From Rhodopseudomonas sp. (lineage in GTDB: Bacteria; Pseudomonadota; Alphaproteobacteria; Rhizobiales; Xanthobacteraceae), in assembly GCF_013377015.1 (NCBI RefSeq), contig NZ_JACABA010000001.1, positions 269,554-333,553 of the forward strand: a stretch of 64,000 bases of DNA, written 5' to 3'. The position numbers were made by a program, and so were the translations under genes. This document shows positions 1-64,000 of this stretch, piece after piece (the first letter of the stretch is position 1; each line of letters starts with the position of its first letter). The notes under the pieces are model-generated. The model saw only the letters and a program-made list of their open reading frames with translations, was not told where the DNA came from and did not search any database.

Positions 1-395
1 CCCGGCGTGCCGACCACGATATGAGCGCCGGCCTGCAGCTCGCGCATTTCGGCGCGCGGATCCATGCCGCCGACGCAGGAGACCACGCGGGCACCCGCGT
101 ACTGATACAGCCACGCCAGCTCGCGGTGCACCTGCAGCGCCAGTTCGCGGGTCGGCGCCACGACCAGCGCCAGCGGCGCGGCGGCGCGCTCGAAGCGCTC
201 GGCGCCGTCGAGCAGATTGTCGGCAATGGCGAGCCCATAGGCGACGGTCTTGCCGGAGCCGGTCTGCGCCGACACCAGCAGATCGCGGCCAGCGGCGGCT
301 GGTGCCAGCACCGCTGTCTGCACCGGGGTCGGGTCATTGTAGTTGCGCTCCGCCAGGGCTCGGGCGAGCGGCGGGCTGGTGGTGAGGAATGTCAC
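1..395 (-). CDS. DEAD-box ATP-dependent RNA helicase, N-terminal part (partial)
   Basis: This gene is not in the ORF track because it has a GTG start and runs off the left edge. Reading the minus strand from 395 gives a DEAD-box RNA helicase N-terminus. It has a Q-motif-like DPTPVQ near residue 23, the Walker A motif AQTGSGKT near residue 45, the Ia motif PTRELA, a GG motif, and the Ib motif VGTPG at the window edge. The family unwinds RNA duplexes using ATP in the cytoplasm, in ribosome assembly or mRNA decay. The DEAD and SAT motifs and the C-terminal RecA domain lie outside the window, so the subfamily cannot be fixed; it looks RhlE/DeaD-like. The upstream 258 bp up to the DUF3551-like gene hold nothing I recognise. 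Confidence 0.85.
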   Translation of the reverse strand, partial: MTFLTTSPPLARALAERNYNDPTPVQTAVLAPAAAGRDLLVSAQTGSGKTVAYGLAIADNLLDGAERFERAAAPLALVVAPTRELALQVHRELAWLYQYAGARVVSCVGGMDPRAEMRELQAGAHIVVGTP

Positions 396-653
396 GAGTT
401 TGGCCTTGGCTGGCGCGTTGCGCCTGAACGGGAAAGGGCCTCGGCCGATCGGCCGAAGTCGCGCGTCGGAACGGCGCGCAGCCGCCTGAAGCGGCGGAAT
501 GATGAGATTGTGCCTGCTTTAGGCCAGAACCGCGCCAAACGCCATCATTGATCGCGCCGGCCACGCCTGTGCACGCCGCGGCCCGCCACGCCGCCGCCGC
601 AAATTGGAACAAAAGCTGTTCCTTGGGGTTTTTTGCTCCAAAGGAGAGCTGAT

Positions 654-905
654 ATGATCAAGGCAAGCGCCGCATGGCTTGCGTTAGGGGCGATCTTCGC
701 TGTCGCCGGCCCGGGTCCGGCTTCCGCGCGCGACTACCCCTATTGCCTGCAGGGCCATGAATGGGGGTATCCGGGAAACTGCCAGTTCACCAGCTATGAG
801 CAGTGCATGGCCACAGCCTCGGGCACGCTCGCCGGATGCGGCATCAATCCCCGTATGGCCTACGACACGCCGCCGGAGCCGCGGCGGCGTCACCGTCGGC
901 ATTGA
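654..905 (+). CDS. small exported DUF3551-like protein
   Basis: An 83-residue protein with an N-terminal Sec signal peptide (hydrophobic stretch about residues 5-24, cleavage near ASA-RD). The mature part is short and Cys-rich: YPYCLQG, GNCQF, YEQCMAT, GCG. It ends in an Arg/His tail (RRRHRRH). This matches the pattern of DUF3551 proteins, which are abundant and uncharacterised in Bradyrhizobium and Rhodopseudomonas. The start is set by AAGGAGAG 5 bp upstream of the ATG. The longer track ORF, which begins at 633, ignores this site. The four cysteines suggest two disulfides in the periplasm. No function is known to me. Confidence 0.75.
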   Translation: MIKASAAWLALGAIFAVAGPGPASARDYPYCLQGHEWGYPGNCQFTSYEQCMATASGTLAGCGINPRMAYDTPPEPRRRHRRH

Positions 906-1001
906 TCGAGGACACGCGACCGGGCGGCGCCTCGACCGGGGTTCGACGTCTCGCGCAGCGATCCGCCGATTGCAGGGCGACATCCCGCCGCCCTGTATTT
1001 A

Positions 1002-1430
1002 CTACTCGTCGCGATAGACCTTCTCGCGCTTCTCGTGGCGCTCCTGCGCCTCGACCGAGAGCGTCGCGATCGGACGCGCCTCGAGCCGCTTCAGCGCGAT
1101 CGGTTCGCCGGTCTCTTCGCAATAGCCATAGGTGTTGTCGTCGATGCGTTGCAGCGCGGCGTCGATCTTGGAGATCAGCTTGCGCTGGCGGTCGCGGGCG
1201 CGCAGTTCGATGGCGCGGTCGGTTTCCGATGAGGCGCGGTCCGCCAGGTCGGGATGGTTGACGTTTTCTTCCTGGAGCGTCTGCAGCGTAACCCGAGACT
1301 CCCGCAGGATCTCGTCCTTCCAGGCCAGCAGCTTGGCACGAAAATAGTCGCGCTGCCGGTCGTTCATGAAAGGCTCTTTTTCCGAGGGGCGATAGCTTTT
1401 CAACTTTTCCAAGGGCAATCCATTTGTCAT
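1002..1430 (-). CDS. dksA: RNA polymerase-binding transcription factor DksA (single-cysteine type)
   Basis: 142 residues. DksA binds the RNA polymerase secondary channel and, with ppGpp, adjusts rRNA and stress promoters. The coiled-coil tip signature is present as HPDLADRAS (Asp61 and Asp64). The C-terminal zinc-finger region is degenerate. Canonical DksA has four Zn-binding Cys; here only Cys104 in YGYCEETGEP remains, and the second pair is replaced (RPIATLSVEA). The protein therefore probably folds without zinc, as described for other alphaproteobacterial and redox-type DksA proteins. It is monocistronic, and a plausible sigma-70 promoter lies just upstream. No clear ribosome binding site precedes the ATG; an in-frame ATG at residue 22 would also keep the whole domain. 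Confidence 0.93.
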   Translation of the reverse strand: MTNGLPLEKLKSYRPSEKEPFMNDRQRDYFRAKLLAWKDEILRESRVTLQTLQEENVNHPDLADRASSETDRAIELRARDRQRKLISKIDAALQRIDDNTYGYCEETGEPIALKRLEARPIATLSVEAQERHEKREKVYRDE

Positions 1431-1463
1431 GCAAGGGCAGGAAAATATCCGCCTGCGCCGCAG

Positions 1464-1492
1464 CTTATATAGCGCGGGGTTGTGACAGACAA
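1464..1492 (-). promoter_or_regulatory. candidate housekeeping promoter of dksA
   Basis: On the minus strand TTGTCT is followed after 17 bp by TATAAG, within the AT-rich string TATATAAG in an otherwise GC-rich gap. Spacing and position (about 34 bp before the dksA ATG) suit a sigma-70 promoter with a short leader. This is read by eye only. Confidence 0.45.
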
Positions 1493-1560
1493 TATCGTCC
1501 GCAACCGCGAAAACCGGCCGTACAGGGTTTCGGCAGGGAACTTCCCACAGCGATCCGCGA

Positions 1561-1971
1561 TCAGAACTGGCCCGCTTTGGCCAGCTCGACCTCGACCCGC
1601 AATTCGATCTCCGACAGCACCGCGTCGAGACCGGGATCGCCCGAGGACGATTTCAGCTCGGCAGCGGCCGCGCGCAGCCGCGCCACGGTCGAGGCGTTGA
1701 ACGAGCCCGACAGCAGCCCGATCTTGAGGTCATCGAGTACGTCGAGCGCGCCCTTGCCCCGCGCCACCGAACGCTTGCGGCGCTCGACCGGATCCTCGAT
1801 TCCCTGCATCGCCAGCAGCGCGTCGATATTGGCCGGCGCGCGCGGCGCGCTGACGGCCCGTTGTTCCGGGGCGGCCGGCGTTTCCGGCAGCGAAAAGCCG
1901 GTTGAACTGCTGCGCCGGACGTTCGACGCCGGGGCGTTCAGAGATGTACCGTTCGGGCCGTAGATCTTCAT
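1561..1971 (-). CDS. fliX: flagellar assembly regulator FliX
   Basis: 136 residues matching FliX, the alphaproteobacterial trans-acting factor. In Caulobacter it couples early flagellar assembly to sigma-54 activation through FlbD. The N-terminus MKIYGPNGTS is typical. The middle is Ala/Pro-rich, and the conserved part (from about residue 45, IDALLAMQGIEDP) contains the run RRKRSVARG and a helical C-terminus. It is transcribed divergently from flgI, the usual neighbour in this clade. FliX expression in Caulobacter is CtrA-dependent, and a CtrA-like half-perfect box lies in the shared upstream region. Length is normal for the family. Confidence 0.9.
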   Translation of the reverse strand: MKIYGPNGTSLNAPASNVRRSSSTGFSLPETPAAPEQRAVSAPRAPANIDALLAMQGIEDPVERRKRSVARGKGALDVLDDLKIGLLSGSFNASTVARLRAAAAELKSSSGDPGLDAVLSEIELRVEVELAKAGQF

Positions 1972-2087
1972 CGTGCTGTCTCGCCGGGCCGTCGTGAAAA
2001 CAAGCCGCCTGTGGATCGCTCCTGTGCATTGATCGCGCGCCGCGGCACCGATGGAGGAGACCCTTCATGCAACGTCGTGGTTTATGG

Positions 2088-2103
2088 TTAACGGCGGGTA
2101 AAC
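2088..2103 (+). promoter_or_regulatory. CtrA-like box (one mismatch)
   Basis: TTAA-N7-TAAAC against the CtrA consensus TTAA-N7-TTAAC, one mismatch in the second half-site. It lies in the divergent region between fliX and flgI, early flagellar genes that are CtrA targets in Caulobacter. The functional assignment is inference. Confidence 0.4.
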
Positions 2104-2216
2104 AGCCCGGCAAAATCTGCCGGTGACGGCAGTTTCGCCGCCGCGCCGCAGCCCGCGAGCGCCCGGAACATCAAATTTTCATTATTAATTTCAATATCTT
2201 AAGCCGCAAGACGGGA

Positions 2217-2231
2217 TGGCATGGCGCTGGC
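2217..2231 (+). promoter_or_regulatory. sigma-54-like promoter element before flgI
   Basis: TGGCATG-N4-TGGC has the GG-N10-GC spacing of sigma-54 promoters. The -24 half is good and the -12 half has one mismatch (TGGC for TTGC). It sits 70 bp upstream of the flgI ATG. It is weaker than the flgE promoter in this window. Confidence 0.35.
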
Positions 2232-2300
2232 ATAAGGAAGCCTGGGCCAGCTGTATGGGAGTGCGGCGTGGCCCGGAACGACCTCAGCGGGGAGCAGAGG

Positions 2301-3422
2301 ATGCCGAGCGTGACGACGAGAATCCTGCAGCTGGCCTGCGCCGCGCTGTTTGCGCTGGCGCTGACCGGCCTGCCCGCGAGCGCGACCTCGCGGATCAAGG
2401 ACCTCGCCAATATCGAAGGCGTGCGGCAGAACCAGCTGATCGGCTACGGCCTCGTGGTCGGCCTCAACGGCACCGGCGACACTCTCAACAACATCCCCTT
2501 CACCAAGCAGTCGCTGCAGGCGATGCTCGAACGCATGGGCGTCAACATCCGCGGCGCCACCATCCGCACCGGCAACGTCGCCGCCGTAATGGTCACCGGC
2601 AATCTGCCGCCGTTCGGCACCCAGGGCACGCGGATGGACGTCACCGTCTCCGCGCTCGGCGATTCCAAAAATTTGCAGGGCGGCACCCTGCTGGTCACGC
2701 CGCTGCTCGGCGCCGACGGCAATGTCTATGCGGTGGCGCAGGGCTCGGTGGCGATCGGCGGCTTCCAGGCCGAAGGCGCGGCGGCCAGCATCACCAAGGG
2801 CGTTCCAACGGTAGGGCGGATCGCCAACGGGGCGATCATCGAGCGCGAGATCGAATTCGCGCTGAACCGGCTGCCCAATGTGCGGCTCGCGCTGCGCAAC
2901 GCCGATTTCACCACCGCCAAGCGGATCGCCGCGGCGGTCAACGATTTCCTCGGCGCCAAGGCCGCGGAGCCGATCGACCCCTCGACCGTGCAGCTCAGCA
3001 TTCCGCCGGAATTCAAAGGCAATGTCGTCGCCTTCCTGACCGAGATCGAGCAGCTCCAGGTCGAGCCCGATCTTGCCGCCAAGATCGTGATCGACGAACG
3101 CAGCGGCATCATCGTGATGGGCCGCGACGTCCGCGTCGCCACCGTCGCGGTGTCGCAGGGCAATCTCACCGTGACGATTTCCGAAAGCCCGCAGGTCAGC
3201 CAGCCCAATCCGCTGTCGCGCGGACGCACCGTGACCACACCGAACACCAAGATCGGCGTCACCGAGGACGGCAAGAAATTCGCCGTGGTCAAGGACGGCA
3301 TTTCGCTGCAGCAGCTGGTGGACGGGCTGAACGGGCTCGGCATCGGACCGCGCGACCTGATCGGAATCCTGCAGGCGATCAAGGCCGCCGGCGCGATCCA
3401 GGCCGACATCGAGGTGATGTGA
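2301..3422 (+). CDS. flgI: flagellar P-ring protein FlgI
   Basis: 373 residues. FlgI forms the P ring around the flagellar rod in the peptidoglycan layer. The signal peptide spans about residues 1-27 (LACAALFALALTGLPASA) and is followed by the conserved mature start SRIKDLANIEGVRQNQLIGYG. The rest matches the family throughout, for example GLNGTGDT, MLERMGV and the C-terminal LVDGLNGLGI. I chose the ATG at 2301 because the signal peptide follows directly and a purine-rich GGGGAGCAGAGG precedes it; the track start at 2268 adds 11 unlikely residues. The stop overlaps the next start by one base (TGATG), indicating translational coupling to the FlgJ-like gene. Confidence 0.95.
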   Translation: MPSVTTRILQLACAALFALALTGLPASATSRIKDLANIEGVRQNQLIGYGLVVGLNGTGDTLNNIPFTKQSLQAMLERMGVNIRGATIRTGNVAAVMVTGNLPPFGTQGTRMDVTVSALGDSKNLQGGTLLVTPLLGADGNVYAVAQGSVAIGGFQAEGAAASITKGVPTVGRIANGAIIEREIEFALNRLPNVRLALRNADFTTAKRIAAAVNDFLGAKAAEPIDPSTVQLSIPPEFKGNVVAFLTEIEQLQVEPDLAAKIVIDERSGIIVMGRDVRVATVAVSQGNLTVTISESPQVSQPNPLSRGRTVTTPNTKIGVTEDGKKFAVVKDGISLQQLVDGLNGLGIGPRDLIGILQAIKAAGAIQADIEVM

Positions 3423-3787
3423 TGATCGCCACCAGCAACTACACCAGCTCCGGGACGATACCGACCCTCAACGGCCGGCCGGACACCGTACTCGCCGATG
3501 CGCTGAGCAAGGTGTCGCCGCAGGCGCAGAAGAAGACCCGTGAGAAGGCTCAGGATTTCGAGGCGGTGTTCCTGAACTCGATGTTTTCGCAGATGACCAG
3601 CAGCATCAAGGGCGAAGGCCCGTTCGGCGACACCGTCGGCACCGGCGCGTGGCGCTCGATGCTGACAGATCAATATTCCAAGTCGTTCGCCAAGGCCGGC
3701 GGCATCGGCATCTCCAACGACGTCTTCCGCACGCTGATCCTTCAGCAGGCCAACCGCGCCGCCTCATCGCAAGGAACCACGCCATGA
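3422..3787 (+). CDS. flgJ: rod-binding protein, FlgJ N-terminal domain only
   Basis: 121 residues corresponding only to the rod-binding (Rod_bind) domain of FlgJ. The core reads KAQDFEAVFLNSMFSQMTSS followed by TDQYSKSFAKAGGIG. The peptidoglycan-hydrolase domain of enterobacterial FlgJ is absent, which is normal in alphaproteobacteria, where a separate enzyme cuts the wall. The protein acts as a scaffold for rod assembly in the periplasm. It starts on the last base of the flgI stop and overlaps the following flgN-like gene by ATGA, so the three genes form a tightly coupled operon. In the track it appears only as the tail of the 523-residue ORF beginning at 2216. Confidence 0.88.
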   Translation: MIATSNYTSSGTIPTLNGRPDTVLADALSKVSPQAQKKTREKAQDFEAVFLNSMFSQMTSSIKGEGPFGDTVGTGAWRSMLTDQYSKSFAKAGGIGISNDVFRTLILQQANRAASSQGTTP

Positions 3788-4272
3788 ATCAACCGCAACG
3801 CCAACAGGCCCCGGCTCCGATCGCTGCGGTCGCCACCATTGCCGACGCCCGCAAGCTTGCCGACGCCCTGATGGAGATCATGAACGCCCTGCTCGCGGTG
3901 ATCGAGCGCGAGACCGAACTGGTTCGCGACGGCAAGATCGGCGAAGCGATCCGGCTGGAGACCAAGAAGACCGATCTGTCGCGGCGCTACATCGGCGCGA
4001 TTTCGCTGGTCAAAGCCAGCCAGACTTATTTCGCCAGGACCACGCCGGATCTGCTGGCCGCGCTGCATCGGCATCACGAGGTGTTCCGCGCCATGCTGCA
4101 GGTCAATCTGACCGTGCTGGCGACCGCGCATGCGGTCTCCGAAGGCATCGTGCGCGGCGTCAACGCCGAGATCCAGCGCAAGAACATTCCGCAGACCTAT
4201 ACCGCCTACGGCAAACGCGCGGCGCCCGGACCGCGCAACATGACGCCGATCGCGGTCAGCCGCTCGCTCTGA
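3784..4272 (+). CDS. FlgN-like flagellar export chaperone candidate
   Basis: 162 residues, almost entirely helical, without signal or membrane segment. It contains a long amphipathic region (about residues 20-120) with LMEIMNALLAVIERETELVRDGK, resembling FlgN-family chaperones that bind the hook-associated proteins FlgK and FlgL before export. It is the third gene of the flgI-flgJ operon, starting within the flgJ stop (ATGA). The FlgN assignment rests on position, size and the conserved N-terminal helix pattern; sequence conservation in this family is low. A stem-loop terminator follows. Confidence 0.65.
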   Translation: MNQPQRQQAPAPIAAVATIADARKLADALMEIMNALLAVIERETELVRDGKIGEAIRLETKKTDLSRRYIGAISLVKASQTYFARTTPDLLAALHRHHEVFRAMLQVNLTVLATAHAVSEGIVRGVNAEIQRKNIPQTYTAYGKRAAPGPRNMTPIAVSRSL

Positions 4273-4304
4273 TCGGCCCCGGCCGACCGGCCGATTGATC
4301 GCAA

Positions 4305-4328
4305 CCGCCGCGATGCCGCGGCGGCTTT
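4305..4328 (+). terminator. stem-loop terminator after the flgI operon
   Basis: A perfect 8-bp stem CCGCCGCG / CGCGGCGG with loop ATGC, followed by CTTTGG. The U-tract is short, so termination may be only partial. Confidence 0.5.
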
Positions 4329-4457
4329 GGCGCGCGCGACTGCCGCGGATTTTTGAATCAAATAATCGGAATTTGCGAAGCTGAGAATTCAGACATTTTC
4401 GCCAGTATGATTCTTGGACAGGGTTGGGATTGACTTGATGGAAGCCAGGAGGCTGAC

Positions 4458-4832
4458 ATGAGTAGTGATTTCAACATTAAACCGGCGGGGGCGCCGGTCG
4501 CGACACCGTTCATCAAACCCGCTCCAGAAGCGGTGCGAACGGCTGTGCCGACGGAACTGCCGGCGCCAAAAAGCGTCGCAGCTTCGGACGCGTCGAACCA
4601 CCCCACGCCGGCCACGCTGCAAAGCCAGCAGCCTGCGGGCGACGAGGTTTCGCATCAGATCGTGATCGATCGTGCTGCGGCCGAAATCGTCTATCGGCTG
4701 GTGGACACCAAGACCAGCCAGGTCGTCAACCAGTACCCGGATGCGTCCCGGCTGCGGGCCAGGGCCTATCTGCGGGCGCAGGACAACGCCAAGCAGGACT
4801 ACCAGCGGATCGCCACGGATCGCCAGATCTGA
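4458..4832 (+). CDS. FlaG-like flagellar-locus protein
   Basis: 124 residues with a strong ribosome binding site (AGGAGG, 5 bp before ATG). The first 65 residues are Pro/Ala-rich and probably disordered. The C-terminal half (VIDRAAAEIVYRLVDTKTSQVVNQYPD) resembles the FlaG fold pattern of a predicted beta region with VD.TT..V..Q.P. FlaG proteins influence filament length in other bacteria. Its place between the flgI operon and flaF/flbT supports a flagellar role. Identity is only moderate, and flagellar-locus hypothetical protein is the safe description. It converges on flaF with a 125-bp gap. Confidence 0.5.
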   Translation: MSSDFNIKPAGAPVATPFIKPAPEAVRTAVPTELPAPKSVAASDASNHPTPATLQSQQPAGDEVSHQIVIDRAAAEIVYRLVDTKTSQVVNQYPDASRLRARAYLRAQDNAKQDYQRIATDRQI

Positions 4833-4957
4833 GCGACGACGGCTGGGAGAGAGTTAGCGACGCGTGAAGCCGGCCATCGGCTTGCGCGCGGTTTTTGTCG
4901 TGCCCGATCGCCGCAACCGCGACGATCCGAGCCGGCGCGACTGAATTGAAATTTGGA

Positions 4958-5329
4958 TTAGGTGGCGCGGCCGCTGAGGCCCGCGGCGATGTTGCGGTTA
5001 ATGTCGATCAGCGTCTGCAGCCGCTCCACCTCGGGCTTGAGCTGAAGCGCCGCCGACTGGGTCATCACGAAAATCCCGATATTGGCGATGTTCTGACGGA
5101 TCGAGATCTGTTCGGGATTTTCATCGCGCAACGCATCCGTGACGAAGATCGACCAGAGCTTGCGGTTGAACATCAGCGCCTCGACAAAACCCGCGTCGGT
5201 CTGATCCCAGTTGGTCATCACGTCCTGGAGCTGCCGCGCGGCCTTCAGCAACGCCTGGGCTTCGATGTCTCGGGGGGATGCGATCCTTTGTGCGGTGCGG
5301 GCGTAAGCTTGAGAAGCAGCACTCGACAT
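4958..5329 (-). CDS. flaF: flagellar biosynthesis regulator FlaF
   Basis: 123 residues. FlaF is an alphaproteobacterial protein needed for flagellin synthesis and secretion; in Caulobacter it opposes FlbT at the flagellin mRNA/translation step. Diagnostic segments are AYARTAQRIASPRDIEAQAL near the N-terminus and LWSIFVTDALRDENP in the middle. All-helical, cytoplasmic, normal length. It follows flbT by only 3 bp and is cotranscribed with it. The pair lies directly downstream of a flagellin gene whose product it should control. Confidence 0.95.
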   Translation of the reverse strand: MSSAASQAYARTAQRIASPRDIEAQALLKAARQLQDVMTNWDQTDAGFVEALMFNRKLWSIFVTDALRDENPEQISIRQNIANIGIFVMTQSAALQLKPEVERLQTLIDINRNIAAGLSGRAT

Positions 5330-5332
5330 AGG

Positions 5333-5710
5333 TTACCTCAAAAGCTCTTCTTCACGCTTGATCAGCGTCCGCAACTCTCTCAGGGCTTTATAGAGATTGC
5401 CGCTTAAAATTAGATTACTCGCGACCTCGATCTGCTCGCGAAAGCTCGGCACCGCTTCGATCAATTCCTTGATGAAGCCGAGATAGAGATCCTGATAATT
5501 CGGAATATCGTCCTCGAGATACATCATCTGCACGCACAGATAGATGCGTTTCGCGGGCGTATTCGCGGTCTCCGAGGTGAGGATGTCCTTCTCACGCAGG
5601 ATCGGCGCATTGCCGTCGATCAGGAAGGTCGTGCGGGTATCCGAATTGGTGATCACGCTTTGGCCGATGATGATTCGCTCAAACGGCTTCAATTCGACTC
5701 GCAAAGGCAT
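5333..5710 (-). CDS. flbT: flagellin synthesis repressor FlbT
   Basis: 125 residues. FlbT binds flagellin mRNA leaders and lowers their stability or translation until the hook is complete (established in Caulobacter). The family start MPLRVELKPFERIIIGQSVI and the core FLIDGNAPILREKDIL are unambiguous. The start is supported by GAGGAAAAACG before the ATG. It is cotranscribed with flaF. Both flagellin genes upstream share a leader motif that could be its target. Related FlbT proteins act as activators of flagellin synthesis in some rhizobia, so the sign of regulation is not certain here. Confidence 0.95.
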   Translation of the reverse strand: MPLRVELKPFERIIIGQSVITNSDTRTTFLIDGNAPILREKDILTSETANTPAKRIYLCVQMMYLEDDIPNYQDLYLGFIKELIEAVPSFREQIEVASNLILSGNLYKALRELRTLIKREEELLR

Positions 5711-5881
5711 CGTTTTTCCTCTTCGAACGCAGCCACCATGAACCGGGCCGGCCGGGACTCACCCGGCCATCGTCTCTGTCTGTTATGCGCAGGCCGGCGC
5801 GATCGATCCAGCGCAAAAAAAACGCCGTGTTGCGGGGGATAAGTGCAGCACGCCATTGCGGTCGGCCGAATCGGCCCGACG

Positions 5882-5916
5882 AAAAAAGGCGACGGGGTCG
5901 CCCCCGCCGCCTTTTT
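5882..5916 (-). terminator. terminator of flagellin gene 1
   Basis: GC-rich hairpin with arms AAAAAGGCG.CGGGG and CCCCCG..GCCTTTTT, flanked by A/T runs on both sides, 19 bp after the flagellin stop on the minus strand. The flanking runs make it plausible in both directions. Confidence 0.7.
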
Positions 5917-5934
5917 GCAATCGGATCGCCGCTA

Positions 5935-8205
5935 TTATTGCAGCAGCTTCAGCACGCTCTGCTGTGACTGATTCGCCAGCGCCAGCGCCGACACCGCGAT
6001 CGACTGCCGGGTCGACAGCGCCTGGCTGTTGGCGGCTTCCTCGTTGGTATCGGCCAACGTCAAGTTGGACGAGCCGGTCTGCAGCACGTTGATCAGGCTC
6101 TTGGCGAATTCCTGCCGGATCTGCACGATCGACAGGTTGGAGCCGAGCGACGAGGCCTGCGCCCGCAGCGTGGTCGAGGCGGTATTGAGCGCGGCCAGCG
6201 TCTTGTTGGCGGCGGCATTGTCGACGAGGTCGGTGCCGGCGACCAGCGTCGGCAGCCCGAGCCCGGCCGGCGTCAACGCCGCGCCGACGATGTTCAGCGT
6301 CGACTTGCCGGTTTCGTTGAACACCAGCTTCAGGGTGTCGCCGGCGAGCAGGTTGACGCCGTTGAACGAGGCGTCCTGCGAGGTGGTGGTGATCTGGGCG
6401 ATGATGTTGTTGTATTGCGCGACCAGATTGGCGCGGGTCGATTGCGAGTTGAGGTCGGCCACCGGCGGCGACGCGGTGGTGAAGGACAGCGTGGTGGTGA
6501 CGGTGCCGCCGAGCACGCCGCCGTCCAGCACCGAGCCAAGGGTCGACGAGGCATAATCGTTGCCGGCCGCGACCACCAGCTTGCCGGTAGCGTCGACCGT
6601 CGCATAGAGGTTGTTGGCCAGCAGCGCGGTGTTCAGCTGCGCCAGGGTCTTGACGGTGCCGTTGGTGCCGTCGCCGAAGGTGACATTGACCGGGGTGCCG
6701 CCCTTGAACGAGGTGAAGGTCAGGGTCTTGCCGCTGATACCGCCGAGACCGGCGTTGCGGGCGGCGGAGAACACGGTGGCGGTGCCGGTGTTGCCGGCGA
6801 GGCCGAGCGCGGCCAGCGCGTTGCCCGAGCCGGAGACATTGAGGTCGGTGGTGGTGCCGGTCGAGATCCGCAGCGCGCCGGAGGCGGCGACCGACGAAGC
6901 GGTCGACCCGGAAGTGACGGTCAGGGCGGTGCTGCCGGAGGTGTTGTAGGCAGTCTGCACTCCGGTGGCGAGGTCGATCGCGGTCAGCACGTCGCTGATG
7001 TTGCCAGCCTGGAGATAAACCGTCGAGTTGCCGTTGCCGTCGGTGACGAGATGGCTGCCGGCGGGGGTGCCGGAACCGTTCGGAATGTTGGCGGCGAGCG
7101 GTACTGCGGCATTGACGAAGGTGATGGTCTTGCCATCGACGGTCAGGGTCGAGCCGTCCTGGATCAGCGAACCGGTGGTCAGGCCACTGGTGGTGCGCTG
7201 CTGGGTGACGGTGACAGTGCCGGGGCCGGTCGAACTGGTCAGACCGAGCGCCTTCAGCAAGTCGGCCTTGCCGGTGATGCTGAGGTCGGAGCCGGTGCCG
7301 GTGGTCAGGGTGAGCACACCGGCCGCGACGTTGCCCGCGGTGCCGGAGGACAGCGACAGCACGGCGATACCATTGGTGTTCAGGGTCTTCTGAACGCCGC
7401 TGGCAAGGTCGATCGCCTTGGTGAGATCTTGCACGGTGGCGAGCGGCGCTGCCGGGGTGCCGAGATAGACCGTGGTGTTGCCGTTGCCGTCGGTGACGAG
7501 GTTGCCGATCACGCCGGAGCCCGACGCGACGGCCGTGGCGGCCGGCGGCGAACCAGCGCGGAAGGTGATGGTGTTGCCGTTGACGGTCACGGTATCGCCG
7601 TCGACCGGCTGGGCGTTACCGATCAGGCCGGTGGCAGCGGCACCGTTGTTGTCGATCAGTTTGATGCCGTTGGCCAGTGCGGCCACGCCGTCACCGGCGG
7701 TGGCTGCCGCGCCCACCAGATTCGCCGAGATGCCGCCCAGCAGCGAAGCGCCGGTGACGGCTGTGGAGCCGCCGGCGGCGCCGGAATACAGCACGTTAGA
7801 ATTGGCCACCGTGTTGACGAAGCTGGTGGTGCCGCGCAGATCGTCGGCGGTGGCGCCGGAAATCGAAGTCGAGACGTTGGATTTGGTGGAGTAGCCGACC
7901 GGCGTCTGCAGCGCCTGGTTGGCGATCGACTTGGCGGTATCGATCAGCTTGTTCAGCGAGGTGATGCCGGTATTGGCCGCCTGCAGGATCTGCACGCCAT
8001 TGCCGATGCCGTCGAGCAAGTTGTTGATGTCGGAGGCTCTGCTGTCGAGCCCTGCCGCGGTGAAGAAGTTGGTTGGATTGTCCAGCGCCGAATTGACTTT
8101 CTTTCCGCTGGAAAGCCGGTTCTGCGTGGTCGCCAGAAGGTCCGCTGTCGATTGCAACGATAGCAGGTTCTGACGAACCGATGCCGAGAGGACGACGTTA
8201 GCCAT
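5935..8205 (-). CDS. fliC: flagellin 1, large (thick-filament type)
   Basis: 756 residues counted from the ATG at 8205, which is preceded by CAGGAAGG; the track start at 8211 is a TTG two codons earlier. The D0/D1 N-terminus (ANVVLSASVRQNLLSLQSTADLLATTQNRLSSGKKVN) and C-terminus (TLADTNEEAANSQALSTRQSIAVSALALANQSQQSVLKLLQ) are classic flagellin. Between them is a very long Thr/Gly/Ala/Asn-rich surface region containing two copies of a module of about 130 residues (about 203-335 and 350-480) with GDT.TV.G.TITF, V.DGNGN.TVYL, AIDLA.GVQ and L.ALGL. Large flagellins of this size form the thick subpolar filament of Bradyrhizobium. The product is exported by the flagellar type III system. It has its own terminator and a CtrA-like box upstream. 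Confidence 0.96.
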   Translation of the reverse strand: MANVVLSASVRQNLLSLQSTADLLATTQNRLSSGKKVNSALDNPTNFFTAAGLDSRASDINNLLDGIGNGVQILQAANTGITSLNKLIDTAKSIANQALQTPVGYSTKSNVSTSISGATADDLRGTTSFVNTVANSNVLYSGAAGGSTAVTGASLLGGISANLVGAAATAGDGVAALANGIKLIDNNGAAATGLIGNAQPVDGDTVTVNGNTITFRAGSPPAATAVASGSGVIGNLVTDGNGNTTVYLGTPAAPLATVQDLTKAIDLASGVQKTLNTNGIAVLSLSSGTAGNVAAGVLTLTTGTGSDLSITGKADLLKALGLTSSTGPGTVTVTQQRTTSGLTTGSLIQDGSTLTVDGKTITFVNAAVPLAANIPNGSGTPAGSHLVTDGNGNSTVYLQAGNISDVLTAIDLATGVQTAYNTSGSTALTVTSGSTASSVAASGALRISTGTTTDLNVSGSGNALAALGLAGNTGTATVFSAARNAGLGGISGKTLTFTSFKGGTPVNVTFGDGTNGTVKTLAQLNTALLANNLYATVDATGKLVVAAGNDYASSTLGSVLDGGVLGGTVTTTLSFTTASPPVADLNSQSTRANLVAQYNNIIAQITTTSQDASFNGVNLLAGDTLKLVFNETGKSTLNIVGAALTPAGLGLPTLVAGTDLVDNAAANKTLAALNTASTTLRAQASSLGSNLSIVQIRQEFAKSLINVLQTGSSNLTLADTNEEAANSQALSTRQSIAVSALALANQSQQSVLKLLQ

Positions 8206-8233
8206 TTTCAATGCCTTCCTGATCCGCGCTGGA

Positions 8234-8253
8234 CGCCGACCTTCAGGTCGGCG
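8234..8253 (-). promoter_or_regulatory. hairpin in the flagellin 1 mRNA leader
   Basis: CGCCGACC-TTCA-GGTCGGCG, a perfect 8-bp stem with a 4-nt loop, about 29 nt upstream of the flagellin 1 ATG and 21 nt upstream of its Shine-Dalgarno site. There is no U-tract, so it is not a terminator. A structured leader is a plausible FlbT target; this is inference. No equivalent perfect stem was seen before flagellin 2. Confidence 0.5.
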
Positions 8254-8434
8254 AGCATGGACGTCCGGGGCAACCGAGTTGCCGGTGGGACGTTGCCGGT
8301 GATGTTTTAGACGCCTGTTCTGGAGAGGGACCTCGGACGCACATACAGGGTGCGACCCGGATCAACGCGGCCGATTCTCGGCCTACCTCATTCCTACTTA
8401 CCTCAAGTCTTATTCGGTACAATTTAAGATATGG

Positions 8435-8450
8435 TTAACAGCGAATTAAG
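8435..8450 (-). promoter_or_regulatory. CtrA box upstream of flagellin 1
   Basis: On the minus strand the sequence is TTAA-TTCGCTG-TTAAC, a perfect match to the CtrA consensus TTAA-N7-TTAAC in the orientation of flagellin 1, about 230 bp before its ATG. The position is far from the start codon but allows for a long leader. Confidence 0.55.
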
Positions 8451-8508
8451 ACCGCGGCGCCGAACCGGCCGATCGCCGAAAAAATTGAAAATACGGGTTT
8501 TCCAACGC

Positions 8509-8536
8509 AAAAACGGCGGGGTTTCCCCCGCCGTTT
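8509..8536 (-). terminator. terminator of flagellin gene 2
   Basis: Perfect 11-bp stem AAACGGCGGGG / CCCCGCCGTTT with loop TTTC. On the minus strand it is followed by further Ts (TTTTTGCG). It lies about 30 bp after the flagellin 2 stop. Confidence 0.85.
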
Positions 8537-8566
8537 CCGTTCGTACTTTCTGTACGTCTGGTGCGA

Positions 8567-10813
8567 TTAGCGCAGCAGCTGCAGCACGCTCTGCTGCGAG
8601 GTGTTGGCCAGCGACAGCGCGGACACCGCGATCGACTGGCGGGTCGACAGCGCCTGGCTGTTGGCCGCTTCCTCGTTGGTGTCGGCCAGCGTCAGGTTCG
8701 ACGAACCGGTCTGCAGCACGCCGATCAGGTCCTTCGAGAAGGCCTGGCGGGTCTGCACGATGGTCAGGTTCGAACCCAGCGCGGAGGCCTGGGTGCGCAG
8801 CGTGGTCGACGCGGCGTTCAACGTCGCCAGGGTCTTGTTCGTCGACGAGTTGTCGATGAAGTCGGATCCGGCGGTCAGGTTCGCCAGGCCGAGGCCGGAC
8901 GAATTGTAGGTGACGCCGGTGATGTTCAGCGTCGACTTGCCGGTTTCGTTGAACACCAGCTTCAGGGTGTCGCCGCCGAGCAGGTTGACGCCGTTGAACG
9001 AGGCGTCCTGGGCAGTGGTGTTGATCTGCGTCAGAACGTCATTGTACTGCTTCACCAGGTTGGCGCGGGTGGTCTGCGCCGCGGTGTCGGCGACCGGAGC
9101 CGACGGCACCGAGAAGGTCAGCGCCGTGGTCAGGGTGCCACCGATGGTGCCACCGTCGACCGAGGAGCCGAGCGTCGAGGATGCGTAGTCGTTCGAGGCC
9201 GAGATCGTCAGCTTGCCGGTGGCATCGACGGTCGCGGTCTGGTTGTTGGCCTGCAGCGCGGTATTGAGCTGGGCCAGCGTCTTGACCGTACCATTGGTGC
9301 CGTCGCCGAAGGTGACGCTGACAGCCGTGCCGCCCTTGAAGGACGAGAACGACAGGGTCTTGCCGTTGACGCCGCCGCTGCTGGCGTTGCGCGCCGCAGT
9401 GAAGGCGTTGTCGGTTCCGGTGGTGCCGTTCAACCCGAGCACCGAGAGGGCGTTACCAGCGCCGCCCGCGATGTTGAGGTCGGCGGAGGTGCCGGTGCTG
9501 AGCTTCAGCGTACCATTGGTATTGACCGACGAGTTGGTGTCGCCCGAGGTGGTGGCCAGGGTCGCACCGCTCGCAGCCAGCGTCGCAACCTGGACGCCGG
9601 TGGCGAGATCGACCGCCGTCAGCGCGTCCGCGAGAGTGGCGGACTGCAGATAGACCGTCGAATTGCCGCTGCCGTCGGTCTCGATGTTGCCGGTGATGCC
9701 GGTGTGGGTCGAGGACGCCGCCGGCTTCGCCGCGTTGGTGAAGGTGATGGTCTTGCCGTTGACGTTCAGGGTCGATCCGTCCTGGATCAGCGAGCCAACG
9801 GTGGCGGCGCTGGTGGTGCGGGTCGCGCTGATGGTCGCGGTGCCGGAACCGAGCGCCGAGGTGAGACCGAACGCCTTCAGGAAGTCGGCCTTGCCGGAGA
9901 CGCTGAGATCGCCACCGGTCGAGCTCTGCAGGGTGATCGCACCGCCGGTGATCGACGACAGGGTCTGGCCTGCATTGGCCGTCACCGTGCCGGCGTTGTT
10001 GTAGGCAGCGCCCGAAGCCAGATCGATCGCATGCAACACGTCGCCGACCGTGGCGGTCGAAGAGGTGGTGCTGGCGCCGATATAGATCGTGGAGTTGCCG
10101 CTGGTGTCGACCGTCAAGTTACCGGAGATGGTGCTGCCGGTCGGAGCGGTGGTGGGAACCGCGCCTGCCTTGAAGGTGATGGTCTTGCCGTTGACGGTGA
10201 AGCTGTCGCCGTCCGCGACGGTTGCGGTGCCAATGGCGGGGTTCGCGCCGCCGGTGTCGTTGAGCTTGGTCGCCGTGGTGATCGCAGCCGGGGTCGTCGC
10301 CGTGTCGTTGACAACGGAGCCGACCTTGGTGCCGGAAACGCCGCCCAGGGTCTTGGTTGCAACGACCGCGGTGGTGCCGCCGGCTGCGCCGGAAACCAGC
10401 ACGTTGCCGATCGCCGAGGTGTTGACGTAGCTGGTGGTGCCGCGCAGATCGTCGGCGGTGGCGCCGGTGATCGTGGTCGAGACGTTCGACTTGGTCGAAT
10501 AGCCCGACGTGGTCTGCAGCGCCTGGTTGGCGATCGACTTGGCGGAGTCAACCAGCTTGTTCAGCGAGCTGATGCCGGTATTGGCAGCCTGCAGGATCTG
10601 CACACCGTTGCCGATGCCGTCGAGCAGGTTGTTGATGTCGGAAGCGCGGCTGTCGAGGGCCGCGGCAGTGAAGAAGTTGGTGGGGTTATCGAGCGCCGTG
10701 TTGACCTTCTTGCCGGACGAGAGGCGGCTCTGGGTCGTGGCGAGGAGGTCCGCGGTGGCCTGCAACGACGACAGGTTCTGGCGGACGGCATTCGAGAGAA
10801 CGATACCTGACAT
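8567..10813 (-). CDS. fliC: flagellin 2, large (thick-filament type)
   Basis: 748 residues, a paralogue of flagellin 1. The ends are nearly identical (SSLQATADLLATTQSRLSSGKKVNT at the N-terminus; the C-terminus ends SLANTSQQSVLQLLR), while the central surface-exposed region differs. It again contains two copies of the module of about 130 residues (VADGDSFTVNGKTITF and QDGSTLNVNGKTITF). The ATG has the same AGGAAGG spacing as flagellin 1, which points to common translational control. A separate terminator and long upstream gap indicate an independent transcript. Both proteins would be co-polymerised or used alternatively in the filament; sequence alone does not decide this. Confidence 0.96.
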   Translation of the reverse strand: MSGIVLSNAVRQNLSSLQATADLLATTQSRLSSGKKVNTALDNPTNFFTAAALDSRASDINNLLDGIGNGVQILQAANTGISSLNKLVDSAKSIANQALQTTSGYSTKSNVSTTITGATADDLRGTTSYVNTSAIGNVLVSGAAGGTTAVVATKTLGGVSGTKVGSVVNDTATTPAAITTATKLNDTGGANPAIGTATVADGDSFTVNGKTITFKAGAVPTTAPTGSTISGNLTVDTSGNSTIYIGASTTSSTATVGDVLHAIDLASGAAYNNAGTVTANAGQTLSSITGGAITLQSSTGGDLSVSGKADFLKAFGLTSALGSGTATISATRTTSAATVGSLIQDGSTLNVNGKTITFTNAAKPAASSTHTGITGNIETDGSGNSTVYLQSATLADALTAVDLATGVQVATLAASGATLATTSGDTNSSVNTNGTLKLSTGTSADLNIAGGAGNALSVLGLNGTTGTDNAFTAARNASSGGVNGKTLSFSSFKGGTAVSVTFGDGTNGTVKTLAQLNTALQANNQTATVDATGKLTISASNDYASSTLGSSVDGGTIGGTLTTALTFSVPSAPVADTAAQTTRANLVKQYNDVLTQINTTAQDASFNGVNLLGGDTLKLVFNETGKSTLNITGVTYNSSGLGLANLTAGSDFIDNSSTNKTLATLNAASTTLRTQASALGSNLTIVQTRQAFSKDLIGVLQTGSSNLTLADTNEEAANSQALSTRQSIAVSALSLANTSQQSVLQLLR

Positions 10814-11136
10814 TTTTGAAACCTTCCTGGTTTAAGCAACTACGATCTTCTTGATCGATCCGGGGAAGATGAACTGCAGACTCTAAGAATGCGTAAAGAA
10901 CATGCATCGAGTTTAGCCGGCGAGAATCCCAGTATTTACACGGGTTTCTGCGAATTCAGTACGCCCGTTGCACAGCGAATGCGCAACTTGAGCGACGCCG
11001 CCGGAGGGCTGCTGAAGCAGGAAAACATCTGATTTTGCGAGTTTTCAGGGTCGCGAAGCAGCGGCGCGGCCGCTGGGGACGCCGGTCGGGCGCCTCAAAA
11101 AAAGAAACCGCTGTTAGTCAGAAACAATTAACCTAT
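10814..11136. promoter_or_regulatory. flagellin 2 upstream region
   Basis: A 323-bp gap between flgL and flagellin 2, AT-richer than its surroundings. It carries the AGGAAGG ribosome binding site and an AT-rich tract around 10875-10945. I see no CtrA box or sigma-54 element here, unlike the flagellin 1 and flgE upstream regions. On the minus strand TAAA-N13-GCCGGCTAA is a weak sigma-28-like possibility with short spacing. Confidence 0.35.
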
Positions 11137-12723
11137 CTAAAGAAACTTGACCAAGCTCATTTTATAGAGATCCGACGTGGTCTGATACGACGCCTGCAAC
11201 GCGGTCTGCAGCGCCAGGATCTTGGTCGCGACCTCGTCGTTGTTGATGCCCTCGATCGAATCCAGCATCGTTTGGGAAATCGTCTTGGTCTGGACCTGGC
11301 GGTCGGCGGTGGCCTTGATCGAGGCCTGGGCGCCGGCGACGTCGGCCTGGATGTCCTGAATCGTCTGGGTGCCAGGGATGATCGCCAAATTCTGCGCGAC
11401 GCGCTGACTCAGCGCCGCGATCTTGCCGCTGGCATTGAAGTCCGTGACCTTGGTCGAGACCGCCGCAAACACCGCTACGGCCTGCAACTGCACGCGCAGC
11501 GCCTGCTCGTCGGCGCGGGCACCATACTGCACGGTGATGGCCTCATCGACCCGCGCCACCGCTGTGCCGCGCGCCGGATCAGTCGCGGAATCCGCTTCGC
11601 CATTATACCAGAAAACGGTGTCAGCCTTGGTACCTGCCACCATCGTGGTCGCGGTATCGAGCGGCGCGGTTGCGATCCGCTGCGGCGGCTCCCCGAAGAA
11701 CTCGTTGCCGGCCTGGATCGCGGAGGCCGCGGCCATCGGCCCGTTGGCGAGGTTCTGGATCGACTTCGTCAGCTCGGTGTTCAGGCTGGCGGCGGTTGCC
11801 GTATTATTGGCGCCGATCAGAAAGCTGTTGGCGGCCAGCGGCGTGGTCGCCGATGCCGTCATCACGATATCCTCGGAGGTGCCGTCCGGCATCTTGAAGG
11901 TGAACTTGATGGTATCGCCGTCCTGCGGCACGGAAGTGCCGAGATCGACGCTCATGGTCCGCTGCGCCGGCGCCGCCGGCAGCGCCGGGGGGATCGTGGT
12001 CGGCAGCACCACCGGCTGGGTCACTGTGGCGCCGGTATTGGTCAGCGAGGTCGCCACTGCCGTGAGCTTGATGCCGAACGGGTTCGCCGTCAGCGGCGGC
12101 GCCGGGGTGGTGTCCTGCTCGGTCAATGTCACCGCAGTCGGCGCCACGCCGACCGCGCTGGAAATTCGCCCGGTCGCCGGCTGCCCGGGAATTACGGTGC
12201 CGAGGTCGGCGGTGAGACGGTCGGCGATCACCTGCTTGAGGCCGGCAACGCCGGCGCCGTTGCCGTTCATGATGACGTCGGCCGGCGTCACCGGAGAGGT
12301 GTCGGTGGCGCGGCCCGAGAACAGGTAGCGATCGCCCGACTGCGCGTTGAGCATGTCGACCGAATCCAGGAAATCCAGCGAGGCGGTCTTCTGCCCCGCG
12401 GTCTGCCCAGTGTTGTCAAGCGTGTTGCCGGCGGCGACCGCGGCACCCTTCACTTCGGAGTTGATCTTGGTCAGCCGCGTCAACGACAGGTTCATCACGT
12501 CGAGCCGCGTGTTGACGTTGGTCGCGGTGTCCGCATAGCTCGCCAAGCCGGCGATCTGGGCGCGCAACCCGACTGCGAGGCTGCGGCCGTCGCCCTGCCC
12601 GGCATAGGTGGTGGAAATCTTGCCGCTGGCGAGCTGCTGCGTCAGCGTGTCGAGCTGGCTGCGCAGGTTGAGGATGCCGGTGCCGATGTAGGAGGTTCGT
12701 CCGCTGACGCCGCTGATGGTCAT
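11137..12723 (-). CDS. flgL: flagellar hook-filament junction protein FlgL (HAP3)
   Basis: 528 residues. FlgL joins the hook to the filament and is flagellin-like at both ends. The N-terminus TSYIGTGILNLRSQLDTLTQQLASGKI and the C-terminus ALQASYQTTSDLYKMSLVKFL form the D0/D1 coiled coil. It is much longer than the roughly 317 residues of enterobacterial FlgL because of a middle insertion (about 160-400) rich in Thr/Pro/Ala. It starts 8 bp after the flgK stop, so flgE-flgK-flgL form one operon. It is exported by the flagellar type III apparatus after hook completion. Confidence 0.93.
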   Translation of the reverse strand: MTISGVSGRTSYIGTGILNLRSQLDTLTQQLASGKISTTYAGQGDGRSLAVGLRAQIAGLASYADTATNVNTRLDVMNLSLTRLTKINSEVKGAAVAAGNTLDNTGQTAGQKTASLDFLDSVDMLNAQSGDRYLFSGRATDTSPVTPADVIMNGNGAGVAGLKQVIADRLTADLGTVIPGQPATGRISSAVGVAPTAVTLTEQDTTPAPPLTANPFGIKLTAVATSLTNTGATVTQPVVLPTTIPPALPAAPAQRTMSVDLGTSVPQDGDTIKFTFKMPDGTSEDIVMTASATTPLAANSFLIGANNTATAASLNTELTKSIQNLANGPMAAASAIQAGNEFFGEPPQRIATAPLDTATTMVAGTKADTVFWYNGEADSATDPARGTAVARVDEAITVQYGARADEQALRVQLQAVAVFAAVSTKVTDFNASGKIAALSQRVAQNLAIIPGTQTIQDIQADVAGAQASIKATADRQVQTKTISQTMLDSIEGINNDEVATKILALQTALQASYQTTSDLYKMSLVKFL

Positions 12724-12731
12724 GATCTACC

Positions 12732-14615
12732 TCAAAATGCCTGCATCAGGGCTTTGTACATGTCGTTCACCGTCGACATCACCCGTGCATTGGCGGAGTA
12801 CGCGTTCTGCAGCGACAACAAATGCGCCATCTCCTCGTCGATGTTGACGCCGGAGGCCGCAGATAGTTTTTGCTGCAGCGTGTTGAGCACCACGTTCTGG
12901 CCGTCGGCGAGCTGCGATGCCGCCGCTGCGGTAGCGCCCTGGGTGCTGGTGATCTGCTGCATGAAGGACAAGAGCGTGCCCTTGAACGGCGCGCCGGCGC
13001 TACCGATCCCGGTGTCCGCCGAATATTGAAGCTTCGTTGTGTTCAGTTGCTGACTGATGAAGTCCGAGCGCGTGGTGTCGCCGGCAAGCGTCTGCGGCGA
13101 GGTGCTGTAGATCACCAGCCGCGACGGATCGGCGACCAGACCGGTGTTGACAGTGATCCGTCCGGCGAAGCCGGTGACCTGCGAGCCCCGCGCGCTGATC
13201 GCGCCGGTGTAGGAGGCGCCACCGTCGGTGAACAGCGGCAGCTCGGCACTGCCGGCGGTCAGCGAGGTCTGAGTCTTGGTGGTGGAAGCCGCGTTCACCG
13301 TGGAGAAGCCGGCATTGTTGGTGACGGTCAGCACCTGTGGCGGCGAGGTGCCGGCGAATTGCAGATTGGAGGTGCCGAGCGCGGCGTTGAGCTGGTTCAC
13401 CACCGAGGCGAAGCTGCCGGAAAAATCCACCCCGACCACGGTGTCGTTCGGATTGGGAGTGGTGGTCGCCGGCAGCGGCAGCACCGAGGGATCGTCGACC
13501 CGCACGATGGTCACCGATTTTTGGGTGCCGCTGGCGGTGTCGGTATACGTGACGTTAATGGTGTTGCCGGTCTGCAGCCCAGTAAGATCGAGCTGGAAGC
13601 CGGTCGGCGTCGCCGGCGATGCCGGAAACACCGTACCGCCGGTGGTCTTGTCGGACAAGGTGCTCGACATCGCCGCGGCGAGATGATCGATCTGGGTTTG
13701 CGCATCGACCAGCGTCTTGTCACGCAGTTCAACATAGGCGGCGATCTTGCCGGACTTGATTGTATTGGTGAGGTCGATCGCGCCGCCATTCGAATAGCTG
13801 ACCTTGATCGAGCCGAGCGCACTGAGCGACGCCTGCGAATTCCACAGCGTGTTCGGTGTCACCGTACCCTGGGCGTCGAACGTCAGATTTGCCGCCTCGT
13901 TGCCGACCAGTTGCACGCCGGAATTGGTGAACACCGTGACCTGATTGGCGCCGTTGGTGGTGACGCGGATATCCATCAGCTGCGAGAGCTGGGTGATGTA
14001 CTGGTCGCGCTGGTCGAGCAATGCCGCGGTCGCGGAGTCGGTGGAGGTGCCGCCGAGCGGGTTGGTCTGCAGATGGTTGTTGATGTTGGCGATCTGCTTC
14101 ATCAGATCGTTGGCGCTGGCGACGCTGTCGCTGATCCCGGTCTCGGCGGTACCGCGCAGGGTCTGGATCGCCTGCGTCATCGAATTGAGCTGCTGCGCCA
14201 TCACCTGCGCCGCGTTGACCACGCCGATCCGCGCCGACTGGCTGTCCGGGCTAGTGGACAGCGCCTGCACCGCGGCGGTGAGGCCGTTGAAGGAGCTCTC
14301 CAGCGTGCCGGTGGAATCCGGATTGCCGTAGATGCTCTGCAACTGCTTCAGGATGTCGGATTTCAGCGAGGCGTAGGCGGCGCCAGAGGTCTCGGTGCGC
14401 AACTGCGCCTGAATATAGGCGTCGAGCTCGCGGTTGACGCCGACCACGCTGATGCCCGACCCGATCGAGCCGGTGTTGGTGGTGACCTGATCGATCGCCT
14501 TGCGGACGTAGCCCGGGGTCTCCGCGTTGGCGACGTTCGACGACACCAGCGCCATCGTCGCCTGGTTGACGCGAAGGCCGGCCATTGCGATTGATAGTGC
14601 GTCACCCAAACTCAT
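12732..14615 (-). CDS. flgK: flagellar hook-associated protein FlgK (HAP1)
   Basis: 627 residues. FlgK is the first hook-filament junction protein. The N-terminus SIAMAGLRVNQATMALVSSNVANAETPGYVRK is the conserved rod/hook-family motif, and the C-terminus MAHLLSLQNAYSANARVMSTVNDMYKALMQAF is the family's terminal coiled coil. The long central region is Thr/Ser/Ala-rich. It lies between flgE (46-bp gap) and flgL (8-bp gap). The Shine-Dalgarno site is weak, so translation may depend on the operon transcript. Normal size for rhizobial FlgK. Confidence 0.95.
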   Translation of the reverse strand: MSLGDALSIAMAGLRVNQATMALVSSNVANAETPGYVRKAIDQVTTNTGSIGSGISVVGVNRELDAYIQAQLRTETSGAAYASLKSDILKQLQSIYGNPDSTGTLESSFNGLTAAVQALSTSPDSQSARIGVVNAAQVMAQQLNSMTQAIQTLRGTAETGISDSVASANDLMKQIANINNHLQTNPLGGTSTDSATAALLDQRDQYITQLSQLMDIRVTTNGANQVTVFTNSGVQLVGNEAANLTFDAQGTVTPNTLWNSQASLSALGSIKVSYSNGGAIDLTNTIKSGKIAAYVELRDKTLVDAQTQIDHLAAAMSSTLSDKTTGGTVFPASPATPTGFQLDLTGLQTGNTINVTYTDTASGTQKSVTIVRVDDPSVLPLPATTTPNPNDTVVGVDFSGSFASVVNQLNAALGTSNLQFAGTSPPQVLTVTNNAGFSTVNAASTTKTQTSLTAGSAELPLFTDGGASYTGAISARGSQVTGFAGRITVNTGLVADPSRLVIYSTSPQTLAGDTTRSDFISQQLNTTKLQYSADTGIGSAGAPFKGTLLSFMQQITSTQGATAAAASQLADGQNVVLNTLQQKLSAASGVNIDEEMAHLLSLQNAYSANARVMSTVNDMYKALMQAF

Positions 14616-14661
14616 GACAAGCGCCGATCCAAACCGTTACCGCGGGCGAAGGCCGCGCGGA

Positions 14662-16509
14662 CTATCGCATCACGTTCAACAGATCCTGTACCATGGTGTT
14701 CGCCGTGGTGATCACCTTGGTGTTGGCCGAATAGGCCTGCTGGGTGACGATCAGTTTGGTGAATTCGTCGGCGATGTCGGTATTGGAGGATTCCAGCGAG
14801 GCACCGGAAATACTGCCGCCCTTGCCGTACAATGCCGCGCCGGATTCATTGGTGGTCTCGAACGCGCCGCCGTCGATGCGCTTCAGGAAGTTCGCGCCGT
14901 TGAAGGTGGCGACGCTGACTTCGGCGAGATCGATGTTGCGGCCGTTGGAATAGGCGCCGACTACGCGGCCGTCATTGCTGACCGACACGCTCTTGAGCTG
15001 GCCGGCAGCGTAGCCGTCCTGGTTGAGCTGATTGACCTGGGCGTTGCCGTTGGTGTCGGCGAACTGCGTGAGGCCGCCGGTGCCGAACGCCATGGTGACG
15101 TTGCCGAGGCTGACACCGCTCACCGAGAGGCCGGTCAGGGTGATCTGCCCGATCACCGGCTGCATCTGGCCGTTGCTGCCGAATTTGAAATCAGTCCCGA
15201 CGTTGACCCATCCCACCGTCGCACCCGTTGCTTGCGGGTTGGTCTGGTAGAATAGATTCCAGGTATCGGTGCCGCCCTGCGCCGCGGAGGCGATTTTCGC
15301 CCAGCGGAACTGCAGGTTCACCGGCGCGCCGTTGCCGTCATAGGCGGTGGTGGCACCACCGCTGATCGATTCGTCGAGGAAAGTCTGATTGTCGCTGCCA
15401 ATCACACTTCCGGTGCCGGCGGTGCCGCCGCCGCTGCGCAGCGCCACCAAGGTGCCGGAGAAGCCGAGCGCACCGAAAGCCGTGGTCGAGGTCGACGAAA
15501 TTTCGATGTCGTTGGCGGTGCCGCTATTCAGGGTGATGGCGCCGCCCGACACCGCCGAGGGTGGCGACGGCGAGACGTTGCCGGAGAGACCGTCGATGGT
15601 GGTGAGCAGGCTGCCTACGGTGGCGGTGGCGAGATCGACGAAAGTGGTGCCGACCACCGGTGCCGGCGCAGCGCCGGTGTAGAATTGGATGGTGTTGGTG
15701 GTGGTGACACCGCCGGTGGTGGTTTTGAGGACGATGGTATCGCCGGAGGAAAAGCCGGTCGGCAGCGAATCGCTGCCGGCCGCGCCGGTCTTCAGCGCGG
15801 TGGTGGCGCTGATCGGTACCGCCGGGGTAGCGAAATTGTTGCGTGCGTTGCCGACAATGCCGGTATTAGAATAGGGCGTCGCGGGGGTGCCCAGGCTGCG
15901 CGGATTGGAGGCGAAATCCGCCGGCCGCAGCAGTTCCGATCCCGGCGCTGAGGTGTTGTGCTTGGTGGTCAGCGGATAGCTCGCGAGGTTGGCGCGGTAG
16001 TCGATCTTGGTGGTGGCCTGCGAGGGCAAAAAGTCATTCTGGAATTTCAGGATGTTGGGCGTGCTGCCGACCGGATTGCCGGTGGTGGAGTCGATCGGCA
16101 CGCCTTCCAGATAGTAGCCAGCGCCGTTCACCAGATAACCGTTCTTGTCGAGCGAGAAGTCGCCGCGGCGCGTGTAGTTGTTGACGCCGGTGAAGATCGG
16201 GTTGTTGTCGGAGAAGGAGCCCGGCTTCTGCACCGCGAAGAAGCCGTCACCGTTGATCGCCATGTAGGTCGACACTGACGCCGACTGTACCGAGCCCTGG
16301 AGCGTGTTGGTGCTGCGCGACTGCGAGGTCACTGAGCCCGCGAGCTGCTGGGTCACGCCGGTTTGCGGGATCAGGTCGAGGAAGCTGGTATCGATCCGCT
16401 TGAACGCGGTGGTTTGTGAGTTTGCGATGTTTCCGGAGATATTTTCCAGCGCGTAGGAATTCGCGCGCAGGCCCGCGACCGATGTGGTCAGAGCGCCGAA
16501 GATACCCAT
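14662..16509 (-). CDS. flgE: flagellar hook protein FlgE, enlarged
   Basis: 615 residues, against about 400 in enterobacteria. FlgE polymerises into the hook. The true start is the ATG at 16509 (MGIFGALTTSVAGLRANSYALENISGNIANSQTTAFKR), preceded by GGAG; the track ORF adds 31 residues. The C-terminus (TVQQAYSANTKVITTANTMVQDLLNVMR) is conserved. The middle carries an inserted region with GDTIVLKTT..., DLATATVGSLLTTIDGL, SGGAITLNSGTANDIEI and FGALGF, which matches the module in the two flagellins. It is the first gene of flgE-flgK-flgL, with a near-perfect sigma-54 promoter 78-92 bp upstream. Confidence 0.93.
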   Translation of the reverse strand: MGIFGALTTSVAGLRANSYALENISGNIANSQTTAFKRIDTSFLDLIPQTGVTQQLAGSVTSQSRSTNTLQGSVQSASVSTYMAINGDGFFAVQKPGSFSDNNPIFTGVNNYTRRGDFSLDKNGYLVNGAGYYLEGVPIDSTTGNPVGSTPNILKFQNDFLPSQATTKIDYRANLASYPLTTKHNTSAPGSELLRPADFASNPRSLGTPATPYSNTGIVGNARNNFATPAVPISATTALKTGAAGSDSLPTGFSSGDTIVLKTTTGGVTTTNTIQFYTGAAPAPVVGTTFVDLATATVGSLLTTIDGLSGNVSPSPPSAVSGGAITLNSGTANDIEISSTSTTAFGALGFSGTLVALRSGGGTAGTGSVIGSDNQTFLDESISGGATTAYDGNGAPVNLQFRWAKIASAAQGGTDTWNLFYQTNPQATGATVGWVNVGTDFKFGSNGQMQPVIGQITLTGLSVSGVSLGNVTMAFGTGGLTQFADTNGNAQVNQLNQDGYAAGQLKSVSVSNDGRVVGAYSNGRNIDLAEVSVATFNGANFLKRIDGGAFETTNESGAALYGKGGSISGASLESSNTDIADEFTKLIVTQQAYSANTKVITTANTMVQDLLNVMR

Positions 16510-16586
16510 ACTCACTTCTCCAAATTCGGGCCGCTGCTGCGACCGCTGTTTGCCAAGATCCCGAACGCAATCCGGACAACACAGGC

Positions 16587-16601
16587 GCAAGCACCGTGCC
16601 A
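16587..16601 (-). promoter_or_regulatory. sigma-54 (RpoN) promoter of flgE-flgK-flgL
   Basis: On the minus strand TGGCACGGTGCTTGC matches the RpoN consensus TGGCACG-N4-TTGC at every defined base. It ends 78 bp upstream of the flgE ATG. Hook operons in Caulobacter are class III sigma-54 genes activated by FlbD, so the match fits known biology. Confidence 0.85.
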
Positions 16602-16731
16602 AGGCAGAGAAGCTCGTATTTTCAGTGAGTTAGAAAATTCCCGAGGTCCCGGAGCCGGGGCGGAATTGCCGGGCGGGGCAACTATTGCCGGGGCGAAGCG
16701 GTGGGGCGGGAGCCGCGGCCGGCGCCGATCC

Positions 16732-17844
16732 TCATCTCAGAAACTGTCTGAAGCGCTGCAGCGAAAAAGCGAAAAGGATCGTCCCGATCCCAAGCAGCGC
16801 GACCAACTGCGGCCAGACCACGTCGAGGCCGGCGCCCCGGAACAGGATCGACTGCGCCAGGATGACGAAGTGGGTGTTCGGCGCGGCGAGCATCAGGTCC
16901 TGAATGATCTGCGGCATGCTCTCCCGCGGCGTCAGCCCTCCCGACAGGACTTGCAGCGGCAGCATGATCAGCATCAGCAGCAGTCCGAACTGCGGCATCG
17001 TGCCCGCCAGCGTCGCCAGGAAGATACCCATCGAGGTCGTTGCGAACAGATGCAGCGCCGCCCCGAACAGGAACAGCAGCACCGAGCCCTGGATCGGGAC
17101 CGAGAGCAGCCCTTGGACAACCAGTATCAGCGATACGCTGGACGCCAGCAGAACGACCAGGCCCATCGACCAGATCTTGCTTGCCATGATCTCGAACGGG
17201 GTAACCGGCATCACCAGCAGATGTTCGATGGTGCCGTGCTCGCGCTCGCGGATCAGCGCCGCCCCGGTCAGAATGATCGAGAGCATGGTGATCGCGGTGA
17301 TCACCTCGTGAACCGCACCGAACCAGCCCCTGTTGAGTTGCTGATTGAACCGCGTTCGCAACGCCAAGTCGACGGGCACTTTGGTGGCGGCCCGGTAGTG
17401 GCTCAGGAACTCGCTGATTTCGCTGGACACGATCGACTGCACATAGCCACCTCCGGTGAAGGCCTGGGTCATGCGGGTGGCGTCGATGTTGAGCTGGATG
17501 GTCGGCGATCTGCCCGCCAGCAGGTCACGTTGGAAGTCCGGCGGAATGTCGAGCGCGAAAGTGTCGAGGCCGGAGTCCATCCGGCTGTCCATCTCGCGCT
17601 GGGTGATCAGCCGCGGGATCAGGAAATACGGCGGATTGAACGCGGTGATGATGCGGGACGAAACCGGCGACTGATCCTCGTCGACCACGGCGATCGCCGC
17701 GCGGTTGAGGGTCTCGGGGATCGCCTTCGATCCGGTATAGATCGAGACGGTGAAGGCGTAGAAGATCAGGAACAGCAGCATCGGATCCCGGCCGAGGCCG
17801 CGCAATTCCTTGACGCCAAGCTGCAGGATATTGGCCAGGCGCAT
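16732..17844 (-). CDS. yhhJ: ABC-2 type permease, YhhJ-like
   Basis: 370 residues. The start at 17844 follows the rbbA stop by 2 bp; the track's 626-residue ORF is an extension in the shadow of rbbA. One N-terminal membrane helix (about 25-45) is followed by a large periplasmic domain (to about 170) and five helices in the C-terminal half. It includes the ABC-2 signature region LIREREHGTIEHLLVMPVTPFEIM. Size and order (yhiI-rbbA-yhhJ) match the E. coli YhhJ/RbbA/YhiI set, a MacB-unlike ABC-2 exporter with a membrane fusion protein. The substrate is unknown. It probably pairs with the membrane half of RbbA to form the channel. Confidence 0.88.
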   Translation of the reverse strand: MRLANILQLGVKELRGLGRDPMLLFLIFYAFTVSIYTGSKAIPETLNRAAIAVVDEDQSPVSSRIITAFNPPYFLIPRLITQREMDSRMDSGLDTFALDIPPDFQRDLLAGRSPTIQLNIDATRMTQAFTGGGYVQSIVSSEISEFLSHYRAATKVPVDLALRTRFNQQLNRGWFGAVHEVITAITMLSIILTGAALIREREHGTIEHLLVMPVTPFEIMASKIWSMGLVVLLASSVSLILVVQGLLSVPIQGSVLLFLFGAALHLFATTSMGIFLATLAGTMPQFGLLLMLIMLPLQVLSGGLTPRESMPQIIQDLMLAAPNTHFVILAQSILFRGAGLDVVWPQLVALLGIGTILFAFSLQRFRQFLR

Positions 17845-17846
17845 GC

Positions 17847-20639
17847 TTAGTCCGCCTGTTTCTTGAGAAGCGCGGCGCCAAGGCCCAGCAACAACGGTAT
17901 CGCGATCAGCAGCGGCACGAACGAGCCCACCAGATCGCCGAAGCCGAGTGCTTTCGAGAACGTGCCGCGCGTGATGTTGACGAAATATGTGGTCGGATAG
18001 ATCCGTCCGATCAGGGCGCCGAACCCCTGCAGCGACGACACCGGATCGGTCAATCCGGAAAATTGAACAGCCGGGATCAGGGTGAGCAGCGCAGTTCCGA
18101 AGATCGCCGCAATCTGGCTGCTCATGAAGGTCGACAGCACAAGTCCCATGCTCGTCGCGATAATGACGTAGAGCAACGCTGCTCCCGTGTAGGTCACGAG
18201 GCTCCCGGTAAACGGGACGCGAAAGACGAAGGCTGCGAAGGCGGTCAGCAGGAGCGCGTTCAGCATCGCAAGCACGACATAGGGAATCTGCTTGCCGATC
18301 AGGAATTCGAACCGCGTGACCGGCGTCGCGTAGAAATTGATGATCGATCCAAGCTCCTTCTCCCGGACCACACTGAGCACCGCCAGCATGGCGGGTATCA
18401 TCAACAGCAGCAGCGGGATCACCGCGGGCGCCATCGCAACGAGACTTTTGACATCCGGATTGTATCGGTAACGGAGCTCGATCTGAAAGCTGCTCGCCGT
18501 CGCGGCGGCGCCGTAGATCTCCCGCGCCTTCTGGGTCAGCCAGCTCAGGTGCATGGCCTGGACGTAGCCGCGTGCGGTCTCTCCCCGCATCGGCATCGCA
18601 CCGTCGATCCATGCGCCGATCTCGACGTCGCGTCCGTGTGCGACGTCACGTGCGAAACCCGGCGGAATCTCGATCGCGACGGTGAGCTGGCCGCTGCGCA
18701 TGCGCCGATCGAGATCCGCATAGTCGATGATCGGATCTCCTTCCTTGAAATAGCGCGAACCGGCGATTTGCAGGATATAGTCGCGGCTGATCGTGGTGTC
18801 GTCGCGGTCTAGCGCCGCGAACGACAGCTTCTCGACATCGAGGTTGATGCCGTAGCCCAATACGAACAACAGGATGATGCTGCCGATGGTGGCAAGCGTG
18901 GCGCGGATCGGGTCGCGGCGCAGTTCGAGCGCCTCGCGCCCTGTGTAAGCCAGCATGCGCCGCAGATCGAACAGCCGCCTGGTCTGGCCATGAGCCGCGA
19001 CCGCGCGCTCGGCCGGCGCGGCCTCGGGCGCGGGGGCGGCAGCGGCAGCGGCGTTCGATGGCGCGGCTTCCGTCTGTTCGATGGCATCCTCCAGATAGGC
19101 GATGAAGGCCTGTTCGAGGGTGGCGGCCGAACGCAGTTCGACGATCTTGGCGGGCGCATCGCTGACCAGCACCCGGCCGGCATGCATCAGCGAGACGCGG
19201 TCGCAGCGCTCGGCTTCGTTCATGAAATGCGTGGAGATGAAGATCGTGACGTTGTCCTTGCGGGACAGGTCGGAGAGGATTTGCCAGAAACTGTCGCGGG
19301 CCACCGGATCGACGCCGGAGGTCGGTTCGTCGAGAATCAGGATGTCGGGCGAATGGATCATCGCCACCGCCAGCGACAGACGCTGGCGGACGCCGAGCGG
19401 AAGCGGGGCCGGCAGCGAATCCATCACCTCGCCCAGATCGAACCGCTTTGCCATCTCGGCGATCCGCGCCGGAATGTCTGCGGGGGTCATGCGGAACAGG
19501 CGCGCGTGCAGTTCGAGGTTCTGTCTGACCGTCAGTTCTGAATACAGCGAGAAGCCCTGCGACATGTAGCCGACGCGGCGCCGGACATTCATGTCGTTCG
19601 GGTCGATTTCGTTTCCGAACAGCCTGGCTTTGCCCTCGCTAGCCGGCAACAGTCCGGTCAGCATCTTCATCGTCGTGGTCTTGCCGCAGCCGTTCGAGCC
19701 GAGGAAGCCGAAGATTTCGCCGCGCTCAATGCGGAAGCTCACATCGTCGACGGCGGTGAAATCGTCGAACCGCATGGTGAGGTGCTCGGCTTCGATCGCG
19801 ACGTCGCCGTCAAGTGACGCGGCGCGCGGCGGAATCGTCACCCCCGCATAGCCTTGGCGATCCTGTTCCGGGAGCAGAGCGATGAAGGCGGCATCGAGCG
19901 TGGCCACGCCGGTCTGCCGCAGCAGGTCAGTCGGCGCGCCGGTGGCGAGTACGCGCCCGGCATTCATCGCCACCAGCCAGTCGAAACTTGCCGCCTCTTC
20001 CATATAGGCGGTCGCGACGATCACGCTCATCCCGTCGCGGCTGCCGCGAATTTCCTCGATCAATTGCCAGAACTGGCGGCGCGACAATGGATCGACGCCG
20101 GTGGTGGGTTCGTCGAGGATCAGCAAGTCTGGGTCGTGGATCAACGCGCAGCACAGGCCGAGTTTTTGCTTCATGCCACCCGACAGCTTGCCTGCCGGAC
20201 GATCGGCGAATGGCGCCAGCCCGGTGCTTTGCAGAAGTTGCTGGATCCGGCGCTTGCGTTCGCGATTGTTGTGGCCGAACAGACGGCCGAAGAAGTCCAC
20301 ATTCTCGAACACGGAGAGCGTCGGATAGAGATTCTTGCCGAGCCCCTGCGGCATGTAGGCGATTCGCGGGCAGGTCAGCCTCCGCTGCGTGGCATCGGCG
20401 ATGTCGGCGCCCAGCACCTCGACGCGACCGTTCTGAATGACGCGGGCGCCGGCGATCAGCGACAGCAGCGTGGACTTGCCGACACCGTCGGGCCCGATCA
20501 GTCCGACCATGCAGCCGGCGGGCAGGTCGAGGGTGATGGCCTCGAGTGCCACGGTCTTGCCGTAGGACTGTCCGACAGCGTTCAGGCGCACGACAGGCGG
20601 CGGAGCGACAGCCGCCGGCTCGGTCGCGCGGTCGCTCAT
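17847..20639 (-). CDS. rbbA: RbbA-like fused ABC ATPase/permease
   Basis: 930 residues, three parts. The first ABC domain has Walker [10 protein letters not shown] (about 48), signature LSGGMKQKL and Walker [14 protein letters not shown]. The second ABC domain has GSNGCGKTT, the divergent signature [12 protein letters not shown] and [12 protein letters not shown]. The C-terminal ABC-2 permease (about 555-930) has six predicted helices and a periplasmic loop. The non-canonical second signature is a feature of the RbbA family. E. coli RbbA was named for ribosome association, but the gene context indicates export. I chose ATG 20639 because it overlaps the upstream stop as ATGA; the track start at 20672 would overlap by 37 bp. 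Confidence 0.92.
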
Positions 20640-21706
20640 TGTAGTAGCTTTCCCTTGAGACTGGTCGGCCATTCTGCCGCTGGTTCCAGCTGGATATAGG
20701 CCATGCCGGGTAGGCCGGTCTTGACCTGCCGGATATATTTCTTGAGCAGCTCCGGAGAAATCCGCGCCTTGACCCGGAACATCAGCTTCAGACGTTCCTC
20801 CTCGGTTTCGACGGTCTTCGGCGTGAACTGCGCGACGTCGGCGACGAAGCTGGCCTTGGCGGGGATCACATATTGCGGAACCGCGTCGAGCACCAGGCGG
20901 ACATCGGTGCCGATCGCGACGCGCCCGGCCTGCGCGGTCGGCAGGAAGAACGTCATATACACATCGCTGAGATCGACGAGGTTGAGAACCCGACCTCCCG
21001 CGGAGAGAACTTCGCCGGGCTGCGCCACGCGGTATTGCACGCGCCCATCGCGCGGCGATCGCAACGTGCTGTCGTTGATCTCGACACTAATGCTCTCGAT
21101 CGCGGCCTGGGCGGCGTCGACTGCCGCGCCGGCATCGACCACTTGCGCCTTGGTGGCGCTGATTGCGGCTTCCGACGCGGCGATCTGGGCCTGGGCCGCG
21201 GCCACCGCGGCCTTCATTCCTTCGGCATTGGCGCGATCGTCGTCGAGCACCTGTTGGGATACCGCGCTGGTCTTGATCAATTGCGCCGAGCGCGCGAGCT
21301 TTCTGTCCGCAGCATCCAGTTGCGCTTCGCGCTGGGCCAGCACAGCCACCGCTGCCGTTCGTTCCGCTTCGCGCTGCACGACCAGACTCTTGGCGGTGTC
21401 GACGCTGATCGACGCCCGGTGCAACTGCGCCGTCGCCTGGCGGCGCTGGGCTTCCATCTGGTCGGTGTCCATCCGGGCAAGCACCTGCCCCGCCGTGACA
21501 AAATCGCCCTCGGCGACGAGGATTTCGCGGATCCGCCCGGCGGCCTTGGTTGAAATGTCGATCTCGATCGCTTCAATGCGGCCGTTGCCGCTGGCAATCC
21601 CGGGGGGCAGATCGGCTTTGCCGAATGTCAGCCAAGCGTAGTAACCGCCGATGCCGACAGCAATGGCGACGACGGCAATGAGCCAGCGCTTCCGGTCCAT
21701 TCTCAT
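20636..21706 (-). CDS. yhiI: HlyD-family membrane fusion protein, YhiI-like
   Basis: 356 residues: an N-terminal anchor helix (about 8-26), a lipoyl half-domain ([20 protein letters not shown]), and a long Ala/Gln-rich coiled-coil hairpin (about 85-205). These are followed by the second lipoyl half with [24 protein letters not shown] and a beta-barrel domain. It bridges the inner-membrane ABC transporter (RbbA/YhhJ) to an outer-membrane channel, which is not encoded here. First gene of the operon; the last bases overlap the rbbA start. The divergent TetR gene is the likely local regulator. Confidence 0.9.
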
Positions 21707-21896
21707 CAGGGGAATCTTCTCTTGCCTGTCCGAGGCGGCGGCGGCGCAGCCTCGCTCGCGCGGACGTAAGATACCATTGTGTTTTGAAAATTAATTCGCA
21801 ACGCGGGATAAGACCTTGACTTGAATCAACAGCCGTTGACTCGGTGCGACGATATCGTGCGGAAAGTTCCATCGAGATTGATTTCGCGAGGCTCTG

Positions 21897-22484
21897 ATGC
21901 GGCGGCGTCCGGACGTGCAGCCTGCGGTCGCCACGCGCGACCGCATCCTGAATGCTGCAGTTCTGCGGTTTTCAAGACACTCCTATGAAGCAACCGGGCT
22001 TCGGGACATCGCTGCCGATGTCGGCGTCGACGTCGCTTATGTGCATCGGTGTTTCGGCTCCAAGGAGCGCCTGTTCGCCGAGGCCGTCGGAGCGGCCATG
22101 GAACCAGCTCTGCTTCTCAACGGGCCTGCCGACGAACTCGCCGGGGCGCTGGCGAAGCAGATCTTTGCGCACGACGCCGCGCGTGGCCGCGACGAGGTCG
22201 GACCGCTCGACATCGTCATCCGCTCGCTTTCGAGTCCGGAGGCGTCACGCGTGTTGACGGAATTCATCGTCAAAGATTTCATCCAGCCGCTGGCCGGCAA
22301 GCTCGATCAGCCGGCGGCAGCGCGGGCCGCCGTGATCGCCGCGTTCCTGGCCGGGCTCGGCATTCTCCGCAACGTGCTTCGCATCTCGCCTTTGCAGGAG
22401 GCCGAGGGCGGCGACGTCGAGCATCTGATTGCAAGCGCGATCGGGCAGATGATCAATGCCGGCGTCGGCGTCCGGCCCGCATAG
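21897..22484 (+). CDS. TetR-family transcriptional regulator
   Basis: 195 residues. The N-terminal helix-turn-helix reads RDRILNAAVLRFSRHSYEATGLRDIAADVGVDVAYVHRCFGSKERLFAEAV, a full TetR_N domain. The C-terminal ligand domain is helical and divergent. It is transcribed away from the yhiI-rbbA-yhhJ operon across a 190-bp gap, the usual arrangement for a local repressor of an efflux system. The gap contains TTGACTTGAATCAA (21817-21830), with a TTGA/TCAA inverted repeat, and another TTGACT 13 bp further on. These could be operator or promoter parts, but no clean palindrome of TetR size was found. Confidence 0.88.
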   Translation: MRRRPDVQPAVATRDRILNAAVLRFSRHSYEATGLRDIAADVGVDVAYVHRCFGSKERLFAEAVGAAMEPALLLNGPADELAGALAKQIFAHDAARGRDEVGPLDIVIRSLSSPEASRVLTEFIVKDFIQPLAGKLDQPAAARAAVIAAFLAGLGILRNVLRISPLQEAEGGDVEHLIASAIGQMINAGVGVRPA

Positions 22485-22560
22485 TCCCTTGCGCTGCCCC
22501 CTCGGCCTTCGATCAGGTCCGCCTGACCGAAAATGCATTCAAAAAGATCGACGATTCGAT

Positions 22561-22670
22561 TCGTCATTGCGAGCCGAGGGTCGGCGCGGAGCGCCGCCCG
22601 ATGGCGAAGCAATCCAGGGCACCAAGCGAAGACTGTATTGCTTCGTCGCAAGTGCTCCTCGCAATGACGA
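22561..22670. repeat. palindromic intergenic repeat (CATTGCGAG family)
   Basis: A 110-bp element bounded by a 13-bp perfect inverted repeat TCGTCATTGCGAG ... CTCGCAATGACGA. The internal arms GGCGAAGCAATCC and GTATTGCTTCGTCGC are also partly complementary. It sits in the gap between the TetR gene and msrB. Elements starting CGTCATTGCGAG are common in this bacterial family as far as I recall. Confidence 0.75.
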
Positions 22671-22713
22671 ACTCAGACGCCTGATTTTGTTGAGCGCATC
22701 TTGAGTCAGACTC

Positions 22714-23208
22714 TCAGCTCGCCCCCGCCGTCGCCGGGTGGAACACCAAGGCAAAGCCGTCCATGCAGTAGCGCAGGCCGGTGGGCTTCGGGCCATCGTC
22801 GAAGACGTGGCCGAGATGGCCGCCGCAGCGGCGGCAATGCACCTCGGTCCGGGTCATGCCCAGCGTGCCGTCCTTGCGCTCGCCGACCGCGTTCGGCAGC
22901 GGCTGCCAGAAGCTCGGCCAGCCGGTGCCGCTCTCGAATTTGGTCTCGGAGGAGAACAGCGGCAGGTCACAGCCAGCGCAGGCGAAAGTGCCCTTGCGAT
23001 GCTCGTTCAGCAGCGGGCTGGAGCCCGGCCGCTCGGTGCCCTCCTCGCGCAGGATGTTGTACTGCATCGGGGTGAGCTGCTTCTTCCACTCCTCCGGGGT
23101 CTTTTCGATCTCGAATTTCTCCGCGGCGGCGCGCGCCGGCTGCAGCCAGCGGAAGCCGAACAAAGCGGCCATGGCGACGGAAGCGAGCAGAATGCGGCGA
23201 TCAATCAT
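22714..23208 (-). CDS. msrB: exported peptide methionine-(R)-S-oxide reductase MsrB
   Basis: 164 residues. MsrB reduces methionine-R-sulfoxide in proteins. A signal peptide ([27 protein letters not shown]) with a twin arginine suggests export to the periplasm, possibly by Tat. The catalytic domain has both zinc-binding CxxC pairs (FACAGCDLP and [13 protein letters not shown]) and the catalytic Cys in LRYCMDG. The start at 23208 is supported by GGAG; the track version adds 20 residues. No msrA or membrane electron donor (MsrQ type) is adjacent, so the reductant is unclear. Confidence 0.92.
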
Positions 23209-23320
23209 GGTGTCTCCGTGCGAAGCGAGGGCGGTGGCATTGCCTGAGTTACGGCCGGCGGCGGCCAAGGTTACATCCCTGCCCGCAAACCCCGCTCACA
23301 ATGTCGCGAGGCAGTAATCC

Positions 23321-24793
23321 TCACTGCGCCGGGGTGGTCTCGTGCGGCTCGGCGGCCGCTGGCTGGTCCGCCAGCGCCGGCTTCGGCGGCCGCGGCGGGC
23401 GCGCCTGCCGGGCGTTCTGCTTGGCCGCCTCCAGCCGCGCTTCGTGGATCGCTTCGCGCGCCGCGGCGCGTTCGCGATAGCGCGCCAGCAGGCCCGCCGC
23501 GCTGGCGCCGGCGCGGACCGCGGTGCTGATCGCCTGGCCGGCGATCCGGCCGGTGCGGCCCCCGGCCCAGACCAGCTCGAACGGCGAAAACAGCCGCCAG
23601 CGCTCGTCGCCGTGCATGATCGCCTGCGCGATCAATTGCCCGGCCATCGCCGTGGTGTTGAGGCCCTGCCGCCCGAACCCGCTGGCGACCCACAGCCCGC
23701 GGCGCAATTGCCCGACCTGCGGCATGCCGTGGACGGTCTGGCCCACCACCCCGCTCCAGATCTGGTCGATCTCGACCGCGCCGAGCTGCGGAAACACCGT
23801 GCGGATCCGGCGCCGGATCGCGCCACCGAGCCGTTTCGGCTGCGCCGCCCAGGTGGTTTCCGGGCTCGACCATAGCAACCGGTCGCCGTCGACGATGCGG
23901 TAATGGTCGATGCCGTCGGTATCGGTCACCGAGCCGGCAAAGCTGATGGCCTCCGCCAGCCGCGCGCCGAGCGGCTGGGTCAGCGCCGCATAGCGCCAGA
24001 CCGGCAGCAGCGTGTCAGACAGCCGTTGCAACGGCGCGCCGAGATGGACATTGCCCGCCAGCACGATGTCGGAGGCGCGCAGCCGCGCTTCCGGGGTGAC
24101 GATCCGCTTTCGGATCCCGGACGGGTCGATGCTGACCGCCGGGGTGTCCTCGAAAATCCGCACCCCGGCCTGGCGCGCCAGCGCTTCGAGGCCGCGGAGG
24201 TATTTACGTCCGTCGAGCTGGAACGCGGTCGGGTAATGGATGGCGTGGAAATAGCGGTCGGTCTTCAGCACGTCGCGGACGTGGTCGATCTGCCAGCCCT
24301 CGACCTCGGTGCTGAAATCCTCGCCCAGCATCTGCAGCCGGCCGATCAGCCGGTCGCCGATATCGACGTTGGAAACCTCGAGCGCGCCCTGGGTCAGATT
24401 GATGCCGGGCATCGTTTCCTCGGTGGCGAGGTCGCGGACATAGTCCATCCCCAGTTTCGCCAGCGACCAGAGGTCGCGGGTATCGTGGAAGCCGATCCGG
24501 GCGATCAGATCGCCGATCGGCACGCCAAACCCCGGCATTACGGTGCCAATCTGATGGCCGGAGGCGTTCCAGCCGACCTGGCGAGCCTCCAGCACGGCGA
24601 CGCTGGCGCCCATCCGGGCCGCCTCCAGCGCCACGGTCAGGCCGGCGAGCCCGGCCCCGATCACACAGATATCGACGTCGAGATTGAAGCTCAGCCGGTC
24701 GCGGTGCGGAATCGCAAAGCCCACCGCGCCGGCCGGCGTGGGCGCAGGCGCGTCGTCCGGTCCTTTGGTCGCACTTGTCGCGGGCTGGGTCAT
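23321..24793 (-). CDS. FAD-dependent amine/glycine oxidase-type oxidoreductase
   Basis: 490 residues. The DAO fold is shown by the dinucleotide motif VDICVIGAGLAGLTVALEAARMGASVAVLEA (about residues 40-70), the flavin-loop GWNASGHQIGTVMPG, and the C-terminal WSGVVGQTVHGMPQVG...GLWVASGFGRQGLNTT, which closes the FAD site. This resembles gamma-glutamylputrescine oxidase (PuuB) and related enzymes that oxidise amines or amino acids to imine, giving H2O2 or passing electrons on. The C-terminal 70 residues form a basic Ala/Arg/Pro-rich tail (ARQARPPRPPKPALADQ) not found in the core enzyme. No polyamine genes are nearby, so the substrate is unknown. Confidence 0.8.
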   Translation of the reverse strand: MTQPATSATKGPDDAPAPTPAGAVGFAIPHRDRLSFNLDVDICVIGAGLAGLTVALEAARMGASVAVLEARQVGWNASGHQIGTVMPGFGVPIGDLIARIGFHDTRDLWSLAKLGMDYVRDLATEETMPGINLTQGALEVSNVDIGDRLIGRLQMLGEDFSTEVEGWQIDHVRDVLKTDRYFHAIHYPTAFQLDGRKYLRGLEALARQAGVRIFEDTPAVSIDPSGIRKRIVTPEARLRASDIVLAGNVHLGAPLQRLSDTLLPVWRYAALTQPLGARLAEAISFAGSVTDTDGIDHYRIVDGDRLLWSSPETTWAAQPKRLGGAIRRRIRTVFPQLGAVEIDQIWSGVVGQTVHGMPQVGQLRRGLWVASGFGRQGLNTTAMAGQLIAQAIMHGDERWRLFSPFELVWAGGRTGRIAGQAISTAVRAGASAAGLLARYRERAAAREAIHEARLEAAKQNARQARPPRPPKPALADQPAAAEPHETTPAQ

Positions 24794-24888
24794 GCCGTTT
24801 TCTTACGGACACCTTGGATGCTTGTCACCTTGTCCTGACGCGGCTTCTCGATTAATCCGCAGACGGGTCTCCCTTCCGGATTGCACAC

Positions 24889-25422
24889 ATGCGCCGTTTG
24901 ATTCTGCTGCGTCACGCCAAGACCGAGACGGACGCGCCGAGCGGCAAGGACCAGGACAGGCGTCTCGACGACCGCGGCCGGGTCGACGCCGCCGCGATCG
25001 CCGGCTGGCTGGTCCGCAACCGGCTGGTACCGGATGCGGCGCTGATTTCCACCGCGGTGCGGGCGCAGCAGACCTGGGAAATCATCAGCGGCGTGATCCC
25101 CGCCGAGCTGATGCCGATGCAGGTCGCGCATCTGCCGGAGCTTTACGGCGCCGGCGCCGCGCAATTGCTGCAGGAGATCCACGCCGTCGCCGACCAGCCG
25201 CGGCGGCTGTTGGTGGTCGGGCACAATCCCGGACTGCAGGAACTGGCGCTCGGGCTGACCTGCAACGGCACCGCCGCCGAGCGCAAGCCGCTGAACGGCA
25301 ACATGCCGACCAGCGGGCTGGCGGTGATCGATTTCGCGATCCGCGACTGGGCCGACGCCGCGTTCGGCGGCGGCAAGCTTTCGCATTTCGTCAGCCCGAA
25401 GATTTTGCGCGAGGCATCCTAG
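24889..25422 (+). CDS. SixA-like histidine phosphatase
   Basis: 177 residues of the histidine phosphatase (phosphoglycerate mutase) superfamily. The catalytic motif is RRLILLRHAKTE, with the phospho-acceptor His in RHAK at residue 9. The second conserved region is VVGHNPGLQELALGL. RHAK/RHAE with short size is typical of SixA, which dephosphorylates histidine phosphotransfer proteins. An orphan HPt protein is encoded in this window at 37.0 kb; a link is only conjecture. No signal peptide; cytoplasmic. It precedes a usp gene by 73 bp in the same direction. Confidence 0.85.
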   Translation: MRRLILLRHAKTETDAPSGKDQDRRLDDRGRVDAAAIAGWLVRNRLVPDAALISTAVRAQQTWEIISGVIPAELMPMQVAHLPELYGAGAAQLLQEIHAVADQPRRLLVVGHNPGLQELALGLTCNGTAAERKPLNGNMPTSGLAVIDFAIRDWADAAFGGGKLSHFVSPKILREAS

Positions 25423-25495
25423 GACGCCAGGTTCGTCATTGCGGCCGGTTTGATCTAGACTGCGCGCGAGGCCGACGCCCCGGAGCCAGACCCGC

Positions 25496-25921
25496 ATGTT
25501 CAAATCCATTCTCGTCCCGATCGACCTGTCCGACACCGACCTGACCAAGCCGGCGATCGACACCGCCGCCACGCTGGCGCAAACCTATCGCGGCACGGTC
25601 CGGCTGATCACCGTGATGCCGATGACGCCGGTGATGCTGGCCGAATATGTCCCGGCGGATTTCGACGCGCAGCAGCGCGAATTGTCCGAGCAGGGGCTGG
25701 CGAAAGTGGCACGCGAATCCGGCATCGACGCGGCGCGGATCTCCACCGTGGTGCGACAGGGCGGGATCTATCACGAGATCCTCGAAGAGGCCGCTGCCTG
25801 CGGCGCCGACCTGATCGTGATGACCTCGCACAAGCCGGCGATGCGGACCTACTTCCTCGGCTCCAACGCCGGCCATGTGGTGCGCTACGCCACCTGCTCG
25901 GTGCTGGTGGTGCGGCAGTGA
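25496..25921 (+). CDS. universal stress protein (UspA family)
   Basis: 141 residues, one Usp domain. It starts MFKSILVPIDLSDTDLTKPAIDTAATLAQ, and the nucleotide-binding end reads DLIVMTSHKPAMRTYFLGSNAGHVVRYATCSVLVVRQ. The ATP-binding G-2X-G-9X-G(S/T) motif is altered (no GRRG; LGSNAGHVVRYATCS), so ATP binding is uncertain. These proteins modulate stress survival in the cytoplasm. It is followed closely by a palindromic repeat element. Confidence 0.9.
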   Translation: MFKSILVPIDLSDTDLTKPAIDTAATLAQTYRGTVRLITVMPMTPVMLAEYVPADFDAQQRELSEQGLAKVARESGIDAARISTVVRQGGIYHEILEEAAACGADLIVMTSHKPAMRTYFLGSNAGHVVRYATCSVLVVRQ

Positions 25922-25970
25922 AGCCGGCAGCATCGTCGCGCTGAGATGATCCAGGCAATTCAATTGCGTT

Positions 25971-26098
25971 CGTCATTCCGGGGCGCGCGCAGCGCCAGCT
26001 GCGAGCGAACCCGGAATCTCGCACCACACTGACCAGGTCAACACCCGGCGCAGGATTCCGGGTTCGCTCGCCCAAGAGGCTCGCGCCCCGGAATGACG
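25971..26098. repeat. palindromic intergenic repeat, copy A (ATTCCGGGGCGCG family)
   Basis: A 128-bp element with 17-bp perfect terminal inverted repeats CGTCATTCCGGGGCGCG / CGCGCCCCGGAATGACG and an internal inverted pair GCGAACCCGGAATC / GATTCCGGGTTCGC. It lies 50 bp after the usp stop. Copies B (32117-32258) and C (34781-34830, half) share the same sequence. Confidence 0.9.
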
Positions 26099-26117
26099 AG
26101 CATGAAGTGATCGGCCC

Positions 26118-26738
26118 CTACGGCAACAACTCCTTCGGCAATTCCTCGAAGGTGTAGCTGCGCGGTTTGTTGCGGCGGATGAAGCCACCGACTTGCCAGC
26201 CGAACAGCGCGGCGAAGCCGACGATGAACAGCACGCCGCCCCATTGCGCGGTGGCGACCGCGCGCGCCAGCAGGCCCGTCATCGCCACGCCGAGCAGCGC
26301 GATCAGCACCATCGCGCCGATATGGATGGCGGGCTTCAGCCCGCCGACCAGCGCGGCGTGGCTGCCGACCTGTTGCATCCGCCGGTGCAGCGCCACGATG
26401 AAGGCGCGGTAGTCCTCGTCCTGCGGCGCCATCAGCGCCACGGTCTGCCAGGTGGTGGAGATGATGCTGACGCGGGCGCCTCCGACGTCTTCGAGATCGG
26501 CGCGAAACCGCCGCGATTGCATCGACACCGGCCGGTAGCTCAGCCGCACGCTGGCGATGGTGGCGTAGGGCCACAGCCCGGCCTTGCCGCCGACCCGCCA
26601 CGACAACCCGTCATCGGTGAGCTCGAACTGCTGCGCGGCGCCGACCAGCGAAGCCTTGTAGGCGTAGCTCGTGCCGGGCGCGGCTTTGTCGCGTCTTGCT
26701 TTTGAGATTGCGGCCAATGCGGTGGTCTCCCTGCGCAT
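26118..26738 (-). CDS. membrane protein with PH-like N-terminal domain, unknown function
   Basis: 206 residues, not recognised as a named family. The N-terminal 120 residues are soluble and beta-rich with YAYKASLVGAAQQFELTDDGLSWRVGG and IASVRLSYRPVSMQSRRFRADL, which looks like a bacterial PH-type fold. Two membrane helices follow (about 137-157 and 167-187), and the short C-terminal tail is RRNKPRSYTFEELPKELLP. It converges on usp across repeat A and is divergent from hicA. No functional clue in the context. Confidence 0.65.
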   Translation of the reverse strand: MRRETTALAAISKARRDKAAPGTSYAYKASLVGAAQQFELTDDGLSWRVGGKAGLWPYATIASVRLSYRPVSMQSRRFRADLEDVGGARVSIISTTWQTVALMAPQDEDYRAFIVALHRRMQQVGSHAALVGGLKPAIHIGAMVLIALLGVAMTGLLARAVATAQWGGVLFIVGFAALFGWQVGGFIRRNKPRSYTFEELPKELLP

Positions 26739-26799
26739 CCCTCATTGCAGGAGGGTCGGCCGGACGCAACTTGCGATCATGACTACCGCGCGTCAAAGT

Positions 26800-26813
26800 G
26801 TGTACTTATACAC
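26800..26813. promoter_or_regulatory. hicAB operator 1
   Basis: Palindrome GTGTA-CTTA-TACAC. The same 5-bp arms with a 4-bp spacer recur 32 bp downstream (centre to centre), about three helical turns, in front of hicA. Confidence 0.75.
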
Positions 26814-26831
26814 TTGCCGAGTCGTCATTGT

Positions 26832-26845
26832 GTGTATAGATACAC
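26832..26845. promoter_or_regulatory. hicAB operator 2, abutting the hicA start codon
   Basis: Palindrome GTGTA-TAGA-TACAC ending one base before the hicA ATG (26847). A possible -10 (TATAGA, 26835-26840) lies inside it with TTGCCG 15 bp upstream. Transcription would then start at or next to the ATG, and there is no Shine-Dalgarno sequence, so a leaderless mRNA is possible. Confidence 0.65.
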
Positions 26846-26846
26846 C

Positions 26847-27035
26847 ATGAACTCGCGTGACATCATTGCGGCGCTAAAGGCCGACGGGTGGGTTCAGGTC
26901 GCCCAGAAGGGCAGCCACCGTCAGTTCAAACACCCGACCAAACCGGGCCGCACCACGGTCCCGCATCCGAAGCGTGATGTCCCGCTGGGAACGCTGCGCA
27001 GCATCGAGCAGCAATCCGGTCTCAAACTGAGGTGA
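26847..27035 (+). CDS. hicA: HicA toxin (mRNA interferase)
   Basis: 62 residues, full-length HicA with a dsRBD-like fold: MNSRDIIAALKADGWVQVAQKGSHRQFKHP, with the catalytic His24 in GSHRQF, and VPHPKRDVPLGTLRSIEQQSGL. HicA toxins cleave mRNA; HicB binds and neutralises them. The track start at 26745 is too long. The start lies directly behind operator 2 with no ribosome binding site. Its stop overlaps a possible GTG start of hicB. Active-site residues are intact, so the toxin is probably functional. Confidence 0.95.
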   Translation: MNSRDIIAALKADGWVQVAQKGSHRQFKHPTKPGRTTVPHPKRDVPLGTLRSIEQQSGLKLR

Positions 27036-27040
27036 CGCCC

Positions 27041-27433
27041 ATGCGCCATTACATCGCACTGATCCACAAGGACGAAGGCAGCGACTACGGGGTTTCGTTT
27101 CCCGATCTGCCCGGCGTCATCAGCGCCGGCCGCACCCTGGACGAAGCGCGCGACATGGCGGCCGAGGCGCTGGCACTGCACCTGCAGGGCATGGCGGAAG
27201 ACGGCGACGCCGTGCCCGAGCCGTCGACGCTGGAATCGATCATGCAGAATCCGCAGAACCGCAACGGCGTCGCCGTTCTGGTGCCGGTGATTCCGCCGGC
27301 GGTCAGATCGGTACGGATCAACATCACGCTTCCCGCCGACATCCTCGAACAGATCGACGCCTATGCCGAACGCGAGGGTTTCACCCGGTCCGGCTTTCTG
27401 GCGCAGGCGGCGAAGAAGTCGATGGCGGCCTAA
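27041..27433 (+). CDS. hicB: HicB antitoxin with RHH DNA-binding tail
   Basis: 130 residues. The N-terminal HicB fold reads MRHYIALIHKDEGSDYGVSFPDLPGVISAG. The C-terminal ribbon-helix-helix domain (about 88-130) reads RSVRINITLPADILEQIDAYAEREGFTRSGFLAQAAKKSM and should bind the twin palindromes upstream of hicA for autoregulation. I chose ATG 27041, seven bases after AGG; the GTG at 27032 (GTGA overlap with the hicA stop) is an alternative that adds three residues. Antitoxin downstream of toxin is the usual hicAB order. Confidence 0.93.
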   Translation: MRHYIALIHKDEGSDYGVSFPDLPGVISAGRTLDEARDMAAEALALHLQGMAEDGDAVPEPSTLESIMQNPQNRNGVAVLVPVIPPAVRSVRINITLPADILEQIDAYAEREGFTRSGFLAQAAKKSMAA

Positions 27434-27556
27434 CTAACAGGTCGTAATCGCTGCGCTTGCACGGGCGGTGGGCTTTTCTTACAAGTCACGGATGCGAGCG
27501 CGTCACCCCGCTCTCGCCAACGACGTTGCCACAACCCTCTGGTCCAGCGAGCGCTC

Positions 27557-27994
27557 ATGGCCCAACCCGCCGCCTATTTCCCGCGCCGCCTGATCCTCGC
27601 GGCCGCGATGATTTCCGGCATGCTGCTGGCGCTGGCGCTGCACATGCTGGGGCAGCGCTTCGGGCTCGATCTCGGCGGGCTGTGGCGCAGCGATCTCACC
27701 AGTTTCATGCCCGCGGGCGCGGCGTTGGCTTGGTGGTTGGTGGCGACCGCGGGGTTTGCCGGCGGCTATCTCACGGCGGCACTGATGCACAGCGCGGTGT
27801 CGGGCCAGATCCCGCCGCGGATGCGGCAATTCCTGATCGGGCTCGGCGTGCTGGTGTTGGCCGCCGCGGGCCAGGCGGCATCGGCGCCCTCGCCGCTGCC
27901 GACCATCGCTGGCGTGCTGGCGGGCCTGGCGACGTTGTGCCTCGGCGCGCTGATGGCGTTCTGCGGCGCGCATTTCGCGTTGCGCAAGGTCTGA
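27557..27994 (+). CDS. small integral membrane protein, unknown function
   Basis: 145 residues with four predicted membrane helices (about 12-30, 55-80, 92-108 and 116-138), a basic N-terminus (FPRRLILAAAM) and almost no soluble portion. I do not recognise a family. It ends in front of a strong bidirectional terminator shared with the convergent DUF892 gene. No partner gene is evident. Confidence 0.6.
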   Translation: MAQPAAYFPRRLILAAAMISGMLLALALHMLGQRFGLDLGGLWRSDLTSFMPAGAALAWWLVATAGFAGGYLTAALMHSAVSGQIPPRMRQFLIGLGVLVLAAAGQAASAPSPLPTIAGVLAGLATLCLGALMAFCGAHFALRKV

Positions 27995-28010
27995 GGTGGT
28001 TCGGTGAACG

Positions 28011-28041
28011 AAACGCCGCGCAGGAACCTGCGCGGCGTTTT
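28011..28041. terminator. bidirectional terminator
   Basis: Inverted repeat AAACGCCGCGCAGG / CCTGCGCGGCGTTT separated by AA, followed by T. A-run on one side and T-run on the other serve both the membrane protein gene and the convergent DUF892 gene. Confidence 0.85.
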
Positions 28042-28067
28042 GCCTCAGTTCAATATTGCACGCATCG

Positions 28068-28574
28068 TCAGCTCGCGGCGCGAAGATTGACGCGTGTTTC
28101 GGCCAGCGTAGTCAGCTTGCGGTCGGTGGCCTTTTCCTCGTCAAGGGTCTTTTGCAACACCGCGGCGCAATCGTTGCGGCCGAGCTGCTTGGCCCAGGCG
28201 ATCAGACTGCCGTAGCGGGCGATCTCATAGTGCTCGACGGCCTGCGCGGCGTTGATCAGCGCGGCGTCGAGCACCGCCTTGTCGTCAATCTCGCCGGTCA
28301 CGTCATCGGCTTCTGCGATGATACCGTCGATCGCCGGGCATGCCACCGCCTTGATCGCGGCGCCGTGCATCTCGAATACCTGTTCCAGCCGCTGCACGTG
28401 GCCTCGGGTTTCATCGAGGTGGGTCAGAAATCCCTGCTGCAGCTGCCGATCGGTGGCCTTGTCGGCCATTTTCGGCAGCGCCTTCAATAGCTGCCTTTCG
28501 GCGTAATAGATGTCCTGCAATTGATGCACGAACAAGTCATCCATGGTCTTGATGTCTTTGGTGAAAAGTCCCAT
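28068..28574 (-). CDS. DUF892 (YciE/YciF-type) ferritin-like stress protein
   Basis: 168 residues from MGLFTKDIKTMDDLFVHQLQDIYYAERQLLKALPKM, the classic DUF892 start. These are four-helix ferritin-like proteins with a di-metal site built from Glu/His, here in DIYYAERQ, HLDETRGHVQRLEQVF and VEHYEIARYG. Family members are induced by general stress. The track ORF adds about 200 upstream residues that are not real. An EcfG-type promoter motif lies 76-100 bp upstream, fitting the common placement of this family in the alphaproteobacterial general stress regulon. Confidence 0.9.
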   Translation of the reverse strand: MGLFTKDIKTMDDLFVHQLQDIYYAERQLLKALPKMADKATDRQLQQGFLTHLDETRGHVQRLEQVFEMHGAAIKAVACPAIDGIIAEADDVTGEIDDKAVLDAALINAAQAVEHYEIARYGSLIAWAKQLGRNDCAAVLQKTLDEEKATDRKLTTLAETRVNLRAAS

Positions 28575-28959
28575 CGCCAGATCCTCGCAATGTGGAACAT
28601 GACAGCTTTGCGACACCCGCTGCGATGCTCCGATGTGATGAGCGACGTTAACCAGCGAAACGAAACTCTGTTCCTTGCGCGCGGCGGACATGCGCATCAT
28701 ATCGACAGCAGCACGGCCCGATCGGCCCAGAGTGAGCCATTGCGGCCATGACACGACGGCGCACCAAGTTTGCGTTACATCAAAGGCCGATCGGGCCCGC
28801 CGCCGCAATGATGCGCGATCTTGTCGCCGCAGCCGATTGGATTGCACTGTGGGCTGGTTTTGCCCTAAAGAATGTCGCGTAAATGAGTAGGTTGGCTGCC
28901 GCTTGCCGAAGATCGCTGCGATCGGCGCTCGCCATGTTGCCGCCCCGCCGGGAGGACGA
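28575..28959. promoter_or_regulatory. divergent region between DUF892 gene and UPF0104 gene
   Basis: A 385-bp gap. It holds the EcfG-like promoter of the DUF892 gene and an inverted pair GGCCCGATCGGCCCAG / GGCCGATCGGGCCCG (about 28727-28800). No convincing ORF is present. Confidence 0.45.
28650..28674 (-). promoter_or_regulatory. EcfG (general stress sigma factor) promoter
   Basis: On the minus strand GGAAC-N17-GTT matches the EcfG consensus GGAAC-N16/17-CGTT, apart from the leading C of the -10. It would give a leader of roughly 70 nt in front of the DUF892 gene. Confidence 0.55.
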
Positions 28960-30027
28960 ATGCATCGAGTGCTGACCGCGCTGGGGCGTGGCTTCAAGAG
29001 ACATGTCGGCTGGAAACGAGTCGGGATTGTCGCAAGCGTCCTCATCGTCGCCTTCGCCATCACGTCGCTGGTCCGCACCCTCAAGGGCGTCGACAGCGGC
29101 ACCATTCTTGTCGCGCTGACCGAAAAGACCCATGGCCAGATCGGGCTCGCGGCGCTGTGCGTGCTTGGCGCGTTCTGCACGCTGACATTCTATGATTTCT
29201 TCGCGCTGCGCACGATCGGCAAGCTGCACGTGCCGTACCGGATCGCGGCGCTGTCGGCTTTCACCAGCTACGTGATCGGCCACAACATCGGCGCCACGGT
29301 GTTCACCGGCGGCGCGATCCGATTCCGGATTTATTCCGACTACAGCCTGAGCGCGATCGACGTCGCCAAGATCTGCTTCGTCTCCGGACTGACCTTCTGG
29401 CTCGGCAATCTGTTCGTGCTCGGCACCGGCATGATCTGGCATCCGCCGGCCGCCAGCGCGATGGACCTGTTGCCCGACGAGATCAACCGGCTGATCGGGG
29501 TGGGCTGCCTGTCGGGTATCGCGGCCTATTTCATCTGGCTGGCGCTGGGCAAGAAACGGCGCGAACTCGGCCAGAACGGCTGGAAAGTCGTGCTGCCGTC
29601 GGCGCGACTGACGCTGGTGCAGGTGCTGATCGGCGTCGTCGACCTCGGCTTCTGCGCGCTGGCGATGTATCTGCTGATGCCGTCCACGCCGCAGATCGAC
29701 TTCGTCTCGCTGGCGGTAGTGTTCATTCTCGCCACTTTGCTCGGCTTCGCCAGCCACGCGCCCGGCAGCCTCGGCGTATTCGACGCCGCGATGCTGGTGG
29801 CGCTGCCGCAATTCGCCCGCGAGGATTTGATCGCCACATTACTGATCTACCGCGTGCTGTATTTCATCCTGCCGTTCGGGCTCGCGATTTCGATCCTCGG
29901 GACGCGCGAACTCTGGCTCAGCGTGATGGTGCCCTGGCAGAAGCGCCGCAGCGCCATCGCCGCCGCCGCGACCGCGACCGCGACGCCAGTCCGCCAGATC
30001 GCGCATCGCCCGGCGCCGAAGCGATGA
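28960..30027 (+). CDS. UPF0104/LPG-synthase-type membrane protein (flippase domain only)
   Basis: 355 residues. The ATG at 28960 follows a perfect GGAGG at 5 bp; the track start is 57 bp too early. It shows about eight membrane helices with the family signatures VIGHNIGATVFTGGAIRFRIYS, FWLGNLFVLGTGM and LLGFASHAPGSLGVFDAAMLV. It corresponds to the membrane (flippase) half of MprF, without the cytosolic aminoacyl-transferase domain. Such proteins are thought to move lipids or lipid-linked substrates. A 4-bp ATGA overlap with the longest form of the following hydrolase gene suggests an operon. Confidence 0.85.
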   Translation: MHRVLTALGRGFKRHVGWKRVGIVASVLIVAFAITSLVRTLKGVDSGTILVALTEKTHGQIGLAALCVLGAFCTLTFYDFFALRTIGKLHVPYRIAALSAFTSYVIGHNIGATVFTGGAIRFRIYSDYSLSAIDVAKICFVSGLTFWLGNLFVLGTGMIWHPPAASAMDLLPDEINRLIGVGCLSGIAAYFIWLALGKKRRELGQNGWKVVLPSARLTLVQVLIGVVDLGFCALAMYLLMPSTPQIDFVSLAVVFILATLLGFASHAPGSLGVFDAAMLVALPQFAREDLIATLLIYRVLYFILPFGLAISILGTRELWLSVMVPWQKRRSAIAAAATATATPVRQIAHRPAPKR

Positions 30028-30095
30028 TCCGATGCGCGGCCCGGTCGGGCAGCGCGGTCTCTTATTTTTGCCCCATCCGGGGCGTCAAACGTCGC

Positions 30096-32078
30096 ATGAT
30101 CACGATATCCTCGATCCGTTCGTTCTTCCCGCTCGCTATCCTGCTGGCCGGCCTTCTCGCCGGCATCGGCCTGCTGCCAGCCGAACGCGCCGTGGCGCAG
30201 CCGGCCGGCGCCGTCACCCAGCCCGACGCCGACGCCGCGATGCAGATTTCCTGGGAGGTCCGGAACAGGTTCCGGCTGTTCCGCGAGGAGCGCGACTTCC
30301 TGCTGCACGCCGAGACGCTGCGCGGCCGCGGCGTGCTGGCCTCCGAGCAGGCGCTGGAACAGCAGAGCGACGGTCGCGGCTGGGCCCGCAATACCGTCAA
30401 CCGGCTCTGCATCGATCTGACCGGCCGGGTCAACGAACCCTGCTTCCGCGACGGCGTCAGGGAGAGCTACCTGACCCCGACCGATCACCCGGTCACGGTG
30501 CGGCTGACCGGCACGATTCCGGTCGGAGCGACCTGCGCCTGGAGTTTCGACGACGGCGACGGCCCGCGGGCCTCGACGCTGGATTGCAACGAGCCGGTGA
30601 ATTTCCGCGCCCGCTACGGCCGCCCGACGGTGGCCACGGTGGACGTCTCCAGCGGCGCCGAGCCGGCGCAGCATATCGTCGGCAACATCTTGGTGCGCGA
30701 CATCCTGATCGCGGGGCTCGGCGACTCGATCGCCTCGGGCGAAGGCAATCCGGACCGCGAGATCGCGCTGGCCGACGACGGCTTCTGCTTTCGCTCCTAT
30801 CTCGGCCTGTCCGGCCAGTTCTATCGGCCGAGCCGTGCCGGCTACAAGGGCGGCCGCGCCTGCGAGGCGCCGGACACGCTGCAGGCCTGGCAGCGCTACG
30901 GCGCATTGTGGTTCAACTCGCCCTGCCACCGCTCGCTGTACAGCTACCAGACCCGCACCGCGCTGGCGCTGGCGGCGCGCTATCCGCATATCGCGGTGAC
31001 GCTGCTGCCGCTCGGCTGCACCGGGGCGACGATTGCCGACGGCCTGTTCGGCGCGCAACGCGCCCGCGAATGCCTGCTGTCCAAGGGGTCGTTCAACTGC
31101 CGCGGTAGCGTCAACGCTCAGCTCGCCGAATTGCGCGAGGCGATGGCCGCGGTGAAGAAGCGCCAGCCGAACCGCGCGCTCGATCTGGTGCTGCTGTCGG
31201 TTGGCGCCAACGACATCAACTTCTCCGGGCTGGTCGCCGACGTGATCGTCGACAATCCGACCGAGCGCGCGCTGTTCCGTCGCTCCGGGGTGATCGGATC
31301 GATCGACGAATCCCGCACCGCGCTGGCGCGCGAGCTGCCGCGCGCGTTCGGCAAATTGCGCGAGGCGTTGAAGCCGTTGGTGGGCGACCTCGAGCGCGTG
31401 CTCTATGTGTCCTACGCCAATCCGACGCTGGTGAATGGCGGCGCGCCCTGCGCCGGCGGCCGCGCCGGCTTCGACATCCATCCGTCGTTCAACGCCGATC
31501 CACAACGGCTCGCCGCGGTGTCGGCCTTCGTGAAGGACGAGTTCCTGCCGCAGCTGCGGAATCTGGCGCTGTGCGAGGGCGGCGTGCTGTGTGGCGATCC
31601 CGCCGCCGACCGCATGACGCTGGTCGATTCGCATCAGCGTGCCTTCGCCGATCACGGCTTCTGCGCCCGCGCCGAAACCGATCCGGAATTCGACCGCGCC
31701 TGTTTCTCGGCGAGCGGCGATAGTTTTACCACCGACCTGGTCGCCGCGGCGAGTTCGCCGCTGACCTGCGGCGCCGGCGCCAGCAGCTTTCGCGCCTATC
31801 TGCCGCGGGCGCGCTGGATCCGCGACGCCAATGACAGCTATTTCGCGGCGATGACCTATCCGCAGGGCCTGCCGGGCGCGATCCAGCCCGCCGACATCCA
31901 TGACGCCACCTGGGGCGTGGTCTCGGCGGTCTATGGCGGCGCGGTGCATCCCTCGGCCGAGGGCCACGCCGCGATGGCCGACGCGGCGACGCCGGTGGCG
32001 GCCGCGGTGCTGCGGCTGCCCGCGCTGTCGCAGGTGATCGAACAACCGCTGCCGCCGCTCGAGCGGCCGCGGGAATAG
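30096..32078 (+). CDS. large exported SGNH/GDSL-type hydrolase
   Basis: 660 residues with a signal sequence (SFFPLAILLAGLLAGIGLLPAERAVA). The N-terminal region (about 35-200) has an Ig/PKD-like look (TVRLTGTIPVGATCAWSFDDGDG). The catalytic domain begins with block I AGLGDSIASGEGN (Ser211), then LLSVGANDINFS, and ends with GAVHPSAEGHAAM (His618). It is much longer than a basic SGNH domain, with large insertions and about 18 Cys, so it is probably periplasmic, secreted or surface-bound and disulfide-rich. The substrate (ester of lipid, glycan or polymer) is unknown. The alternative start at 30024 overlaps the upstream stop as ATGA. Confidence 0.8.
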   Translation: MITISSIRSFFPLAILLAGLLAGIGLLPAERAVAQPAGAVTQPDADAAMQISWEVRNRFRLFREERDFLLHAETLRGRGVLASEQALEQQSDGRGWARNTVNRLCIDLTGRVNEPCFRDGVRESYLTPTDHPVTVRLTGTIPVGATCAWSFDDGDGPRASTLDCNEPVNFRARYGRPTVATVDVSSGAEPAQHIVGNILVRDILIAGLGDSIASGEGNPDREIALADDGFCFRSYLGLSGQFYRPSRAGYKGGRACEAPDTLQAWQRYGALWFNSPCHRSLYSYQTRTALALAARYPHIAVTLLPLGCTGATIADGLFGAQRARECLLSKGSFNCRGSVNAQLAELREAMAAVKKRQPNRALDLVLLSVGANDINFSGLVADVIVDNPTERALFRRSGVIGSIDESRTALARELPRAFGKLREALKPLVGDLERVLYVSYANPTLVNGGAPCAGGRAGFDIHPSFNADPQRLAAVSAFVKDEFLPQLRNLALCEGGVLCGDPAADRMTLVDSHQRAFADHGFCARAETDPEFDRACFSASGDSFTTDLVAAASSPLTCGAGASSFRAYLPRARWIRDANDSYFAAMTYPQGLPGAIQPADIHDATWGVVSAVYGGAVHPSAEGHAAMADAATPVAAAVLRLPALSQVIEQPLPPLERPRE

Positions 32079-32116
32079 CGCAGGATCGTCCCGCGCAGGT
32101 TCGTCTCGCGCAGGGT

Positions 32117-32258
32117 TGTCATTCCGGGGCGCGCGCAGCGGTAGCTGCGAGCGAACCCGGAATCTTGCAACACGAGGAAGCGTCAACACACCGCGGACGG
32201 AGTCCGTGGGCGAGATTCCGGGTTCGCTCAAGCTGCGCTTTCGCGCCCCGGAATGACA
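32117..32258. repeat. palindromic intergenic repeat, copy B
   Basis: A 142-bp element with 17-bp perfect terminal repeats TGTCATTCCGGGGCGCG / CGCGCCCCGGAATGACA and the internal pair GCGAACCCGGAATC / GATTCCGGGTTCGC, as in copy A. It begins 38 bp after the SGNH hydrolase stop and ends 9 bp before the end of the convergent DUF2147 gene. Confidence 0.9.
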
Positions 32259-32267
32259 GGTGGCGTG

Positions 32268-32906
32268 CTATTTCGCCGGGGCGGGCGCCGGGTTCGCCAT
32301 TTTCGGCGCCGGTGCCATCGGTGCGGGCGCCTTCGGCTTCGGCGGTGCGGCGCCCGCCGTCCCCGGCTTCATCGCCGCGGCTTGGGACGGCAGGAATTTC
32401 TGCACGATCGCCGGATCGAGCTGGGCGATCGCGGTGTCGGGCAGCCGCTGCCAGGTCTCGTCCTGGCCGAGCGCCGGGGTCAGCACATAGCCGCGCAGCG
32501 TCAGCGCCTGGCCGTCCGGGCTGACGGTCAGCATCGCCTTCCAGATATCGCCGTTGCGCGGATCGAGGATGTTGCCGCCCTCGTATTTCAGGCCGTTGCG
32601 CTTCATGTCGCGGATCAGCGAAATGCCCAGCACCGGCTGGTTCTTGCGATCGTCCTCGCATTCGCTGCAGATCGCATTGCCCGGCGCGCCGGGCTTCGGG
32701 AAGGTCTTGGCGACCACCCCCTCATACATGCCGCCGCCGCGGTCGAGCATCAGCAGCCAGAGCACGGGCTTGCCGTCCTCGCTACGCTGCCACATCCCGG
32801 CGGCGCTGGGCTGCTCGGCCGCCTTGAGCGGCGCGGAGGTGAACAGGGCCAAGCCGGCCAAGGCGGCGATAGCGGCGAATGTCGAGAGCGAGCGGTGTAT
32901 CTTCAT
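32268..32906 (-). CDS. exported DUF2147 protein
   Basis: 212 residues. Signal peptide MKIHRSLSTFAAIAALAGLALFTSAPLKA. The DUF2147 domain (about 30-165) is shown by AAGMWQRSEDGKPVLWLLML, a Cys pair ICSECEDDRKNQP, GLKYEGGNILDPRNGDIWKAMLTV and LTLRGYVLTPALGQDETW. The domain is a lipocalin-like small periplasmic fold of unknown function. The last 35 residues are a Pro/Ala/Lys-rich repeat tail (PKPKAPAPMAPAPKMANPAPAPAK), typical of wall-spanning linkers. It is convergent with the SGNH hydrolase. Confidence 0.85.
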   Translation of the reverse strand: MKIHRSLSTFAAIAALAGLALFTSAPLKAAEQPSAAGMWQRSEDGKPVLWLLMLDRGGGMYEGVVAKTFPKPGAPGNAICSECEDDRKNQPVLGISLIRDMKRNGLKYEGGNILDPRNGDIWKAMLTVSPDGQALTLRGYVLTPALGQDETWQRLPDTAIAQLDPAIVQKFLPSQAAAMKPGTAGAAPPKPKAPAPMAPAPKMANPAPAPAK

Positions 32907-33207
32907 GGCCTCACCTGAAACATCGCGATGGGTCGAGATTATGGCGAAACGCGCCGCAGAGCCAGAGGGGCGATGTAAACGGCGCCGCGCGGACCGCAGC
33001 GCGGCCGCCCGGCACTATGCGCCAGCCGCGAGCCACCCTTCCTCCTGCGCGGGCTGTCGTATATGAGAGAATTGCCTCCGGAGCGTGCCGATCGTTCCCA
33101 GGAGCGGATTGGCGACGTCGATGGTGGCGGCGGTTATTCAATTCAAAAATCGCGAGCTGACACGTGATCGACGCAAACGCGGACAGGCATTTCAACCAGG
33201 ACTTGGC
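32907..33207. other. gap between DUF2147 gene and L,D-transpeptidase gene
   Basis: 301 bp. The track ORFs here are out-of-frame or low-complexity. An in-frame upstream extension of the transpeptidase starts at 33085 but lacks signal-peptide character. I see no clear promoter motif. Confidence 0.3.
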
Positions 33208-34755
33208 ATGGTCAATCGATTGACGACGACGCAATCCACCGTGGCGATGCGGCGTTGGGGGCCTGCCGCCCTCGTGACGGTTGCGGCGATGGCCGCACTG
33301 ATGGCGCTGCCCGCCGACGCGGCGACAAAACGGGCTCGTCCCGCGCCGTCCATCGAGGCGACAGCGCCGCGCGAGGCCGGCGAGCCGATCATGGCGATCG
33401 TGTCGATCAAGAGCCAGAAGGTCACTTTCTACGACGCCGACGGCTGGATCCTGCGGGCGCCGGTGTCGACCGGCACCACGGGACGCGAGACGCCGGCCGG
33501 CGTGTTCGCCCTGCTCGAGAAGGACAAGGACCACCACTCGAGCATGTATGACGACGCCTGGATGCCGAACATGCAGCGCATCACCTGGAACGGCGTCGCC
33601 CTGCATGGCGGGCCGCTGCCCGGCTATGCGGCCTCGCACGGCTGCGTACGGATGCCTTTTGGCTTTGCCGAGAAGCTGTTCGACAAGACCCGGATCGGGA
33701 TGCGGGTGATCATCTCGCCGAACGACGCCGAGCCGGTCGAGTTCTCCCATCCGGCGCTGTTCGTTCCGGACCGGGAGGCGATCGCGGCCGCACCGGCCAA
33801 GGCCGAGACGTTCCCGCGCGAGGCGGCCGAGGCTGCCAAGACCGCCGACGAGGCGAAGAAAGCCGCCGCGACAGCGACGCGCGAGACGGCTTTGCTGACG
33901 GCGTCGCTGCGCAAGCTGGAAAAGCTCAAGACCCGTGCCGACACCGAGCTCGCCACCGCCGACAAGGCGCTCGCCGCCGCCAAGACCGACGAGGCCAAGG
34001 CGCGGGCCGAGGACCTCAAGCAAAAGGCCGCCGCCAAGGCCGCGGACCTGGCGACCCAATTCGAGACCGCCAAAGCCGACGCCAAATCGAAGCTCGACGC
34101 AGCCGCCGCCGCAAAGGAAGCCGCCAAGGCGGCGCAGACCAGGAAGGCCGATACGGCCAAAGCAGCGAGCGAGGCGAAGCTCGCGCTTGAACCGGCGTCG
34201 ATCTTCATCAGCCGCGCGACGCAGAAGCTTTACGTGCGGCGCAACACCCATAAGCCGGCGCCGGACGGAGGCGGCGAGGTGTTCGATGCGACCATCGAGG
34301 TTCCGGTCACGATCCGCGATCCCGGCAAACCGATCGGCACGCATGTGTTCACGGCGGTGACGCGCAACGATGCGGGCCTGCGCTGGACCGCGGTCACGAT
34401 CGACAACGCCGACGACGCCAAGGCCGCGCTCGACCGCATCACCATTCCGCAGGAGGTGCTCGATCGCATCGCGCCGACCGCTTCGCCGCGAACCTCGATC
34501 GTCATCTCGGACGAGCCGCTGAGCGCCGAGACCAACTATCGCACCGAATTCGTCGCGGTGCTGAACAACCAGCCCCAGGGCGGCTTCGTGACGCGCCGGC
34601 CGACGGCCGATGTCCGCGTATCGGACAATGACGATCAGGACGGCGGCGGCTTCGGCTCGTTTTTCCAGCGCAGCTGGAACCCGCAACCCGTCAACCCGAA
34701 CCCGCGCCGGCGCGGCGGCCCGGTCTATTATCAGCAGCCGCGCGGCTGGTGGTGA
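33208..34755 (+). CDS. L,D-transpeptidase (YkuD) with coiled coil and second, inactive-looking YkuD-like domain
   Basis: 515 residues. A basic N-terminus plus signal or anchor helix (about 16-38, ALVTVAAMAALMALPADA) is followed by a YkuD domain (about 60-175). It has the catalytic motif HGGPLPGYAASHGCVRMP (His133, Cys146). L,D-transpeptidases crosslink peptidoglycan 3-3 or attach proteins, and they dominate polar-growing Hyphomicrobiales. A Lys/Ala/Glu-rich coiled coil (about 190-328) follows, then IFISRATQKLYVRRN...EVPVTIRDPGKPIGTHVFTAV (about 330-450), which mimics the YkuD N-terminal strands but has no SHGCR site. The C-terminus is Pro/Arg/Tyr-rich. The start at 33208 is chosen from the signal sequence. 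Confidence 0.85.
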   Translation: MVNRLTTTQSTVAMRRWGPAALVTVAAMAALMALPADAATKRARPAPSIEATAPREAGEPIMAIVSIKSQKVTFYDADGWILRAPVSTGTTGRETPAGVFALLEKDKDHHSSMYDDAWMPNMQRITWNGVALHGGPLPGYAASHGCVRMPFGFAEKLFDKTRIGMRVIISPNDAEPVEFSHPALFVPDREAIAAAPAKAETFPREAAEAAKTADEAKKAAATATRETALLTASLRKLEKLKTRADTELATADKALAAAKTDEAKARAEDLKQKAAAKAADLATQFETAKADAKSKLDAAAAAKEAAKAAQTRKADTAKAASEAKLALEPASIFISRATQKLYVRRNTHKPAPDGGGEVFDATIEVPVTIRDPGKPIGTHVFTAVTRNDAGLRWTAVTIDNADDAKAALDRITIPQEVLDRIAPTASPRTSIVISDEPLSAETNYRTEFVAVLNNQPQGGFVTRRPTADVRVSDNDDQDGGGFGSFFQRSWNPQPVNPNPRRRGGPVYYQQPRGWW

Positions 34756-34780
34756 GGCGCTGACCGCAACCTGCCGTGGT

Positions 34781-34830
34781 GCGAGATTCCGGGTTCGCTC
34801 GCGGCTGTCGCCGCGCGCGCCCCGGAATGA
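34781..34830. repeat. palindromic intergenic repeat, half copy C
   Basis: About 50 bp equal to the right half of copies A and B: GCGAGATTCCGGGTTCGCTC then CGCGCCCCGGAATGA. The left half is missing. It begins 25 bp after the transpeptidase stop. Confidence 0.8.
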
Positions 34831-34927
34831 TTGACGCGAGCGATGAACTGCCGTCGTGGCGCATGCCGACTCGAGGCAGCGTCATTGGACGAGGCGACGC
34901 ATCGCCTCGCCGCAACTCACAATCCGC

Positions 34928-36112
<1,185 letters not shown>

Positions 36113-36130
36113 TCAAGAAAACTCGGAGAA

Positions 36131-36592
36131 ATGGCCTTGACCGCACGATCCCGCGACGCCGCGCTGCCGGTTCTGGAGGATTTTCCCTATCGACTTTCGG
36201 ACAATGTCCGGTTCGCTGACCTCGACCCCAACAACCACGTCAACAACGCGGTGTATTCCAGCTACTTCGAATCCGGCCGGGTCAGCCTGGTCAAGGACAA
36301 GGCCAACGGGCTGATGCCGCCGGGGCTGAGCTGGGTGCTGGTGCGGCTCGATATCCACTTCCGCAGCGAGCTGCACTGGCCGGGCAAGATCGAGCTCGGG
36401 CTCGGCGTGGTACGGCTCGGCCGCACCTCGACGCATTTCGATCAGGTGGTGTTTTCCGAAGGCATCTGCGTCGCCTCGGCGCGCTCGATCACCGTGCTGG
36501 TCAACGAGCAGAGCCGCAAGCCGACGCCGCTGACCGAACAGATCATCGGCAATCTCAAGCGCTGGGCGCTGCGCGGCGTCGAGCTGGCGTAG
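36131..36592 (+). CDS. acyl-CoA thioesterase, 4HBT hotdog fold
   Basis: 153 residues, single hotdog domain. The active-site stretch is VRFADLDPNNHVNNAVYSSYFESGR, the 4HBT pattern with Asp and the HVNN segment. It is followed by the strand WVLVRLDIHFRSELHWPGKIELGLGV. It should hydrolyse acyl-CoA thioesters in the cytoplasm; the substrate chain is unknown. It lies between the oppositely oriented FNR and ferredoxin genes, ending 4 bp from the convergent ferredoxin stop. Confidence 0.88.
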   Translation: MALTARSRDAALPVLEDFPYRLSDNVRFADLDPNNHVNNAVYSSYFESGRVSLVKDKANGLMPPGLSWVLVRLDIHFRSELHWPGKIELGLGVVRLGRTSTHFDQVVFSEGICVASARSITVLVNEQSRKPTPLTEQIIGNLKRWALRGVELA

Positions 36593-36596
36593 CCGA

Positions 36597-36917
36597 TCAG
36601 GCCTGCCGCTCGGGCGTCGAGACCACCAGGCCGTCGAGTTCGTCGGTGACCTTGATCTGGCACGACAGCCGCGACGACGGGCGGACGTCGAAACCGAAAT
36701 CGAGCATGTCCTCTTCCATCGGCGACGGCCCGCCGACCTTCTCGCGCCAGGCTTCGTCGACATAGACGTGGCAGGTCGCGCAGGCGCAGGCCCCGCCGCA
36801 CTCCGCCTCGATGCCCGGGACGGCGTTGCGGATCGCCGCCTCCATCACCGTCGCGCCGTTCTCGACCTCGATGGTGCGGGTTTCGCCGGTGTGGTCAACA
36901 AAGTGAATCTTGGCCAT
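36597..36917 (-). CDS. [2Fe-2S] ferredoxin, adrenodoxin/putidaredoxin type
   Basis: 106 residues: [52 protein letters not shown]...RLSCQIKV. The four cluster ligands follow C-x5-C-x2-C-x(n)-C. This vertebrate-type ferredoxin class feeds electrons to P450s, dioxygenases or Fe-S assembly. R. palustris carries several (palustrisredoxins); the local order FNR-thioesterase-ferredoxin resembles the one I recall for PuxB. No P450 gene is in the window. Confidence 0.93.
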
Positions 36918-37028
36918 GATTGCTCGTCGGTAGGGATGGGATACGGGCTGTCCTATAACCGGTCGATTTGCATTCCGCCAGCGCTCGCGGCGAAATCCGC
37001 GCGGTCCGGGCTGCGGAATTGATCCGGA

Positions 37029-37406
37029 TCAGGAGCGACGCAGCCGGGCGCTGATCGCTTCGCGCGCCGCGGCCACGGCGAAGCCGACCGCAGGCAGCGC
37101 GTGCGAGGTGTCGTCGCCGCAGCGCAGCGCAGCTTCCAAGCTGTCGACGGCTTCCGCCACGCCGAACGCGCCGATCGCCCGCGCCGATCCCTTCAACGTA
37201 TGCGCCAGCGCCGCGGCGTCGTCCGGCAGCGACGCCAGCGCCGCCATCAGACTGGCGGCCTGCGCCGAGAACAACGCCAACACCTCGCGCTCAAGCCCGG
37301 CATCGCCAAGCGTCATCCGCGACAGATGCTGAATGTCGAGCGGTTCGGAATCCGGCACCAGCGGCGGCGATGGCATCCATTCGATCCGTTCAAGGCGCAG
37401 TGGCAT
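37029..37406 (-). CDS. orphan histidine phosphotransfer (HPt) protein
   Basis: 125 residues with GGGGATAGCA before ATG 37406; the track start at 37445 is longer. The HPt four-helix core carries the phospho-acceptor His69 in LAHTLKGSARAIGAFGVAEAVDSLE. It has no kinase or receiver domain, so it should relay phosphate between partners encoded elsewhere. It is divergent from the giant GPR-like gene, with a CtrA box between them. Control of a cell-cycle phosphorelay is an attractive but unproven role. Confidence 0.85.
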   Translation of the reverse strand: MPLRLERIEWMPSPPLVPDSEPLDIQHLSRMTLGDAGLEREVLALFSAQAASLMAALASLPDDAAALAHTLKGSARAIGAFGVAEAVDSLEAALRCGDDTSHALPAVGFAVAAAREAISARLRRS

Positions 37407-37794
37407 TGCTATCCCCAGAAATGCCGGCACCACACGATCCGGCAACGGAAATCACCCCAACCAACCACAAAATTGGTTAACGGATCATTTCGGTACATTG
37501 CCGCAAGTTTGCCTCGTTTTTGACGACATATCGCCACGGTTCGACCGGGCATCCTGGATTTTTGCGGTAGCAGAAAGGTTTAGCCGTCACTCCCGTTAAC
37601 GATGATTAAGATGTTCTTAACGGCGACCATTTCATTCGCTCCGCCGAGCCAATAGGATGTTTGTGGAAGTAGCGGACAAGCTGGGCGCATAGGGGTTCGA
37701 TTTCGCCCGGCTTCAAGCACCAGAGCCGGAGACATGCAGCGGTCACCGACCGCGCGGGCGTCCCCCGGATGCGTAGAACAAGGGCGTAGACCAA
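37407..37794. promoter_or_regulatory. HPt/GPR-like divergent control region
   Basis: A 388-bp gap with AT-rich sequence around 37465-37630, no ORF of note, and four TTAA half-sites, three of them clustered at 37596-37620 (see the CtrA box). Confidence 0.5.
37606..37621 (+). promoter_or_regulatory. CtrA box upstream of the GPR-like gene
   Basis: TTAA-GATGTTC-TTAAC is a perfect CtrA site, 173 bp before the GPR-like ATG. A further TTAA six bases upstream (37596-37599) gives an overlapping near-match. The site could control either divergent gene. Confidence 0.6.
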
Positions 37795-40700
37795 ATGGCG
37801 AACAATCCCAAGAAGATCAAAGATCCGACCGAAGTCGCGATGTCCGCAATTCAGGAAGCCCTGAATATCAGCGACGCGCCGGCGACCGGCAGCGATCAGA
37901 TCACCATCAGGACTGAGAGTTCGTCGACCTCATCCGCGGCGCCTCCTTACGACGGTGGCAGCTTCGACAGCCGGATCGGCAACGACCGCAAGAGCTTCGA
38001 GCCGGTCGACGAACAGCGCTTTGCGCAGCGTCCCGCCAATGACGATCGCGAGACCATCGGCCAGTTGTTGCAGGCAATTCAGAAGGGCCGCCCCGCCCGC
38101 AACGTCTACATGCTGGCTTCGGTGTTCGCCGGCATCTGGATCGTCGGCGCCGGCCTGCTCACCATCGCCTTCCTGCCGTCGCTGCAAGCCTTCATCGGCC
38201 AGGGCAGCGGCGGAACGCTGGCGCTGGCTGGCCTCGCCGCGCTGTTCTTCGCGCCGGTGATGCTGTTCTATTTCCTGGCGAGCCTCGCATGGCGCGGCCA
38301 GGAGCTGCGGATGATCGCGCAATCGATGGCGCAGGTCGCGATCCGCTTCTCCGAACCCGAGGGCGCGGCGAGCGATTCCATGGTCACGGTCGGCCAGGCG
38401 ATCCGCCGCGAAGTCGCCGCGATGGGCGATGGCGTCGAGCGCGCGATCGCACGCGCCGGCGAACTCGAAACCCTGGTCGCCAACGAAGTCTCCGCGCTGG
38501 AACGCGCCTATTCGGACAACGAAGTCCGCATCCGCGCGCTGCTGCAGGACATCGCGCATCAGCGCGACAATCTGGTCGGCCAGGCCGAACAGGTCCGCAG
38601 CGCCATCTCCGGCGTGCAGATCGATCTGCGTCATGACATCGCGCTGATTTCGGATGCGATCGCCTCGCGCGTCGATGAAGTGGCCAAGAGCATCACCGGC
38701 GCGCTGGAAGAGCGCGGCGCCCACATCACCAGCGCGCTCAGCAACGCCGGCGACAACATGATTCTGGCGCTCGGCGAGCGCGGCGGCGATCTGCTCGACC
38801 GCCTCGAGGAGGCCAGTGCCGAGACCACCCGCGCGGTGCTCGACGCCAGCGAACGGCTCACCACCAGCCTCAATTTCAAGACCGGCCACGTCCACGACGA
38901 ATTCGTCGAACTGGCCGACCGCGTCCACGACATGCTGAACGAACGCATCGACCGCATCACCAGCGAGTTCGAGCAGCGCTCCTCCACCATCGTCGACGGC
39001 ATCTCCGATCGTACCGAGCAGGTCCACGACTCGCTGAAGAATTCCAGCGACTCCCTGCTGCTGGAACTCGAACTGCGCAGCGGCGATCTGGTCAGTAAGA
39101 TCGACGAAGCCGGCAACCGCCTCGCCACCCAGATCCTGACCAGCGGCGACAAGGCCTCCGAGGCGCTCGACGTCACCGTCAACACGCTGGTCGCGAAGGT
39201 GGTCAGCCAGACTGAGAATGCCCACGACACGCTCAGCCTGCAGATGAGCGCCTTCGACGAATTGGTGAAGGACCAGGGCGCGGAGCTGGCCGAGAAATTT
39301 TCCCGCGACAGCGGCACCCTCGGCGCGCTGATCACCAAGCATATTTCGGAATTCGACCGCACCGTGAAGACCTACGGCGGCGACATCGTCGACCGCATGG
39401 GACAGCGAACCCAGGATATTTCCGAGACCCTGAAGAACTACGTCGACACCTTCGACACAAGGCTGACCGCCAACGGCGGCACGATCAGCGCCGCGTTGGA
39501 TCAGCGCCTGACCCAGTTCGAGACCACTTTCGAATCCCGCGTCACCAGCCTCGACGGTTCGCTGCACAGCAAGATCCAGACGTTCGACGATTCGGTCGGC
39601 GGGCATCTCAAGTCGCTGGAGCAGACCTTCGACGATCGCGCGAAGTCGGTGACCGAGACCATCGACACGAGGATCGAGAAGCTGTCCACGACGCTGACCA
39701 CCGGCACCGAGCAGGCGATCGAGTCGATCGACTCGCGCTTGACCCATCTGACGACGTCGCTGTCCACCGGCGCGATCCAGGCCATCGAGTCGATCGACTC
39801 GCGCCTGACCCATCTGACGTCGGCTCTGACCGATGGCGCGACCCAGGCAGTGCAATCGATCGACACCCGCCTCGCCCATCTCACGACGACGCTGACGGAC
39901 GGAACCACCCAGGCGATCAGCGCGATCGACCAGCGCATCAGCGACGTGACCGAAACCATCGATTCCCGCAGCAACCACCTCGCCAGCACCGTTAGCGCCC
40001 GGTTCCAGGAAATTCACGAAGGCCTGGAAAGCCGCGTCGGCGCCGTCGCGAACGACATCGATATTCGCGTCACCCAATTCGAGGATCTGCTGGGGTCGCG
40101 CGTCGAAGCCGTCGCCGGCCGTTTCGAGAGCAGCGGACGCCAGGCCAGCGACACGCTGATGGCCCGCGCCGAAGAGTTGTCGATCGGCATCAAGTCGCAC
40201 GTCGCGGACGCCGAACGCTCGTTGACCAACCTCGTCGTCAACACCAGCGAGACGATCCAGAGCGGCGCCCGCGCCGCGCAGCAATCGCTGCTGACAGTTT
40301 CCTCGGATGTCGGCGAGCAGCTCAAGCTGACCTCGTCGGAGGTCGAACGCGCGCTGACCGAGGTCGGCACCACCGCGGCCAATTGGATCGTGGTCAGTGC
40401 CAACGAGGCGCGAACCACGCTGGTGTCGGCATCCACCGACGCGGCCAACCAGATCAAGTCGCTGTCCGCCGACGTCGAACGCACCCTGTCGGCCGCCGGC
40501 ACCTCCACGGCGGCGTCGGTTCTCGCCGGCGCGCGCGAGGCCCAGAGCACGCTGGTCAGCACATCGACCGACGTCGCCAGCCAGATCAAATCGCTGTCCA
40601 CCGACATCGAGCGCACGCTGTCGGATGCCGGCAGCGCCACCACGGCGTCGGTCGTGGCCGGTGCGCGCGAAGCGCAGAACACCCTGATGGCGACGTCCTC

Positions 40701-43700
40701 CGAGGTCGCCAAACAGATCCGGTCGCTGTCCTCGGACATCGAACGCACGCTTTCCGAAGCCGGAAGCTCGACTACGTCGTCGGTCGTCGCCGGTGCGCGC
40801 GAAGCGCAGAACACACTGGTGTCGACGTCGTCCGACGTCGCCAACCAGATCCGGTCGCTGTCCGCCGATATCGAGCGGACGCTGTTCGCCGCCGGCACCG
40901 CCACCGCTGAATCCGTGCTGACCGGCGCCCGCGCCGCGCAGACCACACTGGTGAACGCTTCGGCGGATGCATCGACCCACGTCATGACGCTGACGGCCGA
41001 CGTCGAACGCACCCTCTCCGCAGCAGGAGCCGCGACCGCCGAATCGATCGCCGCCAGCGCCCGCGAAGCCCATGACGCGATGGTTGCGGCCTCCAGGGAA
41101 GCATCGGCCGAGGTCAAATCGCTGACCGCCGACGTCGAGCGCACCCTGTCCGCAGCAGGAACCGCGACCGCCGAATCGATCGTTGCCGGCGCGCGCGAAG
41201 CTCAGAGCACGCTTGTTGCAGCATCCACCGATGCATCGACCCAGGTCAAATCCTTGGCCGGCGATGTCGAGCGGACGTTGTCCGCCGCAGGCGCCGCCAC
41301 CGCCGGCTCCATTATCGCCAGCGCACGTGAGGTCCAGAGCACGCTCGTGACCGCTTCCACCGACGCCTCGACCCAGGTCAAATCGCTGACCGCCGAAGTC
41401 GAGCGCACGCTGATCGCGGCCGGTATCGCGACCTCCGACTCGATCGTCGCCGGGGCGCGCGAGGCGCAAAATACCCTGGTGACCGCATCCAACGATGCGG
41501 CCAACCACGTCAAATCGCTTGCGACCGACGTCGAGCGCACGCTGACCGCGGTCGGCGCCGACACTGCCGCGTCAATTCTCGGCAGCGCTCGCGAGGTGCA
41601 GACCACGCTGGTGACGGTCACTACGGAAGCGGCCAACCAGATGAAGTCGATCTCCGGCGACATCGAACGGACGCTGACGACCGTCACCGCCAACACCACG
41701 GACAATATCCAGACCAGCGCGGCGAATGCGCATTCGTCGCTGGTGATGGCGTCCAACGAGGTCAGCGCCAAGATCAAGACCACTTCGGCCGAGATCGAAC
41801 GTTCGGTGTTCGCCGCCAGCGGCAGCTTCGGATCGACGATGACCGGAAAGACCGACGAGATCGTCACCTACGTCCAGCAGCAGACCGACCGTCTGTCGCA
41901 GATGATCGATGGCAAGCGCGGCGCGCTGGTCGATGCGATCTCCAACAAGACCAACCAGCTCTCGGTCGATATCGACCGCGTCACCACCGACGCGCTGAAG
42001 GCGATCGAAACCCGCGGCAAGGTGTTCTCGAATTCGATCACCACCAACGGCACCGAAGTCGCGCGCACCATCACCGGCGCGGGCGAACTCGCCACCGGCG
42101 CCATCAACAAGTCGTTGAAGGATCTCGAGCAGGCCTCGCGTTCGGCGATCGAGCAGTCGCGCCAAGTGTCGATCGCGGCGGTCACCGAGATGCAGGAAAC
42201 CAGCACGATCCTGCGCACCGACACCGTCGCGCTGTTCGAACGGCTGCGTGAAGGCAACATCCTGCTTCAGGAAGTGCTCACCGGCGCCCACGAAAACCTC
42301 AACTCGCTGGAACGGGCCCTGGTCACCCGTGTCGCCGAGTTCGTCTCGACCATGAACGACGTCAATTCCCGCAACGGCGTCGCCACCCAGGCACTGGAAG
42401 ACCAGCTGTCCACGTTCAACGTCAAGACCTCGCGGGCGCTGGAAGATCTCGGCGCGCTGTCGAGCCAGTTCGAAGCTCATGGCAACGCCCTGGTCGAGGC
42501 CGCAGCGCTGGTCGAGCAGAGCAACCGCAGCACCAGTTCGTCGGTCGCCGAACGCAAAGAGGCGCTGGAATCGCTGGTCACCACCATCGATCTTCGGACC
42601 GCCGATCTCGATCAGCGCCTGACCCGGTTCACCGGTCTGCTCGATGAATCGCTCGCCGCCGCCGAAGAACGCGCGCGCGATATCGCGCGGGTTGTCGCGG
42701 AAACCGCCGGAGCCGGTTCTGCCTCCATCAGTCAGCAATTCGAGGCGGTGCGCAGCGCCGCCGAGGAAGAACGCCGGCTGACCACCGAGGCCATGCATCA
42801 GATCTATCAGCAGGGCACCCAGGAAGCCGACGCGATGTTCAGGCAGTCGGCGGACAAGTTTGCTTCGATGGTTCAGGGCATCAAGCAGATGGCCTCCGAC
42901 ATGCACAACGAACTCGAAACCACCCGCGACGAACTGCGTCGCGGTGTCCTGGAGATGCCGCAGGAAGCCGCTGAAAGCACCGCGCAGATGCGCAAGGTCA
43001 TCGTCGACCAGATCGAGGCGCTCGCCGAGTTGAACCGGATCGTCGCCCGCCACGGCCGTGGCCTCGACGTGGTCAGCGCCGGCCGCGGTTCGCAGCGCGA
43101 GGAAGAGCCGATGCTGGCGACCGCCGGCGGACGCAACGAGCCGGCGCCGCGCCCAGCAGCACGGATGCGCGATAGCAGCGCGTCGAACCTGCCACCGCCG
43201 GATCTCGGCATGCCGGCACCGCGCCGCACCGAGGCCCCCTCGGTCAGCCCCGCTGCCGCCGCCGACCAGGGTCGCGATGGCTGGCTGTCGGACCTGCTGA
43301 GCCGCGCCGACACCACCGCGGATCGCGATGCAACAGCGCCGCGCGGCCGCGCGCCGCAGCAGGCGATCACCGGCAATCCGCTGGAATCGCTGTCGCTCGA
43401 CATCGGCAGGCTGATGGACCGCAATCTCGCCGCCGAAATGTGGGATCGCTATCAGCGCGGCGAGACCAAGGCCTTCACCAAGCGGCTCTACACCCCGGCC
43501 GGCCAGAAGGCGTTCGACGAAGTCGGCCGCAAGTATCGCGGCGACCGCAACTTCAAACAGACGGTGGATCGCTACATCACCGAGTTCGAGCGGCTGCTCG
43601 ACGAGGTCGCTCGCGACGAACGCGGACCGGCGATCCTGCGCAGCCACCTCACCTCGGAGACCGGGCTGGTCTACACCCTGCTCGCGCATGCGGCGGGACG

Positions 43701-43710
43701 GCTGGGCTAA
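37795..43710 (+). CDS. gpr: giant membrane-anchored repeat protein, Growth Pole Ring (GPR/RgsE)-like
   Basis: 1971 residues. A disordered cytoplasmic N-terminus (1-100) precedes two membrane helices (about 103-127 and 140-165). About 1650 residues of hendecad-type helical repeats follow, resembling apolipoprotein A/E: a 22-residue series at about 621-730 and twelve 44-residue units at about 831-1358. A Pro/Ala-rich linker (about 1765-1855) leads to a conserved C-terminal helical domain (about 1861-1971, LAAEMWDRYQRGETKAFTKRLYTPAGQKAFDEVGRKY). Size, topology and C-terminal domain match GPR of Agrobacterium and RgsE of Sinorhizobium, which form a ring at the growing pole and organise polar wall synthesis. 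The antisense 1192- and 705-residue ORFs are shadows. A strong terminator follows. Confidence 0.8.
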   Translation: MANNPKKIKDPTEVAMSAIQEALNISDAPATGSDQITIRTESSSTSSAAPPYDGGSFDSRIGNDRKSFEPVDEQRFAQRPANDDRETIGQLLQAIQKGRPARNVYMLASVFAGIWIVGAGLLTIAFLPSLQAFIGQGSGGTLALAGLAALFFAPVMLFYFLASLAWRGQELRMIAQSMAQVAIRFSEPEGAASDSMVTVGQAIRREVAAMGDGVERAIARAGELETLVANEVSALERAYSDNEVRIRALLQDIAHQRDNLVGQAEQVRSAISGVQIDLRHDIALISDAIASRVDEVAKSITGALEERGAHITSALSNAGDNMILALGERGGDLLDRLEEASAETTRAVLDASERLTTSLNFKTGHVHDEFVELADRVHDMLNERIDRITSEFEQRSSTIVDGISDRTEQVHDSLKNSSDSLLLELELRSGDLVSKIDEAGNRLATQILTSGDKASEALDVTVNTLVAKVVSQTENAHDTLSLQMSAFDELVKDQGAELAEKFSRDSGTLGALITKHISEFDRTVKTYGGDIVDRMGQRTQDISETLKNYVDTFDTRLTANGGTISAALDQRLTQFETTFESRVTSLDGSLHSKIQTFDDSVGGHLKSLEQTFDDRAKSVTETIDTRIEKLSTTLTTGTEQAIESIDSRLTHLTTSLSTGAIQAIESIDSRLTHLTSALTDGATQAVQSIDTRLAHLTTTLTDGTTQAISAIDQRISDVTETIDSRSNHLASTVSARFQEIHEGLESRVGAVANDIDIRVTQFEDLLGSRVEAVAGRFESSGRQASDTLMARAEELSIGIKSHVADAERSLTNLVVNTSETIQSGARAAQQSLLTVSSDVGEQLKLTSSEVERALTEVGTTAANWIVVSANEARTTLVSASTDAANQIKSLSADVERTLSAAGTSTAASVLAGAREAQSTLVSTSTDVASQIKSLSTDIERTLSDAGSATTASVVAGAREAQNTLMATSSEVAKQIRSLSSDIERTLSEAGSSTTSSVVAGAREAQNTLVSTSSDVANQIRSLSADIERTLFAAGTATAESVLTGARAAQTTLVNASADASTHVMTLTADVERTLSAAGAATAESIAASAREAHDAMVAASREASAEVKSLTADVERTLSAAGTATAESIVAGAREAQSTLVAASTDASTQVKSLAGDVERTLSAAGAATAGSIIASAREVQSTLVTASTDASTQVKSLTAEVERTLIAAGIATSDSIVAGAREAQNTLVTASNDAANHVKSLATDVERTLTAVGADTAASILGSAREVQTTLVTVTTEAANQMKSISGDIERTLTTVTANTTDNIQTSAANAHSSLVMASNEVSAKIKTTSAEIERSVFAASGSFGSTMTGKTDEIVTYVQQQTDRLSQMIDGKRGALVDAISNKTNQLSVDIDRVTTDALKAIETRGKVFSNSITTNGTEVARTITGAGELATGAINKSLKDLEQASRSAIEQSRQVSIAAVTEMQETSTILRTDTVALFERLREGNILLQEVLTGAHENLNSLERALVTRVAEFVSTMNDVNSRNGVATQALEDQLSTFNVKTSRALEDLGALSSQFEAHGNALVEAAALVEQSNRSTSSSVAERKEALESLVTTIDLRTADLDQRLTRFTGLLDESLAAAEERARDIARVVAETAGAGSASISQQFEAVRSAAEEERRLTTEAMHQIYQQGTQEADAMFRQSADKFASMVQGIKQMASDMHNELETTRDELRRGVLEMPQEAAESTAQMRKVIVDQIEALAELNRIVARHGRGLDVVSAGRGSQREEEPMLATAGGRNEPAPRPAARMRDSSASNLPPPDLGMPAPRRTEAPSVSPAAAADQGRDGWLSDLLSRADTTADRDATAPRGRAPQQAITGNPLESLSLDIGRLMDRNLAAEMWDRYQRGETKAFTKRLYTPAGQKAFDEVGRKYRGDRNFKQTVDRYITEFERLLDEVARDERGPAILRSHLTSETGLVYTLLAHAAGRLG
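39655..39984 (+). repeat. 66-bp tandem repeat inside the GPR-like gene (22-residue unit)
   Basis: Five units, the last degenerate, of the form ESIDSRLTHLTTSLSTGAIQAI, starting at 39655, 39721, 39787, 39853 and 39919. The unit is two hendecads (2 x 11). Confidence 0.85.
40285..41868 (+). repeat. 132-bp tandem repeat inside the GPR-like gene (44-residue unit)
   Basis: Twelve consecutive units of exactly 132 bp, best seen as TLVSxSTDxAxQIKSLSxD followed by VERTLSAAGxATAxSIVAGA and REAQx. Starts at 40285, 40417, 40549, 40681, 40813, 40945 and so on keep phase to 41868. The edge units are most diverged. 44 = 4 x 11 residues. Confidence 0.92.
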
Positions 43711-43747
43711 CGCCGCCCTGCCCGATCGGGCAGCGGGCTGACAAACG

Positions 43748-43776
43748 AAAGCGGGGGCCCATGGCCTCCGCTTTTT
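43748..43776 (+). terminator. terminator of the GPR-like gene
   Basis: Stem AAAGCGGGGGCC / GGCCTCCGCTTT (12 bp with one G-U pair), loop CAT, then TTTTC. A second palindrome CTGCCCGATCGGGCAG lies just before it at 43718-43733. Confidence 0.88.
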
Positions 43777-43983
43777 TCTTCAATCAGCTATTCGATCTTG
43801 GCTGGAACGCCATCGAGCTGACGGGTGCCGTAACTCGAGCAGAGGTCCGCTTGGTGCCACAAGCGGTCATTGTCGAGCGGTCGCTCGCGGCAACCCTTCA
43901 GGTCGCGACAATTTGCTGGCGTTTGATGCCTTGGTAGTGGAGTGCTGTGCTATTGATCCCTTAATCTATTTCTGAGGACGTCC

Positions 43984-44757
43984 ATGAAACCAGTTCCGTT
44001 TGCCACAGCTGCCAAAATCGCAATCTGCGCTTTGTTCATGCTGGCGCACGCCCAGTTAGCACGGTGCGCAGAGGTCACGGTCATGAGCGTTCTGCCACTC
44101 AAGCCATTTCTGAATGAACTAGGCCCCCAATTCGAGCGTGCAACGGGCAACAAACTAACGATCAAGTACGATGTATCTGCCTCATTGAAACGGCAAATTG
44201 ATGCCGGCGACACGTTCGATGTGGCCGTGCTACTGCCGGCCCTCATCGACGATCTGCTCAAACAAGGCAAAGTCGCCGTAGGTACAAGGGTGGACGTCTC
44301 TCGTGCGGCCGTCGCCGTGGCGGTTAAGAAGGGCGCACCGAAGCCCGATATCGGTTCGACCGAAACTCTCAAGAAAACGCTGCTCAACGCCAAATCGATC
44401 GCCTATTCGAGCGAAGGCGGAAGCGGAACCTATTTCAAAGGTCTGATCGAACGCCTTGGCATCGCCGCAGAAGTTAGCGAAAAGCTCAAGCCGCTGGCAT
44501 CCAGTGCGGTGGTGCCATCTGTTGCAAAGGGCGAAGTGGAGCTCGCGGTGATCTCGCCGCCCGCCATTCTTGCGGATCCCGGCGTTGAATTGGTCGGCCT
44601 CATGCCGAAAGAGTTGCAGCAATACGTCGTCTACACCGCAGGCGTCAGCGCTGCTGCCAGGGAAGCAGAAGCAGCCAAAGCACTGCTCAAGTATCTCACC
44701 ACTCCGGCCGCCCTGATAGTAATGAAGGCCAAAGGCTTAGAACCCGTCGAACCGTAA
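43984..44757 (+). CDS. ModA-like periplasmic solute-binding protein, orphan
   Basis: 257 residues. Signal peptide about 1-29 (ICALFMLAHAQLARCA). The rest is a type II periplasmic binding protein of the ModA-like (SBP_bac_11) group: EVTVMSVLPLKPFLNELGPQFERATGNKLTIKYDVSASLKRQIDAGDTFDVAVL and YSSEGGSGTYFKGLIERLGI. No modB/modC partner is present, so the ligand (molybdate, another oxyanion or an organic acid) is unknown. Base composition is visibly lower in GC, with more A- and T-ending codons than in neighbouring genes, and it sits next to repeat DNA. I infer recent acquisition or a foreign origin. Confidence 0.8.
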   Translation: MKPVPFATAAKIAICALFMLAHAQLARCAEVTVMSVLPLKPFLNELGPQFERATGNKLTIKYDVSASLKRQIDAGDTFDVAVLLPALIDDLLKQGKVAVGTRVDVSRAAVAVAVKKGAPKPDIGSTETLKKTLLNAKSIAYSSEGGSGTYFKGLIERLGIAAEVSEKLKPLASSAVVPSVAKGEVELAVISPPAILADPGVELVGLMPKELQQYVVYTAGVSAAAREAEAAKALLKYLTTPAALIVMKAKGLEPVEP

Positions 44758-44789
44758 TGACGTTTGGTTCTTTAAACACGAAAACGGTT

Positions 44790-44810
44790 GGCGGACTTTC
44801 GAAGTCCGCC
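44790..44810. repeat. perfect hairpin after the ModA-like gene
   Basis: GGCGGACTT-TCG-AAGTCCGCC, a 9-bp perfect stem. No T-run follows, so it may be a processing or stability element, not a strong terminator. Confidence 0.6.
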
Positions 44811-44867
44811 ATGGGATAAGCGGCGAAATTCATTCACAGCAGGCGTGTCGCTTCAGCGTGAGCGCCC

Positions 44868-45345
44868 GCGCACAATTTTCCCGATTGACAACCTCGCCAA
44901 CATAGGACTATATTCCGCTCATCCCGCCTCACACGAGGGGCGGCTCGCGATCGTCACGGACGCGGGGCGGGATGCGGTGGCCGGCATGCGGCGTTCGAAC
45001 TGCCGGGGTGTGAAAAGCGCCCCGGATGACGACCTCGCCAAGGCCGGACGGTGGAAGGCGTGGACAGTCCCGGTGCGGTTGCCCCGCACCAGATGAGGTC
45101 GGGTCGGCCCCCGCGATCGCTCCCTCGGGAGAAGGTCGTGGCGGCGGTAAGCGTGAACCCGGCAAACGGCGGTAACCCGGAGCGACCGCCGGGGGCGCCA
45201 CGCAATACACCGTTCCTCCACCGCGCGCGGAACGCCGGATGATTCCGGCGCAACCGTGGTGACTACGCTCGTGTGCTTTTCACTTTGCACACGGGGCCGC
45301 GGGTGCATCGGGCACCCGGCGTTCCGCGCGCCCTCTTCTCCGAAG
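44868..45345. repeat. GC-rich dispersed intergenic repeat element
   Basis: Begins near AACCTCGCCAACATAGGACT and contains GGCGGCTCGCGATCGTCACG, GGCGTGGACAGTCCCGGTGC and a long inverted repeat GCGCGCGGAACGCCGG (45223-45238) / CCGGCGTTCCGCGCGC (45316-45331). I recall closely similar sequence in many copies in Bradyrhizobium and Rhodopseudomonas genomes, where it gives rise to spurious hypothetical proteins. Boundaries are approximate, and the family claim is from memory. Confidence 0.6.
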
Positions 45346-45572
45346 GGGGCACGGGACTCAAGCAAACCCCGGGCGCTTTGCGCCGCGGGATCGCGAAGCC
45401 GTGGCTGTTTGATAGTCGAATCGGAATGCGAGTTGAGGAGCGGATGCTGCTCTGCACCCGGCAGCGAGGCACCAGCGCCCCTCCACACACACCGTCATCG
45501 CCCGGTTTGACCCGGCGACCCAGTATTCCAAAGTGACAGCGATCAAATCACAAGCGCTCTGCAATACTGGTT

Positions 45573-45588
45573 CCCCGCTTTCGCGGGG
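45573..45588. repeat. short REP-like hairpin
   Basis: CCCCGC-TTTC-GCGGGG, followed by ATGACA. This is the core of the CATCCCCGCGAAAGCGGGG-type intergenic repeat common in Bradyrhizobium-like genomes. A related piece (GTTTGACCCGGCGACCCAGTAT) lies 60 bp upstream. Confidence 0.6.
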
Positions 45589-45709
45589 ATGACAGTGGTG
45601 AGAGATCGAGCCCGGCAATGACGACGGACGACATCAATGCCACCGTATCCGTCGCCGCTTGCTCGCCGAGCGAAAACGGCCAGCGCGACGCTCCCGGCGA
45701 CGCGCGCGC

Positions 45710-46612
45710 TTACTGCGCCGGCCGTCGCCGCGGCGCCGGCTGTTCGGCGCGCGGTCCCGGAGCGGCGGCTCTGGCAGGCGCCTGGGCCGGCTCCTGCGCC
45801 GTCGCATTGCTCGGCCCGAACAGGATGCGGGTCGGGTTCTTGTCGAGATTGTTGACCGCGCGGCTGATGTCGCCAAGGGTCTTGCGGCCGTCCATGATCA
45901 ACGTCGCGGCGCGCTTGTCGAGATTGTCGGCCAGTTCGCGGAACGACTTCACCGCCTGGAACAGCTCGCCGCCGTCCTTGCCGCCGGCCAGCGCGTCGAT
46001 GCCCTGCATGACGCTGTCGGTCTTCGCCATCACGCCGTCGACCCTGGCCATGATGCTGTCGATCTTGTCCGAGCTGCGCGCCAGACTTCCGGTGAAGGTC
46101 TGTAGGTTCTGCAGCGACGACTTCACCGTATCCTCGTTTTCGGCGACCATCCGGTTGACGTTCTTCAGCGTCGCCTTGATCGACTCGGAAATGTCCTGCA
46201 GCGAATTCGGATCGGCGGTCAGCACCGGCACGCCGTCCTCGTCCAGCGGAACCGGCGGGGCGGTCTCGAGCCCGCCCTTCAGCGAGATCGCCGCCACGCC
46301 GGTCAGGCCCTGGAACTCCAGGCCGACCAGGGTATCCTTGCGGATCGGGGCGGTGTTTTCCACCATCGCCAGCGCCACCACCCGGCGCGGATTGTCGAGC
46401 TTCACCGAGGTGACTTCGCCGACCCGGACGCCGTTGAAATTGACGCTGCCGCCGTTGCGCAGGCCGGACGCCGCGCCTTCGAACACGATGCGCAGCGGGC
46501 TGCGCAGCTTGGTGGTGTGCAGGCTCTGGAACCAGAGCACAAATCCGAACGCCGCCGCGATCACCGCGAGCGTGAACGTGCCGATCAGAAAGTAGTTCGC
46601 CCGCGTTTCCAT
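45710..46612 (-). CDS. MlaD/MCE-family lipid-binding protein of an ABC transporter
   Basis: 300 residues. One N-terminal membrane helix (about 8-28) precedes a single MCE domain (about 40-115) with SGLRNGGSVNFNGVRVGEVTSVKL and GLEFQGLTGVAAISLKGG. A helical, coiled stretch (about 140-260) and a Pro/Ala/Arg tail follow. MCE proteins form periplasmic hexamers that bind phospholipid for the MlaEF transporter. Last gene of mlaE-mlaF-mlaD, 25 bp after mlaF. The long helical region is typical of alphaproteobacterial single-MCE proteins and may form a needle-like extension. Confidence 0.9.
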   Translation of the reverse strand: METRANYFLIGTFTLAVIAAAFGFVLWFQSLHTTKLRSPLRIVFEGAASGLRNGGSVNFNGVRVGEVTSVKLDNPRRVVALAMVENTAPIRKDTLVGLEFQGLTGVAAISLKGGLETAPPVPLDEDGVPVLTADPNSLQDISESIKATLKNVNRMVAENEDTVKSSLQNLQTFTGSLARSSDKIDSIMARVDGVMAKTDSVMQGIDALAGGKDGGELFQAVKSFRELADNLDKRAATLIMDGRKTLGDISRAVNNLDKNPTRILFGPSNATAQEPAQAPARAAAPGPRAEQPAPRRRPAQ

Positions 46613-46637
46613 TCAATCAACTCCAGTACTGGCGAAT

Positions 46638-47408
46638 CTAGCCGACGACGGCGCGGGCCCGCTTGCCGTGAAAATAGGATCGCAGCCATGGATGTTCCGA
46701 GGCCTGCATGTCGGCCATCGTTCCCGCCGCGATGACCTTGCCGCTGCCCAGAACGGCGATGCGGTCGCACGCTGTATGAAGGCTGTCGAGGTCATGAGTT
46801 ACCATAAAAACCGTCAGACCCAAAGTACGCTGCAGGGTCCGCACCAATTCGTCGAAATCGCCGGCGCCGATCGGGTCCAGCCCCGAGGTCGGTTCGTCGA
46901 GGAATACAAGTTCCGGATCGAGCGCCAGCGCCCGCGCCAGCGCCACACGCTTGATCATGCCGCCGGATAGTTCCGACGGAAAGCGGTCGACCACCTCGGG
47001 CTTCAACCCCACCATGCCGAGCTTGGCGATGGTAATCTCATCGAGCAGGCGCTGCGACAAATTGAGATATTCGCGCACCGGGAACTGGATGTTCTGTCGC
47101 ACCGTAAGCGAGGAAAACAGCGCGCCCTGCTGGAACAGGATGCCCCAGCGCCGCTCGACACCGCGCCGCTCGGCTGCGTCGGCGGCGTCGAGATCGATCC
47201 CGAACACCTCGATCCGCCCGCTGACCTTCGGCACCAGGCCGATGATCGTACGGGTCAGAACCGATTTGCCGGCGCCGGACGGGCCGACGAAGCCGAGGAT
47301 TTCGCCGCGCCTGACGTCGAGGCTGAGCTCGTCGAGAACCTTGGTGGAACCGAACTGCACGGAGACGTCGCGAACCCGGATGATCGCGTCGGATGGGTCG
47401 ACAGCCAT
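46638..47408 (-). CDS. mlaF: MlaF-type phospholipid transporter ATPase
   Basis: 256 residues, one ABC domain. Walker A GPSGAGKSV, signature LSGGMIKRVALARALA, Walker B LVFLDEPTSGLDP, switch His in MVTHDLDS. The LSGGM form and the extra C-terminal region with a short HPWLRSYFHGKRAR extension are typical of MlaF. It powers lipid movement between inner and outer membranes by the MlaE permease. It starts 2 bp after the mlaE stop. Confidence 0.93.
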   Translation of the reverse strand: MAVDPSDAIIRVRDVSVQFGSTKVLDELSLDVRRGEILGFVGPSGAGKSVLTRTIIGLVPKVSGRIEVFGIDLDAADAAERRGVERRWGILFQQGALFSSLTVRQNIQFPVREYLNLSQRLLDEITIAKLGMVGLKPEVVDRFPSELSGGMIKRVALARALALDPELVFLDEPTSGLDPIGAGDFDELVRTLQRTLGLTVFMVTHDLDSLHTACDRIAVLGSGKVIAAGTMADMQASEHPWLRSYFHGKRARAVVG

Positions 47409-47410
47409 CG

Positions 47411-48559
47411 TCACATCCCGATCGATGCGAAGAAGATGGCAAATACGCCGTCCATCACGATGACGAAGAAGATCCCCTTCACCACCGACGCGGTAGTGTG
47501 CTGGCCGAGCGACTCGGCGCTGCCCTGCACCGCGAGGCCCTCGACGCAGGCGACGATGCCGATCACAATCGCCATCACCGGCGCCTTGATCATGCCGACG
47601 GTGAAGTGATTGATCGAAATTGCGTCGCGCAGCCGCAGCAGGAAGGCGTCCGGATCGACGCCGCCATACAGCCAGGCCACCAGGCCGCCGCCATACAGCG
47701 CGGCCATCGCCCCGAGAAAGGTCAGGATCGGCATCGCCAGCACCAGCGCGATCATCCGCGGCACGATCAGCACGTCGATCGGGTCGAACCCCATGGTCCG
47801 CAGCGCGTCGATCTCCTCGCGCATCTTCATCGAGCCGAGCTCGGCCGTATAGGCGCTGCCGGAGCGGCCGGCGACCATGATCGCGACCAGCAGCACGCCG
47901 ATTTCGCGAAGCACCAGCACGCCGAGCATGTCGACGACGAACACATCGGCGCCGAATTTGCGGAAATGGAAGATGCCCTGCTGCGAGATGATACAGCCGA
48001 TCAGGAAGGTGATCAGCACCACGATCGGCACCGCGCGCCAGCAGACCTGTTCGAGATGATGAACCGTCGAGGTCAGGCGGAAGGTCGATGGATGCAGGAT
48101 CGCCCGCAGCATCGCCGCCAGCACCGCGCCCATCATGCTGATCAGCGCCACCAAGTCGTCGCCGAACGCGTAAACGGTCCGGCCCAACCGCTCGATCGGC
48201 GCCCGGAACGAACCCGAGACCGGTTCCGCCGGTCCGGTGGGCTCGACCCGGCGCACCTCGTCGACCAGGCTGGAATAATTCGCCGAGAGCCCGGCGATCT
48301 TCGCCTCGACGCCGCCCTCGGTCAGGCTGCGACGCAGACGCTCGATCAGCCAGGCGCCGAAGGTGTCGAGCTTGGCGACATCGGAGACGTCGATGAAGAT
48401 GTTGGGACGCGTTCCGGTCAGTTGCTCGGCGTCCGCGACGATACGCTCGAGCGCGGGCGCGAACATTGCGGTCCACGACCCGGCAGCGCACAGCGCCAGG
48501 CCCTCGCCCCTCGCAATTCGTTCAAGTGTCGGGCCGTCCAATTTCAACTCCTGTGCCAT
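47411..48559 (-). CDS. mlaE: MlaE-type permease fused to an N-terminal STAS domain
   Basis: 382 residues. The first 105 residues form a STAS-like domain (LCAAGSWTAMFAPALERIV...IFIDVSDVAKLDTFGAWLIERL), the job done by separate MlaB in E. coli. The MlaE permease follows, with VCWRAVPIVVLITFLIGCIISQQG, the conserved GLIREIGPLLVAI-like segment LVLREIGVLLVAIMVAGRSGSAYTAELGSM, and IDALRTMGFDP. It is the first gene of the operon and divergent from the epimerase gene. MlaC and MlaA are not encoded here. Confidence 0.93.
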   Translation of the reverse strand: MAQELKLDGPTLERIARGEGLALCAAGSWTAMFAPALERIVADAEQLTGTRPNIFIDVSDVAKLDTFGAWLIERLRRSLTEGGVEAKIAGLSANYSSLVDEVRRVEPTGPAEPVSGSFRAPIERLGRTVYAFGDDLVALISMMGAVLAAMLRAILHPSTFRLTSTVHHLEQVCWRAVPIVVLITFLIGCIISQQGIFHFRKFGADVFVVDMLGVLVLREIGVLLVAIMVAGRSGSAYTAELGSMKMREEIDALRTMGFDPIDVLIVPRMIALVLAMPILTFLGAMAALYGGGLVAWLYGGVDPDAFLLRLRDAISINHFTVGMIKAPVMAIVIGIVACVEGLAVQGSAESLGQHTTASVVKGIFFVIVMDGVFAIFFASIGM

Positions 48560-48678
48560 TCTGCACCGAATACAGTTATCAAATGCTTATTCAGCTGACG
48601 TCTTGTGAGCGAGGCTCATTACCAGCCATACTTGTTAGCGCCGAGCAACCCTCGATTCCGAGTTTAATAGATTCAGCA

Positions 48679-49674
48679 ATGAGTTCCACGAAGCCGCCAC
48701 AATTGGCCGCCGGGATCGAGCGTTGGCCGATCGCGGGCGCCTTCACCATCAGCCGCGGCGCCAAGACCGAAGCCGTGGTGGTGGTCGCCGAGATCAGCCA
48801 TCGCGGCCACATCGGCCGCGGCGAATGTGTTCCCTATGCCCGCTATGGCGAAACGCCGGAAGCCACCCTCGCGGCGATCCAGGCGATGCAGCAGCGGCTG
48901 CGCGACGGGATCGGCCGCCAAGCGCTGCAGACGGCGATGCCGGCTGGTGCCGCCCGCAACGCTCTGGATTGCGCCTTTCTGGACCTTGAGGCCAAGGCCA
49001 GCGGCCAACGGGTCTGGAACCTACTCGGCAGCGCCGCGCCGCGTCCCGCCACCACCGCCTACACCATCTCGCTGGGAACGCCGGACGCGATGGCTGCCGC
49101 CACCGCCAAGGCGGCGGGACGGCCGCTACTCAAGATCAAGCTCGGCGGCGACGGCGATGGCGACCGGATCGCGGCGGTGCGCAGGGAGGCGCCGGAATCC
49201 GAACTGATCGTCGACGCCAACGAGGCCTGGACGCCCAACAACCTCGAACAAAATCTCGCCGAATGCGCCGAGGTCGGCGTCACCCTGGTGGAACAGCCAC
49301 TGCCGGCCGGACGAGACGGAGCGCTGGCCCGGATTCGCAGGCCGATGGCGGTTTGCGCCGATGAAAGCGTCCACGACCGGGCCTCGCTCGAGGGCCTGCG
49401 CGAGCGCTACGATGCGATCAATATCAAACTCGATAAGACCGGCGGTCTGACCGAGGCGATGGCGATGGCCGAGGCAGCGCAAGCCCTCGGCTTCGAAATC
49501 ATGATCGGCTGCATGGTGGCGACCTCGCTGTCGATGGCGCCGGCGATGCTGCTGGCGCAACGCGCACGCTTTGTCGATCTCGACGGCCCGCTGCTGCTGG
49601 CGCGGGACCGCGACAATGGCCTACGCTATGACGGCAGCACGATCTATCCGCCTGAGCCGGCGTTGTGGGGCTGA
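48679..49674 (+). CDS. dipeptide (L-Ala-D/L-Glu type) epimerase, enolase superfamily
   Basis: 331 residues; the track start at 48466 overlaps the divergent mlaE gene. The barrel shows the paired lysines in LLKIKLGGD (Lys152/Lys154), metal ligands in ELIVDANEAW, TLVEQPLP and VCADESVHD, and the second catalytic Lys in NIKLDKTGGL. This is the muconate-lactonising subgroup, closest to L-Ala-D/L-Glu epimerase, which recycles murein peptides. Specificity for other dipeptides cannot be excluded. Its end overlaps the convergent MFS gene by 31 bp. Confidence 0.87.
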   Translation: MSSTKPPQLAAGIERWPIAGAFTISRGAKTEAVVVVAEISHRGHIGRGECVPYARYGETPEATLAAIQAMQQRLRDGIGRQALQTAMPAGAARNALDCAFLDLEAKASGQRVWNLLGSAAPRPATTAYTISLGTPDAMAAATAKAAGRPLLKIKLGGDGDGDRIAAVRREAPESELIVDANEAWTPNNLEQNLAECAEVGVTLVEQPLPAGRDGALARIRRPMAVCADESVHDRASLEGLRERYDAINIKLDKTGGLTEAMAMAEAAQALGFEIMIGCMVATSLSMAPAMLLAQRARFVDLDGPLLLARDRDNGLRYDGSTIYPPEPALWG

Positions 49675-50861
49675 TCCACGACCGAAGGATGGGCGTCGAG
49701 CCAGCGCCGCCCCAGTAACATTACCAGTGCGCCGACGATCGCCATCGCCGCCATCAGATAGTAGACGCGCTGGCCCTGCTGCGCGTAGATCGCGCCGCAC
49801 AGCATCGCGGCGCCGCTCATGGCGATCCCGGTGCAGGCGGTGAGATAACCCTGCGCGCGCGCGACCACATGACCGGGGACGTAGCGGATCAGCAGCCCCA
49901 TCGTGCCGACCTGGGTCAGGCCATAGGTCAGCCCATGCAGCAATTGCACCACGGCGAGCGCCGCCAACGGCGGATCCTGCGCGGTGATCAGCCAGCGCGC
50001 CACCGCACTCAGCGCTCCGATCACCACCAGCAGCGCCGGCGATAAGGCGAACCGCGGCGACAGCGCGAACACCACGATCTCGGCGATCACCCCCAGCACC
50101 CAGAGCGCGGCGATGGTCATCCCGCCGAAGCCGGCGCCCTGCCAGGCAATCGACGCGAAAGTGTAATAGGCGGCGTGGCTGCCCTGGATCAGCGCCGCGG
50201 CCACGATGATCGCCAGAAAGCCCGGGCTGCGTAGCAGCGCCGTGGTGCGCTGCGGCGCTACCGAACTCCTTGCCGGCGCATCGAGCGGCCGCAACCCGAA
50301 GCTGGTGATGGCGCCAAGCGCCGCCGCGCCGGCGATGACGAAGATCAGCTTCTCGGCCGCGATCACATCGACCAACAGCCCGCAAACCAGCGCGCCGACC
50401 ACGAACGCGGCCGAACCCCACAGCCGCAGCGGTCCGTAATTCAGACCGTAGCGTGCCACGCCCTTCAGCGCATAACCGTCAGTCAGCGGCACCATCGGCG
50501 TCCAGGCGCAAGCAGTCACCACGAAGACGACGAACACCGCGAAAGGCTGACGCAAGGTGCCCAGCGCGGCAAAGCCGGCGACGGTGACGATCGCGGTCAC
50601 GATCAGCGCCCCGCGCAACGCCTGACGCCGTTCCGCGAGCGCGGTGACGAAAGGCAGGATGGTGAAACGGGTGACCGAGGGCGCCGCGACGATCACGCCG
50701 ATCCACCACGCATCGATCCCGATCGCCTTCAGCCACACCGTGAAAAACGGCAAGTAAGTGCCGACCACCCCGAAGATCGCGCCATAAAATAGCGCCAGGC
50801 GAATCGCGAATCGCCGGGCCTCCAATTGCGATCGGATGGGGATTTGTGATTCGGACGGCAT
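49644..50861 (-). CDS. MFS transporter (MFS_1-like, HcaT/YcaD type)
   Basis: 405 residues from ATG 50861; the track's extra codon is a TTG. Twelve predicted membrane helices. Opening motif LALFYGAIFGVVGTYLPFFTVWLKAIGIDAWWIGVI, with LRLWGSAAFVVGALVCG and VQLLHGLTYGLTQVGTMGLLIRYVP typical of the 3-phenylpropionate-permease-like MFS group. Substrate unknown. It is convergent with the epimerase, so a functional link such as peptide uptake is weak. Confidence 0.87.
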   Translation of the reverse strand: MPSESQIPIRSQLEARRFAIRLALFYGAIFGVVGTYLPFFTVWLKAIGIDAWWIGVIVAAPSVTRFTILPFVTALAERRQALRGALIVTAIVTVAGFAALGTLRQPFAVFVVFVVTACAWTPMVPLTDGYALKGVARYGLNYGPLRLWGSAAFVVGALVCGLLVDVIAAEKLIFVIAGAAALGAITSFGLRPLDAPARSSVAPQRTTALLRSPGFLAIIVAAALIQGSHAAYYTFASIAWQGAGFGGMTIAALWVLGVIAEIVVFALSPRFALSPALLVVIGALSAVARWLITAQDPPLAALAVVQLLHGLTYGLTQVGTMGLLIRYVPGHVVARAQGYLTACTGIAMSGAAMLCGAIYAQQGQRVYYLMAAMAIVGALVMLLGRRWLDAHPSVVDQPHNAGSGG

Positions 50862-50933
50862 CAATTCAATTGCGATTCGCTGCGGATCATGGTGATCGTT
50901 ATCTCAACGCGCAATGATTTGCGCCACGAGTCC

Positions 50934-52220
50934 ATGATGGCCGAAGAAGCATTTGCCCTATCGCCGATCGCCGCCCGCGCATCGCTGCCCAGCGAAGCGG
51001 ACTACGAGGCGATTCGCGAAGCGTTCATGGAAACCGCGCGCGGCCGCTGGTTTCTCAGCGAGTACGGCAAGCGCAACCGCAACGCCGACACCAGCATGGT
51101 GCTCGACGCCGTGGCGCGGATTGAAACGACTCTGGCCGCGCAGAAGCAGGCTCCCGCCAACGCGCTGATCGATTCGCTCGGAGCGATTCGGGTGATCGTC
51201 GGCGAAGCGCGCGCCGGCGTCGCGCTGGCGCTTGCGGCTTTGGAGGTCAGCGGGACCCTCGCGGCGGCGCATGAGGGCGTGCGAATCATCCGCGAAGTCG
51301 CCTGGACGTTGCGCGAATGCGGCGCCGATGCCCGGATCTGCGATCTGCTCGACGCCCAGGTCAACGCGATCGATTCCGGCCACCGCCAGATCGCGGCGAT
51401 CGATCGCGACGAGGTGCTGGCGGCGTTCGATCTGGTGATTCGTCGGATCGCCGATCTGGCCGGCGACGAAGCCGCGGCTTCGCCTCCGCACGAAGCGGCA
51501 GCTGTCGAGCCCGAACAGGCGGCTTCGTCGGCGCCGGTTGTGAGCAATGAATTGCAGCAGGCTGCTTCGAATCTTCCAGAAGCGTCAGCCTCGGAGATTG
51601 CCGAGGTCGACACGGACGCCGCTGCGGAAATGGCCATGGAGCTGCCGCCGGATCCAGCCGACACCGCGGCGCAGATCGATATGCCCGAGGCGGTCGTGCT
51701 GAAAGCCGCCGCCGAGGATCAAACTGGAATCGCCGCTCAGGCGGCGACGATCGTCGAACCGAACACCGCCGCGGAGTTGGCGCCGGCGGTCGAGCACGCG
51801 ATGGCCGAGAACGATGCCGATGTGCTCGACCTGGAGACCGCGCTGGATGTCGCCGTTCTGGATCTGGTGGCGATGGAGATGGCCGCGCTGGATTTCGCGG
51901 ATGAAGAGACTACCCCGGCGCGCGAGACGGAGCCCGGCGAATTGGCTTCCGCCGAACCAATTGCTGCCGAGCCGTCTTACGATGAGCCGATGGCCGTCGA
52001 GCCGGTTGCAGCAGAATCGGTCTATCGCGAAGCCAGCGCGGCCATGGCAGAGACGATGGTCATGGAGTCCGCGATCGTGACCGAGAACCCGCCGCCACCG
52101 TCGCTTGGCGCGGCGCTGCTGGCGCGCGGGATGGTGGCGCCGCCGGCCGTATCCAACGTCGATCCGCTGGCGCCAATCCGCCGCATGAGCCAGGCCGAGA
52201 AGATCGCGTTCTTTTCGTAA
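50934..52220 (+). CDS. acidic two-part protein of unknown function
   Basis: About 428 residues, not recognised. The N-terminal 165 residues are a compact helical domain (YEAIREAFMETARGRWFLSEYGKRNRNADTSMVLDAVARIETTL, later IIREVAWTLRECGADARICDLLDAQVNAID). A long Glu/Ala/Pro-rich disordered region (about 180-400) with repeated short acidic motifs (AAEPSYDEP, AVEPVAAES) follows. The end is a short motif DPLAPIRRMSQAEKIAFFS that looks like a docking peptide. No signal or membrane segment. Similar N-terminal domains occur as hypotheticals in the same family as far as I recall. Starts at 50889 or 50937 are also possible. Confidence 0.6.
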   Translation: MMAEEAFALSPIAARASLPSEADYEAIREAFMETARGRWFLSEYGKRNRNADTSMVLDAVARIETTLAAQKQAPANALIDSLGAIRVIVGEARAGVALALAALEVSGTLAAAHEGVRIIREVAWTLRECGADARICDLLDAQVNAIDSGHRQIAAIDRDEVLAAFDLVIRRIADLAGDEAAASPPHEAAAVEPEQAASSAPVVSNELQQAASNLPEASASEIAEVDTDAAAEMAMELPPDPADTAAQIDMPEAVVLKAAAEDQTGIAAQAATIVEPNTAAELAPAVEHAMAENDADVLDLETALDVAVLDLVAMEMAALDFADEETTPARETEPGELASAEPIAAEPSYDEPMAVEPVAAESVYREASAAMAETMVMESAIVTENPPPPSLGAALLARGMVAPPAVSNVDPLAPIRRMSQAEKIAFFS

Positions 52221-52227
52221 GGCGGCT

Positions 52228-53214
52228 TCAGACGATCAATCGCGCATACAGGTCGGCATCGACATTGCCGCCCGACAGCACGATGACAACGGTCTTGCCG
52301 CGCGCATCGAGCCGGCCCGACAGCAAAGCGGCGAGCGCCACCGCGCCGCCGGGCTCCGCCACTAGCTTCAATTCCCGGAACAAGAAGGCAACCGCCTGCG
52401 CGATTTCGGCGTCGGATGCGGTGACGCCGCGGGCCAACAGCCGCCGGTTGATGGCAAAGGTCAGTTCGCCCGGGATCGATGCCATCAGCGCATCGCAGAT
52501 AGTACGGCCCTCGGCGCTATGCGGTTCGCGATGACCCGCCGCCAGCGAGCGGGCGTGATCGTCGAAGGCATCAGGCTCGGCCGAGATGATCGAGGCCTGT
52601 GGAAAACGCGCTTTGACCGCCACCGCGATCCCGGCGATCAGCCCGCCGCCGGAAACCGGCGCAACGACGATATCGGGGGCGAGACCAAGCCCGGCGAGAT
52701 CCTCGGCGATCTCGCGACCGACCGTGCCCTGCCCTGCAATGACCCAGGGATCGTCATAGGGCGGCACCAGCGTGGCCCCGCGCGCCGCAGCGATCTCGCG
52801 GGCGATCGCCTCGCGATCCTCGCGGTCGCGGTCGTACAGCACCACCTCGGCGCCGTAGCCCCTGGTCCGTTCGCGTTTCGACAGCGGCGCATCCGCCGGC
52901 ATCACGATGGTCGCGCGCATGTCGAGGATCTGCGCCGCCGCGGCCACACCTTGCGCGTGATTGCCAGACGAGAACGCCACCACACCGCCGCCGCGCGCAG
53001 CTTTCGGAATCGACGACATCTTGTTGAAAGCACCGCGAAACTTGAACGAACCGGTCCGCTGCAGCATTTCCGGCTTCAGCAGCACCCGGGCGCCGGTCAC
53101 CGCGTCGAGCGCCGGGCAACTCAGCAGCGGGGTCCGCACCGCATAAGGCACCAGCACACCGGCCGCGATGTCGATATCCGCGGCGGTGACTGGCAAATCA
53201 TCCGAATCTGTCAT
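52228..53214 (-). CDS. threonine/serine dehydratase-like PLP enzyme
   Basis: 328 residues from ATG 53214; the track extends 72 codons too far. Fold type II PLP enzyme: Schiff-base Lys58 in RTGSFKFRGAFNKM, substrate loop FSSGNHAQGVAAAA, phosphate loop APVSGGGLIAGIA and a C-terminal ILSGGNVD. There is no ACT regulatory domain, so it is the short catabolic or serine-racemase-like form. It deaminates Thr or Ser to 2-oxoacids, or handles a hydroxy-amino acid such as hydroxyectoine products. No neighbour narrows this. Confidence 0.85.
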   Translation of the reverse strand: MTDSDDLPVTAADIDIAAGVLVPYAVRTPLLSCPALDAVTGARVLLKPEMLQRTGSFKFRGAFNKMSSIPKAARGGGVVAFSSGNHAQGVAAAAQILDMRATIVMPADAPLSKRERTRGYGAEVVLYDRDREDREAIAREIAAARGATLVPPYDDPWVIAGQGTVGREIAEDLAGLGLAPDIVVAPVSGGGLIAGIAVAVKARFPQASIISAEPDAFDDHARSLAAGHREPHSAEGRTICDALMASIPGELTFAINRRLLARGVTASDAEIAQAVAFLFRELKLVAEPGGAVALAALLSGRLDARGKTVVIVLSGGNVDADLYARLIV

Positions 53215-53258
53215 GCACGCTTGTATCGTGCGCCCCGCCGTACCGGCAAGCTGCGGAG

Positions 53259-54317
53259 TCAGGCGACGAACCGAGCCTGTTTCGGCGCCGCGCGGGCCGA
53301 ATCGCGGTCCGGATCCATCATCCAGACCCGCGTGACATTTTCGATGAAGGCGCGGGCCGACGCCGCCCAGGTTTGCGATGCCGCGAATTCGAGGCAGGCT
53401 TGCGGCGAAATCTTCAGCGCCGACAGGCACGCCTGCTGCAGGTCGTCGCTAAGCACACCAACCGGCGCATCGCCGATCACGTCGCGGGGGCCGGTTACCG
53501 GGAACGCCGCGACCGGCACGCCGCTGCCCAGCGCCTCTAGCAGCACCAATCCGAAGGTGTCGGTCTTGCTCGGAAACACGAACACGTCGGCCGCGGCATA
53601 GGCCTGCCCCAGCGCTTCGCCCTGGCGGGCGCCGAGAAATACCGCATCCGGATAGGCCAGCTGCAGCCCGGCGCGGGCCGGGCCATCGCCGACCACGACC
53701 TTGGTCCCCGGCAGATCGAGCGCCAGAAAGGCTTCGAGATTCTTTTCGACAGCGACCCGCCCGACCGACAGAAACACCGGACGCGGCAAGCCAAAATCGG
53801 CGCCCTCACGCGGATGGAACAGGCCGGCATCGACACCGCGCGGCCACAGCACCACATTGCGAAAGCCCCGGCTGCGCAATTCCTCGGCCAGTGCCGGCGT
53901 CGCCGCCATCACCGCCTGGCTTCGGCCGTGGAAGCGGCGCAGCCAGGCCCAGACCCAGGATTCCGGGATCGGCAGCCGCGCCGAGATATATTCCGGAAAC
54001 CGGGTGTGAAAACTGGTGGTGAAGCGCAGTCCCCGCTTGCGGCAGTAACTGCGCACGGCGATTCCGATCGGCCCCTCGGTGGCAATGTGGATGCAGTCGG
54101 CCTGCGCTTCGGCGATCAGCCGAGCGATCTTCGCCGGGCGCGGGATCGCAACGCGCAGGTCCGGATAGCTCGGCAGCCCGACGGTCGGAAACGATTGCGG
54201 GGTAATGAAGCTGACATCGGCGCCAAGCGTCTTGGCGGCGTCGGCCATCATGGTCAGCGTCCGTACGACGCCGTTGACCTGCGGATGCCAGGCATCTGTG
54301 GCGACTAGAATACGCAT
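53259..54317 (-). CDS. GT4 glycosyltransferase, Agt/SqdX-like (diacylglycerol glycosyltransferase candidate)
   Basis: 352 residues, GT-B fold family 4. The N-terminus RILVATDAWHPQVNGVVRTLTMMA is the hallmark of lipid glycosyltransferases such as SqdX, MgtA/PimB-like and Agrobacterium Agt. The donor-binding end reads LSVGRVAVEKNLEAFLAL and FVFPSKTDTFGLVLLEALGSGVPVAAFP with the conserved Glu. It starts on the last base of the upstream phosphoesterase stop (TGATG), so the two are coupled. PlcP-Agt pairs in other alphaproteobacteria turn phospholipid into glycolipid during phosphate shortage; I infer that role here. Confidence 0.8.
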   Translation of the reverse strand: MRILVATDAWHPQVNGVVRTLTMMADAAKTLGADVSFITPQSFPTVGLPSYPDLRVAIPRPAKIARLIAEAQADCIHIATEGPIGIAVRSYCRKRGLRFTTSFHTRFPEYISARLPIPESWVWAWLRRFHGRSQAVMAATPALAEELRSRGFRNVVLWPRGVDAGLFHPREGADFGLPRPVFLSVGRVAVEKNLEAFLALDLPGTKVVVGDGPARAGLQLAYPDAVFLGARQGEALGQAYAAADVFVFPSKTDTFGLVLLEALGSGVPVAAFPVTGPRDVIGDAPVGVLSDDLQQACLSALKISPQACLEFAASQTWAASARAFIENVTRVWMMDPDRDSARAAPKQARFVA

Positions 54318-55114
54318 CAGGCGGCGCGCGCCGCGACCGAGGCCACCGGCAGGTTATGCTTGACCGGGTCGGTCCAGGTGATGATCTCGAACCGGCCGTC
54401 CTCGTGCTCGGCCAGCGCCGTGCAGCTCTCGACCCAGTCGCCGCAATTCATGTAGCGGATGCCGTGATCGTCGCGGATCGCGGCGGTGTGGATGTGGCCG
54501 CAGATCACGCCGTCGGTACCGTGGCGGCGCGCCTCCTGCGCCAGCGTCTGCTCGAACGCGCCAATGTAGTTCACCGCGTTCTTGACCTTCAGCTTCGCCC
54601 ATTGCGACAGCGACCAGTACGGCACGCCGAACCAACGCCGGAACGCGTTGACCAGACGATTCATCCGGATCGCGAAATCGTAGGCCTTGTCGCCGACATG
54701 GGCGAGCCAGCGCGCGTTCTGCACCACGAGGTCGAACATGTCGCCGTGGATCACCAGGTAGCGGCGACCGTCGACGCCGACATGGATCGCATTCTCGACG
54801 ACGTCGATGCCGCCGAAATGGGTGCCATAATAGGAGCGCAAGAATTCGTCGTGGTTGCCCGGGATGTAGAGAATGCGGGCGCCCTTACGGCCCTTGCGCA
54901 GCAGCTTCTGCACGAAGTCATTGTGCGACTGCGGCCAGTACCAACTCGATTTCAGCGCCCAGCCGTCAATGATGTCGCCGACAAGATAGATGGTGTCGGC
55001 GTCGTGAACGCGGAGGAAGTCCAGCAGCCGTGTGGTCTGCGAACCGCGCGCGCCGAGGTGTACGTCGGAGATGAACAGGGTGCGAAAGCGTCGTTCCGGA
55101 TTCTCGTCACTCAT
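54317..55114 (-). CDS. metallophosphoesterase, PlcP-like phospholipase C (LpxH-related)
   Basis: 265 residues, calcineurin-like fold with all metal ligands: FISDVHLG (Asp17, His19), VGDIIDGW (Asp47), IPGNHDEF (Asn87, His88), VIHGDMFD and CGHIHTA. Often annotated UDP-2,3-diacylglucosamine diphosphatase. The SWYWPQSHNDFVQKLLRKGRKG segment and coupling to an Agt-like glycosyltransferase favour PlcP of Sinorhizobium, which cuts phosphatidylcholine to diacylglycerol and phosphocholine when phosphate is scarce. A Pho-box-like motif lies just upstream. Start 55114; ATG 55129 is an alternative. Confidence 0.8.
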   Translation of the reverse strand: MSDENPERRFRTLFISDVHLGARGSQTTRLLDFLRVHDADTIYLVGDIIDGWALKSSWYWPQSHNDFVQKLLRKGRKGARILYIPGNHDEFLRSYYGTHFGGIDVVENAIHVGVDGRRYLVIHGDMFDLVVQNARWLAHVGDKAYDFAIRMNRLVNAFRRWFGVPYWSLSQWAKLKVKNAVNYIGAFEQTLAQEARRHGTDGVICGHIHTAAIRDDHGIRYMNCGDWVESCTALAEHEDGRFEIITWTDPVKHNLPVASVAARAA

Positions 55115-55152
55115 GACGTGACTTCCCATGCGCGCGCTGCTGGCAGCGCTGG

Positions 55153-55170
55153 ATGACAGCTTGATGGCGT
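55153..55170 (-). promoter_or_regulatory. Pho-box-like motif before the PlcP-like gene
   Basis: On the minus strand ACGCCAT-N4-CTGTCAT: the second 7-mer is a perfect Pho half-site and the first matches 4 of 7. It lies immediately after the pmtA stop and 39 bp before the phosphoesterase ATG. Confidence 0.45.
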
Positions 55171-55830
55171 TCAGGCCGCGAGCGGCTCGAACGTCCTCTC
55201 GAAACAAACCAGGGTGTAGATGCCGAACGGCGCGATCTTGCGCCGCTCGACCAGAATTGCGTTCTTGTTGGCGTGAGCCCAGGCCTGCAGCCGGGCGAAG
55301 GGAAATTCCGGACGCAGACCCATGCCCCTGGTGCGCTGCGCGGCCCATCGCTCGACCGCCGCAGCAACGCCAACCTCGGAATACAGATGGTTGACCAGAA
55401 TGATGCGACCGCCCGGCTTGACCACGCGATGGCACTCGGACAGCACCAGCTCGGGATTGGCGACCAGAGTGATGACAAATTGCGCGACCACGCAGTCGAA
55501 GGTCGCGTCGTCGAATTCCATCTGGTGGGCGTCCATCACCCGGACGTCCTTGACCCAAGGATAGCGTCCGCTCGCCATCTTGGCGCGGGCCTTGTCCAGC
55601 ATCGGGCCGCTGAGGTCGATCCCGGTAATTTCGGTCGTGGCATCGTAATCGTCGAACGATAGTCCAGTACCGACGCCGACCTCGAGGATCTTACCGCCGA
55701 GCGAACGCGCCTCGGCGGCCGCGGCGCGACGCCCCTTGACCATCACAGGACCACAAACAGCGTCGTAGATCGGCGCCCATCGGGCATAGGCCGTTTGCAC
55801 TGCAGATTTATCGAGGTCAGGAGTCATCAT
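55171..55830 (-). CDS. pmtA: phosphatidylethanolamine N-methyltransferase PmtA
   Basis: 219 residues. It starts near ATG 55830; a GTG at 55842 is possible. SAM-dependent class I methyltransferase: AYARWAPIYDAVCGPVMVKGRRAA (typical PmtA N-terminus), motif I ILEVGVGTGLSFDDYD, then GIDLSGPMLDKARAKM, FDCVVAQFVITLVANPELVLSECHRVVKPGGRIILVNH. It methylates phosphatidylethanolamine three times to phosphatidylcholine on the inner membrane. It lies 56 bp upstream of the PlcP-like gene in the same direction, so synthesis and breakdown of the same lipid may be in one transcription unit. Confidence 0.88.
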   Translation of the reverse strand: MMTPDLDKSAVQTAYARWAPIYDAVCGPVMVKGRRAAAAEARSLGGKILEVGVGTGLSFDDYDATTEITGIDLSGPMLDKARAKMASGRYPWVKDVRVMDAHQMEFDDATFDCVVAQFVITLVANPELVLSECHRVVKPGGRIILVNHLYSEVGVAAAVERWAAQRTRGMGLRPEFPFARLQAWAHANKNAILVERRKIAPFGIYTLVCFERTFEPLAA

Positions 55831-55927
55831 CGGAGCCGTCACCAGAGAATCACAAAATCATCGTGAATCCCGGATAGCAGTCGAGTGCGACGGCACCACG
55901 ACAGCGGACCCGACCGGCCGTGGAGCT

Positions 55928-56728
55928 TTAGTCGAAAGCAAAAAAGTGGTGGATAGGGCCGTGGCCGTGGCCGACATCGAGCCGGTCGGCGGCGGCGATC
56001 GCTGCGCTGACCCAGTCCTTGGCGCGGCCTACCGCGGTTTCCAGATCCTGCCCCTTGGCGAGCCCCGCGGCGATCGCCGCGGACAGCGAGCATCCGGTGC
56101 CGTGGGTGTTCCTGGTGGCAATTCGCGGAGCCTGCAGTGCCAGAATATCGGTCCCGCTGAACAGGTAGTCGGTGCTCATCGGCCCATGTCCGTGGCCGCC
56201 CTTGATCAGCACCGCGCCGCAACCCAGCGCCAGTAGCCGCCGGCCCTGGTTCTCGATGGCGGCCGCGTCGCCGGCCACCGCTTCATCCAGCAAGGCAGCC
56301 GCCTCCGGCAAGTTCGGCGTGATGATCCCGGCGCGGGGAATGAGGCCACGGCGCAGCGCCTCGACGCAGTCAGCCGCCAGCAGCCGATCGCCTGAGGTGG
56401 CCACCATAACCGGATCGAGCACGACATTTTCGGGCGACCAGCGGTCGAGCCCGGCAACGATCGCCTCGATGACGGGGCGCTGCGACACCATTCCGATCTT
56501 GACCGCCTTGACGGCGAGATCGCTGAACACCGCGTCGATCTGGGCGGTCACGAATTCCGCCGGCACCTGATGGATTGCGCTGACGCCTTGGGTATTCTGC
56601 GCGGTCAGCGCGGTGATCACCGACGCGCCATAGACGCCGTTGGCGGCGAAGCTCTTGAGGTCGGCCTGAATGCCGGCGCCGCCGCTCGAGTCAGAGCCGG
56701 CGATAGTGAGGGCGATCGGAATCGTCAT
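55928..56728 (-). CDS. thiD: hydroxymethylpyrimidine/phosphomethylpyrimidine kinase ThiD
   Basis: 266 residues, complete. Ribokinase fold: start ALTIAGSDSSGGAGIQADLKSFAANGVYG, anion-hole motif RNTHGTGCSLSAAIAAGLAKG near the C-terminus, and VVLDPVMVATSGD. It phosphorylates HMP and HMP-P in thiamine biosynthesis. No other thi genes are in the window and no TPP riboswitch (THI box) was recognised in the gap before it. Confidence 0.95.
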   Translation of the reverse strand: MTIPIALTIAGSDSSGGAGIQADLKSFAANGVYGASVITALTAQNTQGVSAIHQVPAEFVTAQIDAVFSDLAVKAVKIGMVSQRPVIEAIVAGLDRWSPENVVLDPVMVATSGDRLLAADCVEALRRGLIPRAGIITPNLPEAAALLDEAVAGDAAAIENQGRRLLALGCGAVLIKGGHGHGPMSTDYLFSGTDILALQAPRIATRNTHGTGCSLSAAIAAGLAKGQDLETAVGRAKDWVSAAIAAADRLDVGHGHGPIHHFFAFD

Positions 56729-56864
56729 GATATTGCTCGTGCGCGGACCCGGCTGGCCGAGGCCGGCCGCTGGTGGTAGCGCGCCGCTCGACCGGCAGCA
56801 AGCTTGCCACAGCGGGCGGTTTTGGGCTTGATGCGTTCAACGCAAGACCCCCGGAGATACAGCG

Positions 56865-57110
56865 ATGGTTCCCTTCTTCGTGCAGTTCAAATGCAAGCTC
56901 GGCCAGTCCTATGCGGTCGCGAACGCGATCGCCGAGGCCGAGATCGCGTCTGAGATCTATTCGACGGCGGGCGACTACGATCTGCTGGTGAAATTCTACG
57001 TCGATCGCGACACCGACATCGGCCATTTCATCAACGAGAAGATCCAGGTCATCCCTGGGATCCAGGACACCCACACCATCATCACCTTCAAGGCGTTCGG
57101 GTCGCGGTAA
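56865..57110 (+). CDS. stand-alone Lrp/AsnC ligand-binding (RAM) domain protein
   Basis: 81 residues, one RAM domain without a helix-turn-helix: MVPFFVQFKCKLGQSYAVANAIAEAEIASEIYSTAGDYDLLVKFYV and IQVIPGIQDTHTIITFKAF. Such SraM-type proteins bind amino acids and may form mixed oligomers with Lrp-like regulators or act alone. CGGAG precedes the ATG by about 8 bp. It is divergent from thiD and convergent with the cytochrome gene. Confidence 0.85.
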   Translation: MVPFFVQFKCKLGQSYAVANAIAEAEIASEIYSTAGDYDLLVKFYVDRDTDIGHFINEKIQVIPGIQDTHTIITFKAFGSR

Positions 57111-57125
57111 GCGCCGCTGACGCAT

Positions 57126-58064
57126 TTAGCCGTTCTTGCGCGGCGGTCGCGGCGGGCGCGGCGGTCCATCGACCGCAGGCAGCGATTTGAGATAGGCCGC
57201 CATCGCCGCGCGATCCGCAGCGCTCAATTGCGAGGTGTTGCGGATCACCCGCGCCATCGAGCCGCCAGCGCTGTCATTATTCGGCGTGGTTCCGGTCTCA
57301 AGGAAGTAGGCGAGATCCTCCTCGCTCCAGTCCTTCAGGCCCTTCTGGGTGATGTTCGGCACCCAGCCCTCGCCTTCCGGATTGGGACCGCCGGCAAAGC
57401 GTTGTGCTTCGACAATGCCGCCGAGGCCATTGCGCGGGCTGTGGCATTCGGCGCAATGGCCGAGACTGTTGACCAGATAGGCTCCGCGATTCCATTGCGA
57501 GGAGCGTCCGGGATCCGGCGTGAACGGCTTGCCGTCGAGAAACAGCAGCTTCCATATCCCGACGGCGCGGCGGATGTTGAACGGGAACGGCAACTCATGG
57601 CCAGGCGCCCGGCCGGACACCGCCGGCAAAGTCTTCAGGTAGGCGAACAGGTCGCGGATGTCGTCCAGCCGGGCGTGCTGGTAGGAACCATAGGGGAACG
57701 CGGGGTAGTAATGGGCGCCGGCGGGAGAAGTGCCCTCGATCACCGCGGTGACGAAATCGGCCTCGCTCCAGCGACCGATGCCATCCACCGGGTCGGGCGA
57801 AATATTCGGCACGTGAAAGGTGCCGAAGGGCGACGGAATCGCCAGACCGCCGCCCAGCTTGGTGCGGTCGGGTTGCCCCAGGGTGGCGTGGCAGGACGAA
57901 CAGCCTGCGGCGTTGAAGACCGTCAGTCCCTTCGCCGGAACCGAGAGGCGCGGTGGGAGTTGCATTTGGGCTATCGTCAGCGGGGCGGTCAACCACCAGA
58001 ACGCGGCGACGCCGACGATAGCGACAACACTGACCGCCAGAACAAGGTTTCTCGCCACATTCAA
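57126..58064 (-). CDS. membrane-anchored diheme cytochrome c
   Basis: 312 residues. N-terminal signal-anchor (about 6-26). Two c-type haem sites: CSSCH (residues 55-59) and CAECH (about 205), each followed by distal Met candidates. The two-domain layout with GGLAIPSPFGTFHVPNISPD and RGAYLVNSLGHCAECHSPRNGLGG matches diheme cytochromes that accept electrons from molybdenum or quinoprotein dehydrogenases. The C-terminus is Pro/Arg-rich (PPRPPRPPRKNG). A molybdenum hydroxylase large subunit lies 1.2 kb away on the same strand. Confidence 0.88.
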   Translation of the reverse strand: MNVARNLVLAVSVVAIVGVAAFWWLTAPLTIAQMQLPPRLSVPAKGLTVFNAAGCSSCHATLGQPDRTKLGGGLAIPSPFGTFHVPNISPDPVDGIGRWSEADFVTAVIEGTSPAGAHYYPAFPYGSYQHARLDDIRDLFAYLKTLPAVSGRAPGHELPFPFNIRRAVGIWKLLFLDGKPFTPDPGRSSQWNRGAYLVNSLGHCAECHSPRNGLGGIVEAQRFAGGPNPEGEGWVPNITQKGLKDWSEEDLAYFLETGTTPNNDSAGGSMARVIRNTSQLSAADRAAMAAYLKSLPAVDGPPRPPRPPRKNG

Positions 58065-58196
58065 TCCGTCGTTATTGCGCTGGGTCGCCGATGCAAATCA
58101 GGCGACAATTTGCGCGTTTCGAGTGCCCCGCGGGAATATTCCCCGCGCGACATTGTTAGCAGTCGTCACGAGCAGAACACCAACAGGGAGAAGACC

Positions 58197-58628
58197 ATGT
58201 CAAAGACCAGGAAGATTGCCGGCGCGATCGCGCTCGGTGCCATCATGATCGCGGCCGGTCCGGCCTTGGCCGACAAGATGGCGATGAAGGCGACCCTTAA
58301 CGGCGCATCCGAAGTGCCCCCCAATACCACCGCCGGCAAGGGCACTGCCGACGTCAATTACGACACCGCGTCCAAGATGCTGAGCTGGAAAGTGACATAT
58401 TCCGGCCTGACCGGCCCCGCAACCGCCGCGCATTTCCATGGCCCGGCTGAAGCCGGCAAGAATGCCGGCGTCGCCGTGCCGATCCCGGATATTGCCAAGA
58501 GCCCGGCTGAAGGCTCCGCCACCCTGACGGATGCGCAGGCCGCCGACCTGATGGCAGGCAAATACTACGTCAACATCCATACCGAAGCCAATAAGGGCGG
58601 CGAAATCCGCGGCCAAGTCACCAAGTAA
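58197..58628 (+). CDS. exported CHRD-domain protein
   Basis: 143 residues. Signal peptide MSKTRKIAGAIALGAIMIAAGPALA, then one CHRD domain: MKATLNGASEVPPNTTAGKGTADVNYDTASKMLSWKVTYSGLTGPATAAHFHGPAEAGKNAGVAVPI and YYVNIHTEANKGGEIRGQVTK. CHRD proteins are extracytoplasmic beta-sandwich proteins of unknown function; the conserved AAHFHGP and NIHT histidines suggest metal binding. GGGAG lies 6 bp before the ATG, and a palindrome GGGAATATTCCC (58132-58143) lies upstream. A strong terminator follows. Confidence 0.9.
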   Translation: MSKTRKIAGAIALGAIMIAAGPALADKMAMKATLNGASEVPPNTTAGKGTADVNYDTASKMLSWKVTYSGLTGPATAAHFHGPAEAGKNAGVAVPIPDIAKSPAEGSATLTDAQAADLMAGKYYVNIHTEANKGGEIRGQVTK

Positions 58629-58654
58629 GTCGGCCTGGTGTAAGCAGAATTCTC

Positions 58655-58685
58655 GGGGGCGAACGTTCCGCGTTCGTCCCCTTTT
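58655..58685 (+). terminator. terminator of the CHRD gene
   Basis: Stem GGGGGCGAACG / CGTTCGTCCCC (11 bp with one G-U pair), loop TTCCG, followed by TTTT. Confidence 0.9.
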
Positions 58686-58719
58686 CGTCCTACCTAAATG
58701 TGGCTTGTCCGGTCTGCCG

Positions 58720-59169
58720 CTACCTCAATTTGAGGCGGTAAGTCTCGTGGCAATCGTTGCAGCGATCGTTGATCTCGGTGTAGGCGGCTTTGAGGCTGGC
58801 GACGTCCTTGATCTTGCCCTTGGCGTCGTTGATCGCCTTGGTGACCGGCGGAATCTTGGAATCAAAATCAGCTTTGTTCTGCCAGATCTTTGGCGACGAG
58901 CCGTAGTCCCCGCCGAACACGTCTTCCTTGGGATTGACCGCGAACACGGTCGCGATCTTGCCGACACTCTCTTCGAGTTGAACGAGCGCGGCGTCGATCG
59001 CCGCCTGATCGTAGGGAGACTGGCCCCTGACGGTGCGGGAGATCACCCCGTAGAGGTATTTCGCTTGAGTCCGCATCAGATTGTCTTGCTGAACGGCAAG
59101 ATCCTGCTGCGCCATCACCGCGCCGGCACTGAGCAACAATGCTCCGGCGAGAACACCTCTGAATAGCAT
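58720..59169 (-). CDS. cytochrome c'-type (class II) periplasmic cytochrome
   Basis: 149 residues. Signal peptide MLFRGVLAGALLLSAGAVMA. Helical body, with the haem motif near the C-terminus (CNDCHETYRLKLR, Cys137 to His141), as in class II cytochromes c' / c-556. A Met in QDNLMRTQAKYL near the N-terminus could be the sixth ligand, favouring low-spin c-556. It lies between the diheme cytochrome and the molybdenum hydroxylase, on the same strand. Electron carrier or NO-binding roles are both known in the family. Confidence 0.87.
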   Translation of the reverse strand: MLFRGVLAGALLLSAGAVMAQQDLAVQQDNLMRTQAKYLYGVISRTVRGQSPYDQAAIDAALVQLEESVGKIATVFAVNPKEDVFGGDYGSSPKIWQNKADFDSKIPPVTKAINDAKGKIKDVASLKAAYTEINDRCNDCHETYRLKLR

Positions 59170-59283
59170 CCATCCACTCCGTGCTGACGATGGCGGCGGG
59201 CACCATGCCCTCGCACGCCATTTTCCAGCTTAGCAATTAACCCCGATGCCACAGAGGTATTCCCGTGGCGCGGCGTCACCTTG

Positions 59284-61590
59284 TCACAGCCGATGCTGAC
59301 GCTCGTGCTCGCGGATCGCCATCCACACCCGTTCGGGTGTCGCCGGCATGTCGATGTGGTCGATCCTGTATTCGCGATACAGACCGTCGATGATGGCATT
59401 GACCACCGCCGGACACGAGCCGATCGCGCCGGCCTCGCCCGCGCCCTTGACGCCGAGCGGGTTGGTTTTACACGGCACATTGTGGGTCTCGAAAGTGATC
59501 GGCGTACCGTCTGCGGCGCGCGGCACCGCGTAGTCCATGAACGTCCCAGTGACCAGCTGGCCGTCCTCCGGGTCGTAATACGCCCGCTCCATCAGGGCCT
59601 GGCCGATGCCCTGCATCGTGCCGCCATGGACCTGGCCGGCGAGCAGCAGCGGATTCAGCGTCACACCGAAATCGTCGACGATGACGTAGTTGACGATCGC
59701 GATCTTGCCGGTGGCGGGGTCGATCTCGACTTCCACCAGATGGGTGCCGTTCGGGAAGGTGCCATCGGCGCTGGAGAATTTTTCGCTGGCGTTCAGCTTC
59801 GCCGGATCGACGCCGGGACGCTTGGCGAGATCGGCGAAGGAGATCGCGCGGTCGGTGCCCGCGATCCGCACCGTGCCGTCGCTGATCTCCAGATCGGCCG
59901 CGCTGGTTTCCAGCGCATCGGCGGCGATCTCCTTGAGGCTGGCGCCGAGCTTGCGGGTCGCGCGCTGGACGCTGACGCCGCCGGACGGAATCGATGCCGA
60001 CCCGCCGGTGCCGAGCCCGGTGGCGATCTTGTCGGTGTCACCCTGCAGGATGTGGACACGCTCCGGCGCCAGTCCGAACTGTTCGGCGATCAGCTGCGCA
60101 TAGGCGGTCTGGTGGCCCTGCCCGCTCGACTGGGTGCCGATCAGGATAGTGACATCGCCATTGGGGTCGAGCGCGACATTGGCGGTCTCCTCGCCCATCG
60201 TGCCGCAGACTTCGACATAGGAGGCCAACCCGATGCCACGCACCACGCCGAGCTTCTTCGCCGCCTTGGCACGCTTGGGAAACTCCTTCCAGTTTCCAAT
60301 CTCCATCGCCCGCTTCAGGTGCGCGGCGAAATCGCCGGAATCGTAGACCTTGCCGGTGGCGGTCTTGTACGGCATCGCCCGCGGCGCGATGAAATTCTTG
60401 CGCCGGATCGCGTCCGGCATCATCCCGAGCTTGCGCGCCGCCGCATCGACCAGGCGCTCGACCACATAGGCGGCTTCGGGGCGGCCGGCGCCGCGATAGG
60501 CGTCGACCGGCACGGTGTTGGTGAACACTGTGCGCACCCGGCAATGGAATGTCTGGATGTCGTACAGTCCCGGCAACATGCCGGCGCCGCCGTGCGGAAT
60601 GTAGGGGCCGAAGGTCGACAGATACGCGCCCATGTCGCCGATCAGGTCGACGTCCATGGCAAGAAATTTGCCGTCCTCGGCCAGCGCCATCCGCGCGGTG
60701 GTGACGTTGTCGCGGCCCTGGGCGTCACCAACGAAATGATCGGCGCGGTCCGCGGTCCAGCGGATCGTCCTGCGCAGCTTCTTGGCGGCCACCGCAATCA
60801 GCGCGTATTCGCGGTACGGAAACAGCTTGGTGCCGAAACCGCCGCCGACGTCGGGGCAGATCACCCGCATATTCTCGACCGGAATCTTCAGCACGTTCTG
60901 GCACAGGATATCGCGCAGCCGGTGGCTGCCCTGGCTGCCGATCGTCAGCGTCAGATGATCGCGCTTGGCGTCGTATTCGCAGACCGCCGCGCGGGTTTCC
61001 ATGTAGTTGGTGATGATGCGCGGATTGACGATCCTGATTTCGGCCACCGCGTGGGCCTTGGCGAACACCGCATCGACGGCCTTCTTGTCGCCGATCGGCA
61101 CGTCGAACAGCACGTTGCCGGCATGATCCGGCCAGACCTGCGGCGCGCCCGGCTTCACCGCATTGGCGGCACCGACCGCCGCGGGCAGCGGCGTCCATTC
61201 CACCGCGATTGCCTCCAGCGCGTCCCGCGCCTGCGGCAGCGTCTGCGCCACCACAAACGCCACCGCGTCGCCGACGTGGCGAACCTCGTCGCTGGCCAGG
61301 ATCGGATATTCCGGACCGGTGAACGGGTTGTCCGGCAGGTTGAACAGACATGGCAGGCCGCCAAGATGCTTGACGTCGACGGCGGTCAGGATCGCGAGCA
61401 CGCCAGGCAGGCTGCGCGCGGCCGTGGCGTCCAGGCTGAATTTCGCGTGCGCGTGCGGCGAGCGCAGCATCAGCGCGTGCGCTGCTGCCTGCGGCGCGTG
61501 ATCATCGGTGTAACGGCCTTTGCCGCGAATCAGCGCATCGTCTTCCTTGCGCAGGACGCTTTGGCCAACGCCGAACTTGATGGGAGCCAT
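59284..61590 (-). CDS. molybdenum hydroxylase large subunit (form II CoxL / aldehyde dehydrogenase type)
   Basis: 768 residues from ATG 61590 with GGAG upstream; the track adds 20. Xanthine-oxidase family molybdopterin subunit: [25 protein letters not shown] at the N-terminus, active-site motif AYRGAGR (364-370), [22 protein letters not shown] and the catalytic Glu719 in [19 protein letters not shown] instead of AYXCSFR marks form II, which oxidises aldehydes or other carbonyl or heteroaromatic substrates and should not be called CO dehydrogenase. The medium (FAD) and small (2Fe-2S) subunits are not adjacent. Confidence 0.92.
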
Positions 61591-61695
61591 CGGATCTCCG
61601 GTTACCTTGCTGGTTTCGGCTATCTTGCAGCGGATCGGGAGCCGGCGCAAACCGTTCGCATTGGTCGCAGACCGATGCCAATCGCCGCCCGCAAT

Positions 61696-61727
61696 GAAAA
61701 AGGTGCACCGGATCCCCGATGCACCTT
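61696..61727 (-). terminator. terminator of the RG-repeat gene
   Basis: On the minus strand AAGGTGCA / TGCACCTT (8 bp, with an inner 3-bp extension), followed by TTTTT. It lies 53 bp after the RG-repeat gene stop. Confidence 0.8.
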
Positions 61728-61779
61728 GTTCTTGTTTCAGATTGTCACGATCTTACCGTCGACGGTCGGCGAGCGAAGA

Positions 61780-62061
<282 letters not shown>

Positions 62062-62500
62062 CTAGGATTCTCCCGGTCTTGTTGAGCATCGACGCCGACA
62101 AATATTCTCACCGATCAAGCCGTGAAAATGTCAGGGCGCCTCATATGGGTCGAAATTAATAGCGACTTGGTTCGTGGCCGTCGAAAAGATTATGATCAAG
62201 CAACGGTTTCGGTCAAGCAGTGAATGATTGTGAGCTAGCGCACACTCCCCTGAACGCGAAAATCCTACCGTGTTTGCACCGCACTATATGCTGGCGCAGC
62301 GATGGTCTTCCGCGCCGCACGCCCCGTCGTTCAGCATCGGAACCAAAGATATGTTCAAGCACCGGCCAATCGCTATATTGGGGAACAATTGAATATCGAC
62401 ACAATCGCACCGACATCTTGCATCTTGCGTGGATCCTCCGCGGCCCGGCGACAGCTTCTCCACCCAGCGTGGCCGGGAACTCTCCTTCAGAAAACGGCCA
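62062..62500. other. AT-richer gap before the carbamoyltransferase gene
   Basis: 439 bp, clearly lower in GC than the flanks. It holds the promoter regions of the divergent RG-repeat gene and the carbamoyltransferase gene. The 104-residue track ORF at 62220 has no coding character and overlaps the carbamoyltransferase start. No named motif was recognised. Confidence 0.4.
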
Positions 62501-64000
62501 ATGTCCAAACAGCACACTTATGTCCTCGGTTTGAACACTTATGATCACGACGTCAGCGCCTGCCTGCTGCGCGACGGCGAGATTGCATTCGGCATCATGA
62601 AAGAACGCATCACGCGGGAAAAACACGCCAGTGGCTTTTACAAGCGGGCGATCGACTATTGCCTCGAGGCCGAGGGCATCACTCTGGACGACATCGATCT
62701 GGTGGTCCGCAATTGCTACATCCTGCCGGTGCCGGAGATGGAAGATCGGCTGGTTTATCAGGACATGCCGGGGTTTCTGCCGGAGTATGAACGCGGCGAC
62801 GCCTTCAAGCATCCCTGGTTTCGGGCCAACTCCAACAAGATCGTGACGATCTCGCACCATCTGGCGCACGCCTACAGCGCGTTCGCGGTCTCGCCATTCG
62901 ACGAAGGTGTGGTGATGATCGTCGACGGCGTCGGGAGCTACCGCTCCGACGTCGACGAGACCTTTCCGGCCACCGACACCGCGTCGCCGCTCGCGCGCGA
63001 ATCCGAGAGCTATTACAAGTTCAGCGGCACCAAGCTCGAATGCCTGAAAAAGGTCTGGATGGAGCCCGACCGCGGCTTCCTCAGCGACGAGTTCTACAAC
63101 ATGCCGGGCCTCGGCGCGCTGTACAGCCGCGCCTCCAGCTACGTCTTCGGCGACTGGAACAAGTGCGGCGAGCTGATGGGGCTTGCGCCCTACGGCCGGC
63201 GCGAGCAGATCAAGCCGCTGATGGAGATTGTCGACAACATCTTGACCGTGCCGCGCTGGACGCCGGAATTCAACCAGCCCTACATCATGGACAGCCCGGG
63301 CAAGTGGGAAGACAGCGCCTCGATGCGGCACTGGGAGGACATGGCCTGGCGCGTGCAGGACGATACCGAAAAGGTGCTGCTGGCGCGGGCGCGCTGGCTG
63401 CGCGAAACCACCGGCGCGAAGAACCTCTGCATTGCCGGCGGCGTGGCGCTGAACTGCGTCGCCAACGGCCGACTCGCACGCGAGGCCGGATTCGAGAACG
63501 TCTGGATTCAGCCCGCCGCGGGCGACGACGGCATTGCGATCGGCTGCGCCTATTACGGTCACCTCGTGGTCCAGGGCAAGCCGCGCGCCTTCGAGATGAA
63601 GCACGCTTATCTGGGCAAGAGCTATCCCGAAGCCGACATCAAGGCGGCCACCGAGAAGATGCTGGTCAAGGTCCAGATCGACGTGGTGCGCAGCGACAAT
63701 ATCTGCGCCGACACTGCCAAACTGCTGGCGGACCAGAAGGTCATCGGCTGGTTCCAGGCCGGTTCGGAATTCGGGCCGCGCGCGCTCGGCAATCGCAGCC
63801 TGCTCGCCGACCCGCGCCAGCCGGAAATGAAGGATATTCTCAACAGCCGGGTTAAGCATCGCCAGCCGTTCCGGCCGTTCGCTCCGATCGTGCTGGCCGA
63901 GCGGGCCGATGAGATATTCGAAGGCAGGGGGAACTCGCCGTTCATGCTGATGGCCAAGACTGTCCGCCCGGAATGGCGCGACAAGATCCCGGCGGTCGTC
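62501..64000 (+). CDS. NodU/CmcH-family carbamoyltransferase (3' end cut by window)
   Basis: At least 500 residues, not in the track because it runs off the end. It starts MSKQHTYVLGLNTYDHDVSACLLRDGEIAFGIMKERITREKH. The ASKHA-fold N-terminal domain has the active-site region VTISHHLAHAYSAFAVSPFDEGVVMIVDG and later GGVALNCVANGRL. The second domain shows WFQAGSEFGPRALGNRSLLADPRQPEMKDILNSRVKHRQPFRPFAPIVLAE, the carbamoyltransferase C-terminal signature. It transfers the carbamoyl group of carbamoyl phosphate to a hydroxyl of a sugar or antibiotic-like acceptor. The acceptor is unknown; genes downstream would be needed. The Shine-Dalgarno site is weak. Confidence 0.92.
   Translation, partial: MSKQHTYVLGLNTYDHDVSACLLRDGEIAFGIMKERITREKHASGFYKRAIDYCLEAEGITLDDIDLVVRNCYILPVPEMEDRLVYQDMPGFLPEYERGDAFKHPWFRANSNKIVTISHHLAHAYSAFAVSPFDEGVVMIVDGVGSYRSDVDETFPATDTASPLARESESYYKFSGTKLECLKKVWMEPDRGFLSDEFYNMPGLGALYSRASSYVFGDWNKCGELMGLAPYGRREQIKPLMEIVDNILTVPRWTPEFNQPYIMDSPGKWEDSASMRHWEDMAWRVQDDTEKVLLARARWLRETTGAKNLCIAGGVALNCVANGRLAREAGFENVWIQPAAGDDGIAIGCAYYGHLVVQGKPRAFEMKHAYLGKSYPEADIKAATEKMLVKVQIDVVRSDNICADTAKLLADQKVIGWFQAGSEFGPRALGNRSLLADPRQPEMKDILNSRVKHRQPFRPFAPIVLAERADEIFEGRGNSPFMLMAKTVRPEWRDKIPAVV

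Follow-up and report, generated by a model that had tools for sequence, protein, structure and literature searches.

The genes pmtA, plcP and agt on the minus strand of a stretch of 64,000 nucleotides from Rhodopseudomonas sp. (the window; the source genome has 4.83 Mb in 34 contigs) probably form a membrane-remodelling module for phosphate starvation that has its own, dedicated phospholipid N-methyltransferase. The lipid swap itself is known, but an enzyme predicted to make phosphatidylcholine (PC) that is linked to it through its gene position and through promoter signals of the phosphate type seems to be undescribed: in the open-access literature that was searched, neither linkage to plcP nor Pho control is described for a pmt gene. 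Three minus-strand open reading frames were confirmed where the original prediction had placed them, and its naming of the products as PmtA, a PlcP-like phosphoesterase and an Agt-like glycosyltransferase was upheld by the analyses described here.

Table 1. Genes and sequence elements of the pmtA-plcP-agt locus (positions within the window).
Feature	Position	Strand	Remarks
pmtA-like gene	55171..55830	(-)	219 aa, ATG at 55830; Rhodobacter-type phospholipid N-methyltransferase, plcP-linked Pmt clade; PmtA structure match and tree
plcP-like gene	54317..55114	(-)	265 aa; intracellular phospholipase C, calcineurin-like superfamily; invariant ligands and tree split from LpxH
agt-like gene	53259..54317	(-)	352 aa; GT4 diacylglycerol glycosyltransferase; motifs GRVAVEKN, FPSKTDTFG, H104, D253, R187, K192, E261
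TGATG stop-start overlap, plcP to agt	54315..54319	(-)	sequence; identical overlap in close relatives
Pho-box-like direct repeat CTGTCGTGGTGCCGTCGC	55887..55904	(-)	74 bp upstream of pmtA; conserved in relatives
Weaker Pho-box-like repeat ACGCCATCAAGCTGTCAT	55153..55170	(-)	at -56 of plcP; 11/14 strict, p=0.005
Serine/threonine dehydratase-like gene	52228..53214	(-)	44 bp downstream of agt
thiD (HMP-P kinase)	55928..56728	(-)	97 bp upstream of pmtA, co-directional; above cut-off, 329 vs 205 bits

Identity of the three gene products

The methyltransferase carries the motifs YxRWAPIYD and ILEVGVGTG, the latter of the SAM type VL(E/D)xGxGxG, and is a UbiE-like SAM methyltransferase. For METHYLTRANSFERASE of the locus, the best solved relative is 8ys9 (PmtA, a methyltransferase of phosphatidylethanolamine (PE) and MMPE; E=1e-35). 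This homology supports its assignment as a Rhodobacter-type phospholipid N-methyltransferase that is predicted to convert PE to MMPE, DMPE and PC. In the tree, the protein falls into a clade of 45 rows (support 100/99), 40 of which adjoin plcP. The genome encodes a second, 46% identical Pmt at another site; in the tree, its closest company is the unlinked Pmt of a Bradyrhizobium-like genus (g24). Identity as BtaB was ruled out: the genome has a separate btaAB pair, with btaA at G000:C31:233359-234468 (L190) and an adjoining, divergent BtaB-like methyltransferase, and btaA is absent from many genomes with a plcP-linked Pmt. Since BtaA, the divergent BtaB-like protein and a Pho-box-like repeat between their genes are present, the cell may also produce a betaine lipid.

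The clade of the window Pmt is distinct from the remaining Pmts, and its score of 115 bits lies far below the cut-off of 390 bits of the NCBIfam PmtA equivalog NF045882, which is named for Legionella enzymes, so that the missed cut-off excludes that equivalog only. Both would fit an enzyme that makes no PC and acts in parallel to PlcP and Agt by N-methylating some different lipid of the starved membrane, such as an ornithine lipid or a new aminolipid; an ornithine-lipid N-methyltransferase, OlsG, is known elsewhere. However, the nearest solved relative acts on PE and MMPE, other Rhodobacter-type members make PC (PMC3972451) and a BtaB role is excluded, which makes this reading quite unlikely.

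The second product is calcineurin-like, and the active-site residues D17, H19, D47, GNHD (86-89), H123 and GHxH (206-209) are invariant. The original prediction had proposed a phylogeny of this phosphoesterase against PlcP and LpxH and had named grouping with LpxH as the result that would speak against it; no such grouping was found. A tree was built from 38 proteins of the PlcP type and 13 LpxH proteins; its PlcP side consists of homologues neighbouring agt and not of biochemically characterised PlcP. A 100/100 branch separates the two types. GNHD is present in every one of the 38 PlcP-type proteins, the window protein included, and GNRD in each of the 13 LpxH proteins. The nearest named organisms to the window PlcP are represented by Rhodopseudomonas and Bradyrhizobium proteins. 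LpxH, a UDP-2,3-diacylglucosamine diphosphatase, shares the metallophosphoesterase superfamily and the metal ligands with the window protein and provides both its best solved-structure match and its top NCBIfam name, but both matches are weak. If the protein were such a lipid A enzyme, the trio would have no connection to phosphate saving; this is almost certainly not the case, as the tree and the motif contradict it, the LpxH cut-offs are missed (TIGR01854, 54 vs 190 bits; PRK05340, 57 vs 134 bits) and the genome encodes LpxI, which supplies the lipid A step. LpxI is adjoined by lpxA, and their presence in one stretch makes LpxH dispensable in this genome. LpxH identity was thereby ruled out, and assignment to the PlcP type is supported, with release of diacylglycerol from PC and PE as the predicted activity. 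PlcP orthologues are found in 129/149 genomes of the family and 235/297 of the order.

The third product, a GT4 enzyme, keeps the sugar-binding motifs GRVAxEKN and FPSxTDTFG, the His-Asp dyad and all mutationally tested residues of Pelagibacter GTcp, among them those at which mutations inactivate the enzyme (PMC8231724). This supports its identity as Agt, for which synthesis of glucosyl- or glucuronosyl-diacylglycerol is predicted. The match to characterised PlcP and Agt is based on motifs, synteny and published statements; the predicted activities are those of orthologues (PMC3972451, PMC9239053, PMC8528852).

Gene order and linkage of pmtA to plcP-agt

In the window, agt is located directly 3' of plcP, and the plcP stop and the agt start have one base in common (TGATG), which fits the predicted translational coupling. 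The two genes are adjacent in most Hyphomicrobiales genomes; the agt orthologue follows plcP immediately in the majority of the families sampled and in numerous named genera. Among the named genera scanned, which included Mesorhizobium, Rhizobium, Bradyrhizobium and Shinella, agt is unlinked from plcP in Mesorhizobium, Rhizobium and Shinella; this agrees with A. tumefaciens, where atu1649 and atu2297 lie apart (PMC3972451). Deletion of plcP-agt in Methylosinus leads to loss of glucuronosyl-diacylglycerol (PMC9239053). The plcP-agt pair is thus already known, is found nearly order-wide and, as had been stated beforehand, belongs to phosphate-saving remodelling.

Variations of the pair were also seen. 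A paralogous agt, with Thr in place of the catalytic His104, accounts for 6 of 148 agt matches (L053, L061, L063, L064, L128, L199), and each of the six copies immediately precedes the gene of a Pmt from another clade (Bradyrhizobium-like, Methylobacterium-like and a Hyphomicrobiales MAG). The product of this agt2-pmt pair may be a different lipid, and it is a guess that the Bradyrhizobium copy of the agt2-linked Pmt is PmtX2. Some Nitrobacteraceae have, besides the main pair, a second, divergent plcP-agt pair with a PlcP of 57-63% identity in a clade of its own (L062, L093, L102, L193, L194, L195). Finally, some genomes of genus g19 (L197, L037) have plcP without a directly adjoining agt or pmtA.

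In the window, pmtA lies upstream of the plcP-agt pair, separated from plcP by 56 bp. To count linkage in the family, Pmt proteins with at least 62% identity to the window Pmt were paired with plcP by coordinates and by eye. Pmt adjoins plcP in 48 of the 50 family genomes that have it; in the other two, the match is truncated or comes from a poor assembly. The linked gene is directly upstream of plcP and co-directional in 39 genomes, directly downstream in eight (in those inspected, agt is not adjacent) and last in the order plcP-agt-pmtA in one. In family f20, pmt is divergent from plcP-agt in all 12 genomes having it, and one genome of family f42 has the same arrangement. Pmt is unlinked to plcP in families f45, f35 and f29 and in one genome of the window's family. 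The order pmtA-plcP-agt is found in 24 of the 30 closest PlcP loci, and because of this and the 48 linked family genomes the arrangement is not due to chance. The culturable Rhodopseudomonas faecalis (L135) is one of the relatives that have this operon arrangement. The association is even stronger than originally predicted, and inheritance of gene order by itself hardly accounts for its persistence through four arrangements.

The flanking thiD and dehydratase-like genes are co-directional with the trio, so the unit is possibly longer than three genes. The dehydratase-like gene, which in several relatives (L184, L185, L196) likewise follows pmtA or agt, is a possible fourth member of the predicted transcription unit with an unlikely role in lipid metabolism; thiD is probably outside the module. 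The pmtA-plcP intergenic region was folded for eight genomes, and in most of them the hairpin was no more stable than in shuffled sequences; therefore, we do not claim an attenuator.

Pho-box-like repeats upstream of pmtA and plcP

Two forms of a Pho-box-like repeat were scored over 14 positions: the strict consensus of two 7-mers near CTGTCAT with a spacing of 4 nt, and the degenerate form YTGTCRY-N4-YTGTCRY. CTGTCGTGGTGCCGTCGC upstream of pmtA matches the degenerate form at 13/14 positions (p=0.005 on its own) and the strict one at 10/14 (p=0.08). An alignment of the regions upstream of pmtA revealed a single block of conservation, TGTCG-N6-TGTCR, at a distance of about 59-89 bp from the gene. 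Matches to the strict consensus reach 13/14 in relatives, giving a combined p of 5e-7 that ignores relatedness. The degenerate form is matched at 13-14/14 by promoter-proximal, linked pmtA genes in 12 of 13 groups; its GTCR element was derived from these same promoters before scoring, for which the included promoters of f20 and f42 are an independent check. Unlinked Pmt genes score 8-11/14 in 24 of 24 cases, none reaching 13/14 or more, and the five clade members that are unlinked to plcP all have no box.

The repeat upstream of plcP is matched at 12-14/14 in several relatives at the same offset (-55/-56), with 14/14 in L022, and persists in Bradyrhizobium, which has no linked pmtA; no clear plcP box was found where pmtA is downstream of plcP. 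Its combined p is about 5e-11, uncorrected for relatedness, and the p-values of both repeats are inflated by related genomes. As a control, the btaA-btaB intergenic region of the same genome scores 12/14 in the strict form. An exact genome-wide scan for the GTCR form of the repeat yielded five matches versus four for the reversed pattern, thus no enrichment; this form is therefore unspecific alone and was used comparatively only. Beyond the predicted gene adjacency, these promoter repeats also support a link between pmtA and plcP-agt.

It could be argued that an ordinary plcP-agt pair has merely acquired a housekeeping pmtA as a chance neighbour, with no special role in phosphate starvation. 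Indeed, plcP-agt is common without a nearby pmt in Bradyrhizobium and many other genera, and pmtA of A. tumefaciens is constitutive (PMC3972451). Nevertheless, we regard this as unlikely: the linkage is retained across at least four orders or orientations, the genome has a separate Pmt paralogue and the repeat is restricted to linked, promoter-proximal pmtA genes.

A model of the module and its relation to known systems

From the observed homology, coupling, linkage and motifs we infer the activities of the three enzymes, control of the module by PhoB and a flow of lipid from Pmt to PlcP. When phosphate becomes scarce, PhoB would switch on pmtA via its own box, and plcP-agt would be expressed from the pmtA transcript as well as from the internal box. 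PmtA, judging from its family, would methylate PE to MMPE, DMPE and PC. PlcP would then, like its orthologues, cleave PC and the less methylated forms to diacylglycerol and the phosphorylated headgroup, which would free phosphate for the cell, and Agt, whose translation would be coupled to that of PlcP, would add glucose and/or glucuronic acid to diacylglycerol, again as expected from orthologues.

Phosphate-starved bacteria are thought to halt phospholipid synthesis and to begin degradation, and synthesis of PC while PC is degraded looks futile, which is a counterpoint to the module. The most likely use of an extra Pmt, and the one we favour, would be to shift PE into the lipid pool of PlcP; alternatively, it could maintain a bilayer-forming zwitterionic lipid as phospholipids drop. 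Elaborating on the favoured use, it is tempting to speculate, as a tentative idea, that a starvation-specific Pmt clade turns PE into PC, or into PE with fewer methyl groups than PC, and thereby opens the largest phospholipid pool to PlcP. PE would be channelled via PC and diacylglycerol to glycolipid in one Pho-controlled module, and synthesis and breakdown of PC would be co-induced by design. A PC-type synthase that apparently shares phosphate control with PlcP suggests that headgroup methylation is a remodelling step and not membrane building alone. This is also a candidate reason for the several Pmt paralogues in some Hyphomicrobiales; in B. japonicum, some of these are silent in standard medium (PMC3972451). 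The question is accessible to single-gene deletions in culturable, non-pathogenic species such as Rhodopseudomonas.

The window Pmt has in common with the Rhodobacter-type Pmts (R. sphaeroides PmtA, B. japonicum PmtX1 and PmtX2, 8ys9) the UbiE-like fold family, the SAM motif, the YxRWAPIYD N-terminus and a length of about 219 aa. It differs from them in its separate, plcP-linked clade and the Pho-like repeats upstream, and the second Pmt of the genome is of the unlinked type. Both plcP-btaAB and plcP-agt are established arrangements (PMC4796936). In the plcP-btaAB operon (type 1, Phaeobacter MED193; PMC4796936), PlcP also stands beside a lipid methyltransferase for phosphate starvation; there, however, it is BtaB with a betaine lipid as product, whereas the neighbour in the window is a Pmt, and BtaA and the BtaB-like protein are encoded elsewhere. 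No pmt gene is named in the published accounts of plcP neighbourhoods that were compared. With the known plcP-agt operons (PMC4796936, type 2; Methylosinus trichosporium, PMC9239053; Pseudomonas aeruginosa, PMC8528852) the locus shares the position of plcP immediately before agt, genes that overlap or lie close together, a Pho-box-like site upstream and conserved active sites, but it differs from them in the phospholipid N-methyltransferase gene upstream, which has a Pho-like box of its own.
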